Below, piece after piece: positions 1-64,000 of a DNA stretch of 64,000 nucleotides (the stretch's first letter is position 1; each line of letters starts with the position of its first letter). Made by a program: the position numbers and the translations under genes. Source of the stretch: a virus; the IMG/VR virus record IMGVR_UViG_3300030090_003700, positions 1-64,000 of that record. One strand, written 5' to 3'. The notes under the pieces are model-generated. The model did no database searches. It was not told the DNA's origin and saw only the letters and a program-made list of their open reading frames with translations.

Positions 1-1
1 T

Positions 2-25
2 GTTGAATATAATTTAGAGTATTAA
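2..25 (+). CDS. C-terminal tail of an upstream gene (partial)
   Basis: The first bases are open in the frame starting at base 2 and end in a TAA at 23-25 whose last A is the first base of the next gene's ATG. A TAATG junction is common in this genome. Only seven residues (VEYNLEY) are visible, so no function can be given. The reading frame could be chance. Confidence 0.35.
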   Translation, partial: VEYNLEY

Positions 26-624
26 TGCAAAGTTTATTTGATTTTATAATTAAACCAAAAAAAGAAAGATACGAAAATATAAAACAAATTGGTGATCAAG
101 AGCTGATATTAAATTCAGAAATATCTAGTCATCAATTTGTTAGTCGTGTCGGCATCGTTCTAGCTATTCCTAAAGCCGAAGATACAGATATAAAGGTTGG
201 AGATGAGGTTATTATACATCATAATGTTTTTAGAAGATGGTATGACGTTAGGGGTATAGAAAGAAACAGTAGAAGTTATTGGGAAGAAAACAAATATTTT
301 GTTAAATCTGACCAAATATTTTTATACAAAAGAAATAATAAATGGCAAGCGCCAAAAGGTTATTGTTTTGTAAAACCAATTCAATCAAATAATATATTAT
401 TAGAAAAAGAAGTTCCATTAAGAGGCGTTATAAAATATGTTGATAAAGAACTTAAAGATATAAACGAAGGTGATTTAGTTGGGTTTACACCAAGCAGTGA
501 ATTTGAATTTATTGTTGATGGTGAAAGATTATATAGAGTATTAACTAATTCAATATCTATTAAGTATGAACGTCAAGGAAACGAAAAAGAATATAATCCA
601 AGCTGGACAGAAAGCAGTAGATGA
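25..624 (+). CDS. Tandem GroES-like co-chaperonin fold protein
   Basis: 199 residues. Two GroES-like beta-barrel halves can be made out, about residues 15-95 and 105-190. Each has the co-chaperonin pattern of a Gly/Val-rich strand, then a 'GD.V' turn (GDEVIIHHNVF near residue 57; EGDLVGF near 147), and the second ends with a strand like GERLYRVL. This layout recalls phage proteins of the gp31/GroES fold, though a double copy is unusual. It lies just before the terminase and portal genes, so a role in folding capsid proteins with a GroEL ring is a fair inference. A separate GroEL/GroES pair lies at 48-49.8 kb. It could instead be a virion protein that reuses the fold. The gene overlaps the next one by 59 bp. 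Confidence 0.6.
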   Translation: MQSLFDFIIKPKKERYENIKQIGDQELILNSEISSHQFVSRVGIVLAIPKAEDTDIKVGDEVIIHHNVFRRWYDVRGIERNSRSYWEENKYFVKSDQIFLYKRNNKWQAPKGYCFVKPIQSNNILLEKEVPLRGVIKYVDKELKDINEGDLVGFTPSSEFEFIVDGERLYRVLTNSISIKYERQGNEKEYNPSWTESSR

Positions 625-838
625 GCTAATTAAAGTTGCTAAAGAGCCTATTGTTGATTCAGATGATGATATATCTGCTGACAGATTAAAAAATGCAGCA
701 GCTACAAAAAAACTTGCAATATTTGATGCGTTTGAAATATTAAATCGTATCGAAGAAGAAAAAGCTTTATTAGATAATAAACCTTTAGAAAATAAAGAAA
801 AAAGTTTTTCAGGGTTTGCAGAAAGAAGATCTAAGTAA
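566..838 (+). CDS. Putative small terminase subunit
   Basis: 90 residues, charged and probably all helical, with no recognised motif. It sits directly before the large terminase and their stop and start codons overlap (TAATG at 836-840), the usual place for a small terminase subunit that recognises the phage DNA for packaging. It is shorter than most small terminases and has no clear helix-turn-helix, so the call rests on position. The start overlaps the GroES-like gene by 59 bp; Met1 begins MNVKETKKN and there is no later Met before the conserved-looking helices. Confidence 0.45.
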   Translation: MNVKETKKNIIQAGQKAVDELIKVAKEPIVDSDDDISADRLKNAAATKKLAIFDAFEILNRIEEEKALLDNKPLENKEKSFSGFAERRSK

Positions 839-3057
839 TGTATAAGCAAACATTGTATAGCATTATAGAGCCTATAAAAATTAATACAATCAAACGGCTT
901 AATAAAGCAAAAAAATGGAAATACGGCTATAATAAAGAACATGATGTTATTGTTATAAGCAAGACAGGAATGATTGGTGAAATATATGAAATACAAAATC
1001 TTAGAATAGCTTTACCAAAACAACCAAAGCAAGTATTCAAGGGTAATGATAAATGGGAGGCCCAAGAGTACCCAAAAGAATTACAAAAAATAAAAACTAT
1101 ATTTGACTGGAGAGAGCTGCCAGCAGATTTTAAAAACAGATGGCATGCGTATATCGATAATGAATTCACTAAAAGAGAAGAGGGTTTTTGGTTTTATAAC
1201 AAAGGCGTTCCTACTTACATTAGTGGCACTCATTACATGTACTTGCAGTGGACTAAGATTGACGTCGGGAAGCCAGAGTTTAGAGAGGCAAATAGATTAT
1301 TCTTTATTTTCTGGGAAGCTTGTAAGGCAGATCCACGATCCTATGGGATGTGTTACCTTAAGAACAGGCGTTCCGGGTTTTCTTTCATGGCATCAGGAGA
1401 GACTGTTAACTTGGCAACCATATCAAGTGACAGTAGGTATGGTATATTATCCAAGTCCGGTGCTGATGCAAAGAAGATGTTCACAGATAAGGTGGTACCC
1501 ATATCAGTTAATTATCCATTCTTTTTCAAGCCCATCCAGGACGGGATGGACCGTCCAAAGACCGAGCTTGCCTACCGTGTCCCAGCCAGTAAGTTTACCA
1601 GAAGAAAACTTACCACCAACGAAGCCGTTGAGGATATACAAGGACTTGACACGACCATCGATTGGAAGAACACCGGTGATAACTCCTACGACGGTGAGAA
1701 GCTCGCCCTCCTCGTACATGACGAAGCCGGTAAATGGGAGAGGCCAGAGAACATTCTCAACAACTGGAGGGTTACGAAAACCACGTTAAGATTAGGTAGT
1801 AGGGTTATAGGAAAATGTATGATGGGTTCAACAAGTAACTCAGCAGATAAAGGAGGAGAAAACTTTAAAAAATTATACCATGATTCAGACGTTACCAAAA
1901 GAAACCGCAACGGACAGACTCGTAGCGGATTATATAGTTTGTTCATTCCTATGGAATGGAATTACGAAGGATTCATTGATTCTTATGGATTACCTGTATT
2001 CGACACCCCAGATGCGATCGTTCAAGACCCTTACGGAGATGAAATTACAACAGGAGTTATTGAGCATTGGGAAAACGAAGTTGAAGGCTTAAAGCAAGAT
2101 CAAGATGCTTTAAATGAATTTTATAGACAGTTTCCAAGAACAGAAGAACATGCGTTTAGAGACGAAACAAAAAATAGTATATTTAATTTAGCAAAAATTT
2201 ACGAACAAATTGATTACAATGATGAAGTCGCAAATCTGTCGCAAGTTACCGTTGGCAGCTTTACGTGGCAAAATGGAATTAAAGACACAAAAGTCCAGTT
2301 TACGCCAAATCCTAACGGAAGGTTTAAAATCAGCTGGGTTCCGGGTGTAAGACTACAAAATAATGTTATAACTAAAAATGGCATTAAATATCCTGGCAAT
2401 GAACATATGGGTGCTTTTGGATGTGACAGTTATGATATATCTGGAACAACTGATGGCCAAGGATCAAAAGGTTCTTTACATGGATTAACTAAATTTAGTA
2501 TGGAAGAGGCTCCAGCAAATCATTTCTTTTTAGAATATATTGCAAGACCTCAAACTGCTGAAATGTTTTTTGAAGATGTGTTAATGGCTTTAGTATTTTA
2601 TGGAATGCCATTGTTAGCAGAAAACAATAAACCTAGATTATTATATTATTTAAAAAGAAGAGGCTATAGAGGATATTCAATGAATAGACCCGATAAAGCT
2701 AGAAACAAATTATCAGTTACAGAAAAAGAAATAGGCGGCATACCTAATTCAAGCGAAGATATAAGACAAGCTCACGCTGCTGCAATTGAAACATATATCA
2801 ATGACTATGTTGGTATTATTAATGATGGGGAATACGGAACATTATATTTTAATAGAACATTAAACGATTGGGCAAAGTTTGATATAAACAAAAGAACAAA
2901 GTTTGATGCAGCTATAAGTTCAGGTCTAGCAATAATGGCTTGTAATAAAAATAAATACCGTCCATCAGCAGAAAGAATAAAACAAAAAGTTAATATTACT
3001 TTAAGTAAATACGAAAATAAAGGAACTATATCAAAAATTATAAAAAATTATGGCTGA
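838..3057 (+). CDS. terL: Terminase large subunit (packaging ATPase-nuclease)
   Basis: 739 residues, the motor that cuts concatemers and pumps DNA into the prohead. An N-terminal ATPase half holds a degenerate Walker A-like stretch (NRRSGFSFMASGET, about residues 175-190) and a Walker B LALLVHDEAGKWE with Asp295-Glu296. It is followed by the adaptor-like MMGSTSNSADKGGENFKKL. The RNase H-type nuclease half starts near residue 525 (AFGCDSYDISG), giving the first acidic residue. The protein is longer than the usual 500-600 residues. Part of the ATPase region (about 1230-1800) has a base composition unlike the rest of the gene (see separate entry). The gene overlaps the portal start by 8 bp, so the two are translationally coupled. 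Confidence 0.85.
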   Translation: MYKQTLYSIIEPIKINTIKRLNKAKKWKYGYNKEHDVIVISKTGMIGEIYEIQNLRIALPKQPKQVFKGNDKWEAQEYPKELQKIKTIFDWRELPADFKNRWHAYIDNEFTKREEGFWFYNKGVPTYISGTHYMYLQWTKIDVGKPEFREANRLFFIFWEACKADPRSYGMCYLKNRRSGFSFMASGETVNLATISSDSRYGILSKSGADAKKMFTDKVVPISVNYPFFFKPIQDGMDRPKTELAYRVPASKFTRRKLTTNEAVEDIQGLDTTIDWKNTGDNSYDGEKLALLVHDEAGKWERPENILNNWRVTKTTLRLGSRVIGKCMMGSTSNSADKGGENFKKLYHDSDVTKRNRNGQTRSGLYSLFIPMEWNYEGFIDSYGLPVFDTPDAIVQDPYGDEITTGVIEHWENEVEGLKQDQDALNEFYRQFPRTEEHAFRDETKNSIFNLAKIYEQIDYNDEVANLSQVTVGSFTWQNGIKDTKVQFTPNPNGRFKISWVPGVRLQNNVITKNGIKYPGNEHMGAFGCDSYDISGTTDGQGSKGSLHGLTKFSMEEAPANHFFLEYIARPQTAEMFFEDVLMALVFYGMPLLAENNKPRLLYYLKRRGYRGYSMNRPDKARNKLSVTEKEIGGIPNSSEDIRQAHAAAIETYINDYVGIINDGEYGTLYFNRTLNDWAKFDINKRTKFDAAISSGLAIMACNKNKYRPSAERIKQKVNITLSKYENKGTISKIIKNYG
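1230..1800 (+). other. GC-rich recoded patch inside terL
   Basis: By hand count, 1561-1800 is about 50% G+C, while 2521-2640 of the same gene is about 30%. Codons such as ACC, CTC, TCC and GTC are frequent here and rare elsewhere in the gene. The protein frame stays open and the Walker B motif lies in the patch. A gene-conversion tract left by an intron or homing endonuclease, recent exchange with another phage, or an embedded packaging signal would all fit. Confidence 0.6.
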
Positions 3058-5473
3058 ATCAGTTATGAAAAACTACTTTCCAAGTCAAGCAGTTAGTGAT
3101 GATGAAAAATTATCATTTGCTTATGGCTTAGAAATCGCAAAAGCTATAGAAAATGAATGGTTTAAAAAATCATCTGGAGTTAATAGATATTTACAAAATC
3201 AAAATAATTTTCATAAATTAAGATTATACGCAAGAGGCGAACAAAGTATACAAAAATATAAAGATGAATTATCTATTAACGGTGATTTGTCATATCTTAA
3301 TTTAGATTGGAAGCCAGTACCTATTATACCTAAGTTTGTAGATATAGTTGTAAACGGCATTGCTGAGAGAACTTATGATATTAAAGCATATTCACAAGAT
3401 CCATCTGGTGTTAATCAAAGAACAGCTTACATGCAACGTATCTTAACTGATATGAAAACTCAACCTATAACTCAATTTATTCAACAAAATTTTGGTATAA
3501 ATTTACAATCTATGCCTACACAAGATTTACCTGATAATAATGAAGAGTTAGAATTACATATGCAGTTAAATTATAAGCAGGCTATTGAAATAGCTGAGGA
3601 ACAAGCTATTCAAACTGTTTTTAATATGAACAGCTATGAATTAATAAAGAAAAGGTTTTATTATGACCTAGCTGTTTTAGGTATGGGCTGTGTTAAAAAT
3701 ACATTTAATACTTCTGAAGGTATAAAAATAGAATATGTAGATCCTGCAAATTTAGTATATTCACATACGGAATCACCTTATTTTGATGATATTTATTATA
3801 TAGGTGAAATGAAAAAAATTACTTTAACTGATTTAAAGAAAGAATTTCCAGATTTTACAGATGAAGATATACAAGCTTTAATAAAAAATGCTGGCGGTAA
3901 TTATAATTTATATAATAGATATACAGCAGGCTCAGATAAAACAGATAATAATATAATAGAAGTTTTATATTTTAATTATAAAACATATATGAATGAAGTT
4001 TATAAAGTAAAAGAAACTTCAACTGGTGCAGAAAAAATTATTAAAAAATCTGACGCGTTTAATCCGCCCACAACTAAAGGTTTAAGATTTGAGCGTATTG
4101 CAAAAAATGTAGAAGTCTTATATGAAGGTGTATATATACCTGGCGCTAAAAAACTTTTAAAATGGAATCTTTGTGAAAATATGTTGCGTGAAAAAAGCGA
4201 TGTAAACAAAGTAAAAATGAATTATTCTATAGTTGCACCTAGAATATATAATGGTAAAATTGAATCATTAGTTAGTAGAATAACTAGTTTTGCTGATATG
4301 ATTCAGTTAACACATTTAAAAATACAACAAATTCTTTCCAGAATGGTTCCCGATGGTGTATATGTTGATGCCGATGGATTAGCTGAAATTGATTTAGGAA
4401 ATGGAAGCAACTATAATCCACAAGAGGCATTAAACATGTTTTTCCAAACTGGTAGTATAATTGGTAGATCATTTACGTCTGATGGCGATATAAATCCAGG
4501 TAAAATACCAATACAAGAAATAAATAATTCAGCTGGAACAGGCAAACTATCTGCTTTAATTAGTACATATAATTATTATATGCAGATGATTAGAGATGCT
4601 ACAGGTTTAAATGAAGCTAAAGACGCTAGTACACCTGATAGAAACGCTTTAGTTGGTGTACAAAAATTAGCCGCTGCAAATAGTAATACTGCAACTAGAC
4701 ATATACTACAAAGCGGTTTATTTTTAACTACAGAAACAGCGGAAAAAATATCATTAAGAATATCTGATGTTTTAGAATATTCGCCAACAGCAAGTGCTTT
4801 TGTGCAAGCTATTGGTTCTCACAATGTTGCTACATTACAAGAAATGTCAGAATTACATTTACATGACTTTGGTATATTTTTGGAATTAGAGCCAGATGAA
4901 GAAGAAAAACAAATGTTAGAAAATAACATACAGGTTGCAATTGGGCAAAATAATATTCATCTTGAAGACGCAATTGATATTAGAATGATAAAGAATGTTA
5001 AACTAGCAAATCAATTGTTAAAACTTAGAAGAAAAAAGAAATCACAAGAGGATCAGCAAAAAGCACAAGCAAATATTCAAGCTCAAGCCCAAGCAAATGC
5101 GCAAGCACAACAAGTAGCAGCTCAAGCTGAAGTTCAAAAGCAGCAAGCTTTAACTCAAAGTAAAATACAGCTAGAGCAAGCAAAAGGTCAGCTTGAAATG
5201 AATAAATTAATGGCTGAAGCTAATTTAAAGAAAGAATTAATGAATTTAGAGTTCCAAATGAACATGCAATTACATGGAGCTAAGAATGATATTGAAAAAC
5301 AAAAATTAAAAGAAAAAGAAGATCGTAAAGATGAGAGAACTAAAATACAGGCTTCTCAACAGAGCGAACTAATTAATCAGCGTAAAAATAATTTACCGCC
5401 TAAAAGCTTTGAATCAGGTGGAAATGATATTTTAAGCGGTGATTTTGACTTAGGTGCGTTTGAACCTAGGTAA
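3050..5473 (+). CDS. Portal protein
   Basis: 807 residues, the twelve-fold ring at the capsid vertex through which DNA enters and leaves. The call rests on order (terminase, portal, scaffold, capsid), size in the range of podoviral portals, and a long mixed alpha/beta N-terminal body with a helical stem. The last ~150 residues (about 650-800) are rich in Gln, Ala and Lys and read as a long coiled coil, like the C-terminal barrel of P22-type portals that projects into the capsid. The final residues turn acidic and Gly-rich (GGNDILSGDFDLG). It overlaps terL by 8 bp. Confidence 0.8.
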   Translation: MAESVMKNYFPSQAVSDDEKLSFAYGLEIAKAIENEWFKKSSGVNRYLQNQNNFHKLRLYARGEQSIQKYKDELSINGDLSYLNLDWKPVPIIPKFVDIVVNGIAERTYDIKAYSQDPSGVNQRTAYMQRILTDMKTQPITQFIQQNFGINLQSMPTQDLPDNNEELELHMQLNYKQAIEIAEEQAIQTVFNMNSYELIKKRFYYDLAVLGMGCVKNTFNTSEGIKIEYVDPANLVYSHTESPYFDDIYYIGEMKKITLTDLKKEFPDFTDEDIQALIKNAGGNYNLYNRYTAGSDKTDNNIIEVLYFNYKTYMNEVYKVKETSTGAEKIIKKSDAFNPPTTKGLRFERIAKNVEVLYEGVYIPGAKKLLKWNLCENMLREKSDVNKVKMNYSIVAPRIYNGKIESLVSRITSFADMIQLTHLKIQQILSRMVPDGVYVDADGLAEIDLGNGSNYNPQEALNMFFQTGSIIGRSFTSDGDINPGKIPIQEINNSAGTGKLSALISTYNYYMQMIRDATGLNEAKDASTPDRNALVGVQKLAAANSNTATRHILQSGLFLTTETAEKISLRISDVLEYSPTASAFVQAIGSHNVATLQEMSELHLHDFGIFLELEPDEEEKQMLENNIQVAIGQNNIHLEDAIDIRMIKNVKLANQLLKLRRKKKSQEDQQKAQANIQAQAQANAQAQQVAAQAEVQKQQALTQSKIQLEQAKGQLEMNKLMAEANLKKELMNLEFQMNMQLHGAKNDIEKQKLKEKEDRKDERTKIQASQQSELINQRKNNLPPKSFESGGNDILSGDFDLGAFEPR

Positions 5474-5506
5474 TATATAAATTGTATAATCATATAATAT
5501 TTTATT

Positions 5507-6754
5507 ATGGCAGAAGAAATTAAAGCAAAAGTTGTAGAGACAGAAGAATTGTCTATACAAGAAAAAGAACAAGAAGTACAAAAAAATGCTGGATTTGACG
5601 AAGAATCGGGTATGTACAAAGTAGATTTAACACAACCACCAAAACAGCAAGAAGATGCCGTTCAAGAACAAGAAACAAAAGATAGCGTGTCTAGCGGAAG
5701 CAGCGAGAATGAAGAAGCTGGGCAAGAAGCCGAAGTGGGATTGCAAGAAATACGACAAGAAGAAGAAGAAGTAATTGAAGAGCCACAAGAAGAGGCGGTA
5801 TTAGAAGAAATTACAGATGAAGAAGATACAGTTGACAATACAGGAGTGGAAACAAGCACTGAAGTTACCAACTCCCCACCGCAACAAGAAGAAGTATTAC
5901 CGGAAGCTAAAGCACAAGAATCAATAGAATATCCGGAAAATATTCAAGACTTAGTTAGGTTTATAAATGAAACTGGTGGTACATTGCAAGATTATGTTGA
6001 ATTGAATAAGGATTATGAAAAGTTTGATAACATGGATTTATTGCATGAATATTATACTAAAACTAAACCTCATTTATCATCAGATGAAATTGTATTTTTA
6101 ATTGATGATAAATATAATTTTGACGAGGAAGTAGATGATCCTAAAGATGTTAAAAGAAAAAAATTACTTTTTAAAGAAGAAGTTGCACATGCAAAGCAAC
6201 AATTAAATCTACAAAAAGATAATTATTATAAAGAAATTAAAGCTGGTAATAGATTAACTCCTGAAGCTAAAGAAGCATTAGACTTTTTTAATAGATATAA
6301 TAAGGAGAATGAACAGCAACAAGAAATAGCGCAAATCCAAAGAGATGCGTTTAACAATAAAACCAATTCGCTTTTTAACGATAAGTTCAAAGGTTTTGAA
6401 TATAATGTCGGAGATAAGAGATTTAGGTTTAATGTGAAAAATGTAAATAAGGTTAAAGAAACCCAGGGCGACATTAATAACTTTACTAAGAAGTTCTTAG
6501 ATACAGAGAATAAAATGGCTGATGCTGCTGGTTATCATAAAGCTTTATTTACCGCGATGAATCCCGACGCTATTGCTCAACACTTTTATGAGCAAGGTAA
6601 AGCAGATGCTATTAAAGAATCTGTTAAGTCTGCAAAAAACATTAATATGAACCCACGGTCAGCGCACCAAGAGGTAGAAGTTGGTGGTATAAAAGCAAAA
6701 GTTATTAGTGGAGATGATTTGTCAGGAATTAAACTAAAATTAAAAAATTATTAA
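5507..6754 (+). CDS. Putative scaffolding protein
   Basis: 415 residues. The first ~150 are extremely acidic and Gln-rich (runs such as EEEEVIEEPQEEAVLEE), followed by a charged helical region and a basic C-terminus (KAKVISGDDLSGIKLKLKN). An acidic, helical, low-complexity protein between portal and major capsid is typical of a scaffold that shapes the prohead and then leaves. No protease motif is visible, so whether it is cleaved is unknown. A head-maturation cofactor is an alternative. Confidence 0.65.
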   Translation: MAEEIKAKVVETEELSIQEKEQEVQKNAGFDEESGMYKVDLTQPPKQQEDAVQEQETKDSVSSGSSENEEAGQEAEVGLQEIRQEEEEVIEEPQEEAVLEEITDEEDTVDNTGVETSTEVTNSPPQQEEVLPEAKAQESIEYPENIQDLVRFINETGGTLQDYVELNKDYEKFDNMDLLHEYYTKTKPHLSSDEIVFLIDDKYNFDEEVDDPKDVKRKKLLFKEEVAHAKQQLNLQKDNYYKEIKAGNRLTPEAKEALDFFNRYNKENEQQQEIAQIQRDAFNNKTNSLFNDKFKGFEYNVGDKRFRFNVKNVNKVKETQGDINNFTKKFLDTENKMADAAGYHKALFTAMNPDAIAQHFYEQGKADAIKESVKSAKNINMNPRSAHQEVEVGGIKAKVISGDDLSGIKLKLKNY

Positions 6755-6766
6755 AACTTTTGAAAA

Positions 6767-8236
6767 ATGGCAAACAATAATGTAAATTTTGCTGGCCCAG
6801 TGGCTGGCAGTATAGTTACTCCTGCGGCTCAAAAAATGACGCTTACAAGTAACTATTTAAATTTTCATGGTACAGGTGGAAAAAACTGGTCACAACAGTA
6901 TCTACCTGAACTATACGCTCAAGAAGTTGAAAGATACGGAAATAGATCTGTTTCTTCATTTTTGAGAATGGTAGGTGCTGAAATGCCTATGGCTTCTGAT
7001 CAAGTTATTTGGTCTGAACAAGGTAGATTACACCTAGCATATGAAGGTTCTGTAAACATAGAAACTGGAGTAGTTACATCAATTACAGGAATCGATTCAG
7101 GTGCAACAGAGGCTCACGCAGTAAGAAAAGGAGCAACTGTAGTAGCTGTAGTAGAAGGGGTTGTATTTAAAGGATTTGTATCAGCTGGAGTTGAAGCTGC
7201 TACTAACACATTGACTATTTTACCTTACGGCGCAGAAAATATCAACGATTTAGCTGGTACATCTGCAAGTGGTAGTAAAGCTATTAAATTCTTTGTATAC
7301 GGTTCTGAATTTGGAAAAGGAACTGACAGCATGGCAAATTCTGTAGAGCCTGTGTTTAAATCTTTCACTAACAGACCAATGATTATCAAAGATCACTTTG
7401 AAATTTCTGGTTCTGATACAGCTCAGATTGGTTGGGTTGAAGTAAGTGGAGAGGCTGGACAATCAGGTTACTTATGGTATATGAAGGCTGAAGGTGACAC
7501 TAGAGTTAGATTTGAAGATTATTTAGAAATGACTATGATTGAAGCAGAAAAAGTAGTTACATCAGATACTGCTACTGCTGATTCACAACTTCATGATTTA
7601 GCTGGAGGTGGCGTTCAAGGTTCTGAAGGATTATTAGCTGCAATTGGAAACAGAGGTATAGTAGCAACAAATCAATTTGATGCGTCTACAACTGCCCCTG
7701 ATAAACTTGCTGAATTTGATTCTTTATTAAAAGAATTAGACAAGCAAGGTGCAATTGAAGAAAATATGTTATTCTTAAACAGAGACGCGAATCTTTACAT
7801 CGATGATTTATTAGCAGGATTAAACCCTAATATTTCAACAGGAGTAAACTTTGGTGTATTTGAAAACTCTGAAAACATGGCACTTAATTTAGGATTCTCT
7901 GGATTTAGAAGAGGTTCTTATGACTTTTACAAAACTGATTGGAAATATCTTAATGATAAATCTACAAGAGGTTTAGTAGGGGGATTAAAAGGACTTTTAG
8001 TACCTGCTGGTACATCTTCGGTTTATGACCAACAATTAGGTAAAAATGTTAGAAGACCTTTCTTACACGTAAGATATAGAGCTTCTGAAATGGATGATAG
8101 AAGAATGAAGTCTTGGATTACTGGATCAGTTGGCGGAGCTACTGCATCAGGTATTGACAAAATGGAGATTCACTATCTTTCTGAAAGATGTTTAGTAACG
8201 CAAGCTGCTAACAACTTTATCAGATTTGACTCTTAA
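6767..8236 (+). CDS. Major capsid protein
   Basis: 489 residues, taken as the HK97-fold shell subunit from its place after portal and scaffold, its size, and the absence of low-complexity sequence. The body is Gly/Ala-rich with regular hydrophobic strands; the C-terminus (residues ~440-489) holds RPFLHVRYRASEMDDRRM and a final beta segment, as in other marine podovirus capsids. A strong hairpin terminator follows only 10 bp after the stop, which fits a need for high capsid mRNA level or stability. No decoration or insertion domain is obvious apart from a Gly/Thr-rich region at ~100-180. Confidence 0.8.
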   Translation: MANNNVNFAGPVAGSIVTPAAQKMTLTSNYLNFHGTGGKNWSQQYLPELYAQEVERYGNRSVSSFLRMVGAEMPMASDQVIWSEQGRLHLAYEGSVNIETGVVTSITGIDSGATEAHAVRKGATVVAVVEGVVFKGFVSAGVEAATNTLTILPYGAENINDLAGTSASGSKAIKFFVYGSEFGKGTDSMANSVEPVFKSFTNRPMIIKDHFEISGSDTAQIGWVEVSGEAGQSGYLWYMKAEGDTRVRFEDYLEMTMIEAEKVVTSDTATADSQLHDLAGGGVQGSEGLLAAIGNRGIVATNQFDASTTAPDKLAEFDSLLKELDKQGAIEENMLFLNRDANLYIDDLLAGLNPNISTGVNFGVFENSENMALNLGFSGFRRGSYDFYKTDWKYLNDKSTRGLVGGLKGLLVPAGTSSVYDQQLGKNVRRPFLHVRYRASEMDDRRMKSWITGSVGGATASGIDKMEIHYLSERCLVTQAANNFIRFDS

Positions 8237-8246
8237 CAATTAATAT

Positions 8247-8283
8247 AAAGGAATGGGTGCTTCGGCACCCTGCCCTTTTATTT
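8247..8283 (+). terminator. Rho-independent terminator after the capsid gene
   Basis: A GGGTGC/GCACCC stem (8255-8260 with 8265-8270) is closed by a UUCG tetraloop. An outer AAAGG/CCTTT helix (8247-8251 with 8274-8278) is followed by a T-rich run. It probably lets capsid mRNA accumulate above downstream message. Confidence 0.85.
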
Positions 8284-8305
8284 TAAACTTTTATTATATT
8301 ATATT

Positions 8306-9097
8306 ATGGAAAAAATAAAAAAAGAAAAAGTTGTTGAACAAAAAGTTGTTCAACCAAAAGCAGAAATTAAAAAACCTGCAAAACCAAAATACAGAGACAA
8401 AGTGTATGAATTAAATTTAAATCAAACACCTATTGTATATGTATTAAAAAGCAGAGGGCTTTATTGGTTTGATGAAGAAAAAGGATTTGAAAGAGAAATA
8501 AAATATTGCGAAAATCAAAAAACAATATTTGTTGATGAAATGAAAGGACCAGAAAGATTGAGCCATATTATTTTTAGAGATGGACAACTATATGTTCCAA
8601 AAGAAAAACAAACATTACAAACATTCTTAGATTATCATCCTTGGAATGGACAAAAATTTACTGAATACAATGCAGAAGTTATTGCTGAAAATGATATGGA
8701 ATATCTTGAAGTTGAAATTCAAGCTTTAAATACAGTCCAAACTTTAGATGTTGATAGAATGGAAGCTATATTAAGAACAGAACTTGGAAATAAGGTATCT
8801 AACATGAGTTCTAAGGAAATAAAAAGAGATTGCTTATTATTTGCTAGGCAAAACCCTTATTTATTCTTAGAATTAGCTAATGATGAAAATATAAATATTA
8901 GAAATATTGGAATTAAAGCTGTAGAAGCTGGTATTGTAAAACTATCAAATGATCAAAGAACATTTATGTGGGGATCAAACGATAGAAAACTTATGACGGT
9001 TCCATTTGATGAAAATCCATATTCTGCTTTAGCGGCATATTTTAAAACCGATGAAGGCGTTGAAGTATACCAAACAATTGAAAAGAAACTAAAGTAA
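8306..9097 (+). CDS. Conserved structural-region protein of unknown function
   Basis: 263 residues. A Lys/Glu-rich N-terminal tail (residues 1-35, EKIKKEKVVEQKVVQPKAE) is followed by a globular part with PIVYVLKSRGLYWFDEEK near residue 45 and a helical C-terminal half. I do not recognise the family. It lies alone between two terminators, right after the capsid gene, so it may be a minor head protein, a decoration protein or an assembly factor made in its own amount. Nothing suggests an enzyme. Confidence 0.55.
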   Translation: MEKIKKEKVVEQKVVQPKAEIKKPAKPKYRDKVYELNLNQTPIVYVLKSRGLYWFDEEKGFEREIKYCENQKTIFVDEMKGPERLSHIIFRDGQLYVPKEKQTLQTFLDYHPWNGQKFTEYNAEVIAENDMEYLEVEIQALNTVQTLDVDRMEAILRTELGNKVSNMSSKEIKRDCLLFARQNPYLFLELANDENINIRNIGIKAVEAGIVKLSNDQRTFMWGSNDRKLMTVPFDENPYSALAAYFKTDEGVEVYQTIEKKLK

Positions 9098-9105
9098 ACA
9101 CAATG

Positions 9106-9140
9106 TAGGTGAGGCCTGCTTTTGTGGGCCTTTAACCTAT
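9106..9140 (+). terminator. Hairpin terminator
   Basis: An AGGCC/GGCCT stem (9112-9116 with 9127-9131) lies inside an outer TAGGT/ACCTA helix (9106-9110 with 9135-9139). The T-run is weak, so read-through into the connector genes is likely. It may also protect the upstream mRNA. Confidence 0.6.
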
Positions 9141-9152
9141 AATAAAAATATA

Positions 9153-9842
9153 ATGGCAGTAAACGTAAATACAGTATACCAAAGAGTATTAGCTATAACA
9201 AATAAAGAACAACGAGGGTATATAACACCTCAGGAATTTAACACTATTGCAAATCAAGCACAGCTTGATATATTTGAGCAATATTTTTACGACTTAAATC
9301 AGTTTGGAAGAGTACCGGGCAACCAAACAGATTATGCTGACATGCTAGAAATACTAGAAGAAAAAATAAGTATATTTGAAAAAACTGGTATTGCAGTTTC
9401 TGGAGGTACTACACTTCCAACAGATTTATATAGGCTTGGATCTATATTAACAAATTGCCCATCTTGCCGAGAAGTAGAGCAAATAACTCAAAAAGAATGG
9501 TTATATATTCAAAAATCTCCTATTGCTCAACCAACAAATGAATTTCCTATATATATAAGAGACAACGCCGGTATAAAAGTATACGGGACAGATAACGCGC
9601 AAATAACATCTGGGGTATACGCAAACTATGTTAAAATACCAGCAATAGTTTCATGGGCGGCAAATAGCACAACCGGGTTATACAATTCGGCAGCATCAAC
9701 TAATTTTGAATTACACGAATCAGAAGAAACAGAATTAGTAATTAAAATATTAGCATTAGCAGGAATAATATTAAAAGATAATTCTGTATATGCAATGGCC
9801 AGCGGAGAAGACACTAAGAATGTATCACAAGAAAAACAATAA
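9153..9842 (+). CDS. Putative head-tail connector (adaptor) protein
   Basis: 229 residues. The helical N-terminus (VNTVYQRVLAITNKEQRGY, then FNTIANQAQLDIFEQYF) resembles the helical gp6/adaptor-type proteins that dock under the portal in podoviruses. The rest is beta-rich, with a CPSC pair near residue 107 and a final helix. Its place, first of the post-capsid connector genes and four bases from the next, supports a head-completion role. The family name is an inference from order and shape. Confidence 0.5.
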   Translation: MAVNVNTVYQRVLAITNKEQRGYITPQEFNTIANQAQLDIFEQYFYDLNQFGRVPGNQTDYADMLEILEEKISIFEKTGIAVSGGTTLPTDLYRLGSILTNCPSCREVEQITQKEWLYIQKSPIAQPTNEFPIYIRDNAGIKVYGTDNAQITSGVYANYVKIPAIVSWAANSTTGLYNSAASTNFELHESEETELVIKILALAGIILKDNSVYAMASGEDTKNVSQEKQ

Positions 9843-9845
9843 TAA

Positions 9846-10949
9846 ATGGCTTTTATAAATCAAACACACTATCAATATTACAATACAGGTGAAAAATTTA
9901 CCGCAACAGCAGATCAAACTGAATTTCAGTTAACGCTAGACCCTTTGCCAATTTCAAAATCAAAATTTCTTGTTTTTGTAAATGGGGCAGAGGTGGATGA
10001 TAATATATATAATTATAGCGCAACTGGTAGCAATGCAGGTAAAGTAATATTTACATTTGGGAATCAAAGATCGCTAGGTGATACTGTAGAAATTAAATTA
10101 ATAAACCCAGTTATAGCAGGTAATTATAGATATATATCTTTAAGCGATATAGTTAATAATTTTATGGTTTCATATGTTGGTAAAGATAAAATAATACCTA
10201 GAATTAAAAGAACAGATGTTTTATTTCATGCTAAAAGAGGTATACAGGAATTTAGTTATGATATAACAAAAGTTGAAAAAATACAAGAAATTGAAGTACC
10301 AGATACATTAGCTATGGTTATGCCACAAGATTATGTTGATTATGTACAAATTTCACGTATTGATGATGTTGGGTTTGAACATACTTTATATCCAGCTAGG
10401 CACACTTCAATTCCGTCAGAATCAATATTACAAGATAATGAAGCGGAATATTTATTTGATGATGACGATAGTTTATTAACTCAAACACCAGAAACTCAAA
10501 CAAGATTTAAAAACATGACATCAACCGTAATGGATGATTCATTAGAAAATATTAATACAGCTAATGACAGATATGAGGAATTTGGCAGAAGATTTGGAAT
10601 AAATCCTGAGTTAGCTAATAAAAATGGTAGCTTTGTAATTGATGAAATAAATGGAAAAATACATTTTAGTTCAGATTTAGTTAATAAAATTATAACTTTA
10701 AAATATGTTTCTGATGGTATGGGTACTGATGCTGAAATGAAAGTACATAAATTTGCAGAAGAAGCAATATATAAACACATTATTTACTCAGTAGTTAGCT
10801 CTAGAATAAACTTTCCAGAATATATAGTTAACAGATATAAAAGAGATAGATTTGCTACAATGAGAAACGCTAAATTACGTTTAGCTAATCTTAATCCGCG
10901 CGAGCTTGCTCAGGTAATGAGAAATAAATCAAAAAATATAAAACACTAA
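9846..10949 (+). CDS. Putative connector / tail tube-like protein
   Basis: 367 residues. An N-terminal beta domain (residues ~15-95, with KFTATADQTEFQLT and GAEVDDNIYNY) has the strand pattern seen at the start of T7-type tail fibres and tail tubular proteins. A helical region from ~120 (RIKRTDVLFHAKRGIQEFSYD) and a basic C-terminal helix follow. Position between the adaptor and the 1512-residue nozzle candidate suggests that it bridges them. The start follows the previous stop by 3 bp. Confidence 0.5.
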   Translation: MAFINQTHYQYYNTGEKFTATADQTEFQLTLDPLPISKSKFLVFVNGAEVDDNIYNYSATGSNAGKVIFTFGNQRSLGDTVEIKLINPVIAGNYRYISLSDIVNNFMVSYVGKDKIIPRIKRTDVLFHAKRGIQEFSYDITKVEKIQEIEVPDTLAMVMPQDYVDYVQISRIDDVGFEHTLYPARHTSIPSESILQDNEAEYLFDDDDSLLTQTPETQTRFKNMTSTVMDDSLENINTANDRYEEFGRRFGINPELANKNGSFVIDEINGKIHFSSDLVNKIITLKYVSDGMGTDAEMKVHKFAEEAIYKHIIYSVVSSRINFPEYIVNRYKRDRFATMRNAKLRLANLNPRELAQVMRNKSKNIKH

Positions 10950-10952
10950 AAT

Positions 10953-13900
10953 ATGCCAGAAATTAAGAATTCTTTTCTAAAAGGTAAAATGAATAAAGAC
11001 CTTGACGAAAGATTAATTCCGAATGGAGAATACAGAGACGCGCTTAATGTTGATGTAGACTATTCAGAAGGTAGTGATGTTGGTGCACTAAAAAATATTT
11101 TAGGCAATACGCAAAGAGATACTATAAGTTTATCTGGTGCAACATGTATTGGTTATGTTAAGGACACTGAAAATGATAAAATATACTGGTTTATAACATC
11201 TAGCGCAAAAGATTTAATAGCTGAATGGGATGTTGCAAATAATTCTTATGATACAATATTAGTAGATAGTGGGAATGTATTAAATTTTAATACAAATAAT
11301 TTAATAACCGGTGTTAATGTATTAGATGGTGTATTATATTTTACAGATGATTTAAATGAACCTAGGCAAGTTGATATAGAATATTGGAGGGGACAAACAT
11401 CAGGTTCAACAGGTACAAGTACAGGTTTAGCGGCTGATAAAATTACAGTAATTAAAAAAGGACCGTTTAAAGCGCCAACTTTAAATATGAGTGCTACTTC
11501 AAGAGGCGGTGCGGGTACGTCAGGAAATGACGCAGTAACAACAAGTTTAAATTTAGGTGCTACAAATAGTAGCGCTTTAGTAATATCAAAAGATTCCGGT
11601 GACACAATATCAGGAACTTTTTCAACTGCACCTAATTATAAGCCAAATGACATTATAATATTAACAGAAATATATACAGATCCAACAGATGGTTCTGAAA
11701 CTAAAGTTGAAGCAAGAATAAAACTACCTTCAAACTATTCAGAGGGCGCTACTACATTTACTAATGCTGAAATATTAACAATAAGTGAAAGAGCGGTAGG
11801 AGCGAACAGAACGTATACATGTATTCTACAAGAAGACGATCCTTTATTTGAATTAAAATTTGCAAGATTTGCATATAGATACAAGTATGGCATAACAGAT
11901 AGCAATGGAATAACTAGAGGTAATCAATATTCTGTAATGTCGCCATTTTCTAATGTGGCATTTTTACCAGACGCAACAGCTGGTAATAATACTGGGTTTG
12001 AATTTAATGCAGAAACAGGCATGAACTTAGGAATGGTTAATAGCCTAAGAAATTTAAAAATACAAAATATAAATGATAGGTTAAGTGCAGATGTACAAGA
12101 AATAGATATTTTATATAAAGATTCAGTAGGCACAAATGTATATATAGTTGATACAATAAAAAGAACAGGCGGAAACTTTCCTAGCCCTTTAGAATATGAA
12201 GTTAAAGATGAGCAAATATTTAAAGTAATACCATCAAATCAATTATTAAGATTATTTGATAGCGTTCCTAAAAAAGCAAAAGCACAAGATATAACTGCTA
12301 ATAGATTAATATATGGTAACTATGTACAAAATTTTAATTTATTAGACTCAAGCAATAATCCTGTAAATCCAACATTTGATATAAATTTAGTTAATAGATA
12401 TGATTCAGATTCTGCAGATAGAGTTCAAAAACAATCTATAAAATCTAATAGAACATATCAACTAGGAGTTGTTTATTATGATGAATATGGGCGACAAACA
12501 CCTGTTTTAACAGACAGCTCAGGCGTTATAAAAGTACCTCTTGGCGAAGCAAAAAATATTACAAAACTTACAGCAAAAGTAACTTCAAATGCACCAACAT
12601 TTGCAACAGATTATAAATATTTTATAAAAGAAATTTCAGAATTAACGTATAATTTTGTTGTAGATGGGTTCTATCAAGATAGACAAGGTTATATTTACAT
12701 GTCTGTTCCTTCTTCAGAAATAAATAAAGTTGATATAGATGACGTTATTATTTTGAAAAAGAAAAGTGGTAATGAAGCAGCTGATACAACAGATAAATTT
12801 AAAATATTAGATAAATTAACTACGCCTCCTGATTTTCTTGCAAAACCTATGCGTATAAAATACGAGCCAGATGAGTTTTTCTTTGGCAGAAATTTTAATA
12901 TCCATGATACTGTATATTCTACAGATGGAGGACAAAGAGCAATACCAGGTTCAACGCCTTTACCTAATAGAAATACAATTGTAGTTCATACTATGTTAAA
13001 AAATTCTGTTGATCCTCAAGAAAAACAACTAGATGGCGGTGGTAATATTAGCAGCAGTGGACCAGGTGTTTCGCAAGAAGCTTTCGCAGAGTTAAAAAAA
13101 GGTAATAAAGTTAAATTTGTATTAGATGACGAAGAATCAGATACATATGAAATAGCATCATCATTTAAAAGTACAGATAACGAAGATGATGTAGAAGTAC
13201 ATTTTAAAGAAGAATTTGGCTCAGATGTTAGATTTATATATGAAGATGGAGATAGCATAGAATTAGATTATTCTGTAAGCGGGGGAAGTATTCAGGCCAC
13301 AAAAGTTAGAGATGGTGTTAAATTATGCACTGTTGAGCAAGTTGACGAAAGTGGTAAACCTGAATATCAAGGTAGATTCTTTTTGAAAATTAAAGCTGAT
13401 ACTAATCTTTTAGATGATTTAAGAGGAAGCACAAATTTTGAAAATTTAAATGCAGTTAGTAGCACAAATATAGATGGTAAAAAAGATGATGATCATAGAA
13501 AAGTTTACGTTAGATTCGGAGGTAAAAAATTAATAGATTCAACAGCAACAGCCACACCTGCAACATCAGGTGGTTTTGGAGGCTGGGGATCAGATAATGG
13601 TTATGGAAATAATTTAGGTTTTACATCAGATAAATTAGCAAAAGGATTTCATGTTGCTTTTGAAACAACGCAAGTTTATCATCATTCAGATTCAAAATAC
13701 CCTGCTTGGCCATTTTTGAAAAAGCTAAAAAAAGATAATTATATGCAGTTTGATAATTCTGGTACAGGCGACCATGATGCATCAGGCACAACTGTTCAAG
13801 ATAGCAATTATTATAAAATAGTAGAAGTAGAAGAATTTGGCCCTAATAACTCTAATTTTAGAAAATTATATGCAGTAAAATTTGACAGACCGCTCCAAGA

Positions 13901-15491
13901 AGATTTAACTTTTTATAGTGCCACAAACGGTGGGTCTCAATTGAGAGCTTTTCAAGCAACTGTTTTTGAATATAAAGACGATTTAGTGGGTATTAAAAAT
14001 CCGCCTATATTTGAAGTTGAGCCTAAAGATAGTGTTGACATAGATATATATTACGAAACACAAGAAAGTTTTACTGTATCTAGTAATCATGGTAACACAA
14101 ATTCATTATCATATTTTAATTGCTTTAGTTTTGAAAATGGCGTTGAATCATTTATAATAAGAGATGATTTTAATGCACCGCCTATGGGCAAAGGTGTTAG
14201 AGTGTCAACTATATTTGAAGAAAATTATCAAGAAGAAAGAATTAAATCTGGTTTAATATTTTCTCAATTATATAATGGCAAAAGCGGAACAAATCATTTA
14301 AATCAGTTTATTATAGCTGAACCAATAATAAAAGATTTAAATCCACAATATGGAAGTATACAGTTGTTGCATACAAGGTATAATGATATTATTGCATATT
14401 GCGAAGATAAAGTATTAAAAATATTAACAAATAAAGACGCTTTATTTAACGCAGATGGCAACACTAATGTAACTTCTAATACCTCTGTTTTAGGTCAAGC
14501 AATACCTTATAATTCAAATTACGGTATAAGCACAAATCCTGAAAGTTTTGCAGATTTTACTTATAGGGCTTACTTTACAGATAAAAAGAATGGTGCTGTT
14601 ATAAGACATTCTGCTGACGGTATGGAGGCAGTTTCAGATTATGGTATGAAAGATTATTTTAAAGATAATTTAAGATTACAGAGTGGATATATGCATGGCT
14701 CATACGATGAAAGAAAAAATCAATATAATTTAAGTTTGCCTATTACAGAAAATAAAAGTGTATCTTTTTCCGAATCTATAAAAGGTTGGCCTAGTAGAAA
14801 ATCTTTTGTAACAGAAGGAGGGGTAAGTATTAATAATAAATATTTTACATTTAAAAATGGACATATATATGAACATCACGTAGGGACTAGAAATAATTTT
14901 TATGGTGCTCAATATAATTCTGAAGTAAAATTTGTTTTTAATGAAGCTCCCGCTAATATGAAAAACTTTAGAACATTAAACTACGAAGGCGATACTGGTT
15001 GGACATGCCCTGACTTTGATACTGACCAGCAAGATGGTAGTATAAGTACATTTGTTAATAAAGAAAACAAATACTTTGGTTATGTAAGAGGAGTTACAGA
15101 AAGCACTGGAACAATAGATTTTAAAGCACTAAATGTACAAGGTATAGGTAATTGGGCTACTATTAATCTTTCAGGCGGCACAGTAACACTTACTTTTGCC
15201 GAAGGAGCACCTAATGATTTACAGGTTGGAGATGTATTATATTATGTCCACCCAAGCACAAATGCTACAACAAAATTTGGCCCAGTTACTGTAGTAAATG
15301 GGACTGAAGTAAGAGCAACTTATACGGGCTCGCCACCAACATCACCAGCATATTTTGTATTTTATGTTAAAAATGCAAGTTGGGAAACAAGTGGATTATT
15401 AGGGTATTATGCCGATGTTACTTTACGTACAACATCAACAGATAATAAGGAATTATACTCAGCAGGTAGTGAAATTAGCATAAGTAGTTAA
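10953..15491 (+). CDS. Tail nozzle / stabilisation-like protein
   Basis: 1512 residues. The first 40 (FLKGKMNKDLDERLIPNGEY, then RDALNVDV) match from memory the signature start of the podoviral stabilisation or muzzle proteins (P22 gp10-like, also in crAss-like phages), which form the distal tail nozzle. After this come beta-propeller-like repeats (IYWFITSSAKDLIAEWD; VLYFTDDLNEPRQVDI) and large beta-rich insertions with Asp/Gly-rich loops. The length, much above the ~500-900 residues of simple nozzles, implies extra surface domains, perhaps for host contact. It follows the connector gene by 3 bp. Confidence 0.65.
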   Translation: MPEIKNSFLKGKMNKDLDERLIPNGEYRDALNVDVDYSEGSDVGALKNILGNTQRDTISLSGATCIGYVKDTENDKIYWFITSSAKDLIAEWDVANNSYDTILVDSGNVLNFNTNNLITGVNVLDGVLYFTDDLNEPRQVDIEYWRGQTSGSTGTSTGLAADKITVIKKGPFKAPTLNMSATSRGGAGTSGNDAVTTSLNLGATNSSALVISKDSGDTISGTFSTAPNYKPNDIIILTEIYTDPTDGSETKVEARIKLPSNYSEGATTFTNAEILTISERAVGANRTYTCILQEDDPLFELKFARFAYRYKYGITDSNGITRGNQYSVMSPFSNVAFLPDATAGNNTGFEFNAETGMNLGMVNSLRNLKIQNINDRLSADVQEIDILYKDSVGTNVYIVDTIKRTGGNFPSPLEYEVKDEQIFKVIPSNQLLRLFDSVPKKAKAQDITANRLIYGNYVQNFNLLDSSNNPVNPTFDINLVNRYDSDSADRVQKQSIKSNRTYQLGVVYYDEYGRQTPVLTDSSGVIKVPLGEAKNITKLTAKVTSNAPTFATDYKYFIKEISELTYNFVVDGFYQDRQGYIYMSVPSSEINKVDIDDVIILKKKSGNEAADTTDKFKILDKLTTPPDFLAKPMRIKYEPDEFFFGRNFNIHDTVYSTDGGQRAIPGSTPLPNRNTIVVHTMLKNSVDPQEKQLDGGGNISSSGPGVSQEAFAELKKGNKVKFVLDDEESDTYEIASSFKSTDNEDDVEVHFKEEFGSDVRFIYEDGDSIELDYSVSGGSIQATKVRDGVKLCTVEQVDESGKPEYQGRFFLKIKADTNLLDDLRGSTNFENLNAVSSTNIDGKKDDDHRKVYVRFGGKKLIDSTATATPATSGGFGGWGSDNGYGNNLGFTSDKLAKGFHVAFETTQVYHHSDSKYPAWPFLKKLKKDNYMQFDNSGTGDHDASGTTVQDSNYYKIVEVEEFGPNNSNFRKLYAVKFDRPLQEDLTFYSATNGGSQLRAFQATVFEYKDDLVGIKNPPIFEVEPKDSVDIDIYYETQESFTVSSNHGNTNSLSYFNCFSFENGVESFIIRDDFNAPPMGKGVRVSTIFEENYQEERIKSGLIFSQLYNGKSGTNHLNQFIIAEPIIKDLNPQYGSIQLLHTRYNDIIAYCEDKVLKILTNKDALFNADGNTNVTSNTSVLGQAIPYNSNYGISTNPESFADFTYRAYFTDKKNGAVIRHSADGMEAVSDYGMKDYFKDNLRLQSGYMHGSYDERKNQYNLSLPITENKSVSFSESIKGWPSRKSFVTEGGVSINNKYFTFKNGHIYEHHVGTRNNFYGAQYNSEVKFVFNEAPANMKNFRTLNYEGDTGWTCPDFDTDQQDGSISTFVNKENKYFGYVRGVTESTGTIDFKALNVQGIGNWATINLSGGTVTLTFAEGAPNDLQVGDVLYYVHPSTNATTKFGPVTVVNGTEVRATYTGSPPTSPAYFVFYVKNASWETSGLLGYYADVTLRTTSTDNKELYSAGSEISISS

Positions 15492-15509
15492 TGCGTAATA
15501 ATAAATAAT

Positions 15510-16232
15510 ATGTTAATCACACAATTAGGAAAAAATGTATCTAAAATAGATTTTAGTAAATTAACAAATAATAATAAAAATATGGAACCGGTATCAACAG
15601 CGATGTTTGCAGCCCAAGCAGTTGGAGGAGTAGTAAAAACTGTAGGTAGTTTATTTGGTGGAGGAGCAAGAAGACGTGAGCAAAGAGAAGCTAAAGCTGA
15701 ATTAGCTCGAAGAACTTCAGAATTTGAAAATTTAGACACTTCAAATCCTTATAAAAACCTTACAAATACATACGAAAATTTAACTGTTAATACACAAGCG
15801 GCAGATTTTGCAGCTCAACAAACAGCGCAAGGCGCAGCTAATATAATGAGTAATTTAGCAGCAGCGGCCGGCGGTGGAGGAGTTGCAGCTTTAGCACAAT
15901 CATTAGCTAATTCACAAGCGCAAGCGGCACAAAAAGCATCTGCAGATATTGGGGCGCAAGAACAAAGAAATGCAATGTTAAGCGCACAAGGTGAGGCAAA
16001 TAGACAAAAATTAGTAGCAGCAGGTGAAAGACAAACCCAGGCAATGGAATACGAAAAAACAAGTACATTATTAGGTATGTCACAACAAAGGCTAGCAGCA
16101 GCAAATCAAGCAAGAGCAGACGCAACAAATCAGTTAATTGGCGGATTAAGTGATACTATAGGTGGTTTAGCTGGGGGCGGTGCTTTTTCTGGTGAAGAAA
16201 ATGCATTAGGAAAAATGTTTGGAGCAAAATAA
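15510..16232 (+). CDS. Internal virion protein, gp14-like
   Basis: 240 residues. After a short N-terminus comes VSTAMFAAQAVGGVVKTVGS, a small hydrophobic/Gly segment, and then a long Ala/Gln-rich helical region. This is the build of T7 gp14-type ejection proteins that leave the capsid and insert in the cell envelope. An alternative start at 15582 (MEPVSTAM) would give 216 residues and looks more like relatives; with no Shine-Dalgarno signal the choice stays open. The next two genes are the other internal proteins. Confidence 0.6.
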   Translation: MLITQLGKNVSKIDFSKLTNNNKNMEPVSTAMFAAQAVGGVVKTVGSLFGGGARRREQREAKAELARRTSEFENLDTSNPYKNLTNTYENLTVNTQAADFAAQQTAQGAANIMSNLAAAAGGGGVAALAQSLANSQAQAAQKASADIGAQEQRNAMLSAQGEANRQKLVAAGERQTQAMEYEKTSTLLGMSQQRLAAANQARADATNQLIGGLSDTIGGLAGGGAFSGEENALGKMFGAK

Positions 16233-16243
16233 AATAAATAATT

Positions 16244-17680
16244 ATGGCAAATAAATTATTAATATTAGGTGCTGCAATGGCACACAAAAATAAAAGTTAC
16301 AATTTAGGTATAGGCATTGGCCCTACCGTAGATAAAAGTGTAGCTAAATTTCAAAAAATACTTTCCGATAGGCAAGCCAGATTAAATAATTCTACTCAAT
16401 ATGCACAGCGTAGAATTGATAAGCTTGACGCAGACCCTGAATTAGATTTATTACCAGAAGGAATAAAAGATTTATTTGTAACGGATTTAGATAATACAAG
16501 AAAAACTCTTGGTGAGCTATATACAGAAAAAGATTTAAATGCTTATAAATATAGAGTGGGGACAGATGAGTATACCGAAATTCAAAAAGAAATTTCAAAA
16601 AACGAAAAAAAATTAAAGAAAAGACAAAAACAAGCTAATGATTTTTTACAAAAAAGAGCTAACTGGATAACAGAGCATGAAGATATTTCAGAAACATTTA
16701 AACTGCGTTTTCCTGACCAATATCATGCAATGATTAATATTTTTGACCCAGATAATCCAACCTACACTGCTACTTTTGATGAAAATGATGATTTAATCTT
16801 TGAGGCACCTACAGCAATTAATACACCTGATAATATTGGTCCTGGGTTACAAGGGCAAAGTACAGGGAATTTTAGTAAAACAAAAATGAAATTAGATGAT
16901 TTAGATTGGGGCATGTTTCCTCAACCTGAAATAATGAAAATAAATGAGTTTTACGAAGTAGCCAATAATGCAGGTGCACAAAAAAGAGAAATTCCAGCCG
17001 GTACTCTTAGAAATATGGAGATTTATTTAGGCAATGTAATTAAGAAAAATGAAAATGCTGTTTATTCATTGTTATTTGATGATTTACCTATAGGAGATCT
17101 TAATAATAAAATGCCATTGTTTACAGATGAAGATTTTGCAGAAATGTTTCCTAATTTTAACGAGTCTGATGAATCTACTTGGCCAGATTTTAATCAATTA
17201 AAAGATGCTGCTGTTAATAAATTAATTTCAAATATTCAACAAGAAAACGCAAACGCAATAGAAAAACAAAACCCAGCCGTAACAAATTATTATAATACAG
17301 GGACTCAAACCGCAATAGATAAAAAATTCGCAACTGGAGCTTTAATACAACAAACTATTCAAGGTGTAGCGGGTTTAAAAGATAAATCAGTAAAATCAAT
17401 TGCAAATTACATACAAAATAGCAGTCCTTTTAGCGGTAAAATATCTTTAATAGAAGATAGCGGAGATGTTCAAGCTCAAGGTGTTAGCTCAGAGGCTCAA
17501 ATGTTGCAAAAATATAACATTTTACCACAATTACAACAAGCGGCCGCGGGCGATATATATCCTTTAATACAAAAACTTTTTAATGAAACTGGTTTAGGTT
17601 TTGATACAGTCGTTGGAATAGATCAATATAAAATACTTGAAAGAAAGGGGCAAGTTGAGTTCCTATCATCCGGTTTATAA
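16244..17680 (+). CDS. Internal virion (ejection) protein candidate
   Basis: 478 residues, mostly charged helices (a coiled-coil-like stretch near residues 105-140 with ISKNEKKLKKRQKQANDF). There is an acidic middle and a Gln/Asn-rich C-terminal third. I do not recognise a catalytic motif. The order small Ala-rich protein, middle-sized protein, giant protein mirrors gp14-gp15-gp16 of T7-like phages, so a part in the DNA ejection channel is likely. It is separated by 11 and 13 bp from its neighbours. Confidence 0.5.
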   Translation: MANKLLILGAAMAHKNKSYNLGIGIGPTVDKSVAKFQKILSDRQARLNNSTQYAQRRIDKLDADPELDLLPEGIKDLFVTDLDNTRKTLGELYTEKDLNAYKYRVGTDEYTEIQKEISKNEKKLKKRQKQANDFLQKRANWITEHEDISETFKLRFPDQYHAMINIFDPDNPTYTATFDENDDLIFEAPTAINTPDNIGPGLQGQSTGNFSKTKMKLDDLDWGMFPQPEIMKINEFYEVANNAGAQKREIPAGTLRNMEIYLGNVIKKNENAVYSLLFDDLPIGDLNNKMPLFTDEDFAEMFPNFNESDESTWPDFNQLKDAAVNKLISNIQQENANAIEKQNPAVTNYYNTGTQTAIDKKFATGALIQQTIQGVAGLKDKSVKSIANYIQNSSPFSGKISLIEDSGDVQAQGVSSEAQMLQKYNILPQLQQAAAGDIYPLIQKLFNETGLGFDTVVGIDQYKILERKGQVEFLSSGL

Positions 17681-17693
17681 ATAAAATAATTGC

Positions 17694-20600
17694 ATGTCAG
17701 ATATTAATAATCTTTTAATAGAGGCGTTATATACAAAATATGCGCCTGAAAAAAATATCAATGCACAAATTAATTTTGTACAATCAAACTATGATTCACA
17801 AGATAAATTTGTAGAAGACTTTTATAAAGAATATGGAGTTGAATTAACGCCTGAAAAAAAATTATTTATAAGCCAAAATTTTGGTGGTTTTGGAGTAACA
17901 GCAAAGCCAACAATAAATGAAAAAGATTTTGATGTTTCTATAAGTCCTGAGTCTGCTGATTTTGTATCTTTCGGTTCTTTAACAGAGCAAGAAGAAAAAA
18001 ATATTAAAAATAAATTTACTACTGAGGACAACGAACCATATTTAGGCTATTTAGATAGAAAAGTTTATAAATACCAAGCTACTGGCGAAAACATATTTGA
18101 ACAAGGTGCAAACATGGCGGAAACTTCTTTAGGCCAAAATATGTTTTATAATAATTATGAAATTATTGAAACCGACGAGCTTCAATTAACTGAGGATTTA
18201 AACTATACTGCAGAAGACAGAGATACTCATCTTGCTAATGAAATTAAAAAATTTAAAAATCCTACTAATCCCGAATATAATTTATCTGAAGCAGAAATTC
18301 AAGAAATAAATCAAATAAAAAAAGAAGTATTTGCGGGAGTAGTTGGTGCAGATTTGCAAAATGAAGAATTATATAAAAAAGCAGCATCAATAAAGTTATT
18401 AAATAGATATAAAGATGAATACACCTCTTCTATAATACAAACCAAAGTTGATAAATATATTAGAAGCAGAGCTGATTTATTTGGTGGATATGAACAAATG
18501 TCTGGATTTGGCATTGAAGACCCTGATAAGCCTAAGTATGAAGAATTTGATAGATTAAAAGATATTGTTTTTAATGATGTTGATAAGTTTAAAGAAGTTA
18601 ATGAAAACATATTAAAAGAATACGATAAAAATCAAGAATTAGGTAAAGAAATATTAGCTTATCAAGAAAAAACATCACAAGATGATTTTGAATTTAATGC
18701 AGATGAAGCGATAGAAATGCAAAACAAATTAGCATTATACAATGCTAACCAAAAAGTTTTAACAGATGCTATTTCAAAATTTAGATTAAATACTAAAAAT
18801 TTAAACGTATTAATAAATAGCGCTGATTTATTAGGTAAAGATTATGATTTACTTAAGAAAAATTTAGCAAGAATAGGTTTAGGATTTGGCGATTTAGGAT
18901 TAGGCGGATTAAGAGTATTATCAGCCGTTTCTAATGTAGTACCATTCCAGGCTGCTTGGGCCCAGGAAAGAGGCGAAATGCTAGATAATCTTTCTTTAAA
19001 ATGGGATAATTATAAGATGGGTAAAATGAATTCTTATTCACCCGATATTAAATTTGCAGACGCATTTAAAGACGGTAATTTTGGAGCATTTGTAGCCCAA
19101 GAAATTTCTACACAAATCCCTATATTTACAACAATGATTGGTGGTGGTGGAATTGCAGGATTCGCTACAAAAAGATTATTAGGTGCTAGCGCTGCAACAA
19201 GGACTGTTAGTTTATTTGGGAGAAAAACGCCATTATTACCTATTGCTGAAGCTACTGGTGCTGGTGGTACAATAGCTATTACATCAGGAGGACAGCAATA
19301 CAATACAATGACAGCTCAGGAAATGAGAGACCCTTTTTTAGAGTTTAGTGAAGCTGAAAAATTTTTAGTTTCTGCAGGGTATGGGGCGTCAGAAGGTGTA
19401 TTTGGAACTGCACCTAGTTATCTTTTATTACGTAATACCGCCAATCTATTTTTAAGAAGTGGTAAAAGTGCAGCGTTTAAATTAAATATGAAGCAATACA
19501 TTGCTCAAAATATAGCCTTTCCAATGGTGGCAGAGCCTTTAAGTGAAGGCTTAACAACTGTTACACAAAACATGTTATTAGGCAGACCAGTAATGGAAAA
19601 TGTTGATCATGCAATGTTTTCTGGTCTTATGTTTAGTGTTATGATGAATGCTTCACCTGCAATAGCGGGCAGATTAATGCAGGACTTTAGCAGTATAACT
19701 AAAATGAAAGAATTTAACAAAATAAATTCTGAAATGAATGGTATTGATAAGGCTTTAAATAGAAAAAATTCAAAGTTTAAAAAAGGAACAGCTGAATATG
19801 ATAGCCTTATAAACACATATAATCAATTACAAATGGATAGAGATGCCATAGTAAATGATTTATATGATAATATAACTACTAAAGTTTCTAAAAGGTCTTT
19901 TAAACAATTTATGGAAAATACATCCGCACAATCAGATATTAGAGTGCGGGCAGAAAAAATTGTTAAAGAAGGCGGGATGTTTTTATCTGCTGAAGATACT
20001 AACGCACTTAATGCTTTACAAAAAGAATTTGATCAGTACCAATTTGCAAGAGATTTATTTAGGTCACAAGAAAATTTTGGTAATGAGTTTGCTAATTTAA
20101 AAGGTAAAGATTCTTCGCTTTACGACATGTATATAAAGAAAGCAAAACAAAAATTAAAAGCAGACGGTATAAACGACCCTAGCTCCGTTAAAACTTTTCA
20201 AGAAGCATCTAGTATATATTTTGATGATCAATTTGAATTATATACAAAAAATGTAAAAAAGAATGATTTAGTTAATATGCAGGTGTTTGAAACTAATCAA
20301 GAGTTGCTTAACTATCTTGATTCAGACCCAGCGCGTAAAGCAGAGCTTGATAAAAAAGAAAAAAGATGGGTTGTTGAAGATGGTAAACTAGTTTATAAAA
20401 CAGACACAAGAAGAAACGCAATATTAAAAGGCGATATAAACGGTATCAATACAACTATTAATGGTAAAAAATTTGAATTAATATCTAAAGAAAATTCATT
20501 AAATAATGAAAGAGCTGGTACAGGTTATCATGAGTTTTCGCATTCAGTTTTATTTGAAGCATTGGCCGCCCAGCCTGAGCAATATCTTGATATAGCTGTA

Positions 20601-23600
20601 GCTATTAGAGATTATGTAAAAGAAACAGATAAAAAATTATATAACCTTATGTTTAAATCTGCGGGTGGTCAACAGGCAGATATAGCTAATCCGGAGGAGG
20701 TTATAGTAAACTTTTTAGAAAGAGTAGCAGAAGGAAAAATTAAAGACCCTAAGTTTATTGGTGTAGTTTCTGAAAGCTTAAGTAAAACTTCTGGGCTAGA
20801 TGTTAACTTTAGAAGCGAAATAGATACTATAAAGTTTTTGCATGATTTAGGTTTAAAAATAAAAAATGGTACTTTTAAAAGAGGCGATTTAAAAAGCATA
20901 AGAGTAAATTTAAGAGGAAAGCTTAATGAAGCTAATACTGAGGTAAGAAAAATGATTGATGACTCAAAATATTCTGATTCAGATGCTAATATCATACAAA
21001 CCCTTTATAATAATCTTGGCGCTGAAGCCGCACCACAAATTGCAAATAATAAGTATGTTAGAAAAGTTATAAATGAAGTTTTAAGAAAATATTCAAATGT
21101 ACCTGGCTATGCTACTTATAAAAAAGAATTTGAAGATGGCTTAATTAATGATCCAACTTATGGTATATTAGGGTCCTTGTTAACATATGATTCTAATAGA
21201 GACCCCGTTTTAGTTAAGCGTATTATTTTTAATTTAAGACAAAGAAGTAAAACGATTGCCGAAGATATATTTCCTCAAGCCTTTGCTGATGATGTTACAG
21301 AAGTTAAAAATGTAACAGAAGACGTTACAAGCGTTGAAATATTAGATCAAAGAGAAAGCCTTAGAATTTCATTAGGGCTTAATGAAGACGTTATAAACCG
21401 CGTTAAACAGTCTGTATTAAAGACATTTGGTGGTAAATTGCCTAATGTTACAAGCATACAGTTTAGAAGAAAGCTACAAGAGTCATTCAGAATATTTTTA
21501 AAGAAAACAATTGCTAAAGATGTACTAAAACAAGGTGACGCGTACAAAGCATTTTTAGAAAACAATTTTGAATTAATATATGGTGTATTATCACAAGGTA
21601 ATATAAATAAAAGATTTAAACCTTTTGCTGAACCTATATTAGGAAAAGATGGCAAACAGCTTAGAGAAAAAACTGCAGAAGGTAATAAAATATTTATTAA
21701 AAGAAAACTTACAAAAGAAGAATTTGTAAATTATTTTGTAGGCGAAGATGTCAAGCCTTCTACTAGAGGCACAAGAAAAACTGCATTAGCAGAATCATTA
21801 GCTGAAGAAATTGCATTTGACGCTACATTAGATGTATTAAGAGATCCCGCGCCAATTGATAATGCTGGTAATACTTTATTAGATAGAGTTGAACAAATTA
21901 TAGAAATTAACGGTGAAGAGTTTAGCGAAAACTATTTAGCGCAAGTTGCAAAAGAAATTGATAGAGCAACTGATTTTAAATTTAGCGATTCAAGCGCAGG
22001 TATAACGGTATTAGACTTTGATGACACTGTAGCTATATCTAAAAGCATGGTTATTGTTGAAATGGAAGACAAAACTAAAAAAGAATTAACACCTGCAGAG
22101 TTTGCAAAACAACATGACGCTTTAAAGAAGGAAGGCGCTAAGTTTGATTTTAGTCAGTTTAATAAAGTTATAGGTGGTGAAAAAGGACCTTTATTTGGTA
22201 GATTACAAAAAGCTGTAAATAAATTTGGAAATAAAAATGTATTTATATTAACAGCTAGACCGCAAGAAGCAGCACCGGCTATAAAAGCATGGTTAAAATC
22301 ACAAGGTATAGCATTAGCAGAAAAAAATATAGTTGGATTATCTGACGGTTCGCCGCAAGCAAAAGCCGATTGGATATTAGGAAAAGCACAAGAAGGATTT
22401 AATAACTTTTATTTTGCAGACGATGTATTAGAAAATACTTATGCAGTTGAACAAGTACTATCGCAGGTTGATGTTAAATATCGTGTAAACCAAAACTTCG
22501 GGCCCTCTCAATTTAGTGACTCAGGTAAAGTTGAAGGGCTAATTGAATTTATTGAAAATGCAATTGATAATGAATTTACAGGAGATCAATTGTGGCAATC
22601 CATGCAAAAAAATAATCCTTTAATGTATTCAATAATAACTAAAGCAAATAAAAGAGGTGAAACCGAAGAGTTATTTAGAGCAAAACAATTAAAAGGATTA
22701 CTTGGGGATAAGATTGAAATACTCAATATGGAAGAGCTTGAAAATGTTTTAACCTCCAGTAGAAAAGCGCAAGACCTACAAGTTTTATTTAAATTTAAGG
22801 GCGGTGTTAATATTGGAATGGAAATTAAAATGAGCGCTCTTGCTAAAATGGGGTCAAAAAATAGTTATAAAAAATTATTAGAAAGTTATGGCGCCGACAC
22901 TATGAGTAAAATAATAGACATTCAAACCGATTTGAACGGCGCAATATTTGGTATTTTAAAAAATGAAGGATTAATAGAAGGCGAAGATTATTATTTTGCA
23001 CCGCCACCCGGAAAAAGTGAAACCACTGATGGCTATATAGAAATAAGATATGATCGAAAGAAATTATTAGAAAAAACTGGTTATGATAGATTGGCAAGAA
23101 AACCAAAACCTTCAAGGCCAGATGGTGGGCTTTTAACTGCAAAAGGGCTACAGTTATCTGACACAAACAAATATGAGTTTAATATACCCACACTTAAACC
23201 TATAGTAGATTTATATACAAATAAAGGCGCACAATATATAATAATTAATGGAAAAATATATTCATTAGCAACTAATCCTTTAAATATAGACACCGCTAGC
23301 TTATTAAGTTTGCCATATGATTCTAAATTACAGGTTACAATGAAAGATGAAAATGGAACAGGCGGAGAAGGTAGAATGATAATAAGAGGCTATTTACAAA
23401 TGGCTGAAAAAGGAACAACTAAAAATATTAATCCTTCTGAATTTAATGATATTAAAGGCGTTAAAACTATTGAAGAAGCATTTACAAATTTTAGTGATAG
23501 TAATGTAAATTTAGATAATGAAATAAATAATATTATAGAAAAAAGCAGTACAGCTCAGGGCAAAACTGTTAAGAATATTGTTCGTTATTCTGATACTAAA

Positions 23601-25784
23601 GCGAAAATATTAGGTAAAAATAAAGGTAAAGGCGGCTTTTTATTTAGATTTTCAGCCGATGATTTACAAGGATTCACATATGAAATTATAAAAGGTATAC
23701 GCGGCGCAGAAGGTGATAAAGCAAAACAATTTTTCCAAGAAAACCTTCATAGACCATATAATGCAGGTATTCAAGCTCTTAATTTTGAGCAATTAAAATT
23801 AATGGATGATTTTAAAGCTATAAAAGACAAAGTAAAATCAGTGCCAAAAAGATTAAAAAAAGTAATAGAAGGTGATGTATATACAAATGAGCAAGCAATA
23901 AGAATATATATGTGGAAAAAACAAGGTATGGATATACCTGGTATTCCAAAACAAGATGTTCAAGACATGGTAAATCATGTTAAAAGTGATTTAAATTTAT
24001 TGCAATTTGCAAATGATTTGATAAAAATAAACGGCGTTGATGGCTATCCTGCTCCAAATCAAAATTGGGAAGCTGGCACAATAGAAATGGATTTATATGA
24101 TTCTATTAATGATACTAAAAGAGCAAAGCATTTAAAAGAGTGGCAAGATAATGTAAATATTTTATTTAGTAAAGAAAATTTAAATAAAATGGAAGCCGTA
24201 TATGGTTCTAATTTTGTTAAAAATTTAACAGGTATGCTAGAAAGAATGCGTACTGGTAGAAACAGAACGTCTACTAATCCTATGATTACTAAATGGCAAG
24301 ATTGGATTAATGGATCGGTTGGTACAATAATGTTCTATAACATGCGTTCAGCAATCCTACAAACAATATCTATGGCCAACTATATAAATTGGCATGATAA
24401 TAATATGATAGCTGCTGGTAAAGCATTTGCAAATCAAAAACAATACTGGAGAGATTGGTTATATATATTTAATTCAGATTATCTTAGAGTAAGAAGAGGC
24501 GGTTTACAATTAAATGTAAATGAAAATGAATTAGCAGAAGCTGCAAATAAAAAAGGTGTTAGAGGTGTAATAGCTTTAATATTAAGAAATGGATTTACAC
24601 CTACAAGAATTGCAGATAGTATAGCGATTGCAACTGGCGGTGCTACAATGTACCGCAATAGAATATCAACATATTTAAAAGATGGATTATCGCAAACTGA
24701 AGCAGAAGCAAGAGCTTTTGAAGATTTTATGGAGGTTACAGAAGAATCACAGCAATCAAGTAGACCAGATAAAATATCTGCGCAACAAGCTAGCTCAGCG
24801 GGTAGAATATTATTAGCATTTGCTAATACACCTATGCAATATAACCGTATGATAAAAAGAGCAAGCCAAGATTTATATTATGGTAGAGGTAATTGGAAAA
24901 CAAATGTTAGTAAAATAGTTTATTATAGCTCAATACAAAACTTTCTATTTAACGCTTTACAAAAAGGAGTATACGCTTTAGGTTTTGGTTTATATGAAGA
25001 TGACCCAGATAAACAAAAAGAAAAAACAACAAGTGTATTTGAAGGAATGGCTGATTCATTATTAAGAGGTGTGGGTATACAAGGACAAGTTGCATTAACA
25101 GCAAAAGCATTTTTAAAAGATATAGCTAAAGAACGAAGAGGTTTTACAGAGGAAAACTGGGATAATATATTAGAATTATCACCACCTCTAGGAAGTAAAA
25201 TTAGAAAAATGATGAGTGCTGATTATATGTTTAAAAAATATGAAAACAGTGTTCAAGCACAAGCAGTAGATATTCGTAATCCGTATCTTATGGCTTATGC
25301 GCAATATGCGTCAGCATTATTTAATATACCTTTAGATAGAGCATTAAGAAAAATACATAATTTGCAATCAGCAATGGCTGATGATACAGCGGAATGGCAA
25401 AGAGCTGCGTTGTTTTTAGGATGGAACGAATGGGATATTGGTATTGATGGAATGGAAAGAGAGTTAGGTAAAACACCAATAAAAACTGAAGAATATATAA
25501 AAGAAAGAGAAGAAACTAAAGAAGCACATCAAAGAAAAATTGATTCAATTGTAGATTTAGGTTACGTAAGAATTCCTTTATCTGGCCCAAAATCATTCGA
25601 GCCGGAAGGTAAATTAGGAAAAGATTATTTAAGACTAAAAAGAAAAATTGACGGTAAATATCAATATTTTGTAACTGAAGAAATATTTAATAAAAAGTTT
25701 CCCCCGCCACCACCAAAAACAAGAAAAGAAATAGAGGCGCAAGTATTAGAAAGAATAAAGAAAAAATATAACGTAAAATTATAA
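17694..25784 (+). CDS. Giant internal virion protein with zincin and HAD domains
   Basis: 2696 residues, the largest gene. Visible parts: a helical N-terminus; hydrophobic Gly/Ala segments near residues 395-430 and 465-540 that could cross a membrane; and a zinc-protease-like site HEFSH at 946-950 with a possible third ligand at Glu1001/1002 (NPEEVIVNFLE). A HAD-type domain follows with DFDDT at 1441-1445, TARP at 1520 and ADD at 1575-1577. After that comes an E-x-K site (MEIKM, Glu1710-Lys1712) that may belong to a nuclease fold. The helical C-terminal part includes SSAGRILLAFANTPMQYNRM, a block I recall from phage polyvalent proteins. It takes the place of T7 gp16, so it is probably packaged and injected. 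Domain calls are from motifs only. Confidence 0.65.
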   Translation: MSDINNLLIEALYTKYAPEKNINAQINFVQSNYDSQDKFVEDFYKEYGVELTPEKKLFISQNFGGFGVTAKPTINEKDFDVSISPESADFVSFGSLTEQEEKNIKNKFTTEDNEPYLGYLDRKVYKYQATGENIFEQGANMAETSLGQNMFYNNYEIIETDELQLTEDLNYTAEDRDTHLANEIKKFKNPTNPEYNLSEAEIQEINQIKKEVFAGVVGADLQNEELYKKAASIKLLNRYKDEYTSSIIQTKVDKYIRSRADLFGGYEQMSGFGIEDPDKPKYEEFDRLKDIVFNDVDKFKEVNENILKEYDKNQELGKEILAYQEKTSQDDFEFNADEAIEMQNKLALYNANQKVLTDAISKFRLNTKNLNVLINSADLLGKDYDLLKKNLARIGLGFGDLGLGGLRVLSAVSNVVPFQAAWAQERGEMLDNLSLKWDNYKMGKMNSYSPDIKFADAFKDGNFGAFVAQEISTQIPIFTTMIGGGGIAGFATKRLLGASAATRTVSLFGRKTPLLPIAEATGAGGTIAITSGGQQYNTMTAQEMRDPFLEFSEAEKFLVSAGYGASEGVFGTAPSYLLLRNTANLFLRSGKSAAFKLNMKQYIAQNIAFPMVAEPLSEGLTTVTQNMLLGRPVMENVDHAMFSGLMFSVMMNASPAIAGRLMQDFSSITKMKEFNKINSEMNGIDKALNRKNSKFKKGTAEYDSLINTYNQLQMDRDAIVNDLYDNITTKVSKRSFKQFMENTSAQSDIRVRAEKIVKEGGMFLSAEDTNALNALQKEFDQYQFARDLFRSQENFGNEFANLKGKDSSLYDMYIKKAKQKLKADGINDPSSVKTFQEASSIYFDDQFELYTKNVKKNDLVNMQVFETNQELLNYLDSDPARKAELDKKEKRWVVEDGKLVYKTDTRRNAILKGDINGINTTINGKKFELISKENSLNNERAGTGYHEFSHSVLFEALAAQPEQYLDIAVAIRDYVKETDKKLYNLMFKSAGGQQADIANPEEVIVNFLERVAEGKIKDPKFIGVVSESLSKTSGLDVNFRSEIDTIKFLHDLGLKIKNGTFKRGDLKSIRVNLRGKLNEANTEVRKMIDDSKYSDSDANIIQTLYNNLGAEAAPQIANNKYVRKVINEVLRKYSNVPGYATYKKEFEDGLINDPTYGILGSLLTYDSNRDPVLVKRIIFNLRQRSKTIAEDIFPQAFADDVTEVKNVTEDVTSVEILDQRESLRISLGLNEDVINRVKQSVLKTFGGKLPNVTSIQFRRKLQESFRIFLKKTIAKDVLKQGDAYKAFLENNFELIYGVLSQGNINKRFKPFAEPILGKDGKQLREKTAEGNKIFIKRKLTKEEFVNYFVGEDVKPSTRGTRKTALAESLAEEIAFDATLDVLRDPAPIDNAGNTLLDRVEQIIEINGEEFSENYLAQVAKEIDRATDFKFSDSSAGITVLDFDDTVAISKSMVIVEMEDKTKKELTPAEFAKQHDALKKEGAKFDFSQFNKVIGGEKGPLFGRLQKAVNKFGNKNVFILTARPQEAAPAIKAWLKSQGIALAEKNIVGLSDGSPQAKADWILGKAQEGFNNFYFADDVLENTYAVEQVLSQVDVKYRVNQNFGPSQFSDSGKVEGLIEFIENAIDNEFTGDQLWQSMQKNNPLMYSIITKANKRGETEELFRAKQLKGLLGDKIEILNMEELENVLTSSRKAQDLQVLFKFKGGVNIGMEIKMSALAKMGSKNSYKKLLESYGADTMSKIIDIQTDLNGAIFGILKNEGLIEGEDYYFAPPPGKSETTDGYIEIRYDRKKLLEKTGYDRLARKPKPSRPDGGLLTAKGLQLSDTNKYEFNIPTLKPIVDLYTNKGAQYIIINGKIYSLATNPLNIDTASLLSLPYDSKLQVTMKDENGTGGEGRMIIRGYLQMAEKGTTKNINPSEFNDIKGVKTIEEAFTNFSDSNVNLDNEINNIIEKSSTAQGKTVKNIVRYSDTKAKILGKNKGKGGFLFRFSADDLQGFTYEIIKGIRGAEGDKAKQFFQENLHRPYNAGIQALNFEQLKLMDDFKAIKDKVKSVPKRLKKVIEGDVYTNEQAIRIYMWKKQGMDIPGIPKQDVQDMVNHVKSDLNLLQFANDLIKINGVDGYPAPNQNWEAGTIEMDLYDSINDTKRAKHLKEWQDNVNILFSKENLNKMEAVYGSNFVKNLTGMLERMRTGRNRTSTNPMITKWQDWINGSVGTIMFYNMRSAILQTISMANYINWHDNNMIAAGKAFANQKQYWRDWLYIFNSDYLRVRRGGLQLNVNENELAEAANKKGVRGVIALILRNGFTPTRIADSIAIATGGATMYRNRISTYLKDGLSQTEAEARAFEDFMEVTEESQQSSRPDKISAQQASSAGRILLAFANTPMQYNRMIKRASQDLYYGRGNWKTNVSKIVYYSSIQNFLFNALQKGVYALGFGLYEDDPDKQKEKTTSVFEGMADSLLRGVGIQGQVALTAKAFLKDIAKERRGFTEENWDNILELSPPLGSKIRKMMSADYMFKKYENSVQAQAVDIRNPYLMAYAQYASALFNIPLDRALRKIHNLQSAMADDTAEWQRAALFLGWNEWDIGIDGMERELGKTPIKTEEYIKEREETKEAHQRKIDSIVDLGYVRIPLSGPKSFEPEGKLGKDYLRLKRKIDGKYQYFVTEEIFNKKFPPPPPKTRKEIEAQVLERIKKKYNVKL

Positions 25785-25787
25785 ACT

Positions 25788-25919
25788 ATGGCAAAAGACG
25801 CATGTTACAAAAAAGTAAAAGCAAGGTATAAAGTGTTCCCATCCGCTTACGCTAGTGGCGCAATCGCTAAGTGTAGAAAAGTAGGAGCAGCTAACTGGGG
25901 TAATAAATCTAAAAAATAA
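25788..25919 (+). CDS. Small conserved Lys-rich phage protein
   Basis: 43 residues (MAKDACYKKVKARYK, then VFPSAYASGAIAKCRK, ending NWGNKSKK). The segment around YKVFPSAYASGAIAKCRKVG is one I have seen repeatedly in marine phages and in algal giant viruses, where its role is unknown. Two Cys flank the core. The ATG lies 3 bp after the giant protein's stop and three such tiny genes follow one another. Basic charge suggests a DNA- or capsid-associated part, but this is not shown. Confidence 0.75.
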   Translation: MAKDACYKKVKARYKVFPSAYASGAIAKCRKVGAANWGNKSKK

Positions 25920-25922
25920 ATT

Positions 25923-26066
25923 ATGGCAAAAAAAGACTTTAAACCACATATGATGTATTGTAAAGACGGTAAAGAATATGAAGCAAAAACATATCAAGAC
26001 CATTTAAAATATAAAAAACAAGGCTGTGGCCATAAAAAACCAATAAATGGCAGTAAGGAAAACTAA
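25923..26066 (+). CDS. Small Cys/His/Lys-rich protein
   Basis: 47 residues (MAKKDFKPHMMYCKDGKEYE ... QGCGHKKP). Two Cys and several His could bind a metal. Similar short proteins with a YCKDGKEY-like core occur beside the previous gene in marine phages as far as I recall. It overlaps the next start by 20 bp, which supports its reality in a run of coupled small genes. The function is unknown. Confidence 0.65.
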   Translation: MAKKDFKPHMMYCKDGKEYEAKTYQDHLKYKKQGCGHKKPINGSKEN

Positions 26067-26322
26067 AAAAGGAGCTGCTCTTAAACGTTGGTTTAAAGAA
26101 AAATGGATTGATGTACGTACAGGTAAACCATGCGGTAGACGTAAGGGTGAGAAGCGTGGTACACCTTATTGTAGACCAAGTAAAAGAGTATCAAGTAAAA
26201 CGCCTAAAACTTCTGGCGAGATGTCTGCTTCGGAAAAAAGAGCTAAGATTGCAGAAAAAAAGCGATTAGGACAGCCAGCAGGTAAGCCAAGAAGAGTAAA
26301 AAACGTTAAAAGACGTAAATAA
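26047..26322 (+). CDS. Small basic protein, DUF5872-like
   Basis: 91 residues, about one third Lys/Arg. The core GAALKRWFKEKWIDVRTGKP and the following CGRRKGEKRGTPYCRPSKRV match my memory of the DUF5872-type domain shared by marine phages and nucleocytoplasmic viruses. Two Cys are spaced as a possible half of a zinc site. The tail is a histone-like Lys/Arg-rich stretch. A nucleic-acid-binding or packaged role is plausible but unproven. Confidence 0.7.
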   Translation: MAVRKTKKGAALKRWFKEKWIDVRTGKPCGRRKGEKRGTPYCRPSKRVSSKTPKTSGEMSASEKRAKIAEKKRLGQPAGKPRRVKNVKRRK

Positions 26323-26356
26323 CAGGTGATTACATATATTATACAAACTTAACAAT

Positions 26357-27547
26357 ATGAAACAAATTTTAACTATTTTAGCGTTATTAATATCATTTAA
26401 TATTACTGCGCAAGAAGAAAAGGAAAAAGGTAAATTTTTCAAATCTATTTATGATGAATTATTTAAATATGGTACATTATATGTAGCAGGTGATATTAAG
26501 AATCCAAGAGAAAATCCTAAAGATTATTTTGTAAGAACAAACCCTGATGGTAATTTATATACGCCACCAGTTGTTGTTGATGGTACAGACTATTACGATT
26601 TTGATTATCGTTATGGTTTTGGTATTCGTAAGATCGCAAGGTTTGATTATGAAAGAAAAGCTAAAGAATATTACAATGGGACTGAATCTAACGTAGCTAT
26701 GACAGCTCCTAATTCATCAATTAAAGGTTTAGAGTATGTATTTCATACGGAAAAAGAAAGGTCCAGAGATGAGATATTTAAAAATCATCGTTATTTTGTA
26801 AAACATAGTGGTAAATACCACATGGTTAAGTTAGAAAGTAGAGCGCAAGGTAAAGTTGATTTTAAATACAAATCAGCAGAGGTTAGAGCTAAATTACCTA
26901 TTGGAAAAAAGTTTAGCTTATCAGCAGGTGCAATGTATCGTACACATGAAAGAGCTTACGGATATAATCCAATTGAAATATGGTTAAATGAAACAAATGA
27001 AAACGGTTGGCCAGTAAATTATTGGTATCAGTTAGGTTATCAATATGGATATACAGATCAATGGGTTACTATTAATATTGATGGAGAAGAAGTGTTTGAT
27101 TATTATTGGTATGATCCAGAAGGAAACACAGTAGCATATACTGATTTACAGTTCCGTGATACTATATTTGAATCATTAATTAATCGTTACAATAACGAAC
27201 AATGGGATTTACTAGATCCATTTGGTGTTGTTTCACCTGTGGTCGGATTTGATTTTTATCATTTCAAGTCAAATTTCTGGCTTCATGCTTATGGCTCTTA
27301 TTTATTACCATATCATAAATATGTTGAAGGTGATGAAGACTTTAGTTATTTAAATAGAAATAACTGGGGATTAGGTGGACTAAGACAAGACTCAGAACTT
27401 GAACAATGGGAAGATTTTCAAGCTGGTATAAACTTTGGATGGAAACTAAACAGATCAATAGGTGTATTTTTTGAAGGTGAATATACTAAGTTCTGGGATA
27501 GTAGAATATATAACGGGTCTGTTGGACTAAATATAACACTAAGATAA
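26357..27547 (+). CDS. Outer-membrane beta-barrel-like protein with signal peptide
   Basis: 396 residues. The N-terminus MKQILTILALLISFNITAQE is a signal peptide of the flavobacterial type, with cleavage expected just before Gln19. The mature part is rich in Tyr/Trp/Asp and alternating strands, and ends ...RIYNGSVGLNITLR, an aromatic/hydrophobic C-terminal strand as in outer membrane barrels. No plug or TonB box is seen. A barrel placed in the host surface late in infection could block further adsorption or help virion release. A periplasmic beta protein is an alternative. It overlaps the next start codon by 1 bp. Confidence 0.6.
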   Translation: MKQILTILALLISFNITAQEEKEKGKFFKSIYDELFKYGTLYVAGDIKNPRENPKDYFVRTNPDGNLYTPPVVVDGTDYYDFDYRYGFGIRKIARFDYERKAKEYYNGTESNVAMTAPNSSIKGLEYVFHTEKERSRDEIFKNHRYFVKHSGKYHMVKLESRAQGKVDFKYKSAEVRAKLPIGKKFSLSAGAMYRTHERAYGYNPIEIWLNETNENGWPVNYWYQLGYQYGYTDQWVTINIDGEEVFDYYWYDPEGNTVAYTDLQFRDTIFESLINRYNNEQWDLLDPFGVVSPVVGFDFYHFKSNFWLHAYGSYLLPYHKYVEGDEDFSYLNRNNWGLGGLRQDSELEQWEDFQAGINFGWKLNRSIGVFFEGEYTKFWDSRIYNGSVGLNITLR

Positions 27548-27834
27548 TGGCAAAGCAAATCGGAGAAGATACTAAAGTAACATTAGATTTAAAAACAATA
27601 GGTTTAATAATTGGCGGTGTAGTTTCACTAGCTAGCATGTATTTTGTAATGCAAGCTGATATTGCTAGAGCGATGGAATTACCTGAGCCAGTTATAGATA
27701 GAGTTGAATATGATTTAAAAGATGAATTAATTCGTCAAACAATTATGGACACTCAAGAAGATGTCGAGGAAATAAAAGAAACTATTGATAAAATAGATCA
27801 AAGATTATACGATATACAAAGTAAACAAAGATAG
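27547..27834 (+). CDS. Single-membrane-span coiled-coil protein (i-spanin or holin accessory candidate)
   Basis: 95 residues. One membrane segment (TIGLIIGGVVSLASMYFVMQ, residues 17-36) is followed by a charged coiled-coil tail. That is the topology of an inner-membrane spanin or of small accessory lysis proteins. A lipoprotein gene that could be the outer partner is 0.8 kb downstream. There is no sequence proof of the spanin role. Confidence 0.4.
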   Translation: MAKQIGEDTKVTLDLKTIGLIIGGVVSLASMYFVMQADIARAMELPEPVIDRVEYDLKDELIRQTIMDTQEDVEEIKETIDKIDQRLYDIQSKQR

Positions 27835-27835
27835 T

Positions 27836-28234
27836 ATGAAGTACTTAAATATAATTTTACTTTTAATTACATTTAATTCATTTGGACAAGAGTGGATAGT
27901 TGATGATAATTTTGATAGTAAGATAAATGAAAAGCAAGCGTTTGGTGATAATCAAAATTTACCCGTAATAGTTGAATTTTATGCATCATTTAACGACGCC
28001 AATAAATTTGAAGACTGGGATAAATTAGAAAACGTTATATATTATAGAGCGGATATAGCTAAATGTCCAGCAGCAAAAAAGAAATATAAAGTGCGAATGG
28101 CACCAACATTAATTATATTTAAAGAAGGTATAAAAGAAATAGTATTTAAAGCAGGATTAGATTTAATGTTACCTGCTGATTTAGAAGAAATACAAGAATC
28201 CATTAACGAAGTCAACGCGGCTTCACAATTTTAA
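27836..28234 (+). CDS. Secreted thioredoxin-fold protein lacking the CXXC site
   Basis: 132 residues. The signal peptide MKYLNIILLLITFNSFGQE has the flavobacterial end before Gln. The mature part reads as a thioredoxin fold: LPVIVEFYASFNDANKFEDW in the place of the usual WCGPC region, YYRADIAKCPAAKKKYKV, and the cis-Pro loop RMAPTLIIF. The redox cysteine pair is absent, so a classical disulfide exchange activity is unlikely. A periplasmic binding or decoy role is possible. It starts 1 bp after the previous stop. Confidence 0.55.
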   Translation: MKYLNIILLLITFNSFGQEWIVDDNFDSKINEKQAFGDNQNLPVIVEFYASFNDANKFEDWDKLENVIYYRADIAKCPAAKKKYKVRMAPTLIIFKEGIKEIVFKAGLDLMLPADLEEIQESINEVNAASQF

Positions 28235-28238
28235 AAAC

Positions 28239-28652
28239 ATGAGTGATGCAAAATTTATGAATACGCTGTACAATAAGCCTATTCAAAACATGAACCAAGA
28301 AGAATCTACCGCTTATTCTGAAGGGCAAAACACAGGAATAATAGCTGGTATTTCTATGCTGCCTATTGGTAGAGCAATCGGTTTTGGAGGTAGTATACTT
28401 TCAAAAGCACCTGCATTAGCAAGAACAATAAAAGCATTTACACAAGCACCAAGACAATATCTTACTTTAGCAACTAGTGGTGTAAAGGTTGCAGATAAGG
28501 CTAAAAAAGTAAGTGCAGTTAAAGAACTTGCTCAACAAACACCAAGATCTGGCTCAGGTAATATTAGCCCTATTATTTCAAATAATAAAATAGTAGATAA
28601 GTTACCAAAATTAAGTAACGTTAAAAATTTAGATGAATTTTTCGGATTATAA
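28239..28652 (+). CDS. Unknown protein with hydrophobic middle
   Basis: 137 residues. A polar N-terminus, then GIIAGISMLPIGRAIGFGGS (residues ~34-53), a Gly-rich hydrophobic region that could enter a membrane, and a basic/polar C-terminal half. No family recognised. Its place between secreted and lysis proteins hints at an envelope role, but nothing more can be said. Confidence 0.5.
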   Translation: MSDAKFMNTLYNKPIQNMNQEESTAYSEGQNTGIIAGISMLPIGRAIGFGGSILSKAPALARTIKAFTQAPRQYLTLATSGVKVADKAKKVSAVKELAQQTPRSGSGNISPIISNNKIVDKLPKLSNVKNLDEFFGL

Positions 28653-28666
28653 AAAAATGATTATGA

Positions 28667-29005
28667 GTGAAAGCAATACTTGTCCTCTTTGCGGCGGTTA
28701 CTGTGGGCTGTGCTAGTTCGCAAGATATAGGTAAAGATAAATATTATCATTTTGCAGCGGGAGCTACAACAGCAGCAGTTGCAAATGAAATGGAATTACC
28801 AAAAGTAGCATCCTCTTTTGCAGCGGGATTTGCTAAAGAAACGTATGACTATATACGAAATGGTCAATTTGATGCTAGAGACTTGGTAGCCACTACATTA
28901 GGTGGTATAGTAGTAAATTATATAATTAAATTAACAAAAAAGAAAAAAAATGTGGAAATTAACAAAGAAGTATCTAAAGGACGTTTGGGTACTATTATGG
29001 AGTAA
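28667..29005 (+). CDS. Small lipoprotein, YfiM-like (possible o-spanin)
   Basis: 112 residues from a GTG start; upstream in-frame ATGs are not available before a stop. The N-terminus KAILVLFAAVTVGCASSQ is a lipoprotein signal with Cys15 as the modified residue. DKYYHFAAGATTAAVANE then resembles the YfiM/DUF2279 lipoprotein pattern, followed by two weakly hydrophobic segments. Lying just before the M15 peptidase, it may act in lysis as an outer-membrane partner. The assignment to a spanin pair is an inference from order only. Confidence 0.5.
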   Translation: MKAILVLFAAVTVGCASSQDIGKDKYYHFAAGATTAAVANEMELPKVASSFAAGFAKETYDYIRNGQFDARDLVATTLGGIVVNYIIKLTKKKKNVEINKEVSKGRLGTIME

Positions 29006-29189
29006 AACTGAAGTAGACGAAAAAGCAATAGCTACTTTAAAAGAAGTACAAAAAAGATATAAACTTACAGTTCAAGAAATTGAAGACGTTGCATCAGCAA
29101 TGAAAGAAGTTGCAAATCAAATTGATGATATACCCGGTGCATTAGAAGGTAAAGCGCGTAAAGGAAGAAAGAATGCAAAAAATAAGTAA
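28950..29189 (+). CDS. Small charged helical protein
   Basis: 79 residues, starting MWKLTKKYLKDVWVLLWSKT, with a predicted helix-rich body and a Lys/Arg/Gly tail. It overlaps the preceding gene by 56 bp and the next by 17 bp, as expected in this packed lysis region. No family recognised. The Met-Trp-Lys-Leu opening is repeated in the holin gene at 30003, perhaps by chance. Confidence 0.55.
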   Translation: MWKLTKKYLKDVWVLLWSKTEVDEKAIATLKEVQKRYKLTVQEIEDVASAMKEVANQIDDIPGALEGKARKGRKNAKNK

Positions 29190-29634
29190 GAATATAAGTT
29201 ATAAAGAAGGTGTGTATAGCATTACGGCTGATAGATTAGGTTTAGAAAATAAACCCACTGAAGAACACCTAGCTAACATGAAAGAAGTGGCTGAAAAAGT
29301 ATTTCAACCATTAAGAACATGGGTAAACGCTCCAATAAAAATTAATTCATTCTATAGATCACCTGAATTAAATAAAGCAATTGGTGGATCATCTAAATCA
29401 CAACATTGCAAAGGACAAGCAATGGATATTGACGATACATATGGTCACGCTACTAATGCAGACATGTTTATGTATATAAGAGAAAATTTAGATTTTGATC
29501 AAATGATTTGGGAATTCGGTGATGATAAAAATCCTAACTGGGTACACGTAAGTTATGTATCACCAGAGGATAACAGAAATAGATGTTTGAAAGCTTATCG
29601 TGAAAATGGTAAGACTAAATACATGGTAATATAA
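29173..29634 (+). CDS. Peptidase M15-family endolysin
   Basis: 153 residues, a zinc peptidase that cuts peptide crosslinks of peptidoglycan. The family pattern is clear: SFYRSPELNKAIGG with SKSQH (His78), AMDID (Asp85) and WVHVSY (His125) give the three zinc ligands, and Glu114 is a likely catalytic base. It has no signal peptide, so export needs a holin, and one lies 0.4 kb downstream. The length matches single-domain M15A phage enzymes. Its stop overlaps the next start by 1 bp. Confidence 0.85.
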   Translation: MQKISKNISYKEGVYSITADRLGLENKPTEEHLANMKEVAEKVFQPLRTWVNAPIKINSFYRSPELNKAIGGSSKSQHCKGQAMDIDDTYGHATNADMFMYIRENLDFDQMIWEFGDDKNPNWVHVSYVSPEDNRNRCLKAYRENGKTKYMVI

Positions 29635-29999
29635 TGTACGAATATAAAATAACAATTGACCGTTGGGTTGATGGCGATACCGTAGATGTAGATATTGATT
29701 TAGGATTTGATATAATATTAAAGAAACAACGTGTAAGATTACATGGTATAAATGCACCTGAATCAAGAACAAGAGATTTAGAAGAAAAAGAAAAAGGTTT
29801 AGCAGCTAAAGAGTTTTGTAAAAACTTTTGTAAGGAAGGTGAACCAGCTATTCTTAAAACTAAAACATATGATGCAAGCGGTAAGTACGGTAGAATTTTA
29901 GGTGAGATATGGTCTGCAGGAGAATTTGCAGATAAATCGTTAAACGAATATCTTATTGAAAAAGGACACGCTGTTGAGTACCACGGTGGTAAAAGATAA
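29634..29999 (+). CDS. Staphylococcal-nuclease-like (SNase) endonuclease
   Basis: 121 residues with the SNase fold signature: RWVDGDTVDV (Asp13, Asp15), RLHGINAPESR (Arg35, Glu43) and KYGRILGEIW (Arg87), the same residues that bind Ca and attack phosphate in micrococcal nuclease. No signal peptide is present, so it acts in the cytoplasm or after lysis. Host DNA breakdown for nucleotide supply, or clearing of DNA at lysis, would fit its place between endolysin and holin. Confidence 0.8.
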   Translation: MYEYKITIDRWVDGDTVDVDIDLGFDIILKKQRVRLHGINAPESRTRDLEEKEKGLAAKEFCKNFCKEGEPAILKTKTYDASGKYGRILGEIWSAGEFADKSLNEYLIEKGHAVEYHGGKR

Positions 30000-30002
30000 A
30001 TT

Positions 30003-30221
30003 ATGTGGAAATTATTTAAAGACGAAAATGATATAAATGAAAAAGCTATTGTAGGTTTTGCTTCATTTATTATCATGGTTATATTTGCTTTAGCAGATTT
30101 AATAACCGGTTATTTTGGTGAAGATCTAGTTATAAACGAAGTTATTTATAACTCTTTTGTCATAGTTACATTAGGTAGTTTTGGAATAAGTTCCATAGAA
30201 AAAATAAAGGGAAGCAATTAA
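30003..30221 (+). CDS. Holin-like membrane protein
   Basis: 72 residues with two hydrophobic segments (IVGFASFIIMVIFALADLIT near 16-35; a weaker one near 45-62) and charged ends. Size, topology and position right after endolysin and SNase fit a class II holin that opens the inner membrane. A second holin candidate of another type lies at 52607. It is the last gene before the convergent terminator. Confidence 0.6.
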   Translation: MWKLFKDENDINEKAIVGFASFIIMVIFALADLITGYFGEDLVINEVIYNSFVIVTLGSFGISSIEKIKGSN

Positions 30222-30237
30222 GCCTCCCTTTTTTTAT
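30206..30237. terminator. Bidirectional terminator between convergent gene blocks
   Basis: AAGGGA and GC arms (30207-30215) pair with GC and TCCCTT (30222-30230) around one mismatch, with T-runs on both strands. It separates the rightward virion/lysis block from the leftward replication block. Confidence 0.8.
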
Positions 30238-31958
30238 TATCCATCACAGGCTAAACAATTCTCATCCATAGCTTGTTCAGCAATATCTCCTCTTAGTACA
30301 GACTCTGTACGAACATAATACAAAGTTTTAATACCTTTTTTCCACGCTTCTAAATGAACTTTATTAAGCCATTTAGGTGTAGCTACAGAAGGAAATGCTA
30401 AATTTAAACTAACAGATTGGTCAATATATTGTTGACGTATTCCTGCTTGATTAACTAATTCTAGTTGATTTATTTCTTTAAAAGTTTTGAATATTTCTTT
30501 GACGGGTATATCGTGACTTCCATAAGTAATTTTGTCTAATGCTTTTATACCTTGGATTGATCCTCCGTCTGCTAAGATTTTGTTCCATATTTTTTCATTA
30601 TCTAATTTATGTTTTCTTAATATCTTTCTTAGCGTAGGATTTTTTCTTATAAATGTACCCTTTGCTGATTGCTCAGTAAATATATTAGCGGCCCAAGGCT
30701 CAATACCAGGACTAACATTACCGCTAAGCTTGCTATTAGACACAGTAGGAGCAATAGCCCGTAAATGCGTGTTACGCATTCCAGTACCACGGCACCAAAG
30801 AGGTTCGCCATACGTTTCAGCCAATGCGCGACTTGCTCTTTCACTTTCAATTTTAATTTGTGAAAATATCCTACGAGTTTCAAACTGTGCGAGTAAACCT
30901 TCAAAAGGAATACCTTTGTCTTGTAAATAGGTATGCCAACCAAGAACACCAAGTCCAAGGGCTCTACCCTTTTCAGCCGACCTAACAGCGTTTTCAAATC
31001 CGTATCTATATTTTGCTCTTTGTATAAATTCTTCAAGTACCCCATCCAAGAACCAAATCGCATCATGAATGATGTTTGTGTTTTTCCATTCTTCATATTT
31101 TGCTAAGTTTAATGATGATAAACAACACACAAAACTATGTGACTCATCTGTATGTAATGTTATTTCACTACATATATTAGTCATATGTACTTTTAAAGCG
31201 TTGTCTTTGTAAGCCGCTGGATTTTGTTTGTTAGTGTTACCTTTAAAAAGTATATAAGGTTCTCCAGTCGCTTTACGTTTTTGCAATAACTTACTCCATT
31301 TTTTTCTTGCAACTTTATCGCCTGCTTCAAGTCTTCGCATGAATTTATCGCCGACGACAGCGCATTGATGTAAGTTAAGCGATTGTCTGTTGATGTCTCC
31401 TTTAGGTTCTCTAATTTCGAGCCACTCTTCAAAATCATCGTGGTCAATGTTAATATTAACGCTAGCTGCTCCTCTTCTAACGGATCCTTGATTTGTTGCA
31501 AGAATAGTTGAATCGTATATTTTACAGAAAGGCACCACTCCGTCGCTTGTTCCATTTCCAGTTATTTTTGCGCCGGCGGGTCTAATCATATTAATTCCGA
31601 TACCTACTCCACCGCCGTGCTTAGCGAGTAACATCATCTCTAAATTCTTTTTACCAATATCTTGTATACTATCAGCAACGTCAATTCCAAAACAACTAAT
31701 AGGCAAACCTCGATCTATACCTGTATTAGAAAGCACTGGGGACGCTAAACATAGCCAACCTTTCCATATATATTCAAAAAAGGTTTCAGCTAATTCTGGA
31801 CGATATAAACGCTTCGCAACAGTTGTTGAAACACGCATATAAGCGTCACGTGGCGACTCACCATTATATAGATAACCACCTGTAATTGTTTTCTTATAAA
31901 CATCTGTATCACCCCAAACAGGGTAATCAATTCCTTTTTTCCAATCTTTATTCCACAT
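30237..31958 (-). CDS. nrdA: Class I ribonucleotide reductase, large subunit
   Basis: 573 residues, reduces ribonucleotides to deoxyribonucleotides. Active-site pieces are all present: Cys89 in SCFGID, the N-x-C-x-E triad NICSE (Asn261, Cys263, Glu265), the partner Cys in VCCLSSLNL (278/279), the Tyr pair in LYYVRTES (547-548) and the C-terminal shuttle CLAC (568/571). The N-terminal ATP-cone of the host-type enzyme is missing, so overall dATP inhibition is probably absent, as in many phage enzymes. It forms an operon with a small membrane-protein gene and nrdB. Confidence 0.95.
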   Translation of the reverse strand: MWNKDWKKGIDYPVWGDTDVYKKTITGGYLYNGESPRDAYMRVSTTVAKRLYRPELAETFFEYIWKGWLCLASPVLSNTGIDRGLPISCFGIDVADSIQDIGKKNLEMMLLAKHGGGVGIGINMIRPAGAKITGNGTSDGVVPFCKIYDSTILATNQGSVRRGAASVNINIDHDDFEEWLEIREPKGDINRQSLNLHQCAVVGDKFMRRLEAGDKVARKKWSKLLQKRKATGEPYILFKGNTNKQNPAAYKDNALKVHMTNICSEITLHTDESHSFVCCLSSLNLAKYEEWKNTNIIHDAIWFLDGVLEEFIQRAKYRYGFENAVRSAEKGRALGLGVLGWHTYLQDKGIPFEGLLAQFETRRIFSQIKIESERASRALAETYGEPLWCRGTGMRNTHLRAIAPTVSNSKLSGNVSPGIEPWAANIFTEQSAKGTFIRKNPTLRKILRKHKLDNEKIWNKILADGGSIQGIKALDKITYGSHDIPVKEIFKTFKEINQLELVNQAGIRQQYIDQSVSLNLAFPSVATPKWLNKVHLEAWKKGIKTLYYVRTESVLRGDIAEQAMDENCLACDG

Positions 31959-31959
31959 A

Positions 31960-32208
31960 TTATTTTAAAAAGTGATTTATCCAAGCAGCTAAACCATTAA
32001 GATTTAGTGCTACTAAGTTCCATTGTTTTCTTGATGACACTTGCACTATAACACATATAAAACCAATTATAAATAATATAGGCTCAAGCGTCCATTGTCC
32101 AGCCATCAAAAAAGCTGCACCCGCATATCCAACACGGGATGCAAACTTTTGATAACTTGTTAATTTATTTGTATAGACTAATAGTCTAAGTAATTTTCTT
32201 CTTACCAT
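31960..32208 (-). CDS. Small membrane protein between nrdB and nrdA
   Basis: 82 residues: a basic N-terminus, two hydrophobic segments (VGYAGAAFLMAGQW region and PILFIIGFICVIVQVS), then NGLAAWINHFLK. It overlaps the nrdB stop by 7 bp and ends 1 bp before nrdA, so it is part of that operon. No family recognised. A membrane protein inside an RNR operon is unusual. The longer overlapping frames here look like shadows. Confidence 0.55.
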   Translation of the reverse strand: MVRRKLLRLLVYTNKLTSYQKFASRVGYAGAAFLMAGQWTLEPILFIIGFICVIVQVSSRKQWNLVALNLNGLAAWINHFLK

Positions 32209-33161
32209 ATGTCTTCAAAATCTTCACCTTCATTAGCCTTGCTATAATCAGTTGGCCTAATTGCAAAAAAGTCGGTATGAGTGTGACCACCAGTAAGATG
32301 ATAGAACCAATTAAGATTATTTGCACAGCCTTCATCATAAGTAAAAACGCCATTATAACCAAGTTCATTAAGTTTTTCATTTAATCTTTTCTTTATAAAG
32401 TGTTTTAAATCTTTTGCTTTAAGATTTTCAATATCACCCATTTCAAACATCTTATCAATATATTTCATTTCAGCGTCATGCATCAAGCTGGCTGCTTCTA
32501 TTATATCTTTTTCAGCATCTTTTTTGAGTGTTGGTATTTCTTCACACATATGTCTAAATAATCTACAACCCATTTTACTATGTAATGATTCGTCTCTTAC
32601 AGACCATTTCATTTGTTGTCCTATGCCTTTAAGTAAGTTTCTAAGCTGAAAACTATATAATACAGCAAAAGCACTGTACAAACTAACTCCTTCAGCAAAG
32701 GCGGAAAAAATAGCAAGACTGCGCCCGATACCCACAGGATCAGAGCCGTCATAACCAACCAGGTTTTCAAAGCGCTCGGCCGTAGCAGGCTCGTGTAAAA
32801 ACGCTTCAAAGTCTTCAAGTCCAAGTGTTTCATTTAAATAACTATAAGCTACAGCATGTATTGTTTCTTGTGAGCCGAACATCATAGCCATTTGCTGTAT
32901 TTCATGTTTTGGAAACCATGATACGACTTTCTGCGTCCAATAATCTGACACAGCACATTCAGTTTGTGCAAAACCTAAAAGGATATTACCAACTAAATGT
33001 TTTTCTTCTTTTGTTAATTTTTCATTCCAGTCTTTAACATCACCTGACATAGGTATTTCTGTATGTAACCAAAATGCCTGAGCTTGTTTTAACCAACCTT
33101 CTGTGTAATACTCAGGGTATTCAAAAGGCTTATACGGTATTCTTTCTTCAAATAATCCCAT
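32202..33161 (-). CDS. nrdB: Class I ribonucleotide reductase, small subunit
   Basis: 319 residues, the diiron/radical subunit. Ligands in the right spacing: Glu68 (31 residues before the next, where E. coli has Asp84), Glu99 and His102 in QETIH, Tyr106 four residues after (radical Tyr), Glu157 in FAEGVSLY, and Glu191/His194 in RDESLH. The C-terminal peptide EDFEDIW should dock on NrdA. The first ligand is Glu instead of Asp, but the radical Tyr is kept, so a normal Tyr-radical enzyme is likely. Confidence 0.93.
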   Translation of the reverse strand: MGLFEERIPYKPFEYPEYYTEGWLKQAQAFWLHTEIPMSGDVKDWNEKLTKEEKHLVGNILLGFAQTECAVSDYWTQKVVSWFPKHEIQQMAMMFGSQETIHAVAYSYLNETLGLEDFEAFLHEPATAERFENLVGYDGSDPVGIGRSLAIFSAFAEGVSLYSAFAVLYSFQLRNLLKGIGQQMKWSVRDESLHSKMGCRLFRHMCEEIPTLKKDAEKDIIEAASLMHDAEMKYIDKMFEMGDIENLKAKDLKHFIKKRLNEKLNELGYNGVFTYDEGCANNLNWFYHLTGGHTHTDFFAIRPTDYSKANEGEDFEDIW

Positions 33162-33162
33162 T

Positions 33163-33315
33163 TTAATTATAAGGCATTGTAAATGCTACGTCCATAAATG
33201 GAACGTAAAACACATAAGTTAATTGATTTTCTTCTTCATAGGCTCTACAGCCAAACAATATACCTGGATAAAATCCTATAGATAAACTCCAGTTCCATTT
33301 TTCTTTATTTTCCAT
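33163..33315 (-). CDS. Small conserved protein with SIGFYPGILFG core
   Basis: 50 residues from the ATG at 33315 (MENKEKWNWSLS...). An upstream ATG at 33348 would run into the next gene and adds only low-complexity residues. The core SLSIGFYPGILFGCRAYEEE is one that I have met in other Bacteroidota phages next to nucleotide-metabolism genes. It ends 1 bp before nrdB. No function known. Confidence 0.6.
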   Translation of the reverse strand: MENKEKWNWSLSIGFYPGILFGCRAYEEENQLTYVFYVPFMDVAFTMPYN

Positions 33316-33319
33316 ATTA

Positions 33320-33469
33320 TTATTCTTCACTAAATACTGCGTAAACATTTGCTTTTCTTTTCTTACTAAGTTTTATTGTAGTAATCAATTCTTTGCGTTC
33401 TTTTATTTCATCTTCTTTTACGGGATAGTATTTTGGGTTTGTACTATTTAATTTTCTTTTTTTAGCCAT
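33320..33469 (-). CDS. Small basic protein
   Basis: 49 residues (MAKKRKLNSTNPKYYPVKED...), Lys-rich with no recognised family. It overlaps the upstream gene's stop by 8 bp (ATGGCTAA arrangement) and ends 4 bp before the following start, so it fits the coupled minus-strand operon. Confidence 0.55.
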   Translation of the reverse strand: MAKKRKLNSTNPKYYPVKEDEIKERKELITTIKLSKKRKANVYAVFSEE

Positions 33470-33632
33470 AACATTTTATTGAGTATTTATCATGTATAAA
33501 CATTAAATCTTTCCATCTTAAACCACCTCGTGCTTTAATGCTCCATTTGATAAACGTATCAATTTTACGTTCTTTATACTTACGTCTTGCTAAGTGCTTG
33601 GCGTTTGTAGTATTTCTATTACCTTGTCGCAT
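33462..33632 (-). CDS. Small basic protein, unknown
   Basis: 56 residues (MRQGNRNTTNAKHLARRKYK, ERKIDTFIKWSIKARGG...). Strongly basic with Trp residues in SIKARGGLRWKDLMF. It overlaps the nuclease gene upstream by 43 bp and the next gene by 8 bp. Later in-frame starts are not available until residue 44, so the given ATG is preferred. Possibly nucleic-acid binding, by charge only. Confidence 0.5.
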   Translation of the reverse strand: MRQGNRNTTNAKHLARRKYKERKIDTFIKWSIKARGGLRWKDLMFIHDKYSIKCYG

Positions 33633-34045
33633 TCTTTTTGATTTTGTGGTTTAAATAATTTATAATTAGGAAACTGTTGCATTACTAATCTTTTAAACAA
33701 TTTCCATCGCATTGGAAACGATTCATTGGGTCTTCCTTTAGTTTCAATAATAAAATCTTTACCAATAAAGTCTGGAGTATATTTTATAGGCAAGATTCTT
33801 TTCTCGCCTCTATTTTTAAAATCTCCTTTACTATTAGATTGTCTTTCCCAGCATTCATTATCAAAATGAAAGCCATTAAGTAATACAAAGGTTTCACCCT
33901 CGTAGCTAGATTTTATACCAGCTTTTTTCAAAGCACAGTACATATATTTTTCTAACCCGGAAGCGAAGGTGATACCATCATATACTACTTTTTTAGAAAC
34001 TACGGGACCTCTTTTCTTTCTTCTTTTATAAGTCCTCTTCTTCAT
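33590..34045 (-). CDS. PD-(D/E)XK-type endonuclease (DUF1064-like)
   Basis: 151 residues. A Lys/Arg-rich N-terminus, then GITFASGLEKYMYCALKKAG (acidic residue of the fold), YTPDFIGKDFIIETKGR giving the PD...E-x-K catalytic site, and a helix with FPMRWKLFKRLVMQQFPNY. This is the pattern of small phage nucleases of the DUF1064 / T7 endonuclease I kind that resolve branched DNA. A junction-resolving role fits the neighbouring ERF and exonuclease genes and the need to debranch DNA before packaging. Confidence 0.65.
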   Translation of the reverse strand: MKKRTYKRRKKRGPVVSKKVVYDGITFASGLEKYMYCALKKAGIKSSYEGETFVLLNGFHFDNECWERQSNSKGDFKNRGEKRILPIKYTPDFIGKDFIIETKGRPNESFPMRWKLFKRLVMQQFPNYKLFKPQNQKECDKVIEILQTPST

Positions 34046-34268
34046 CGAATTGCATTCTTTTTAACATACATTCTTCAATCTCATCACATAAAACAGACTT
34101 TGCTTTTTCAATATAATTAACAGCGTCCATTAATTCTTCTTGTATGTGTGTTAGCCAGACTTCTAGTGACTGGTCGTCTTCTTGTAACGTTACGCCATAT
34201 TTTTTATAGCCTACGTCTGAGCGGCTTTTAATCTTATTAATTACTCGCTCGATTATTTTATCTCTCAT
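34026..34268 (-). CDS. Small MazG-like / conserved phage protein
   Basis: 80 residues. GYKKYGVTLQEDDQSLEVWL followed by THIQEELMDAVNYIEKAK resembles short phage proteins related to MazG-type all-alpha pyrophosphohydrolases (the EE..D..NYIEK helix). The tail is acidic. It overlaps its neighbours by 20 and 11 bp. Enzyme activity is uncertain because the second acidic helix is incomplete. Confidence 0.5.
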   Translation of the reverse strand: MRDKIIERVINKIKSRSDVGYKKYGVTLQEDDQSLEVWLTHIQEELMDAVNYIEKAKSVLCDEIEECMLKRMQFDEEEDL

Positions 34269-35031
34269 CTTTTACAAATGTTCCGTTAATCATTTCACCT
34301 TTACGGTTCTTAATTTGATTGTATGCTGATGCTATACACGTTTCAATCTTTACACCTTCTAAATGCGCTAGATTTGTAAGTACAACAACCATATCGCCAA
34401 TGGCATCTACAATTTCTTCATGATCACTAGTTAATAATGCTTTAGCTAATTCACCAGCTTCTTCTTGTAGTTTAATATATTGAACAATAGTATTACCTTC
34501 GTCATATATTCCTCGCACTTGTGCCCATGCTCTAATGTTTTCAAATACGCTACTTTGTGAATCAGCATATTCTATTAAGCTGTCTAAGCTATTTTGTTCA
34601 TTAAAGAATTCTATCATAGCTTTATTATATACATAACATCTATTCTTGTTATACATAGACTCTTTAGCATTATCTGTTATCCATTTAGCAAGGTCTTTAT
34701 CTAAAGACACTCTACCAAATTCTGTTTTCCAGTTCATACCTAAGCTATCCATTAATCTACCTTTCAGTTTATTAACAGGAACCGGAAATGTTGTGGTTTG
34801 TTCGGTTACGTTTATTTTCATTTTAAATAAATTTTTATAAGGTTTGTGGTCAATCCTATATCCATAAGACTGTTGAAGTTCTATCTCTTTCTCTGATATA
34901 TAATTTATATCATCGGACTGATCAAGAACTTCGTACTCTCCAGGCTTATAGCCCTGCGTTAGCGTAACCCTTTTATTAAGATTACGTGTAACGCCGATTT
35001 TTTTACCTGGAATATGATAAATATAATACAT
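34258..35031 (-). CDS. GIY-YIG-like and MazG pyrophosphohydrolase fusion
   Basis: 257 residues. Residues 1-60 (YYIYHIPGKKIGVTRNLNKR) look like a GIY-YIG nuclease-type domain, perhaps reduced. Residues ~165-250 carry a MazG domain: LQEEAGELAKALL and EIVDAIGDMVVVL supply the E-E-x-x-E and E-x-x-D metal-binding helices. MazG enzymes hydrolyse (d)NTPs and can change alarmone levels in starved cells. The gene lies between thymidylate synthase and other nucleotide genes. Its start overlaps the thyA stop by 1 bp. Confidence 0.7.
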   Translation of the reverse strand: MYYIYHIPGKKIGVTRNLNKRVTLTQGYKPGEYEVLDQSDDINYISEKEIELQQSYGYRIDHKPYKNLFKMKINVTEQTTTFPVPVNKLKGRLMDSLGMNWKTEFGRVSLDKDLAKWITDNAKESMYNKNRCYVYNKAMIEFFNEQNSLDSLIEYADSQSSVFENIRAWAQVRGIYDEGNTIVQYIKLQEEAGELAKALLTSDHEEIVDAIGDMVVVLTNLAHLEGVKIETCIASAYNQIKNRKGEMINGTFVKDER

Positions 35032-35873
35032 TATTTTCCAACGTTTAGCTTTGCCTTTATTGGAGGCAAAGGATTATAATTAATTAATTCAAATTGTTTT
35101 TTCTTTGGTATTTTTAATCCAGGATTACTTCTGTGACCGCCTTCATATATAATACCATCGCCAGTTATTTTAAGTTTAGGTAATTCAATATTGCTTATAT
35201 CTCTATATATGTATTCTTCTGCAGGTTTAAGATGATTTAAATATAGGTGGCAATCACCAAGTTGTGCAATAAGTTTACCTGGTTTATATTCTGTATTGTA
35301 ACATAGTAATTCAAGTAATATACCGTACATTGCAATATCATAAGGTAAACCTAAGAATACATCTGCTGAACGTTGAATCCATATTAAATCCATTTTATCA
35401 TTATTTATATTTACTTGTAAACCATAATGACATGGTGGTAATACCATATTCTTTAATTTATCTGGTCTCCATGCATTTATAATATGTCTTCTTGATGATG
35501 GGTTAACACTAATGTTATATATTAAATTCATAAGTTGGTCATAACCATTAAAGTCACGCCATTGTGCACCATAAACTGGGCCAAGCTTTCCGTCTTTACG
35601 GCCAGACCTTTCATAATCATCATCCCAATAATGAACACCGTTCTCATGCAAATAATTTAAGTCTGTTCTACCTTGCAATATCCATAGTAATTCAGTAATT
35701 GCATGATTGAAATACATTTTCTTTCCAACTAATAAAGGAAAGCCAATAGACATATCATGCTCTAACTGTCTACCAAACACAGATTTAGTACCAACTCCGG
35801 TTCTATCTGCTTTTGTAGATGCATTTAATAAGCTTGCCATTAAAGCTCTATATTGATTTTCTATATTTGTCAT
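35031..35873 (-). CDS. thyA: Thymidylate synthase (ThyA type)
   Basis: 280 residues from the ATG at 35873 (MTNIENQYRALM); a longer frame from 35954 adds residues unlike the family. Converts dUMP to dTMP using methylene-tetrahydrofolate. Signatures: DRTGVGT, LGPVYGAQWR, the catalytic PPCHYGLQ (Cys148), RSADVFLGLPYDIAMY and GDCHLYLNH. It belongs with RNR and MazG to the nucleotide-supply group. It overlaps the upstream gene by 26 bp. Confidence 0.93.
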   Translation of the reverse strand: MTNIENQYRALMASLLNASTKADRTGVGTKSVFGRQLEHDMSIGFPLLVGKKMYFNHAITELLWILQGRTDLNYLHENGVHYWDDDYERSGRKDGKLGPVYGAQWRDFNGYDQLMNLIYNISVNPSSRRHIINAWRPDKLKNMVLPPCHYGLQVNINNDKMDLIWIQRSADVFLGLPYDIAMYGILLELLCYNTEYKPGKLIAQLGDCHLYLNHLKPAEEYIYRDISNIELPKLKITGDGIIYEGGHRSNPGLKIPKKKQFELINYNPLPPIKAKLNVGK

Positions 35874-36132
35874 AATAATATTTACACATTCTATAATACT
35901 CAGACCATATTGTATGTTTATCATAAATAGATGGAGATACATTTGCTCTCTCACCTTTTTTATATGGTCCCATTCTAATTTCTATTCTCCATTTTTGAGA
36001 ATCTTCTTTAATACCTATAGGTGATATTCGTATATTATTTCTTACGCAATAATTATATGCTGCTCTTTCCTCCTCGCTAGGAAGATATTGCGGCATTCGA
36101 TAATTCTTACGTTTTCCATATATACTTTTCAT
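35848..36132 (-). CDS. Conserved phage protein, unknown function
   Basis: 94 residues with YLPSEEERAAYNYCVRNNIR, KWRIEIRMGPYKKG and a Tyr-rich end (MCKYYYDKYRKSI). The combination recalls small proteins seen near primase genes of Bacteroidota phages, but no function is known. It directly follows the primase-helicase stop (same operon) and overlaps thyA. Confidence 0.6.
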   Translation of the reverse strand: MKSIYGKRKNYRMPQYLPSEEERAAYNYCVRNNIRISPIGIKEDSQKWRIEIRMGPYKKGERANVSPSIYDKHTIWSEYYRMCKYYYDKYRKSI

Positions 36133-37854
36133 TTATTCCCAAGGCATTGGTTCCGCATCTAATTCTAGTTGCTCGTGCGGTATAAAGCAACCTGAACGAG
36201 GCTCCCATTTAAAATGAGCTTCAGCTCCGTTCTCTCCGAGATTTTGAAACTTAACTTTAAGGACTTTTGCCTTGACAGTTTTTGCATCATAATCGCGGTG
36301 TACGAGAAGGCCATGATAACTCGCGTCATACCATTCACCTCCCCCTTTGATATTATACATCGTTGGTTCTTCAATTTTTCCTTCACTTGTTTTATACATT
36401 TTAGTAGGGTGAGCAACTATAAATACTAATACATCAAACTTCTTAGCAAAGATTTCAATCTTAGTAAGATATTCCATTGTATATCTATTTACATCTTCAG
36501 ACTTACAATCTACATCTCTAATCTTATTAAATGGGTCTATAACAAGGCATTTAATACCTTTACGCTTAACTAATTCTGCACCTTTACGTAATACTGTTTC
36601 AAGAGTATAACGCTCCATATCGATAAAGAAAAAGTTATCGTTAACGTGTTCTGCTACTTGTTTCCATTTAGCTGAGCCAATATCAGATTTTCGCGGCATG
36701 TCTTGCCATACTTTACGCATTAACTTATGCGCATGTAAATAAGTGGGTGCATTTTCAGGAGATGCAAACGCTGTTTTCCAGCCGTAGTTATTATTATAAC
36801 CTACAACCATTTGGTCAACAAAATCAGACTTACCGCTACTAGGTATACCAGTAACAGTAATAAACTGACCAGTGTAAGTACTGAATATATCATCGAAGTT
36901 TTTGATTCCGATTTGATACCCTTTCCTAAAACCGTTTTGTACAAAGTCCGTAACTTCATGTTCTATATCTTTAAAAGTTGTTACATTTTCTAATGGTACA
37001 GGTCTACATTCAGTAATTGTTTTGGCTAAGTCCTCTTTACCATATTTAAGTAAATATTCATTAGCGTCTTTACAATCAACAAAGTTGGTTAGATAACAGG
37101 TCTCTGCTCCTAGCCTTCTAATTAATTCTGTCTGCAATGCTATACCAGCTTCATCAGCATCTACTGCTAAGATTATCTTTTCTTTATCTTCAAAGTAATC
37201 GATACAATTATCAAGATAATCTAAATTGTTATGGTTTAATGTAGCCCCGTTTGGTACGGATATTACATTATGTATTCCTGCTTCATGATAAGACAGTGCA
37301 TCCATCTCACCTTCAACAATAACACAAGTGTCATAACCCACTATACTATTTAAATTATAAAAGACTTTCTCAGCACCTTTATATAATTTAAAGTGCTTAT
37401 GTCCGTCTCTATATTTTATATTGATAAGTTCATCACCTATCATGTAGTTGAATTTAATTGTGTTTTCAACCTTGCCTGTTTGTGGCATGAATTCTGGGCC
37501 TTCAGATACATTCATTTCTTCTAGTGTATCTTTTGATATGCCTCGCTGTTCAAACCATTCAATTACTTTACTACTAACGGGTTTATGTGTTTTTGTAGAA
37601 TAATCTGGTTTAATATATTCTTTATCACCGCCGCCTTTACGTTGATAAGTATGTAATTGAAATGTTGAGTTACAGTTGTGACAAGTACCAAGACCACGTT
37701 CCCAATCATAACTAGCACATTTTTGTTTCCTGTTTTCAGGCTTACGGTTATGTGAACACAGGGGACAAATCCCCTGCGTTGCACCAACCTTCAAATCATG
37801 CTGGTTAAACTGGTCGATTAAGAATCCATTAATCTCCGTATTGTTTACTTGCAT
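36133..37854 (-). CDS. Bifunctional primase-helicase, T7 gp4-like
   Basis: 573 residues. N-terminal zinc finger CPLC (30/33) and CHNC (58/61) for template recognition. A TOPRIM primase domain follows with VEGEMDAL (Glu181) and AVDADEAG (Asp232, Asp234). The C-terminal RecA-type hexameric helicase has Walker A GIPSSGKS (336-343), a Walker B near KCLVIDPFNK and motif VAHPTKM. This is the layout of T7 gp4 and of Twinkle. It would load at the origin and prime lagging-strand synthesis. The partner DNA polymerase is not in the window. Confidence 0.93.
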   Translation of the reverse strand: MQVNNTEINGFLIDQFNQHDLKVGATQGICPLCSHNRKPENRKQKCASYDWERGLGTCHNCNSTFQLHTYQRKGGGDKEYIKPDYSTKTHKPVSSKVIEWFEQRGISKDTLEEMNVSEGPEFMPQTGKVENTIKFNYMIGDELINIKYRDGHKHFKLYKGAEKVFYNLNSIVGYDTCVIVEGEMDALSYHEAGIHNVISVPNGATLNHNNLDYLDNCIDYFEDKEKIILAVDADEAGIALQTELIRRLGAETCYLTNFVDCKDANEYLLKYGKEDLAKTITECRPVPLENVTTFKDIEHEVTDFVQNGFRKGYQIGIKNFDDIFSTYTGQFITVTGIPSSGKSDFVDQMVVGYNNNYGWKTAFASPENAPTYLHAHKLMRKVWQDMPRKSDIGSAKWKQVAEHVNDNFFFIDMERYTLETVLRKGAELVKRKGIKCLVIDPFNKIRDVDCKSEDVNRYTMEYLTKIEIFAKKFDVLVFIVAHPTKMYKTSEGKIEEPTMYNIKGGGEWYDASYHGLLVHRDYDAKTVKAKVLKVKFQNLGENGAEAHFKWEPRSGCFIPHEQLELDAEPMPWE

Positions 37855-37864
37855 TTAATTTAAT

Positions 37865-38173
37865 TTAAAATGGTAAATCATCTACCGGCTGTGATACTGG
37901 TGCTGCTGCTGCCGGTTGATCTGTTCGAGGTGCAGCTGGTACGTTCTGGTCATTTGTCCAAACAACTTGAACATTACCTAAATAAACTTTAGGTACTTTA
38001 GCATCACGCTCCTCTTTCGTTTGAGCTACTACAACTGGACCTTGATTGCCGAACTGATCGACTTCATCATTAAGGGTAATTGTAATAGGTAAGTACTTTC
38101 CTTTTTTGCCTTCGATAATTTTTGACTTATCTATGTTATTAAGGTTAATACTTGTTTTAATAATACTTGCCAT
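37865..38173 (-). CDS. Single-stranded DNA-binding protein candidate
   Basis: 102 residues. A compact beta-rich body (KSKIIEGKKGKYLPITITL; VYLGNVQVVW) suggests an OB fold, followed by a Pro/Ala-rich linker and the acidic tip VDDLPF, the C-terminal sequence that SSBs use to recruit partners. It lies 10 bp upstream of the primase-helicase gene in the operon. The body is not close to the E. coli SSB, so the call rests on the tail, size and neighbours. Confidence 0.7.
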   Translation of the reverse strand: MASIIKTSINLNNIDKSKIIEGKKGKYLPITITLNDEVDQFGNQGPVVVAQTKEERDAKVPKVYLGNVQVVWTNDQNVPAAPRTDQPAAAAPVSQPVDDLPF

Positions 38174-38352
38174 TATGCGTATTGATTTATTTGGTTAAAC
38201 ATTCTTTGTAACTGTTCTTTATTAGCACCAGTTACTCTTCTGAAATTATCTACAGCTTTCAGGTGATTTTGATTCTTGTAAAAGTTATTTACTGAAGTTT
38301 CTAATCCTGTTACTGAACAAACTTTTGTTTGTATTTTTCTAGTTCTTGCCAT
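38173..38352 (-). CDS. Small protein with possible zinc/HNH-like core
   Basis: 59 residues (MARTRKIQTKVCSVTGLETS VNNFYKNQNH...). A single Cys-containing turn CSVTGLE and the FYKNQNHLKAVDNFRR segment are typical of short phage proteins that often accompany replication genes. Its TAA overlaps the SSB ATG by one base (TAATG). No catalytic site is evident. Confidence 0.55.
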   Translation of the reverse strand: MARTRKIQTKVCSVTGLETSVNNFYKNQNHLKAVDNFRRVTGANKEQLQRMFNQINQYA

Positions 38353-38359
38353 AATTTAA

Positions 38360-39097
38360 TTATAATGTTAAGTTAATAAAATATTGAGATGGGTCAAATC
38401 CATCAGTTTTGTAGAATAAATCGTAAGCTTCTACTGCTCTCTTAACCTTGTCTTTACCTGACTCATAAAAATCAGGTGAACAATCTACTACTGCTATTTG
38501 ATTAGTATTTTTATCAATAACAATAAAACAAAATTCATAACCAAACAAAGTACTGTATATATATGCTTGACTATCGTAATTCCAACGGTAAGCAGAGCGC
38601 CTGAAAGAGTTTATATCTGAGGTAGTCTTTAAATCAATCACAAGTCTTTCATCATGATTAACTATATCAGCCTTACCTTTCCACATAACTCCTTCAAGCT
38701 CCGCAATACCTGGCTTCTCATACTCAACATCAATACCACGAATAAGTCCGCGACATATATCATTTTCCAATACTTTAGTGGTCATCAATTCTATTTTGTC
38801 TACTTCATGCTGTAATAAGCACAGCTCTCCGCCTGACATTTCTTTGTAAGCCTTAGTGTTTCTAGTTGACGAAGGTATTACTCGGTATTTCTTCAACTTA
38901 TCTGGTTCAAGTATAGCGGTGTGAAAATATCCGCCAACAAGAAACGCTGGGCTAGGCTTAGATTGTTCTCCAAGCGCTAAGGGGTTAGTTAATAAAGTTT
39001 TAATGTCACTATTACTTAAATATTGTTTACCAAATTCGCCATAATAGTTTTCATCATCTCTTAACTTTTTAATAACCTCTTCTTTTTTCATTATCAA
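38360..39097 (-). CDS. RecE-like PD-(D/E)XK exonuclease
   Basis: 245 residues (Met1 at 39097; Met3 at 39091 is an equal start). Motifs of the exodeoxyribonuclease VIII / DUF3799 group: VGGYFHTAIL (G-x-x-x-H), KGKADIV, VIDLKTT (catalytic D-x-K) and YDSQAYIY. It should resect duplex ends to give single strands for the ERF protein encoded just upstream, forming a two-part recombination system. The start lies directly at the end of a copy of the recurrent ~40-bp motif. Confidence 0.8.
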   Translation of the reverse strand: MIMKKEEVIKKLRDDENYYGEFGKQYLSNSDIKTLLTNPLALGEQSKPSPAFLVGGYFHTAILEPDKLKKYRVIPSSTRNTKAYKEMSGGELCLLQHEVDKIELMTTKVLENDICRGLIRGIDVEYEKPGIAELEGVMWKGKADIVNHDERLVIDLKTTSDINSFRRSAYRWNYDSQAYIYSTLFGYEFCFIVIDKNTNQIAVVDCSPDFYESGKDKVKRAVEAYDLFYKTDGFDPSQYFINLTL

Positions 39098-39122
39098 ATT
39101 TAGTTCGTGTTACGCTTGTAAT
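39091..39122 (-). promoter_or_regulatory. Recurrent minus-strand motif, copy 1
   Basis: On the minus strand: TTACAAGCGTAACACGAA, then AATTTGATAAT, reaching the start of the exonuclease gene. The 5' part also codes the last residues and stop of ERF. It matches six other copies, all 0-20 bp before minus-strand genes. Confidence 0.55.
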
Positions 39123-39646
39123 AGTTTTTCTTGCTCTGGTGTTAAATCATATTTTGCTTTAATAGCATCTAATTTACCGCCAGCTTTTAAATAATCTACT
39201 GCTTTAGTTATATCACTAAGTTTTTGTTTTATTTTTTGTTTAGCTATAACTTTACCATGATTATTTGTAGCGTCACTATCTTGCGTATCATCGATTAATA
39301 ATAGGTTTCCTAACGCGTACTTTTTAGCATAACTCGACGCCGAACCAAATTGTTGTGGTGTCTGCATACCTTTCTGGTTCAGATCCACACCAACTATCGC
39401 AACAGCAGTTAACTCCATGCCTTTATCGTCAGTTAACTTTGCAGTCGACTGTATAATAGGCATAGGTTCAGTAGCAATTAATTCTTCATTAATTGTAACT
39501 GCAATTCCCAACTCGTCGTTAAACGGTTTAATAGCTTCGAGAATGTCTTCGGCAGAGCGAAAGTAATATTTGCCGAATGAATTAAATCTACTCTTCTTCG
39601 ATTTAAATTTTGTTTGAATTTTTGCTAGTTTCTGGTATATGGTCAT
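39110..39646 (-). CDS. erf: ERF-family single-strand annealing protein
   Basis: 178 residues. The ERF core is visible: YYFRSAEDILEAIKPFNDEL, a beta-hairpin with STAKLTDDKG, and QQFGSASSYAKKYALGNLLL followed by DDTQDSD. ERF proteins anneal complementary strands during phage recombination and genome circularisation or concatemer formation. The C-terminal helical tail probably contacts partners such as the exonuclease or SSB encoded next to it. Confidence 0.85.
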   Translation of the reverse strand: MTIYQKLAKIQTKFKSKKSRFNSFGKYYFRSAEDILEAIKPFNDELGIAVTINEELIATEPMPIIQSTAKLTDDKGMELTAVAIVGVDLNQKGMQTPQQFGSASSYAKKYALGNLLLIDDTQDSDATNNHGKVIAKQKIKQKLSDITKAVDYLKAGGKLDAIKAKYDLTPEQEKLLQA

Positions 39647-39680
39647 AATAATATAATTACATATTTTTAATTAAACTTAA

Positions 39681-39697
39681 ACGGTAATATTTACCGT
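39681..39697. promoter_or_regulatory. Perfect inverted repeat before erf
   Basis: ACGGTAA and TTACCGT flank a TAT centre. It lies 35 bp upstream of the erf start and 4 bp after the sigma-factor stop. No long T-run follows, so an operator is as likely as a terminator. Confidence 0.5.
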
Positions 39698-39700
39698 AAC

Positions 39701-40465
39701 TTAAAGGTAATCAAGCACTTGCGAGGAATCAACGTTATCGATTAGACATTGTATAGCATCACGTTTTATTTGAGAAATACGTACATGAGCTGTGTTTACA
39801 TTAATATCTAATTTAGCCGCAATTTCGTTTGCAGAGTGCTTATCACAGTCAAGACCGTAACTTAATCTAAGTACTTCTTGCTGCTTAAAATCTAAATGCT
39901 TTTTCATTAGTTGTAATAAATAAGCATTGAGTAAATGTATGTTATATGGTTCTGATTTATCAATAACTTGATAAGCCATATTTTCATCATCATTTGGTTT
40001 ATCGTCAATACTTGCAAATACACTATTAAAAAACATTGCAACCATTTTTTCATCTTTTGGGTTGCGTCTTATTTCATTTAGTTTATGTTCAGGAATGCGT
40101 ACGCCGCCTCTATTAATATCTACGGCTCTACGTACGGCTCCTTTAATTCTTTTTGATAGAAATGATTTAATTGTTTTTTCTTGGTCGTCAGACTCAGCTA
40201 AAACAGTTCGGTCTAATTTACTAACCGCTGCTGTAAGCCCCGCCGCACCTTCTTGTAATAAATCATTTATACTTAATACACCTGACGCTTGGTCTGAGGT
40301 GGATTGTTTTCTTGCTAATGTTTCAACTAACGGTAAAAAGTTAATTACTATTTCTTCGTTTGTTAAATACGTATAATCACCGTCAATTGGTTTTCTTACA
40401 CGTTTAACAGCTGCTTCAACTTCTTTCTTGTATCTAACATAATTAGCTATGTTATACTTTCTCAT
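39701..40465 (-). CDS. Phage-encoded sigma-70-family factor
   Basis: 254 residues. Region 2 is recognisable: NFLPLVETLARKQ, INDLLQEGAAGLTAAVSKLD (core-binding 2.1-2.2) and FLSKRIKGAVRRAVD followed by RGGVRIPEH (2.3-2.4 and the start of region 3). Region 4 has QQEVLRLSYGLDCDKHSANE and a helix-turn-helix IAAKLDINVNTAHVRISQIKR, which reads the -35 element. It would direct host RNA polymerase to phage promoters, perhaps the repeated minus-strand motif or late promoters. Its start overlaps the upstream gene by 4 bp (ATGA). Confidence 0.85.
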   Translation of the reverse strand: MRKYNIANYVRYKKEVEAAVKRVRKPIDGDYTYLTNEEIVINFLPLVETLARKQSTSDQASGVLSINDLLQEGAAGLTAAVSKLDRTVLAESDDQEKTIKSFLSKRIKGAVRRAVDINRGGVRIPEHKLNEIRRNPKDEKMVAMFFNSVFASIDDKPNDDENMAYQVIDKSEPYNIHLLNAYLLQLMKKHLDFKQQEVLRLSYGLDCDKHSANEIAAKLDINVNTAHVRISQIKRDAIQCLIDNVDSSQVLDYL

Positions 40466-41079
40466 AATTCTTTATTCAGTATTTCTTTTTCTTGTTTTAA
40501 TTGGTTACCCATATTTCTGTATATGGTTCGTGTAGTACACTTTAATAACTTAGCTAACTTAGCTATAGTTATTTTTTGTTTACTATCGTTTAAATCTATC
40601 ATGCATTGGTATATATCTTCTTCACATATTCTTTTACTTCTACCAATCAATCTTCCAACTATACTTAGCTTTTCACTTAATGATAAACCAGTATAATCTT
40701 TAAATATTACTTTACGTATACGATTACGTGGGGGTTCGCCTCCTTCCATAAACACATCTTTAATTATATCTTTTAATACCTTTTGTTTAATAAAGAATGT
40801 TACAAAACCATTTTCTTTATCTGCTATAAACTTAAATACAGCACCAATATCCATCATTGGAATATCGGGATTTAGGTATTGTAATACAAGCATGTGCCAT
40901 TTCAACGACTTATACGTAGTAATCTTTGCTTTGCTTCTAAATAAACTATAGCATTGATACGTACCTTCCGCGTAGTAATCGTATTGATCAGTACTTTCGG
41001 TAGGCTTATCTGTGATAGGGTCACGTCTATATATTATTCGCCTATCATTTAGCCACTTCATATTTCTTTCATGTGACAT
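40462..41079 (-). CDS. DNA-binding protein with C-terminal helix-turn-helix
   Basis: 205 residues. The C-terminal ~45 hold KITIAKLAKLLKCTTRTIYR, a resolvase/Fis-like helix-turn-helix with a typical TxxTIYR recognition helix. The N-terminal part is unfamiliar (KWLNDRRIIYRRDP; KWHMLVLQYLNPDIPMMDIG). Coupled to the sigma-factor gene by an ATGA overlap, it is probably a co-regulator or anti-/co-sigma partner. A replication initiator is another possibility. Confidence 0.6.
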   Translation of the reverse strand: MSHERNMKWLNDRRIIYRRDPITDKPTESTDQYDYYAEGTYQCYSLFRSKAKITTYKSLKWHMLVLQYLNPDIPMMDIGAVFKFIADKENGFVTFFIKQKVLKDIIKDVFMEGGEPPRNRIRKVIFKDYTGLSLSEKLSIVGRLIGRSKRICEEDIYQCMIDLNDSKQKITIAKLAKLLKCTTRTIYRNMGNQLKQEKEILNKEL

Positions 41080-41093
41080 TTGCTTCTTACTAT

Positions 41094-41201
41094 TTATTTA
41101 TTATTAGCTTTTGTCGCTTTGCGTTTTTTAAATTGTTTTATTGCCGAGGCAATATTTCTATAATTGGTTTCAATTAAATGTTTATATAGTTTTCTTCTCA
41201 T
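41094..41201 (-). CDS. Tiny basic protein
   Basis: 35 residues (MRRKLYKHLIETNYRNIASA, then a Lys/Arg/Ala tail). Very basic and helical. Its ATG overlaps the stop of the upstream frame in an ATGA. The length is too short for certainty. Confidence 0.35.
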   Translation of the reverse strand: MRRKLYKHLIETNYRNIASAIKQFKKRKATKANNK

Positions 41202-41434
41202 TTTCTGTCGTATTTTACATTACCGTACACAATCAATTGTATATCACTATCTTTATACACTGATTTTTCAGGGTAATTTAAGTATCTATTTTTTATTTGT
41301 ATATCTTTATCCAGCGGTAGATTGTAATTTATATATATCGCTGTTACTAGAGACGAATTGATTGCTATCAATAGTATTATAATAAGTTTCGATAACTTCT
41401 CTAGGGACTGTGTTGTAATCGTAAGGTGTTTCAT
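41198..41434 (-). CDS. Small single-span membrane protein
   Basis: 78 residues from the ATG at 41434 (MKHLTITTQSLEKLSK), with LIIILLIAINSSLVTAIYIN as one membrane helix and a hydrophilic tail. It overlaps the next upstream gene by 128 bp, which is large for this genome, and its stop forms an ATGA with the tiny gene after it. The part beyond the overlap is clearly open; a start further in cannot be excluded. Confidence 0.45.
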   Translation of the reverse strand: MKHLTITTQSLEKLSKLIIILLIAINSSLVTAIYINYNLPLDKDIQIKNRYLNYPEKSVYKDSDIQLIVYGNVKYDRK

Positions 41435-41882
41435 TTTTGTTACAGATTTTTCGTTTGTCAATAATATAGTAGCGCCAATAACCGTGTATAGCATTTACCA
41501 TTTTGTATTCGTCTGGCATACACTGTGGTGGGTCTGTCCACTCATAGCTAGTTATATTAGCAGGTGGTGTCGCTAAGAAATCTCTACATTTAATTATAGT
41601 GAGATGCTCTTTACCATATCGTTTAGTATATTCTTTACCCAATGCAATCATATGGTCATATAACCACATATAATTTGGTATAGAAGTTCTACACCATATA
41701 GTTGATGGGTGATTAAGGTGAGCCTGTTTATAAGGTATATGTTGCTTTTGTTCTTGGCTGCCAAACACGTGGTGTGCAGTGCAAAGCATCTGTGCAGACT
41801 CTAATATCATTTTTACTTTATGCTTATCGTAAACATAAGACGCCGCTTTTGCGGGATCGTGGTGTAAGAAAAATATATTCAT
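41307..41882 (-). CDS. Conserved phage protein, HHDPAKAA family
   Basis: 191 residues. Starts MNIFFLHHDPAKAASYVYDK, then KVKMILESAQMLCTAHH, PSTIWCRTSIPNYMWLYDHM and LGKEYTKRYGK. I recall this arrangement from cyanophages and other marine phages, where the protein is conserved but unassigned; a DNA glycosylase label is sometimes attached. The clustered His/Asp/Cys could bind metal. The C-terminal ~30 residues may be less conserved. It overlaps both neighbours (ATGA with the upstream one). Confidence 0.65.
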   Translation of the reverse strand: MNIFFLHHDPAKAASYVYDKHKVKMILESAQMLCTAHHVFGSQEQKQHIPYKQAHLNHPSTIWCRTSIPNYMWLYDHMIALGKEYTKRYGKEHLTIIKCRDFLATPPANITSYEWTDPPQCMPDEYKMVNAIHGYWRYYIIDKRKICNKNETPYDYNTVPREVIETYYNTIDSNQFVSSNSDIYKLQSTAG

Positions 41883-42154
41883 AGTTTTTTTTGTAAATAG
41901 TTAATTCGTTGGTTAATTACTGCAGCTTTTTCATATTCTTCAGTTACTAAATACTCCTGTAATATTAATTTTAGATTTTTTATTTCTTCTTTAATATCGT
42001 CTTCAGGTGTTTTAATACTTTCATATACATCATTATTAATAACATCTAACCCATAAGTTGCAGTTTCTGGGTCTAAAAATTCTTCGTATAAATCTTTTTT
42101 TATACGATTATATAATGCTTGGTATTCTTCCTCGCTCATATTTATATTATCCAT
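41879..42154 (-). CDS. Small acidic protein with UVR-like C-terminus
   Basis: 91 residues, acidic. The end (EYLVTEEYEKAAVINQRIN) matches the UvrB/UvrC C-terminal 'UVR' motif pattern, a short helical hairpin for protein contacts. No nuclease or helicase part is present. It may bind a host protein that has such a motif partner. A copy of the recurrent motif lies just before its start. Confidence 0.5.
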   Translation of the reverse strand: MDNINMSEEEYQALYNRIKKDLYEEFLDPETATYGLDVINNDVYESIKTPEDDIKEEIKNLKLILQEYLVTEEYEKAAVINQRINYLQKKL

Positions 42155-42176
42155 AAGGTTTCGTGTTTAGTCTGTA
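42155..42176 (-). promoter_or_regulatory. Recurrent minus-strand motif, partial copy 2
   Basis: Minus strand: CTACAGACTAAACACGAAAC directly before the ATG at 42154. It keeps the central AACACGAAAC but lacks the TTTGATA half, so it is the weakest copy. Confidence 0.35.
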
Positions 42177-42706
42177 GTTAGTATATCAACTATAGATTGA
42201 GCATTCGCTCTAATTTTATTATACTTAGCTATTTCATCTTTTGTAATTGTATCAACTCCAACATCGCCGAATCTAGTTTTACCATTAGCAAAATCAGTAT
42301 ATCGCATATCATCTTTATATGTCTCTATAATCTTATCAGCTGTTGCTACAAATACACATTGTTCTTTATATCTATCGTGACAAGCAACCATAGTTCTAGC
42401 TTTATCACCAGTCCATATTACATATGTATATTGGTGGTCTACATTATCTACATCGGCATATAAGTAGCAACTGTCGTAATACATATCGTGTACTAATTTT
42501 GCTGCTATTGCTGAGCCGTCTTGTCGGTTATTTACATTTAACCAATTTGCTATTTGTACTGCTTGCCATTCAGGATAACCGTCGTGGTGATGATACATAT
42601 TTACATAGCTGTATTTAGCTACGTTTTCAGGGTGTATAGCAAGTCCGTATGAACTACCTCTTGCATGTCTTCGGTCTACGACCATAATTAAATTTCTAGT
42701 TGCCAT
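42167..42706 (-). CDS. Conserved phage protein with HHDGYP motif
   Basis: 179 residues. MATRNLIMVVD and YVNMYHHHDGYPEWQA mark a family common in phages, with an N-terminal 'TR.NI' and a 'H.DGYP' turn, of unknown activity. The middle has YVIWTGDKARTMVACHDR. It is part of the coupled small-gene run and overlaps the next gene by 11 bp. Confidence 0.6.
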   Translation of the reverse strand: MATRNLIMVVDRRHARGSSYGLAIHPENVAKYSYVNMYHHHDGYPEWQAVQIANWLNVNNRQDGSAIAAKLVHDMYYDSCYLYADVDNVDHQYTYVIWTGDKARTMVACHDRYKEQCVFVATADKIIETYKDDMRYTDFANGKTRFGDVGVDTITKDEIAKYNKIRANAQSIVDILTTD

Positions 42707-42977
42707 ATTCTATATCTTCGTTATTAGTTACCATCCATTCACAATCACCTAATCTGTGACCTGCACCTAATAAAAATGCTTCACAAGATTCATGGTCTGG
42801 ATTCCATTCGTTTTCTTCGTTACATAATGCTCTAACATTATATCTATATACTTTACCATCGTTAAAGTCTAGTACAAATATATATTTAGTACGCTCAAAT
42901 TTTTCTTTACGAGCGTGGTTAATAATATTATGTAATTCACTACCATGTTCTAATTCGTATGCTTTACTGCTATTCAT
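42696..42977 (-). CDS. Small acidic protein, unknown
   Basis: 93 residues. TKYIFVLDFNDGKVYRYNVR forms a probable beta-hairpin, followed by an acidic Cys/His-containing end (HESCEAFLLGAGHRLGDCEW). Such hairpin proteins occur in many phages near early genes. No function recognised. It overlaps both neighbours by about 10 bp. Confidence 0.55.
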   Translation of the reverse strand: MNSSKAYELEHGSELHNIINHARKEKFERTKYIFVLDFNDGKVYRYNVRALCNEENEWNPDHESCEAFLLGAGHRLGDCEWMVTNNEDIEYGN

Positions 42978-43428
42978 CTTCTTCTAATTTATATTCACCA
43001 GTGTCTAATAGTTCTTCTTTCTTTTGGTCAAACAATTCCTCATATACATCAGGCCACCAGTTTTCTAGTTCATAATTAAAATCGTATTCCATATCACTCC
43101 ATAAGTTTGGGTCTACCCATACGTTACAACCAGCAGTTAATTCTTGAACAGCCTGCTCTGACCATTCAGAATAATCTTCATAGTAGTAACCGTCTTGTGA
43201 TACATAAGGTCTAGACTCAAAGGTACACCAATATATATCGTAAGAATCACAGGTCATTTCACTATATATTTTTAAGGTATACTTGTCGTCAATAAAGTCA
43301 CTTGTATTGTCTAGTGTGCCTCCGTATTCTGATTGGATATACTCTAGTAACCAAGGACCATCTGGCTCTTCCATGAAGCCATCTTCATTTAGTTTTTCGA
43401 TGATTATTTCATCAGTTAAAATTTCCAT
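42970..43428 (-). CDS. Acidic protein, unknown
   Basis: 152 residues with a very low pI (many Asp/Glu and Trp/Tyr), for example YYEDYSEWSEQAVQEL and LENWWPDVYEELFD. It lies just 3' of the tRNA and ncRNA and may share their transcript. Acidic aromatic proteins of this kind can act as DNA mimics against host defence enzymes; here that is only a guess from composition. Confidence 0.55.
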   Translation of the reverse strand: MEILTDEIIIEKLNEDGFMEEPDGPWLLEYIQSEYGGTLDNTSDFIDDKYTLKIYSEMTCDSYDIYWCTFESRPYVSQDGYYYEDYSEWSEQAVQELTAGCNVWVDPNLWSDMEYDFNYELENWWPDVYEELFDQKKEELLDTGEYKLEEDE

Positions 43429-43449
43429 AATTAATTGATTTTCAGTTAG

Positions 43450-43524
<75 letters not shown>

Positions 43525-43532
43525 ATAATATT

Positions 43533-44004
43533 TTAGGGTGGTATTGTGCACATACCCACGCTTTCTGAGGTTTCCGTCTTAGCCGTGCACTACTATTTCA
43601 AGCTGTGACTATTCTTAAGTTACCGTCCTTCGTGTGTTACCCTAAGGCATTGCCCATGACTCGGTTAGATTCAGTGTAATACACTCCCGTACGTACCTCG
43701 GCAATTACCCCGTATACATCACATACACCTACTGTTACCACGTCTCGGTCCAGCCTCTGTCTCGGGTCGCTCATAGTGCCTTTGTAAAACCAGTCACTAG
43801 CGGTGCGCCTCTGACATTAATATTTTCGGGGGAAGAAACCCCAGCAGTCTCTTCTCATTACAGGTGATTCACATATCGGCACTTAGTCCCTAATGTGATT
43901 TGCCTTGGGAGTCACCAACCCTTAAACGAGCCATTCACTTATGTGGTGTAACGGAATTTTACCGTACTTGGTTTGAACCACCGTGCTAAACTTGCACACC
44001 CTAA
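43533..44004 (-). ncRNA. Large structured noncoding RNA candidate (~470 nt)
   Basis: No gene of useful size lies here, and G+C is about 47% (hand count, 43561-43980) against ~30% around. On the minus strand the ends pair: TTAGGGTG (44004-43997) with CACCCTAA (43540-43533). Inside are: GTGC/GCAC (43997-43983); ACGG/CCGT (43965-43951); TCACAT/ATGTGA within GGTGA/TCACC (43916-43863); GGGG/CCCC (43842-43828); TAGTG/CACTA with a further CGC/GCG (43802-43768); AGTGT/ACACT (43685-43673); and GGTAT/ATACC (43556-43540), whose loop is the palindrome GTGCAC plus A. It lies directly 5' of the tRNA. Size, phage setting and tRNA neighbour recall GOLLD and ROOL RNAs; membership is untested. Confidence 0.7.
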
Positions 44005-44019
44005 TTAAGTTACTCGTCT

Positions 44020-44211
44020 CTATTTACGCCGCCATGCTCTGTGAACACTTGCAGAAACTTCTTGGCTGACGATTTGTATAGTGTTACCCGTCTTGCCGCT
44101 GATAATTGGAACGTAACTATATTGACGTATAGCACTGCAGGAAACGCAAGTACTATAGCCTAAGGCGATACGGCCAGCGGGTATTACATTTGAACATTTA
44201 CATTTTTTCAT
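44020..44211 (-). CDS. DksA/TraR-like small zinc-finger protein
   Basis: 63 residues. CKCSNVIPAGRIALGYSTCVSC supplies four Cys (4, 6, 22, 25) in the layout of the C4 finger of DksA/TraR proteins, which bind in the secondary channel of RNA polymerase; the long coiled-coil arm is absent. The second half is unrelated (VPIISGKTGNTIQIVSQEVS). It could tune transcription with the phage sigma factor, but a different zinc protein is possible. It is the last gene before the structured RNA on the same strand. Confidence 0.55.
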   Translation of the reverse strand: MKKCKCSNVIPAGRIALGYSTCVSCSAIRQYSYVPIISGKTGNTIQIVSQEVSASVHRAWRRK

Positions 44212-44252
44212 ACACTTATAATATCAAATCTATTTCGTGTTAGGCTTGTAAT
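44211..44252 (-). promoter_or_regulatory. Recurrent minus-strand motif, copy 3
   Basis: Minus strand: TTACAAGCCTAACACGAA, then GATTTGATATTATAAGTGTA, ending at the zinc-finger gene start. The 5' half codes the end of the upstream gene. If a promoter, it would serve the zinc-finger gene, the ncRNA and the tRNA. Confidence 0.6.
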
Positions 44253-44451
44253 GATTTACTTCCATCCAGTTCAACATATACTCAATTGTTCTTATTGTTA
44301 TTGCTTTCTTTACTTCCTCATAATCGTCACCTTCTAATTCCTCTAGTTCAGGTATACCATCAACAGCCCAGTCAATTGAGTCATATATTTGGTCTAAACA
44401 TACTTCGTGTAAGTATTCTGCTACTCTGTCTATTTCTTTCATTTTTCCCAT
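44230..44451 (-). CDS. Small acidic helical protein
   Basis: 73 residues from ATG 44451 (MGKMKEIDRVAEYLHEV); a longer frame from 44511 would overlap the membrane-protein gene. Helical and acidic (ELEELEGDDYEEVKKAITIR). No family recognised. The end of the gene coincides with a copy of the recurrent motif. Confidence 0.5.
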   Translation of the reverse strand: MGKMKEIDRVAEYLHEVCLDQIYDSIDWAVDGIPELEELEGDDYEEVKKAITIRTIEYMLNWMEVNHYKPNTK

Positions 44452-44453
44452 AA

Positions 44454-44582
44454 TTAAAACCCGTAATGTGGTGTTGCACCAGTTAATAAATGTAATACTA
44501 CTCCTATCCAACCAACAATTGTTAGTGTAGTTAATCCCGCAAATGCTATTTTAATAGCATAGTGTGTAAACTTTCTTTTCAT
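44454..44582 (-). CDS. Tiny single-span membrane protein
   Basis: 42 residues (MKRKFTHYAIKIAFAGLTTL TIVGW...). A basic N-terminus and one membrane helix over residues ~12-35, so the N-terminus should be inside. It overlaps the next upstream gene by 4 bp (ATGA) and ends 3 bp before the following start. Tiny membrane proteins of early phage genes often disturb host envelope functions; no evidence for a target here. Confidence 0.5.
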   Translation of the reverse strand: MKRKFTHYAIKIAFAGLTTLTIVGWIGVVLHLLTGATPHYGF

Positions 44583-44776
44583 TGTATATAATCTTTTTCA
44601 ATTGTTAAACCTAATTCTCTTGCAACGTAGTTAATATGTTTCTGGGTTGTTACACTCCACCATCCGTGTTGTATAAGTTTTCCCGGATATTCGATCGTTG
44701 CGACGTGTGTTGAGTAAGACCATATGTCATTACCAACTCGTCTTAAATTTTCTTTATACCTGTTAAATTTTCTCAT
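44579..44776 (-). CDS. Small phage protein, DUF8033-like
   Basis: 65 residues. IWSYSTHVATIEYPGKLIQH, GWWSVTTQKHINYVAREL has the 'SY.THVA ... WS.TT..HINYV' pattern that I associate with the phage domain DUF8033 (name from memory). The whole protein is this domain. Function unknown. Coupled by overlap to both neighbours. Confidence 0.6.
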   Translation of the reverse strand: MRKFNRYKENLRRVGNDIWSYSTHVATIEYPGKLIQHGWWSVTTQKHINYVARELGLTIEKDYIQ

Positions 44777-44907
44777 TAGTATATATTTTTATTTGCCCAC
44801 TGTTGATACTCTTCCCAAGTTTGTTCTTGGTTCAGGTAGCCGTTGTAGACTTTACCGCCACCCATAAATTTTATTCCATTAAAGTTTCCGTTTTCTAAAA
44901 ATTCCAT
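44776..44907 (-). CDS. Small protein, unknown
   Basis: 43 residues from ATG 44907 (MEFLENGNFNGIKFMGGGKV YNGY...). A longer frame from 44958 lies inside the upstream gene. One beta-hairpin and a helix with TWEEYQQWANK. Overlaps the upstream gene by 13 bp. Confidence 0.45.
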   Translation of the reverse strand: MEFLENGNFNGIKFMGGGKVYNGYLNQEQTWEEYQQWANKNIY

Positions 44908-45104
44908 TTGTTTGTTATTTCTTTGTTTGCAGCAGCGAGTGATTGTCTCCACTGCCATTCTTTTTTCCTGTACTCGTAGCTGTTACACCACTTTTTCCAT
45001 GCTCTCGTCATGTCGTTCGGGCCATACTTTTCTTCAAACCTTTCGACTTGTACTAGCTTTTCAGCTATTTTTACTGGGTTAAAATCTTTAAACTCTGCTA
45101 CCAT
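44895..45104 (-). CDS. Small helical protein, unknown
   Basis: 69 residues, Lys/Glu/Trp-rich helices (RAWKKWCNSYEYRKKEWQWR). No family recognised. It overlaps the next gene by 13 bp and the upstream one by 17 bp, in the dense early region. Confidence 0.5.
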   Translation of the reverse strand: MVAEFKDFNPVKIAEKLVQVERFEEKYGPNDMTRAWKKWCNSYEYRKKEWQWRQSLAAANKEITNKWNF

Positions 45105-45336
45105 CAGTGAAGAATTTATGTCCGTATTTAAAGTCTAACCTACTCCACTCGTATTCATGTACATCACCCCAGATTATTAAGTCTTTGATGACACGCATGG
45201 TGAGGTCGTTGTAGGAAGTAAATCGGTGTAGTTCAGCAATTACTTCGCGTGGTCCGTACTCATATTTCTGAGCGTTTTCTTTTAGCTTTGCCTTGATTTC
45301 TGGCTTTAGCATTTGGTAAAGTGTTTTAATTTTCAT
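45088..45336 (-). CDS. Small helical protein, unknown
   Basis: 82 residues. MKIKTLYQMLKPEIKAKLKE, then REVIAELHRFTSYNDLTMRV and WSRLDFKYGHKFF. The short hydrophobic start is not a signal peptide. No family recognised. A full copy of the recurrent motif sits 12 bp before its ATG. Confidence 0.55.
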   Translation of the reverse strand: MKIKTLYQMLKPEIKAKLKENAQKYEYGPREVIAELHRFTSYNDLTMRVIKDLIIWGDVHEYEWSRLDFKYGHKFFTDGSRV

Positions 45337-45347
45337 ATCTGTATTTT

Positions 45348-45383
45348 ATTATATTATCAAATTAGGTTCGTGTTTATCTTGTA
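45348..45383 (-). promoter_or_regulatory. Recurrent minus-strand motif, copy 4
   Basis: Minus strand: TACAAGATAAACACGAA, then CCTAATTTGATAATATAA, 12 bp before the ATG at 45336. The upstream part codes the last residues and stop of the 57-residue gene. Confidence 0.6.
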
Positions 45384-45547
45384 TAAAATTTCTTACTGAA
45401 TACTTGTTTCTGTGGTACTTTGTATCTTCGATTACCCATACCTTTACACTCACCATATATCTTTACCATTTCAATATGGTGGTGTTTACGTGCTTTCTTT
45501 TTATTCTCTACGTACTGACATAGTTCTTTCATATTAGTTACTTTCAT
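45374..45547 (-). CDS. Small basic protein, unknown
   Basis: 57 residues (MKVTNMKELCQYVENKKKAR KHHHIEMV...). Contains a His cluster and KIYGECKGMGNRRYKVPQ with a second Cys, so weak metal binding is possible. Overlaps the upstream gene by 14 bp. No family recognised. Confidence 0.5.
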   Translation of the reverse strand: MKVTNMKELCQYVENKKKARKHHHIEMVKIYGECKGMGNRRYKVPQKQVFSKKFYTR

Positions 45548-45677
45548 AAGCTTCGTTTATTAGTTGGTTAATTTCTTTTAGTATTTCTTCTTTACTTAAG
45601 TCACTGTATTCTAGTCCACTTTTAGTGAACATTTCTATTTTCAGTAACGCTACTATTCTTTTATCTAATCTACTCAT
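45534..45677 (-). CDS. Tiny helical protein, unknown
   Basis: 47 residues (MSRLDKRIVALLKIEMFTKS GLEY...), helical and amphipathic. It starts 1 bp after the upstream gene's stop and overlaps the next by 14 bp. Confidence 0.45.
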   Translation of the reverse strand: MSRLDKRIVALLKIEMFTKSGLEYSDLSKEEILKEINQLINEAYESN

Positions 45678-45678
45678 A

Positions 45679-45897
45679 TTACTTATTTAATTCAGTTAAT
45701 ATATCTTCTAACATTTCTATACTTGTTGACTTCAATCTCTCGTCAAACCAGTCTTGAGTGACTATACCATTATGTAGTACATAGTTACATATTATAGTTT
45801 CATTGTTTACGTCTTCTTCTGTTCCCCAGTAGTTTACGTTTTCTTTGTGTTTTACTATTTCTTTTTTAGTAAATTCAATAATTTCTTTAGTGTTCAT
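45679..45897 (-). CDS. Small acidic protein, unknown
   Basis: 72 residues with helices and a WFDERLKSTSIEMLEDILTE end. The sequence IICNYVLHNGIVTQDWFD may form a small winged fold, but I cannot name a family. A copy of the recurrent motif lies 16 bp before the ATG, downstream of a terminator hairpin, so this gene probably begins a transcription unit. Confidence 0.5.
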   Translation of the reverse strand: MNTKEIIEFTKKEIVKHKENVNYWGTEEDVNNETIICNYVLHNGIVTQDWFDERLKSTSIEMLEDILTELNK

Positions 45898-45913
45898 TTC
45901 TTAATTTTTATTA

Positions 45914-45955
45914 GTTACATATTAAATATCAATTTAGGTTCGTGTTAGGCTTGTA
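45914..45955 (-). promoter_or_regulatory. Recurrent minus-strand motif, copy 5
   Basis: Minus strand: TTACAAGCCTAACACGAA, then CCTAAATTGATATTTAATATG, in a gene-free stretch. This copy and copy 7 do not overlap any coding sequence, so the conserved bases are not explained by protein ends. Confidence 0.65.
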
Positions 45956-45977
45956 AAAGTATATTAACTGTTTAGTA

Positions 45978-46016
45978 GTAAAAAAAGAGATTCAGGTGTA
46001 GTTCTTACTCTCTTTT
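45978..46016 (-). terminator. Minus-strand terminator-like hairpin
   Basis: AAAAGAGA (46016-46009 on the minus strand) pairs with TCTCTTTT (45990-45983) and a run of T follows. It would end a leftward transcript that passes through the noncoding island 46017-46273. Confidence 0.6.
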
Positions 46017-46273
46017 CTTGTAAAGTAAAAATAGTGACGTTAGCTAGTAATATTAGTAATAATAGTGAGCTTTTGTCACACTATTTACCGGCATGACGAT
46101 CTGTCGTGTTAGTAACTTTATATGACAATACGTCATACGGTGACAATTCCGGCGCGGTTTTTGCTATACGCTATGCTATACGCAAATGCTATACATTTGC
46201 TATACACCGAAACCCTCCGGTGCCGAGTGATACTTTCCGTATATCTTGCCTTTGGGTTTGGTGATTAGAGAGT
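46017..46273. other. GC-rich noncoding island with hairpins
   Basis: About 43% G+C (46081-46260) and no gene. It has several inverted repeats: ATGAC/GTCAT (46122-46136), GCAAATG/CATTTGC (46182-46200), CACCG/CGGTG (46205-46222) and AGAGAGT/ACTCTCT at the edge (46267-46293). A leftward RNA would end at the hairpin 45978-46016. It may be a second small RNA or part of a replication origin. Confidence 0.5.
46162..46205. repeat. TGCTATAC iteron-like repeats
   Basis: Four copies of TGCTATAC at 46162, 46174, 46187 and 46198, spaced 12, 13 and 11 bp, close to one helical turn each. A fifth copy is at 47087 in the other noncoding island. Regular spacing suggests a protein-binding array such as an origin or operator. 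Confidence 0.65.
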
Positions 46274-46576
46274 CTACTTTACTTCAACTCTCTCTATTAC
46301 TATGTCTCTTACATTTGAAGGCATTCTAGTACTTTGTGACCAGTAACCTCTTTTTAACCAACATGGCATTATGTTTAGTTTAGGCAACATTACTTTTAAT
46401 ACTTCATCATGGTTGTAAGTTACTTTTTCATTTTTGTTGTTAACAAATGTTATGATTTGGTTACGTCCATACCATGACTTTCTTACTACAAAGTTTTTTC
46501 TGGTAATTGGTGGAAAGATTTCTTTTAATTCTTTCTTACTTAGTTTACTGATTGCTTGATTTAATTTAGTGTTCAT
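46274..46576 (-). CDS. Small basic protein, unknown
   Basis: 100 residues. A helical start (LNQAISKLSKKELKEIF), a beta part with RKSWYGRNQIITFVNNKNEK, and VLKVMLPKLNIMPCWLKRGY. No family recognised. It is followed by the noncoding island on the minus strand. Confidence 0.5.
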   Translation of the reverse strand: MNTKLNQAISKLSKKELKEIFPPITRKNFVVRKSWYGRNQIITFVNNKNEKVTYNHDEVLKVMLPKLNIMPCWLKRGYWSQSTRMPSNVRDIVIERVEVK

Positions 46577-46594
46577 AATTTTTAATTTTAATTG

Positions 46595-46750
46595 TTATTT
46601 ATATATTTGTATTAATTTATTAATTTCTTTTAAGTTTTTAAAGTGATAGTGATATATAACTTTATTATTATTTAATATGGTAAAGTCATACATTTTAAAT
46701 TCTTTTGAGTAGATTATTTGGAAATAGTTTGGGTGTTTTGATTTTAACAT
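46595..46750 (-). CDS. Tiny basic protein, unknown
   Basis: 51 residues (MLKSKHPNYFQIIYSKEFKM YDFT...), Lys/Tyr/Asn-rich with a beta-hairpin pattern. A copy of the recurrent motif lies 19 bp before the start, which supports it as a gene. The base composition is very AT-rich. Confidence 0.45.
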   Translation of the reverse strand: MLKSKHPNYFQIIYSKEFKMYDFTILNNNKVIYHYHFKNLKEINKLIQIYK

Positions 46751-46768
46751 TTTATTATTTTTTATTTG

Positions 46769-46810
46769 TTACATTAATAATATCAATTTCGTTTCGTGTT
46801 TAGTTTGTTA
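46769..46810 (-). promoter_or_regulatory. Recurrent minus-strand motif, copy 6
   Basis: Minus strand: TAACAAACTAAACACGAA, then ACGAAATTGATATTATTAATG, 19 bp before the ATG at 46750. Its first bases are the stop of the upstream gene. Confidence 0.55.
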
Positions 46811-47023
46811 CCAAGGCAGTATAGTTTTTTCAACATAGGTTAGACCTTTGTATTTTAGCCAGTGTGACTTGCCAGTTTTATATTGGTGATTGCCATCTTC
46901 GTCTTGGCCTAAGTATTTTGTTTTAAAGCCGAATGAGTTTGGAAGATTGCCGACTGTGTAGCCTTGATAGTAAGTGTTATTAACTTTAATAACATTGTCT
47001 TTTAAGAATTTAATTGTTAACAT
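46808..47023 (-). CDS. Small beta-rich protein, first leftward gene
   Basis: 71 residues: MLTIKFLKDNVIKVNNTYYQ, then GYTVGNLPNSFGFKTKYLGQ and KSHWLKYKGLTYVEKTI. It reads as a small beta-barrel. No family recognised. As the first gene of the leftward block, behind a full motif copy, it should be expressed early. Confidence 0.5.
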   Translation of the reverse strand: MLTIKFLKDNVIKVNNTYYQGYTVGNLPNSFGFKTKYLGQDEDGNHQYKTGKSHWLKYKGLTYVEKTILPW

Positions 47024-47042
47024 AGTAATTTATTTTTTAATT

Positions 47043-47085
47043 GTTACACTTATAATATCAAATTAACTACGTGTTAACCTTGTAA
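47043..47085 (-). promoter_or_regulatory. Recurrent minus-strand motif, copy 7
   Basis: Minus strand: TTACAAGGTTAACACGTAG, then TTAATTTGATATTATAAGTG, 19 bp before the first leftward gene and in noncoding DNA. It is the best-placed copy to be a promoter. Confidence 0.65.
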
Positions 47086-47320
47086 TTGCTATACGCCATG
47101 CGGCGTTGAGGTCCCCAGGAAAAGCCCAATATCTACACGAATTTTTATATATACTATACACAACCGCACGACCTGATAGCACCGAATCCCGAGAACCTCG
47201 ATTGCAAACGGCAAAACAGCATGGGGGCTGCGTTTAAAAATAACGTTTCCGGTTACAAGGGTGGCACGACAAGGCTATGCGTAACCCTTTTCCTCCCTAT
47301 ATCTTATAATATACGTACCT
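47086..47320. other. Divergent noncoding island (origin/regulatory candidate)
   Basis: About 48% G+C (47101-47280), no gene. Contains a TGCTATAC copy (47087-47094), a strong ACGCC/GGCGT hairpin with a 4-base loop (47093-47106) and a GGTTAC...GTAACC inverted repeat (about 47251-47286). It separates leftward and rightward transcription, a usual place for an origin or for divergent promoters. Confidence 0.5.
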
Positions 47321-47433
47321 TATAATAAATAATGTTATTATTTATTTATATATGACATAAGATATAATTATATAATAGTAGGTAGCAAGCGTCGCATTAT
47401 TAAAATTTACTATTTTTGAGTAATAATATAGAT
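47321..47433 (+). promoter_or_regulatory. AT-rich leader of the rightward block
   Basis: Nearly pure A/T DNA with an 8-bp inverted repeat ATAAATAA/TTATTTAT (47325-47345). It probably holds the promoter for the chaperonin block or an easily melted origin element. I could not place a -10/-35 or a TTTG/TAnnTTTG pair with confidence. Confidence 0.35.
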
Positions 47434-47664
47434 ATGGCACAAAAATTATCAGCAACAGCACGCCGAAATAAGGCAGCAAGAGACAAAAGATACGCTATGT
47501 CTGAGTGGGGTAAGTATAAAAAACGTACTGCACAGAAGAAAAAGTGTAAAAAAGGCTATGATTATGACCATAGGCTCAAAAAATGCGTAAAAGCTTCTAA
47601 AAATCGAGCCGGAGGCAAAGGAGGTACCAAAAATGAGCGCACTAGACAGCGTTATGGGTACTAA
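47434..47664 (+). CDS. Small Lys/Arg-rich protein
   Basis: 76 residues from ATG 47434; an upstream TTG at 47416 would add six residues. Very basic: MAQKLSATARRNKAARDKRY, KKRTAQKKKCKKGYDYDHRL with two Cys, and a Gly/Lys tail. Similar small basic proteins sit beside structural genes in marine phages. DNA or RNA binding is likely from charge. Confidence 0.6.
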   Translation: MAQKLSATARRNKAARDKRYAMSEWGKYKKRTAQKKKCKKGYDYDHRLKKCVKASKNRAGGKGGTKNERTRQRYGY

Positions 47665-47676
47665 AAACCACTAATT

Positions 47677-47684
47677 TTACGTAA
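47677..47684. promoter_or_regulatory. TTACGTAA palindrome before gene at 47710
   Basis: An 8-bp palindrome 25 bp upstream of the gene. The same core appears as a larger inverted repeat at 63899-63917 before the last gene. It may be an operator; by length alone it could be chance. Confidence 0.3.
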
Positions 47685-47709
47685 TTATACTAATATAAAA
47701 CCAAAACCA

Positions 47710-48000
47710 ATGACATTTTATTACAAAACCTACTCTTGGTCGCAAGGCGAAGCAGGAGTACCCGAAGAAACCAGGAAGCTTTGGGGGCACATCGCAGAAA
47801 AGAAGAACTGGCGAATTGTTCAACTACCAAATGGCTTTTATCAGGCTGAATATATTGATTTAGATGATACCTGGGTTGACGTAACTAGAAGAGAAACCAT
47901 AGAATCTTGCGAAAACGCTATCGATGGAAGCATCGAGCACTATCAAAAGAAGCTAGATTTCTTAAAAGGGCCAAAAGTAGTCAAAACTTTCGAAAAATAA
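47710..48000 (+). CDS. Unknown protein upstream of groEL
   Basis: 96 residues. Beta-rich first part (FYYKTYSWSQGEAGVPEETR, WRIVQLPNGFYQAEYIDLDD) and a helical end. G+C is higher than in most genes. No family recognised. It precedes the chaperonin gene by 24 bp and may be co-transcribed. Confidence 0.55.
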   Translation: MTFYYKTYSWSQGEAGVPEETRKLWGHIAEKKNWRIVQLPNGFYQAEYIDLDDTWVDVTRRETIESCENAIDGSIEHYQKKLDFLKGPKVVKTFEK

Positions 48001-48024
48001 CCACTAACTAATAAATTTAATTAA

Positions 48025-49590
48025 ATGGAGTACAATAATCCTAGTGAGATAGTAAAGAATCTGTCTTTCGGGGCAGATGGAAAAGATAAAATAATGCACG
48101 GGGTTGACAAATTAGCAAATGCTGTTAAATCAACCCTTGGTGCTTCAGGAAAATGCGTAATATACGAAGACGCATTAGGTCGGCCGGTTATAACAAAAGA
48201 CGGTGTAACGGTAGCAGAATCCGTAGTCTTATATGATCCGGTCGAAAATATAGGCGCAACCCTTATAAAGGAAGCGGCTAGGAATACAGTTAAAGAAGCT
48301 GGAGACGGCACAACAACAGCGACAGTGCTTGCGCAGGCATTGTTGCATTTAGCATATGCGAAGATTGAGGAAGAGGGTGTACGTAATATTAAATTAGGTA
48401 TATCCTCCGCCCTTGATAAAGTAACTGAGCACTTACAGGAGGAAGCAATTCCCGTCAAGGATGACATGTTAAGATCCGTGAGTGCTATTAGTTGCAATAA
48501 TGATGAAGCTCTAGGAAATATCATATCGCAAGCCTATTCGAAAGTAGGTAAGGATGGTGTCGTCCTAATGGAAGAGTCTGAGACCCATGACACATACGTT
48601 AAATTCGTAGAGGGCACCAGAATAGAAGGCGGACTCAAATCGCCACATTTTATGACAGATAGGGATAAAGGTAAGGCAGTACTAGACAATCCGTACGTAC
48701 TAATAGTATCTTCGCCAATACCCAATATTCGTAAAATACAAAATGTATTGGAGTTTGTTATTAAAAAGAAAAGGAGCTTATTAATCGTTGCAGGCGTAGA
48801 GCAACAACCTATGGCGGCTTTATTAGCTAACAAGGTAAAAGGCAATATAAAAGTTAATGTTGTAGATCTGCCTGGATTCGGACCAACTAAGCAAGATACA
48901 GTAGAAGATCTTGCGATATTGACTGGAGCTAAAATTATAAATGAAGAACTTGGTGATGATTTAGATTTAATTAATCCAGATGTTCTTGGTGAAGCTAAGC
49001 AAGCTATAACCGATAGTACCCATACAGTTCTTCAAACTATAGATCAAGGTAATGTTACTAAAGAACGTATTGAAAACGTTGAAAAGAAAGTAAAAAAAGA
49101 AAAAGATCCGTACTTTAAGAAGAAGCAACAAGAACGTTTAGCTATGCTAAATGGGCAAGTTGCGATGATAAAAGTCGGCGCCGATTCTAAAATTGAGCTA
49201 AAAGAAAAGAAAGATAGGGTTGAAGACGCTATCTATGCAACTAAAGCCGCACTACAAGAAGGAATAGTATCTGGTGGTGGAGTTGCATTATTAGATGCTC
49301 ACTATAATATACAACCAGAAAATGAAGGCGAACGTATTTTATTAGAAGCTATAAAGTCTCCATATAAAACTATTTTAGAAAATGCTAATTTAGAATATAA
49401 AGAAACGGGAAAACAAGGAACGGGTGTTAATGTTGTGTGTAATAAATCAGTTAACATGATTAAAGCTGGTATTATTGATCCTGTACTTGTAACTAAAACA
49501 GCACTAAAAAATGCAGTTAGCGTTGTTAATACTATAATTTCTGCAGATTGTGTAATTTCAAATATAAGACTAGACAATGCAAGCAGTTAA
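48025..49590 (+). CDS. groEL: Phage-encoded GroEL-type chaperonin
   Basis: 521 residues, a group I chaperonin subunit. ATP-site motifs: KSTLGASGK, ITKDGVTVA, AGDGTTTATVLAQAL (93-107), RVEDAIYATKAALQEG with the catalytic Asp and IVSGGGVALL. The apical domain is intact (VEGTRIEGGLKSPHF; LLIVAGVEQQPMAALL). The hydrophobic GGM tail of bacterial GroEL is missing. With its GroES overlapping by 14 bp it should form a dedicated folding machine for phage proteins. The 5' half is richer in G+C (~43% in sampled lines) than the 3' half (~28%). Confidence 0.92.
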   Translation: MEYNNPSEIVKNLSFGADGKDKIMHGVDKLANAVKSTLGASGKCVIYEDALGRPVITKDGVTVAESVVLYDPVENIGATLIKEAARNTVKEAGDGTTTATVLAQALLHLAYAKIEEEGVRNIKLGISSALDKVTEHLQEEAIPVKDDMLRSVSAISCNNDEALGNIISQAYSKVGKDGVVLMEESETHDTYVKFVEGTRIEGGLKSPHFMTDRDKGKAVLDNPYVLIVSSPIPNIRKIQNVLEFVIKKKRSLLIVAGVEQQPMAALLANKVKGNIKVNVVDLPGFGPTKQDTVEDLAILTGAKIINEELGDDLDLINPDVLGEAKQAITDSTHTVLQTIDQGNVTKERIENVEKKVKKEKDPYFKKKQQERLAMLNGQVAMIKVGADSKIELKEKKDRVEDAIYATKAALQEGIVSGGGVALLDAHYNIQPENEGERILLEAIKSPYKTILENANLEYKETGKQGTGVNVVCNKSVNMIKAGIIDPVLVTKTALKNAVSVVNTIISADCVISNIRLDNASS

Positions 49591-49834
49591 TTATTATATA
49601 GTAATAGAAAAAATAAAAGAAGCGCCGAAGAAAGTAGGTGGCTTAGAACTTACCGAAGATCAAAATAAAGACATAAGATATTCAAAAGGTAAAATAATTT
49701 CTGCCGGCGATAAGGTAGAGATGCTAAATAAAGGTGATATAGTACATTATGATAAACATGCAGGGCATGGAATTCAATGGAAAGATAAACTATATTATGT
49801 ATTAAAACTTGGTGATATAGTTTTAGTTGAATGA
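49577..49834 (+). CDS. groES: Phage-encoded GroES co-chaperonin
   Basis: 85 residues. VIEKIKEAPKKVGGLELTED gives the mobile-loop region, GKIISAGDKVEMLNKGDIVH the core barrel with 'GD.V' turns, and YYVLKLGDIVLVE the last strand. Somewhat shorter than bacterial GroES (~95). It caps the GroEL ring, and overlap with groEL implies coupled synthesis. A second, double GroES-like protein is at 25-624. Confidence 0.85.
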   Translation: MQAVNYYIVIEKIKEAPKKVGGLELTEDQNKDIRYSKGKIISAGDKVEMLNKGDIVHYDKHAGHGIQWKDKLYYVLKLGDIVLVE

Positions 49835-50271
49835 GACTAACAGCAAGTGACATACGAGAATTAAATTTATTAAAGTATTATAGGCTCATTCGCAAATGGG
49901 CCTGTAAAACTTATGGGCTAAAAGACGCTGATTTAGAACTTTTAGTGTATTTAGATTGCAAATCGCGATTTACACGTAATGAATTTATAGAAGGCGCATA
50001 TACATACTCATGGGATAAAAACAGATGGGAACGACTAAGAAAAGATGGTTGGATAGATGTATGGCGTCACAGAAACAGAACAACTATAAAATACAGTATA
50101 TACAAAACCTCATTTAAATGTAGTCAACTTATATCTCGTATATACAGAATAATGCTCGCAGAAGAAGACTTACCTACAAGCGAGAGAAGCGTATTTTATA
50201 ATAATAAATCATATACCGATAAAGTCTATAATAAAGCTATAGATGATATGATTAAAGATAAAGATCGCTAA
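49831..50271 (+). CDS. Winged-helix-like protein, unknown
   Basis: 146 residues. LELLVYLDCKSRFTRNEFIE, WERLRKDGWIDVWRHRNRTT and ISRIYRIMLAEEDLPTSER have the order of a MarR-like winged helix (helix, wing with basic residues, long C-terminal helix). Conserved in marine Bacteroidota phages as I recall, next to structural genes. It could be a regulator or a virion protein that borrowed the fold. Overlaps groES by 4 bp (ATGA). Confidence 0.55.
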   Translation: MRLTASDIRELNLLKYYRLIRKWACKTYGLKDADLELLVYLDCKSRFTRNEFIEGAYTYSWDKNRWERLRKDGWIDVWRHRNRTTIKYSIYKTSFKCSQLISRIYRIMLAEEDLPTSERSVFYNNKSYTDKVYNKAIDDMIKDKDR

Positions 50272-50672
50272 TGGGCTACAAAATGAAAACTAATATTCCG
50301 GGATTATTAGGTATTAATGAAAAACATTCTACACCTGATATTCCAGTATTTGAATCAAATCTAGGTGGCGTATGGGGATATGCTCTTATGGATAGAACTA
50401 TTCATATTAACAAAAAGTTGAATGAAAAGCAAAAAGAAAAAGCGGTACAACACGAAAAAGAGCATGTACTACAAATGAGAAGAGGAGAAACTTGGTATGA
50501 TATGAATAAAGTTTATCATCATCCTGATAAAAGTAAACCTATACAAACATATTTAAGAATTGGAGATGGTATATTAGTTAAAGGAAAAGTAATACCTAAC
50601 GGTCATCCTAAAAATCCAGTTGAAGAAACTGTATATGCAAAAACAGGTTACAAACCTACAAAGTTAAGTTAA
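50271..50672 (+). CDS. HExxH zincin-like protein
   Basis: 133 residues. KAVQHEKEHVLQMRRGETW carries an HEKEH zinc site (61-65) with Glu62 as catalytic base. A third ligand is not certain; Asp/His residues follow within 25 positions. It looks like a small metallopeptidase. In this place, among virion-type genes, it may process a structural protein or act on the cell wall. Overlaps the previous stop by 1 bp. Confidence 0.6.
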   Translation: MGYKMKTNIPGLLGINEKHSTPDIPVFESNLGGVWGYALMDRTIHINKKLNEKQKEKAVQHEKEHVLQMRRGETWYDMNKVYHHPDKSKPIQTYLRIGDGILVKGKVIPNGHPKNPVEETVYAKTGYKPTKLS

Positions 50673-50674
50673 TT

Positions 50675-50968
50675 ATGGCAAATAAAAATGCACCATCAAG
50701 AAAAAAATCCTTAGGTTATTATAACGAGGTAAGAGATAAGAAAAAAGAAGGAGCTGCTGCTGGAGGCGGTATGACTAAAAAAGGTGTAGCTAAATATAGA
50801 AGAGATAATCCCGGTAGTAAATTAAAAACTGCCGTTACTAATTGTAAAGTAAAACCAGGCACTAAAGCTTATAAAAGACAAAAAGCTTTTTGTAGTAGAT
50901 CAAGAAGTTGGAAAGGAGAAAGAGGAAAAGCTGCAAGACGTAGATGGTGCTGTAGTAGACACAGATAA
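50675..50968 (+). CDS. Small basic protein, DUF6321-like
   Basis: 97 residues, Lys/Arg-rich with five Cys. GGGMTKKGVAKYRRDNPGSK, KTAVT, then KAFCSRSRSWKGERGKAARR and a terminal RRWCCSR match my memory of the DUF6321-type domain of phages. Likely packaged with or bound to DNA, by charge; no proof. Confidence 0.65.
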   Translation: MANKNAPSRKKSLGYYNEVRDKKKEGAAAGGGMTKKGVAKYRRDNPGSKLKTAVTNCKVKPGTKAYKRQKAFCSRSRSWKGERGKAARRRWCCSRHR

Positions 50969-50970
50969 TT

Positions 50971-51141
50971 ATGTATAGAGAAAAACCAAAGGGTCTTGGA
51001 GACTCAATAGAAAATTTTACAACAAAAACAGGAATAAAGGGGTTTGTAGATAAAGTATCAGATGGCCTCAACATACCATGCGGCTGCGAAGGCAGGCGTA
51101 AGGCTATGAATACTTTATTCCCTTATAAATACAAACAATAA
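50971..51141 (+). CDS. Small conserved protein, CGCEGRRKAMN family
   Basis: 56 residues (MYREKPKGLGDSIENFTTKT GIKG...). The pattern 'GLGD.IE..T..TGIK...D' followed by PCGCEGRRKAMNTLFPYK is one I recognise from many Bacteroidota phages, always short, with a C-x-C pair. Function unknown. It starts 2 bp after the previous stop. Confidence 0.7.
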   Translation: MYREKPKGLGDSIENFTTKTGIKGFVDKVSDGLNIPCGCEGRRKAMNTLFPYKYKQ

Positions 51142-51152
51142 AAACAAAAATC

Positions 51153-52229
51153 ATGCCAAACAAAGAATTAAAAAATGTACCTGAAGGAAAAGCAGGTAAA
51201 GGGCTAAGATCATTACCAACAGATGTTAGAAATAACATGGGTTATAAAATGGACGACAAAGTATATAAAATGGCTCAAATAGCTGGTAAACCAGCAATGC
51301 CTATGCAGCATACCGATAAGTTATATGCTACAGATCCTGCTAAAAAAAGTATTAGACCTTTATACGCTACACCAAATAACTTACACAAATTTACTGAAAC
51401 TAGTAAGTCAGGTAATGTAATAACATACGATACTACCGTAGATGGTAGACCAGTTATATATCCTGTTGGAATGGATGTTCCTGCAAATATAAGACAAAGA
51501 TCTTCTACTTCAGCTAGGGATATGCAATTTGCTAAAGACAGTTATCAAGCAGCAATGAGTTCTGATGAAGCGAAGGGTTTTGGTAATCAGGTAATGACAT
51601 CTATTAATCAAACTTATACAGGGCAAAATAGAGCAATAGGAGATTTTAAAAGACAAACAACTAATAGACCTAGACAGTATCAATCTAATTATTCAAACGT
51701 AGACATTAGATCTTCTGCTTCTATGATAAATCCACGTTCAGGTAAACCTATATCATTTGGTTCTCCTTTTGATGTAAGTAATTATAAATATGATACCGAA
51801 TATAATATAGGTATGACAAATATGTTAGGTGGGCCAGACGCTAAATATCCTTCAAAAAAGAATCAAAGAATATATAGACAAAGCGAAAAAGTTCAAGCTA
51901 ATATTGATCAAGCTGTTAAAAATTGGAGAAGTGGTGAAAAATCAGGTCTTAAAAACTTAGAACAAGGTATAGTTCATGTTCAACCAGAAAAACCAAAAGT
52001 TGAAATTCGTCAAGTTGTTGATATGAATGCAAAGCCTAAAAAAGATAAAAATAAAGGACCAGGATTATTTAAAGTAGTAGGTCAAGCAATTTCTGATTTA
52101 AATTTATTTAGAGCACCAAAATACAAAGGAGCAAAAATAAAGAGTAGAGGAAGAAGTAGAAGCGGTTCTAGCTTTAGATATAGAGGTGGCCGTGGCGGCG
52201 GAAGAAGATCCAATAGATTCAATAGATAA
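51153..52229 (+). CDS. Unknown protein with Arg/Gly-rich tail
   Basis: 358 residues, polar and low in hydrophobic core, so probably partly disordered. It ends in an RNA-binding-like tail (SRGRSRSGSSFRYRGGRGGG). The middle holds PVIYPVGMDVPANIRQRSS. No family recognised. A flexible basic tail suggests contact with packaged DNA or RNA. It sits between conserved small virion-type genes and a secreted protein. Confidence 0.5.
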   Translation: MPNKELKNVPEGKAGKGLRSLPTDVRNNMGYKMDDKVYKMAQIAGKPAMPMQHTDKLYATDPAKKSIRPLYATPNNLHKFTETSKSGNVITYDTTVDGRPVIYPVGMDVPANIRQRSSTSARDMQFAKDSYQAAMSSDEAKGFGNQVMTSINQTYTGQNRAIGDFKRQTTNRPRQYQSNYSNVDIRSSASMINPRSGKPISFGSPFDVSNYKYDTEYNIGMTNMLGGPDAKYPSKKNQRIYRQSEKVQANIDQAVKNWRSGEKSGLKNLEQGIVHVQPEKPKVEIRQVVDMNAKPKKDKNKGPGLFKVVGQAISDLNLFRAPKYKGAKIKSRGRSRSGSSFRYRGGRGGGRRSNRFNR

Positions 52230-52259
52230 ATAAATATAAACAATTAAATTAAATTAAAT

Positions 52260-52607
52260 ATGAAAAAAACAATTTTAGCACTAGCTATGCTTTTTAGCAT
52301 GGCTACAAACGGGCAAGACTTTACAGGAATATGGCAAGATGAAGGAGATGCATCCTTTTATATTGTAATATTATATAATGAAGATAAAGGATATATATTT
52401 TCAAACTTTTCTTTTATAGAACAAAATACAGTACAAGAAAATTTTGTTAGTCAAAAAAATGATAAAATAAATACAACTGTATATAACCCAGATAATGGGT
52501 GGAGAACATTTATTGAATATAAATATATTAATAAAGATTCTATTCAAGTTAAGTATACTGGAGATATTGAAAGAAAATCTTTCTTGCATAGAAAAGAAAT
52601 AAAATAA
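52260..52607 (+). CDS. Secreted small beta-barrel-like protein
   Basis: 115 residues. Signal peptide MKKTILALAMLFSMATNGQD with the flavobacterial end before Gln19. The mature part is short strands (GIWQDEGDASFYIVILYNED; TFIEYKYINKDSIQVKYTGD), perhaps a lipocalin-like barrel. It is the third phage protein sent to the envelope. Its stop overlaps the next start by one base. Confidence 0.5.
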   Translation: MKKTILALAMLFSMATNGQDFTGIWQDEGDASFYIVILYNEDKGYIFSNFSFIEQNTVQENFVSQKNDKINTTVYNPDNGWRTFIEYKYINKDSIQVKYTGDIERKSFLHRKEIK

Positions 52608-53005
52608 TGTCAAAAATATTATCTAAACTATTCGGCAATGGAGGTGGAGCAGTCGTAGACAAGCTAGCTAACGTTGCTGATAAGTTTATTCGAACCAAAG
52701 ATGAAAAAGCTGAGTTCGAAAAAGAAATGACGCAAATACTTATAGAGGCAGAAGCTCAGATGCAAAAAAACGTAACTGAAAGATGGAAAGCAGATTTAGA
52801 GCATGGTAACTGGTTGACACGTTCGGTTAGACCGTTAGTATTAGTATTTTTAATTATAAGTACTGTATTAATGGTTTTTATTGATTCTGGCTCTATTGCC
52901 TTTGAGGTAGAAGATAAATGGACAGATTTATTACAAATTGTCCTTATAACCGTAATCGGTGCATACTTCGGTGGGCGCTCGGTTGAAAAAATAAGAAAAA
53001 AATAA
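52607..53005 (+). CDS. Holin, 3TM / GTA-type
   Basis: 132 residues. An amphipathic Glu/Lys-rich N-terminal half, then NWLTRSVRPLVLVFLIISTV (first membrane segment), LLQIVLITVIGAYFGGRSVE (second) and a basic end. The 'NWLTR..RP' turn and 'YFGGRSVEK' end are hallmarks of the 3TM holin family. Separate from the lysis block at 29-30 kb, so it may be an alternative or regulatory holin. Confidence 0.75.
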   Translation: MSKILSKLFGNGGGAVVDKLANVADKFIRTKDEKAEFEKEMTQILIEAEAQMQKNVTERWKADLEHGNWLTRSVRPLVLVFLIISTVLMVFIDSGSIAFEVEDKWTDLLQIVLITVIGAYFGGRSVEKIRKK

Positions 53006-53347
53006 ATGCCTAGAATTAAAAATGTACAAACAGACAATACTATCACAATTGAGGATAAGCTGCTAGGTACAGATTCGCAAACCGGCAATACTAAAAATTA
53101 CAGAGTAGGGGATTTAAAAGATTTTATAAAAAGTGAAAGACTTTATGTCCATAATCAAGCTATAGCTTCGACTACATGGGTAATAAACCATAATAAAAAC
53201 ACATTTCCAAGTGTTAGCCTAAAATTTTCAAGCAGCGATGAAGTTTATGAAAATGTTGGCGCATTTGGCGGTGTAACATACAACAACGCAAATACTATAA
53301 CAATAACTTTAGCGGCTGCAGAAAGCGGCTACGCATACTTAAACTAA
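53006..53347 (+). CDS. Tail-fibre-associated small protein
   Basis: 113 residues. The C-terminal ~65 (STTWVINHNKNTFPSVSLKF, then VTYNNANTITITLAAAESGY) form the beta domain often seen at ends of phage fibre and adhesin proteins. The N-terminus resembles the start of fibre adaptors (TIEDKLLGTDSQTGNTKNYR). It opens the ~10-kb fibre/spike cluster and may be a fibre connector. Confidence 0.6.
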   Translation: MPRIKNVQTDNTITIEDKLLGTDSQTGNTKNYRVGDLKDFIKSERLYVHNQAIASTTWVINHNKNTFPSVSLKFSSSDEVYENVGAFGGVTYNNANTITITLAAAESGYAYLN

Positions 53348-53353
53348 AAAAAA

Positions 53354-55159
53354 ATGAGTAAAATACCTTTTTTAAATCACTTAGATCTACGAAGTGTATC
53401 GGAGCTGCAAAACGCAATTCTGCATAAAACAACATCGGGCTCTGCATCAAATGTAGAAGGTAAGGTAATATATGATACCGGGTCTAACACAATAAAATAT
53501 TATAATGGATCCGCATGGATTTCATTAACAGGAGATGGTACAAAATATGATTTATTAGTGCCTTCCGGAACAACAGCAATAAGATTAGAAGGCGCAACTG
53601 ATTCAGGTAATACAAATGACGATATTACAATTACAGGCGGTACTAATGTAACTGTTACAAGAAACAGCGCTACTCAACTTACAATTGCATCTACAGATAC
53701 AAATACTAATCAACTAACAGAGTGGATATTAACAGATGATGATGATGATAATACAACTATAGCTCATGGTGATCATGTTAAGTTCGTTATGGCTACAGGA
53801 ACATTAGGTACAAATACTACTGGCTCTGGTACAGATGGTGATCCATATCTTGTTACACTTACATCTCCTAATACACAATTATCTGACGAACAACTCCAAG
53901 ATAAAGTTGGTGCAATGGTTACCAACAACACAGAGACTAGAATTAATGTATCATATGATGATACAACTGGAACGCTAGATTTTGTTGTAGATGACATGAA
54001 CTATACTCACCCGACACACCCTGGTGATGATATTAGTGTTGATACTGGTGCTTTAACAGGTGCCACTGTAATTAGTGATTTAGATTTTAATGTTACAACA
54101 GATACGCTGGGTCACGTTACAGATGCAAATGCTACTTTTGCAACAAGAAATTTAACGTTAGCTAATTTAGGATATACCGGTGATGATGATGCAAACAACT
54201 ATAGTTTAGATTTAACTAAGTTAAACGCTGTTACTTCTGCAATGACAGAAAGTAATACTTTAACGTTTGGTGATTCTGGCGAAGATACACAAGTAACAAT
54301 TAAAGGTAACTTAACTGTAACTGGTACACAAACAGTAAACAATGTTGTAACAGTATCAACATCAAATGGTGTACAATTTGAAGGTACAGCTGCTGATGGT
54401 AATGATGCAACTCTTGTATCTGTTGTTGCTGGTTCTGATAAAACATATACATTACCAAATATAACTGGTCATATTCCAATTATGACTAATGACCCTGGCA
54501 CAACAGCTTTAGCTCCTACAATTACTGAGCTTAATTATGTTGATGGTGTTACTAGCGCCATCCAAGGTCAAATTGATGGAAAGCAAGCGTCTAGTGCTAA
54601 GTTAACTGAATTAGCAACTATGGCTCAGGCTACTGCAAATGCACTGGCAGATTTAACAAGTACTGAAGTTCAAAAAATAGACGGTGCGACAGCTGGTACT
54701 GTTGTTGCTAGTAAAGCGGTTGTAGTTGATAGTAGTAAAAATATAACAGGATTTAATAATGTAACTCTTGCTGGTGAATTAGATGCTGCTACATTAGATA
54801 TTAGTGGTAATGCAGATATTGATGGAACTTTAGAAGCTGATGCAATTACAGTTAATGGCACAGCACTTAACACTGTTATTGACAATAGAATTACTGTTAG
54901 AGAGTTTAAAGGTAATTTCCCAAGTTCAGCAAGTTCAGCAGGTGATACTTTAACACTAACGCATAACTTAGGAACAAGAGATGTTATTGTACAGTTTTAT
55001 GCTAATGTTGCAGATATAACTGGAAATGGCACGGGTGATGTTACTCAATATGAAGAAGTAAAACTTTCAACTACTAGAGCAACAACTAATACTATTACTG
55101 TTGTTCCTTTAGTTGCACTTGCTGCAAATTCACTAAGAGTATTAGTAAAAGAATTATAA
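53354..55159 (+). CDS. Tail fibre protein
   Basis: 601 residues, Thr/Asp/Gly-rich. Head region HLDLRSVSELQNAILHK followed by GKVIYDTGSNTIKYYNGSAW, a common fibre attachment domain. A long shaft of beta repeats (LTVTGTQTVNNVVTVSTSNG) is followed by a C-terminal beta domain with GDTLTLTHNLGTRDVIVQFY like that of the previous gene. No trimming or chaperone motif seen. Role: host recognition, inferred. Confidence 0.7.
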   Translation: MSKIPFLNHLDLRSVSELQNAILHKTTSGSASNVEGKVIYDTGSNTIKYYNGSAWISLTGDGTKYDLLVPSGTTAIRLEGATDSGNTNDDITITGGTNVTVTRNSATQLTIASTDTNTNQLTEWILTDDDDDNTTIAHGDHVKFVMATGTLGTNTTGSGTDGDPYLVTLTSPNTQLSDEQLQDKVGAMVTNNTETRINVSYDDTTGTLDFVVDDMNYTHPTHPGDDISVDTGALTGATVISDLDFNVTTDTLGHVTDANATFATRNLTLANLGYTGDDDANNYSLDLTKLNAVTSAMTESNTLTFGDSGEDTQVTIKGNLTVTGTQTVNNVVTVSTSNGVQFEGTAADGNDATLVSVVAGSDKTYTLPNITGHIPIMTNDPGTTALAPTITELNYVDGVTSAIQGQIDGKQASSAKLTELATMAQATANALADLTSTEVQKIDGATAGTVVASKAVVVDSSKNITGFNNVTLAGELDAATLDISGNADIDGTLEADAITVNGTALNTVIDNRITVREFKGNFPSSASSAGDTLTLTHNLGTRDVIVQFYANVADITGNGTGDVTQYEEVKLSTTRATTNTITVVPLVALAANSLRVLVKEL

Positions 55160-55170
55160 AATAAAATTAA

Positions 55171-55365
55171 ATGATAATTAGAGTAGAGTATGATAAAACA
55201 GATGCTACTTTAACGCTCACAAAAGATGATGATATAGTTGCTGTTATCAATAATACAAGTATTGTTGATAATAGTGACTCATTATCATTTGAAATAGCGT
55301 TAGATGTATCTCAATATCAAGAACAATATAACGAAGTAATAGTAGATGGCAACAATAACGAGTAA
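55171..55365 (+). CDS. Small beta protein
   Basis: 64 residues (MIIRVEYDKTDATLTLTKDD...), short strands and an acidic end. It overlaps the next gene by 20 bp. No family recognised. It may be a fibre-cluster adaptor or a folding helper for the spike encoded right after. Confidence 0.45.
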   Translation: MIIRVEYDKTDATLTLTKDDDIVAVINNTSIVDNSDSLSFEIALDVSQYQEQYNEVIVDGNNNE

Positions 55366-58141
55366 TTCATCGGGTAACTGGGCTACAGGCTCTACATGGG
55401 TAGGAGGATCAGTTCCTGCCGCTGATGATTTAGTAGTTATTGCACACGGCCACAAAGTTACTTTAAATACAAATATACAGTCAACAAGAACTGGAGACGT
55501 TACTATAGACGGTAATTTACATTTTGCTAATGGTGGTAAAATGCATTTGCACGGTCGTATGAGTGTAAATAACACTAGCAACTCTAACAATACTGCTGGA
55601 GAGTTTGCTGAAGGTACCAGTACATCTGGTTCTCTACTCAGTATGGCTGGGGGTACCGAAATAAAAATATCTGGTAGCAATAGTGACCAACATGGTATAC
55701 AAATACGTAGTAGAAAATGGTGTGGTGTACAAATAAATGGTAGTGAACCTACATTAATAACAACAGTTAACGGTAACCATGCACCTGATTCTTCATATAT
55801 AACTGTAGCAAATTCTGCTAATTTTGCAGCTAATGATAGAATATCGCTTTATAAAAGAGAAGAAGATTATACAGTTGCAAACGATGAAGTGTTTTTTATT
55901 CATGATATAGACACTTCAAATCATAGAATTTATTTTAGACAATATGTTTGTCCTGAAGCAACAATACAATCAGTTAGCGGCTCTACAATAACAGTTAATG
56001 ATGCATCTGTATTTAGAGTTAATTATCTATTAATATTTGGTACCGGTAATAATAGAAACGTACTACGTGTCACAGCTATAAATAAAAATACCATAACCTT
56101 TGGTAGCACTGTTGACAATGATCCTTCCTTAGTTGGTGCAAAAGTATATCAAACCGGCACCGAAAAACATCACATAAATGGAAAATTTTGCAGAAGAATA
56201 GCTAGCGCAGTAGCAACAGAATATATAGGTGCTACTAGCCTTAGAACTATTACTCTTAATGACGTAACTGATTTTTCAGTTGGCGATACAGTATATATAC
56301 ACGCTAGTTTTAGTAAACTCGGCGGTAATCTTGCTGGTGATTATTATTATACTTCTAGTGGATTTGGAAGTACTTCACTGGGAAATAATGAAGGTATATG
56401 GAGGCTTAAAACTATATACAATATAACAAGTATTGATACCAGTGCTAAAACAATAACTGTTGACAGAGATATACTTTTTAATGGTAATGTAGGTGATCCT
56501 GTTGTAAAAATGACAAGGGATGTTTTAATTAAGGCTTGTGATACTAGTGGTAACGATATAGCTGATGGTGACAGAGATACAGCTAGAGTATTTTTTAACG
56601 TACAATATTGGACAAGTAATAGTTGGTATAACGCACCAACAAGAAGAGTTAAGATAAAATACGTAGAGTTTTCTGGCTTAGGATATAATACTAATGATAG
56701 TACAAACTTTAGAGCTGGTGTATTAATAGGAGGTTATAATGGTAGATTTGAAAAAGCTATAACTGGAAGCGCGGAAGATAATACAACAATACATAATAAT
56801 AACGGCGTAAGTCAAACTGGAGAAAATTATATAGACGGATGTACTTTTACCGCTCATAATCAATATGTTAATGATGCACGCGACGGCGACGATTATGGGG
56901 CTATATGTATAAGACACCCTTATGGTATGGTCACTAGAAATTTAGCTGTTATTGGTGCTGGCAGAGGTGTATGGCACTGGAGCACACAATATTTCAATAA
57001 GTCTCATGGGCATATTACAGCACACTGTAATTACTGTAATTTTGAAATCGGGGCTGGATATGAGCAATTTAATGAATATTCTTATATGCAAGGCTACGGT
57101 TCTGAAGACTATGGTTTTATGACTTTTAATGTTGGAAGACAAAATAATGCCAGCAAGGTAATGCATATAAGAAATGAAAATGCACGTAGTTATTGTTATT
57201 ATTTTGGCGGCAGTACAATATCTCCTTTTTATAGAAGATTTTTTGCTAATAGATACGGGCAAGCAACATATATAGCTGATAGTACTGTTAATATTAATGT
57301 AGATGATTCTAAATTTTATCCTAGTGATTGGGATGCTACAAGAAGTATATATAAAGAAGGTATTGGCAGAAGGTATGCTCAAACTTTACAATCTCATGCA
57401 AGTAGCCACCACGGTTTATATAGAGGAGGTACTGGTGTTAGAGGTATTGTATGTTTTACCGGACATGGGTTTAGAGAACAAGAAAAAGTAGAGGTATATT
57501 ACAATATAACAAGATTTAGAGGTTTAAAAGGATATGGGCGTGATTTATATGCATCATCTTGGAGTGGTAATCCGCTAGCAACAGGTGTAATTAAAATACC
57601 CGCAAACTGTACTGTTAAAATAAAATCTGTTATAAAAATAAATGAAACAGAATGGGATGGAACACCTAGAGGTGTTGATGATTCTTCACCGCCATGGCTA
57701 ATAGCAGGTTATGCATATCATCCATCTTATGGTGGTAACAGATACGATATAAACTCTGAAAACCATAGATACGCAATTACTGATTTAGATTTAAATAGTG
57801 CTACGGAAATTGCAGATATAAAAAATAGTACATTTGCACAAGGAAATTTAGAAAAAGGATTTTTAGAATATGTACAACATACTCAAGCAGCAATTGGAGC
57901 TTTTGAAACAAAAACATTAACAGTACAGCCTCAATATAAAAGTTACTATTTAATGTTTGGTTATTATTTTACAGACCACGATTTGATTCATGAAGGTTTT
58001 GAAGCAGAAGATATACACTTAGCTATGTCAGTATCACCGCCGCATGGTTTAGAAATGTGGCCAAATAACTTTGCAAAAGTAACAGTACGACCTTCAGCAA
58101 ATTTTGACACTGGAAAAAAACGAATATCAGGAAGAATTTAA
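55346..58141 (+). CDS. Tail spike / adhesin with G8-like domain
   Basis: 931 residues. The N-terminal ~100 (NWATGSTWVGGSVPAADDLV, then VIAHGHKVTLNTNIQ) match the G8 domain pattern of eight conserved Gly with 'W...P...D.V.I..GH'. A long region of short parallel strands follows (His/Asn/Gly-rich turns such as CTFTAHNQYVNDARDGDD), consistent with a right-handed beta-helix that binds or cuts surface polysaccharide. No catalytic pair can be assigned by eye. Part of the fibre cluster. Confidence 0.6.
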   Translation: MATITSNSSGNWATGSTWVGGSVPAADDLVVIAHGHKVTLNTNIQSTRTGDVTIDGNLHFANGGKMHLHGRMSVNNTSNSNNTAGEFAEGTSTSGSLLSMAGGTEIKISGSNSDQHGIQIRSRKWCGVQINGSEPTLITTVNGNHAPDSSYITVANSANFAANDRISLYKREEDYTVANDEVFFIHDIDTSNHRIYFRQYVCPEATIQSVSGSTITVNDASVFRVNYLLIFGTGNNRNVLRVTAINKNTITFGSTVDNDPSLVGAKVYQTGTEKHHINGKFCRRIASAVATEYIGATSLRTITLNDVTDFSVGDTVYIHASFSKLGGNLAGDYYYTSSGFGSTSLGNNEGIWRLKTIYNITSIDTSAKTITVDRDILFNGNVGDPVVKMTRDVLIKACDTSGNDIADGDRDTARVFFNVQYWTSNSWYNAPTRRVKIKYVEFSGLGYNTNDSTNFRAGVLIGGYNGRFEKAITGSAEDNTTIHNNNGVSQTGENYIDGCTFTAHNQYVNDARDGDDYGAICIRHPYGMVTRNLAVIGAGRGVWHWSTQYFNKSHGHITAHCNYCNFEIGAGYEQFNEYSYMQGYGSEDYGFMTFNVGRQNNASKVMHIRNENARSYCYYFGGSTISPFYRRFFANRYGQATYIADSTVNINVDDSKFYPSDWDATRSIYKEGIGRRYAQTLQSHASSHHGLYRGGTGVRGIVCFTGHGFREQEKVEVYYNITRFRGLKGYGRDLYASSWSGNPLATGVIKIPANCTVKIKSVIKINETEWDGTPRGVDDSSPPWLIAGYAYHPSYGGNRYDINSENHRYAITDLDLNSATEIADIKNSTFAQGNLEKGFLEYVQHTQAAIGAFETKTLTVQPQYKSYYLMFGYYFTDHDLIHEGFEAEDIHLAMSVSPPHGLEMWPNNFAKVTVRPSANFDTGKKRISGRI

Positions 58142-58151
58142 ATAATAAATA

Positions 58152-61100
58152 ATGGCAGAATTTTTACATGATTTAAATATACACGGCGCAGGGCAAATAC
58201 AATTTAGAACTACTGCAGGAGCAAATGCTGGTAAAATAGATCAAAATGGTAATGACTTAGTTTTAAGTAATGCTGTTGGTGATATTATTATTGGAAATGG
58301 TAGTGATGATGTTTTTATTGGTGATGGAACAAATGCTGTTGATATTAGATTTGAACAGAATATGGCAATATTTGCTGATTCTAGTTCAACAAAAACTTTA
58401 ACACTAGGTGGTTCAAATACAAGTTTAATATTAGAAAGCCCAACCTTTAATGGCACTGTTACTTTGGGTGCTACAACAATAAATAATAAACTTACTTTTA
58501 CAACTGGTACTGGTTATATAGTGTTTGACTACGAGCCATCAACAGGTTCCAATGCTGAATATTCAAGTGAGGTTCCTTTATTAAAAGTTGACCATGCTGG
58601 TACAGAAAAAACAATACTTTCTAGGTTAACAAATAACGCTGCTCTTGCAATAGGTAACGATGATACAGTTGCTATTGTAGCTGGAGATACAAAAGCTGTT
58701 ATCAAAGATAACTGGAATTATCCAAATGAAAATGTATTATTTGCTGCTGAAGGTGGTTTTTATGCTTTTGGTTTTCCTGATAACAATGTAACCTGGGCAA
58801 ATAGAAATGTGTTTCAATTTAGGTCAGAAAGCGCTACAGCTAGTAATAACGGTTTATATATAGGTGATGGTGGTCAAACACAATTTATAGATTTAGATAG
58901 AAACTTAAAAAATATTGGGACAATAAGCAGCACAGGTGATGTAACTATTACTAATGGTAATATTATATTTTCATCACAATACGGCATTAGATTTACCGAT
59001 GCTAACACTAGAATATATACAAATACAGATAGCCCAGAAGATTTATTAGTAGAGGCTGATCAAGACTTATTATTAACTCCTGATAGGTATGTTGGTGTTA
59101 ACACAACAACCCCTGCATCTGTGCTACATATCAATACAGGCTCAGGAACACAAAATTCTAATACTGTTATTATTGATAGAGCAGGCTCAAGTGATTATTC
59201 AGGTGTAAGCTTTGCAACTGCAGGGACTGTAGATTGGTCAATAGGCCAAAACTCAGCTGGAACTTTTGAAGTATATGAAGATGGTCAAGATGCTCAAACT
59301 AGGTTAACTATAGCAAGCGGCGGTAACGCAACTTTTGCAGGTGATATAGCTGTTGGGCCAAAAAGCAATGCAACTGTACAAGTTTCAGAAAGTGGTAATT
59401 CAACAGTAAAAATGTTAGCTGGTTCTGTAGGTAGAGTTGGTACCTATAGTAACCATAATTTAAACTTGATGGTTAATAGCAACACTGCATTAACACTAGA
59501 TACATCACAAGATGCTTTATTTGCAAGTGATGTTGCAGTTACAGCTAAATTAGCAGTAGGAGCAACTTCAGTTCACGCTAGTTATGATTTATATAATCAA
59601 GGAACATTTTACTCTAACGGTGCTGCTACAATAAACGCAGACCTAACTGTTGATGCAGGTTCTATATCTATATCAGGTGATGGTAGTAACGCGGTTACTC
59701 TTACTGAAAGCGGTAGTGGTGATTTTACAATAGATGCCGCGGATGATATTAGATTAGATGCAGGTGGTGGTGATATTGTTTTAAGAGATGATGGCTCTGA
59801 ATATGCTAGATTAACTAACGAAAGCCAAACTCTTGTAATAAAAGCATCTACAAATGATATGGATATTAAATTTAATGGCTTTGATAACGGAACAGGTATA
59901 ACAGCCCTTAAATTAGATATGTCTAATGCGGGTGAAGGCCAATTTAATAATAGCATTAGAGTACCTGGAGAAATTACTAAGGCGGGTAGTACAACGTTTA
60001 GTATTGATTTAAAAGATCATTCTAATTATACATGGCTTAGAAATGAACCAGGTCAATGGAGTTTTCAATCAGGAACCTCAGGTGACGACTGGACTCAATC
60101 ATGGCAAATATATGTACCTAACGTAGATAGTGATGGTGGTAACGCAACTTTTGTTGAATTAGGACAAAGACATACAAACGATACAACTGGTGAGTTTAAA
60201 GGTGTTAAAATAGTTAAAAGAACTGGATCTGGAGTTGTAGATGGAGATTTCCAAGCAGGAGCAACTACAGTATCTGATTTAACAGTAACTGGTAACTTAA
60301 CTATAACTGGCGATATAAACTCTTACAATGTTACAGATTTAGATGTTTCGGATAAAACAATAACAATTGGTAAAGGACAAACAGAAGCTAACTCAGGTGG
60401 TTCAGGTATTATAGTAGATGGTTCTAGTGCTAGTATTTTATGGGACGAAAGTAATGATACTTGGGATTTAAATAAAGGTTTAGATGTAGCTGGTAATATA
60501 CATGCTCAAAGTAATTTAAGCGCGTCAGGTACTTTAACTATTAATGGTCACAGCACATTAGGCAATGCTACTTCTGATACTACAACTATAAATGGAAGCA
60601 CAATATTAAATAAAAAAGCAGCTTCTGGTAATACAAATATTGCAATAGCACAATTAAAAACTGCTGACGGTAGTACCACTTGGAATATTGGCGGTAGTAA
60701 TACCTCCTATAACGACTTTATGATATGGGCACCAGATAAAGGTGTTGGCAATTATTTTCAAATAAATAAATCATCAGGGCAAGTAAAAATAGGTGCAGAC
60801 ACAAGTGGCTCTGACCTTATAGTATATGGTAATGCAACTGGTGAAAGAATGTTTTGGGACGCAAGTGAAAGCAATTTAACTATAAATCATGACACAGATG
60901 ATGCAGGTCTTGAAATATATACAGTAGCAAGTGCACAACCAACTACACATCAAGTTAAAATAGGTAGAGATAATGGTCAATATTTAGGTATAAGAGTTGA
61001 TGATGGTAGATCATATTTTGTACATAGACAAGATGAAAGCGGGGGCAGTGATAATCATCATCAAAGTAATCAAATATGGACTGATGGAGGTGGAACGCAT

Positions 61101-63389
61101 ACGTGGAATTGGGATATAGCTAATAGCTCTGGAAGTTCTCCTTCTAATAAAATGCAATTAAACTCTTCTGGTAATCTTACTGTTGCAGGAAATATTATAT
61201 TAGGTGATGGTCAGTATATACACCTTGGTGATAATCCAGATCTTAAAATATATCACAACGGATCACATAGCTTTATACAAGATACAGGTGCAGGTGATTT
61301 AAGATTTTTAGGAAGTACAATTAGATTACAAAGTACAACAGAAGAAAACATGCTTGTAGCTACTCCAGATGCAGGTGTAACACTCTACTATAATAACTCA
61401 GCTAAATTTGAAACTTATAACGCTGGTGTTGGAGTAACAGGTAGTGCTTATTTAACATCTGGTAACCATATACATTTTGATAATGGCGTAAGTAATAATT
61501 ACTATGTAAGAAAAACAGGTACTACATTAGAATTTAAAACAGGTGGTAGTTATAACTTTTTATCTGGTAATGCAGATTTTGCAGGTACTTTACAATGGGG
61601 TAATGGAAAAGCTATTTTAACCTATGGTAGTGATAGAGGAATTATAAGAGCAGATCAGGTTTTAGAACTTCAAACAAACGCAACAAGCTCTCCCACAGCA
61701 GCGCTAACCCTAGATACATCTCAAAATGCAACTTTTGCAGGTGGTATTTCATATGCTGGCACTTTAACTTCTACGGGATCAACAACAATACCTATATATG
61801 CTAGAAGCACCTCTAACGTATCTTATATACAAATACAAAATAGTGCTACTGGTTCTAATAGTGGCAATGATGGTTTAACTGTTGGTGTAAACGGAACTGC
61901 TGCTTATGTATGGAATAGAGAACAAGCTAATTTATATTTAGGAACAAATGATACTACAGCAGTAACTATTGATTCGTCACAAAATGCAACTTTTGCTGGT
62001 AATGTGTATATAGATGGGGATGATATATACTTAGGAGACGAAGAAACTCGTATAAAAACATATTCTACTTATTTAGGAATATTTGCAGCTGGAGGATCTG
62101 CTAAAGATGTAAAAGCCAAATCATTAACACTAACAAATGATTTTAATAATTCTGCTCCAACAAATGGGCTTTATGTTCAGGGAGATGCTAATTTTGGAGC
62201 TGATGTAACTATTGGTACTACTAGCTCAACTAAAGCATTAAAATTACCAAATAATAGTGAAATACAATTATTTAACACTAATGATGATAATAAGTTTACT
62301 ATTAGAAATATTGGTTCTGCTCAAAATACTTTTGCTATTGAAACCAACGATGGTACAGATGCATTAACTATTTCTTCTCTTGGTAATGCAACTTTTGCGG
62401 GTGATATATTAGTAAACACTGCAACATCAGGTAGATATATTCAAATTGATCATAGTGATGATAGTTTAAAATTAGCTGATAATAATAAAATAAAAATAGG
62501 TACTAGTAATGATTTACAAATATATCACGAAGGTACAGATTCTATAATACAAAATTATACAGGAAGTATTTATGTTGATAATAATGCTGATAACCAAGAT
62601 ATTGTATTTAGATGTGATGATGGGTCTGGTGGTCTTGCTACATATTTTAGAGTTGATGGTAGCGAAGTTGAAACTGGATTTCTAAAAACAACACATCATT
62701 ACGATAACATACAAGCAAGATTTGGTGATTCAGGAGATTTAAGAATATACCACGATGGTAGTAATAGTTATATAAGTGATACAGGAACAGGAGATTTATT
62801 TATAAAAGCATCAAATGATATATACTTACAAGGTGCAAATAATGAATTTATGGCTGAGTTTTCAGAAAATGGCTCAGTAGATTTATATTATAATGGCAGC
62901 AAAAAGTTTGAAACTACCGCCTCGGGTATTTCTGTTACTAATGGAATTACATTAGGCGGAACTGTTGCAGCAAGAACTATACCTTATGTAATACACACGG
63001 GATGGGGTGATGATACATCAACTACAGCAAATAAAATTATACCATTAGGTAATTCAGTTACTGAGCAAAATGTTTCTGCTGCTGATGGGCAACATTTCTT
63101 TATTGCGCCTTATAATGGTAAAGTTCAAAAAATTATTATGAAAAATGTAGCTGGAACATTAAGTTCAAGTTTTACAACTGAATTAAAGCTTTATATAAAT
63201 GGTGCTAATGTAACAAGCAGTGGTGAATTAACAGCTTCAAGCAGTGCAATAACATGGGAACCAAGCTCTTCAAATACATTTAGTGCTGCTGATGAAATAT
63301 CATTAGTATATCAAAAAAGTGCAACAAGTAAGTATTGGAGAGAAGTTTCATTAACAATGGTATTAACAATGAACGGACAAGATATATAA
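58152..63389 (+). CDS. Giant tail fibre protein with repeats
   Basis: 1745 residues, Asn/Gly/Thr/Asp-rich. N-terminus LHDLNIHGAGQIQFRTTAGA and KIDQNGNDLVLSN, then repeated units such as 'LTLDTSQNATFAG' (five variants) and 'DLKIYHNGSHSFIQDTGAGD' (three variants, last third). The C-terminal ~120 residues form a separate domain (YVIHTGWGDDTSTTANKI; REVSLTMVLTMNG), the probable receptor-binding tip. Similar repeat fibres occur in marine cyanophages. Repeats make the gene a likely site of recombination. Confidence 0.7.
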   Translation: MAEFLHDLNIHGAGQIQFRTTAGANAGKIDQNGNDLVLSNAVGDIIIGNGSDDVFIGDGTNAVDIRFEQNMAIFADSSSTKTLTLGGSNTSLILESPTFNGTVTLGATTINNKLTFTTGTGYIVFDYEPSTGSNAEYSSEVPLLKVDHAGTEKTILSRLTNNAALAIGNDDTVAIVAGDTKAVIKDNWNYPNENVLFAAEGGFYAFGFPDNNVTWANRNVFQFRSESATASNNGLYIGDGGQTQFIDLDRNLKNIGTISSTGDVTITNGNIIFSSQYGIRFTDANTRIYTNTDSPEDLLVEADQDLLLTPDRYVGVNTTTPASVLHINTGSGTQNSNTVIIDRAGSSDYSGVSFATAGTVDWSIGQNSAGTFEVYEDGQDAQTRLTIASGGNATFAGDIAVGPKSNATVQVSESGNSTVKMLAGSVGRVGTYSNHNLNLMVNSNTALTLDTSQDALFASDVAVTAKLAVGATSVHASYDLYNQGTFYSNGAATINADLTVDAGSISISGDGSNAVTLTESGSGDFTIDAADDIRLDAGGGDIVLRDDGSEYARLTNESQTLVIKASTNDMDIKFNGFDNGTGITALKLDMSNAGEGQFNNSIRVPGEITKAGSTTFSIDLKDHSNYTWLRNEPGQWSFQSGTSGDDWTQSWQIYVPNVDSDGGNATFVELGQRHTNDTTGEFKGVKIVKRTGSGVVDGDFQAGATTVSDLTVTGNLTITGDINSYNVTDLDVSDKTITIGKGQTEANSGGSGIIVDGSSASILWDESNDTWDLNKGLDVAGNIHAQSNLSASGTLTINGHSTLGNATSDTTTINGSTILNKKAASGNTNIAIAQLKTADGSTTWNIGGSNTSYNDFMIWAPDKGVGNYFQINKSSGQVKIGADTSGSDLIVYGNATGERMFWDASESNLTINHDTDDAGLEIYTVASAQPTTHQVKIGRDNGQYLGIRVDDGRSYFVHRQDESGGSDNHHQSNQIWTDGGGTHTWNWDIANSSGSSPSNKMQLNSSGNLTVAGNIILGDGQYIHLGDNPDLKIYHNGSHSFIQDTGAGDLRFLGSTIRLQSTTEENMLVATPDAGVTLYYNNSAKFETYNAGVGVTGSAYLTSGNHIHFDNGVSNNYYVRKTGTTLEFKTGGSYNFLSGNADFAGTLQWGNGKAILTYGSDRGIIRADQVLELQTNATSSPTAALTLDTSQNATFAGGISYAGTLTSTGSTTIPIYARSTSNVSYIQIQNSATGSNSGNDGLTVGVNGTAAYVWNREQANLYLGTNDTTAVTIDSSQNATFAGNVYIDGDDIYLGDEETRIKTYSTYLGIFAAGGSAKDVKAKSLTLTNDFNNSAPTNGLYVQGDANFGADVTIGTTSSTKALKLPNNSEIQLFNTNDDNKFTIRNIGSAQNTFAIETNDGTDALTISSLGNATFAGDILVNTATSGRYIQIDHSDDSLKLADNNKIKIGTSNDLQIYHEGTDSIIQNYTGSIYVDNNADNQDIVFRCDDGSGGLATYFRVDGSEVETGFLKTTHHYDNIQARFGDSGDLRIYHDGSNSYISDTGTGDLFIKASNDIYLQGANNEFMAEFSENGSVDLYYNGSKKFETTASGISVTNGITLGGTVAARTIPYVIHTGWGDDTSTTANKIIPLGNSVTEQNVSAADGQHFFIAPYNGKVQKIIMKNVAGTLSSSFTTELKLYINGANVTSSGELTASSSAITWEPSSSNTFSAADEISLVYQKSATSKYWREVSLTMVLTMNGQDI
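61225..62950 (+). repeat. Repeated fibre modules (DLKIYHNGS type)
   Basis: Three modules, near 61225-61440, 62500-62600 and 62725-62950, share 'DL.IYH.G..S.I.D..G' and, in two of them, 'V.LYYN.S.KFET...G..V'. Divergence between copies is high, so duplication is old. Further short 'NATFAG' units lie near 59330, 61725, 61980 and 62385. Confidence 0.65.
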
Positions 63390-63392
63390 ATT

Positions 63393-63887
63393 ATGGGATA
63401 TTGGGAAAATTTAAATACAGATGAATTAAACATTAAAACTGACGGAAAAGTTAGATATGTTAATGGTGGATTAGAGCTAGTTCCTTGGATAGAAGGAACA
63501 GATGATCCTATATATACAGGGTGCATATCCGATTTATTAGAATTAGATTGGACAGGTTATCAATTATATTTAGTAGGAGGAGTTTTAGAAGGATGGAGAA
63601 CAACAGATATTGATATATGTATAACAGGAACAGTACAAAATAATTTATCTAGCTTAATGGAGCAAGCAGAAAAACTAGGACCATTTGATTTGTATTATGT
63701 AAAATCATTAGAAGAAATTAGCGATCAAACAAGCAGGGTATGGGAATTTGCAAAACATAAAGATAAAAAAGGTTCTAAAACTGAGAGATGGCATGGGCAA
63801 TGGAAAAGCGACGGTTTATTTTGGATGTGTGAAAAATTTCCAGATAAAGGTAGAACTTATGATGCACAGCCTTTACTGTTAAATTAA
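63393..63887 (+). CDS. Nucleotidyltransferase-like protein
   Basis: 164 residues. YLVGGVLEGWRTTDIDICIT has the pol-beta superfamily signature: Gly62-Gly63, then the acidic pair Asp72 and Asp74 (D-x-D) that binds metals. A third acidic residue is not certain. Such small enzymes transfer nucleotides to proteins, RNAs or antibiotics, and can be toxins or regulators. In this place it follows the fibre genes by 3 bp. Activity and substrate are unknown. Confidence 0.6.
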   Translation: MGYWENLNTDELNIKTDGKVRYVNGGLELVPWIEGTDDPIYTGCISDLLELDWTGYQLYLVGGVLEGWRTTDIDICITGTVQNNLSSLMEQAEKLGPFDLYYVKSLEEISDQTSRVWEFAKHKDKKGSKTERWHGQWKSDGLFWMCEKFPDKGRTYDAQPLLLN

Positions 63888-63898
63888 TAAAAGTAAAA

Positions 63899-63917
63899 AT
63901 TACGTAAAATACGTAAT
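63899..63917. promoter_or_regulatory. Perfect inverted repeat before the last gene
   Basis: ATTACGTA and TACGTAAT flank AAA, 38 bp before an ATG and 12 bp after the previous stop. No T-run follows. An operator or promoter element is possible. It shares the TTACGTA core with the palindrome at 47677. Confidence 0.5.
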
Positions 63918-63954
63918 GATATAAACATAGTAATAACAATTAAAATTAAATTTT

Positions 63955-64000
63955 ATGGCAAAGAAAACAGATGATTTAAAAATCACAGACGAAGAATTAC
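63955..64000 (+). CDS. Truncated gene at the right edge
   Basis: ATG at 63955 opens MAKKTDDLKITDEEL and runs off the window. Only 15 residues are visible; acidic/polar, helical. A 67-bp gap with an inverted repeat separates it from the previous gene, so it may begin a transcription unit. Confidence 0.6.
   Translation, partial: MAKKTDDLKITDEEL

Follow-up and report, generated by a model that had tools for sequence, protein, structure and literature searches.

An array of small RNA domains with exchangeable hairpins beside a phage tRNA-Met gene, and tmRNA-like units at the same site in related phages

Results

The locus, its genes and its composition

The window, meaning the whole stretch of 64,000 nucleotides analysed here and whose coordinates are used throughout, belongs to an uncultured phage whose IMG/VR record comprises 64,493 bases. 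On its minus strand a gene for a 63-aa protein with a CxC...CxxC pattern (44020-44211) and a gene for a 152-aa protein (42970-43428) enclose a region in which tRNA-Met with the anticodon CAT (43449-43524, minus strand; ARAGORN; Rfam, 65.7 bits) is the sole plausible gene. An ORF survey of the window gave no plausible gene in 43533-44019, hereafter the array, which has a G+C content of 46-47% compared with about 33% in its flanks. The initial annotation had thus rightly described a gene-free stretch beside a tRNA with raised G+C (about 47% against about 30% by its estimate) and a spacing of 8 bases between the end of the array at 43533 and the start of the tRNA at 43524 on the minus strand. The longest internal ORF, and the only one of 45 aa inside the array (43637-43774), is interrupted in the relatives after 17 (L004), 16 (L002) and eight (L003) codons; therefore no reading frame is conserved, and a protein-coding reading of the array was rejected.

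The 63-aa gene is conserved in the relatives used and always precedes the array, with a stop codon that abuts the first domain. Upstream of both lies a promoter-like motif, CAAGCCTAACACGAAATAGATTTGATATTATAA (44214-44248, minus strand), one of five copies of CAAnnnTAACACGAAnnnnnTTGATAnTAT in the window (46799, 45945, 45373, 44240 and 39110), each of which lies at the start of a minus-strand gene; shuffled sequences gave 0.22. The motif may act as a promoter of the 63-aa gene and the array.

The large terminase subunit (TerL) of the phage shares 62% identity with its counterpart in the podovirus record MW202828 and 44% with the terminases of Flavobacterium elemo phages, and the other matches were to phages of Flavobacterium, Cellulophaga, Tenacibaculum and Maribacter, which places the host, probably, in the Bacteroidota. 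The phage also encodes a GroEL-like chaperonin (48025-49590, plus strand), a sigma-factor-like protein (39701-40465, minus strand) and, at other positions, both subunits of ribonucleotide reductase. A second conserved non-coding stretch with repeats of GTATAGCA (45898-46273, minus strand) matches L002, the closest relative, at 85% identity from end to end, and L003, L004, L181 and L200 at 79-86% along most of its length. A gap of 392 nt between divergent gene blocks (47024-47415) holds a GC-rich stretch in AT-rich surroundings without an ORF of at least 60 aa, and is possibly an origin or another RNA.

Database searches and folding energy

Searched with Rfam at gathering score, the whole window yielded the tRNA alone and no match to GOLLD, ROOL, OLE or HEARO, and none of these four matched 43400-44250 at E values up to 10 either. 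GOLLD, ROOL, OLE, HEARO and any other Rfam family were consequently discarded as an identity for the array. The suggestion of a divergent GOLLD or ROOL was not borne out; its alternative, a new class, holds.

The minimum folding energy of the array is about that of shuffled sequence (z = 0.13; single domains -0.2 to -1.6). The internal hairpins previously reported are indeed predicted, but with energies no better than chance, so that hairpins in a single sequence prove nothing and the case has to be made by comparison; the support for a structured array comes from there and not from energy.

Among 50,697 phage records none matched the array significantly; hits to named phages were either the tRNA or chance. 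A search of 85,000 prokaryote genomes (257 billion bases) returned two unrelated 18-mer matches, and a bacterial source of the array was discarded, as neither has a second socket strand (see below). In the 42 kb examined of the nearest named phage, MW202828, neither an array of this kind nor a tRNA or Rfam match appeared. The 5' signature of the first domain was present in 71 IMG/VR stretches; a variable-gap pattern for the fifth domain gave mostly chance matches and a few further copies.

Domain anatomy

Relatives' loci were gathered by means of the 63-aa protein (80 loci) and the downstream 152-aa protein (six loci), and in most of them the corresponding position is taken by roughly 150-650 nt of GC-rich non-coding sequence. 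By this comparison the region between the 63-aa gene and tRNA-Met is not one closed molecule of the GOLLD or ROOL kind but an array of about five small, exchangeable domains (D1-D5, all on the minus strand). It is well supported by the comparison that D1, D3, D4 and D5 share one build, in which a pair of conserved strands (the socket) encloses a variable hairpin (the plug).

D1 (43924-44019), available in 58 distinct copies, has an outer stem (44019-44013/43930-43924), socket strands GACGAGTARCTTAATTAG / ACRTAAGTGAAT (44018-44001 and 43944-43933) and a plug (44000-43945 in the window) of 8-140 nt among the copies. In distinct rows, the six pairs closing the plug are standard in 89.9% of cases, compared with 52.8% (maximum 63.1%) when the 3' sides are permuted, with two-sided changes in six of six pairs and up to six pair types; the outer stem is paired in 94.5% compared with 84% (maximum 87.5%), and four of its five pairs have changed on both sides. 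The second stem is nearly invariant and uninformative in either direction. These permutations are uncorrected for kinship, which is an unlikely source of the pairing because many plugs are unrelated to each other. Read on the tRNA strand, the plug stems contain 21 G-U and two A-C cells, which indicates RNA on this strand. The internal loop AGTA/GAA, on our reading, resembles the loop-E (sarcin-ricin) motif.

D2 (43816-43923) is a lineage-specific hairpin region with a putative structure, common only to L002 and partly L181. D3 (43759-43815; socket AGGCGCACCGCTA / TATGAGCGACCCGA, plug 43797-43775) was found in five distinct copies with different plugs. D4 (43645-43756) has the socket GGTAACAGTA (43739-43730) / GAATCTAACCG (from 43672) around a plug at 43729-43673.

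D5 (43533-43644), known in 15 distinct copies but present in a minority of arrays, comprises the socket CACGAAGGACGGTAA / ACCTCAGAAAGCGTG, a plug (43619-43572) and a 3' hairpin (43556-43540). This hairpin covaries (GGTAT/ATACC, GATAC/GTATC, GGCAC/GTGC, GGCGT/GCGTC, GGTAC/GTGCC), and its observed pairing of 97.5% was reached by one of 2000 permutations, a statistic that is modest for this hairpin alone because variants are few. Its loop hexamer (43546-43551) is a palindrome in all copies, GTGCAC and once, in L211, ATGCAT, and is thus a candidate self-kissing loop of the pattern found in retroviral dimer initiation sites; D5 RNA may dimerise through it, a proposal resting on one two-sided change.

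Those results bear on the 8-bp pairing of the ends reported before. The strands TTAGGGTG (44004-43997) and CACCCTAA (43540-43533) are present as described, so that the original observation stands as far as the non-coding, GC-rich stretch is concerned but not for the end stem as a structure: within D5 its 3' half has a local partner (GGGT...ACCC, retained among the D5 copies recovered), and other arrays with D5 (L003, L004, L054) lack its 5' half. A single RNA closed by this stem was accordingly rejected.

Exchange of plugs and turnover of the array

The same plug families recur in more than one socket, and compensatory changes rebuild their closing stems each time. The family TATGTG...CGGRAGTGTATTA, which is the D4 plug of the window, fills D1 in L004, L145, L146 and others, D5 in L091, L201 and L211, and the tmRNA-like unit (see below) in L043, each with different closing stems. 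The plug core CACAGCTTGAAATAGTAGTGCACG lies in D5 of the window, L054 and L206, in a related form in D4 of L002, and free-standing in L013, L039 and L040, on stems such as CAACC/GGTTG, CAATC/GATTG and AGTT/GACT. Further families are common to D1 and the tmRNA-like units and to D1 and D3.

Blocks of 30-60 nt recur at other positions in other phages with about 80-100% identity, and domain order, number and kind differ even between close relatives, in which a closing stem of the whole is not conserved. The 63-aa gene of L002 and its tRNA each share 97% nucleotide identity with those of the window, and yet blocks of the array between them are swapped, replaced or added; compared with L002, the array has turned over faster than its neighbours.

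tmRNA-like units in the relatives

A tRNA-like domain (TLD) of tmRNA type, lacking the mRNA part, was found by pattern search at the array site in 53 of 75 related phages with enough sequence at this site. Its layout is GGGCGTG-AAATGGTTAG-[plug]-AAC-GCAGG-TTCGATT-CCTGC-CACGTCC-A with variants, comprising acceptor stem, D-loop with GG and T-arm, and no anticodon arm. In four records, representing a second TLD type, elements match the Rfam tmRNA model in acceptor stem, D-loop and T-arm with 60.6-65 bits (cut-off 47), and those of the first type stay below the cut-off with about 31-45 bits; since the model also gives weak matches in archaeal controls, we relied on the strong matches and on a table of acceptor stems. 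The units lack about 300 positions of the model, which make up its entire mRNA-like part, and a test for a complete tmRNA revealed no mRNA-like domain with a tag reading frame in the relatives' elements. When phage records were queried with a TLD, a piece the size of the T-arm was matched and nothing more.

The acceptor table is restricted to elements that begin with GG and form six or more acceptor pairs, so that G1-C72 and G2-C71 are partly selected for and are not evidence. All of its variants (GGGCGTG, GGGGGTG, GGGAGTG, GGGTAAC, GGGCGCG, GGGTGTG, GGGCATG) have G3:U70, kept while pair 4 is C-G, G-C, A-T or T-A, and all but two copies have A73; a few AGGCGTG/CACGCCT elements with T73 and without G3:U70 fall outside the selection. 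G3:U70 together with A73 constitutes the alanine identity of tRNA-Ala and tmRNA, which the selected TLDs of the relatives share. Downstream of the 63-aa gene, L037, L042, L053, L056, L070 and L073 hold another tRNA-like type, which has AACTAG...CTAGTT at its ends, a hairpin of the TACCGACGGGTA type and a T-arm but lacks G3:U70.

The tmRNA model matched nothing in the window or in the records of L002, L003 and L004, two of the relatives' records being fragments. The D4 socket of the window forms the insert of a tmRNA-like TLD in L027, L174 and L201, which ties the window array to the TLD system.

Discussion

Taken together, the comparison indicates a non-coding array with structure conserved on the tRNA strand, made of sockets and swapped plugs, at a site where most relatives hold alanine-type tmRNA-like TLDs. 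The initial proposal of a structured non-coding phage RNA outside Rfam is upheld by the strong covariation, the compensatory changes and the G-U tolerance on the minus strand, although its membership in GOLLD or ROOL is not. Two of the outcomes named in advance as refuting it, a conserved frame and a lack of covariation, did not occur.

As to function, we tentatively favour the view that the array provides RNA mimics or decoys which bind host RNA-handling proteins and whose recombining hairpins keep up with changing targets. Short structured RNAs would be transcribed together with the 63-aa gene and tRNA-Met and processed into pieces, each fixed two-strand socket presenting an exchangeable hairpin; they would bind host proteins, most plausibly those of tRNA and tmRNA metabolism and ribosome rescue, and recombination would swap the hairpins as the targets change. 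This view is favoured because of the compensatory stem changes, the tolerance of G-U and the plug families common to different sockets, because the array outpaces its neighbours in turnover and follows a promoter-like motif, and because TLDs without an mRNA part occupy the same site, keep G3:U70 and include D4 as an insert. It also has a precedent: mycobacteriophage DS6A encodes a TLD-only tmRNA, and a molecule of this kind is reported to be a strong inhibitor of tmRNA whether or not it can be charged, perhaps through titration of SmpB (PMC4131195, PMC11915505). Against it stands the fact that the window and its three closest relatives, two of them represented by fragments, have no TLD, so that the best hint at function comes from phages less closely related; an equal purpose of the window array, itself free of TLDs, would hold by analogy. 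The rapid exchange of plugs could also be neutral instead of target-driven. A broader formulation, for which we claim somewhat less, is that of a combinatorial RNA display: fixed sockets, with alanine-chargeable tmRNA mimics among them, might present hairpin cassettes; if true, cassettes traded among sockets and genomes would counter host RNA-binding proteins or defences.

The main rival, which we consider unlikely but which does not exclude a decoy function, is a single self-associating RNA, held together by the palindromic D5 loop and other loops as a scaffold or cage like GOLLD and ROOL, with the plugs as variable peripheral arms. The self-complementarity of the loop, kept in GTGCAC and once in ATGCAT, and a tRNA neighbourhood like that of GOLLD and ROOL, RNAs with kissing loops among their contacts (PMC12286853), would fit such an assembly; the lack of a fixed overall architecture, with domains that vary in order, number and kind even in close relatives, the restriction of D5 to a minority of arrays and a palindrome resting on a single two-sided change argue against it. 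Rather improbable is also that each module acts alone as an independent small regulatory RNA, for example as an antisense or protein-sponging RNA for host or phage messages: the domains are self-contained and occur singly elsewhere, but their conserved parts are internal-loop motifs within stems and not open seed regions.

Two further explanations carry less weight. That D5 and its neighbours mature or stabilise the adjoining phage tRNA as a processing leader is suggested by the frequent position of D5 a few bases upstream of tRNA-Met, but D5 copies without a following tRNA in L206 and L214, and the many arrays without an adjoining tRNA, make this very unlikely. A DNA-level element in which the RNA is incidental, such as a hot spot of recombination, a packaging site or a cruciform-bearing origin, could account for the very rapid replacement of blocks here; with stems that tolerate G-U far above A-C (21 compared with two), as RNA would, and clear tRNA- and tmRNA-like parts at this position and on this strand in the relatives, we regard it as scarcely credible.

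If the decoy reading is true, the arrays represent an unrecognised RNA layer of phage-host conflict. The arrays lend themselves to many natural tests, of binding between modules and partners, of alanine charging of the TLD units, of a block of ribosome rescue and of why phages keep such arrays.

Among known systems, bacterial tmRNA (RF00023) shares with the relatives' elements the acceptor stem, G3:U70, A73, D-loop and T-arm; these elements differ from it in lacking the mRNA-like domain, the second TLD type leaves no room for a tag frame and pseudoknots, and the window has no such element at all. With the TLD-only tmRNA of DS6A, the site in most relatives has in common a phage-encoded TLD without the mRNA part (PMC4131195, PMC11915505), but the relatives' TLD holds exchangeable hairpins within an array of other domains, and the window is without a TLD. 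GOLLD and ROOL are likewise large, ornate phage RNAs of unknown function, often beside tRNA genes and with kissing-loop contacts (PMC12286853), from which the window array departs by the missing Rfam match and by small domains without fixed order or overall architecture; the palindromic D5 loop is compatible with a GOLLD-like self-association.

Neither large phage RNAs next to tRNAs nor tmRNAs reduced to a TLD are novel; what we rate as new is the architecture of the array. Phage T4 encodes the small stable RNAs C and D, of unknown function, among its tRNAs, and the array would be comparable as a source of small phage RNAs in a tRNA neighbourhood; to our knowledge, an exchange of sockets and plugs is not known for them. 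We know of no other socket array with hairpins exchanged among sockets and phages, nor was one found in the literature searched, which covered few subscription journals. RNA families normally vary around one architecture, whereas here small structured modules move between defined positions and phages with their pairing restored, something like gene cassettes at a scale of 30-60 nt.
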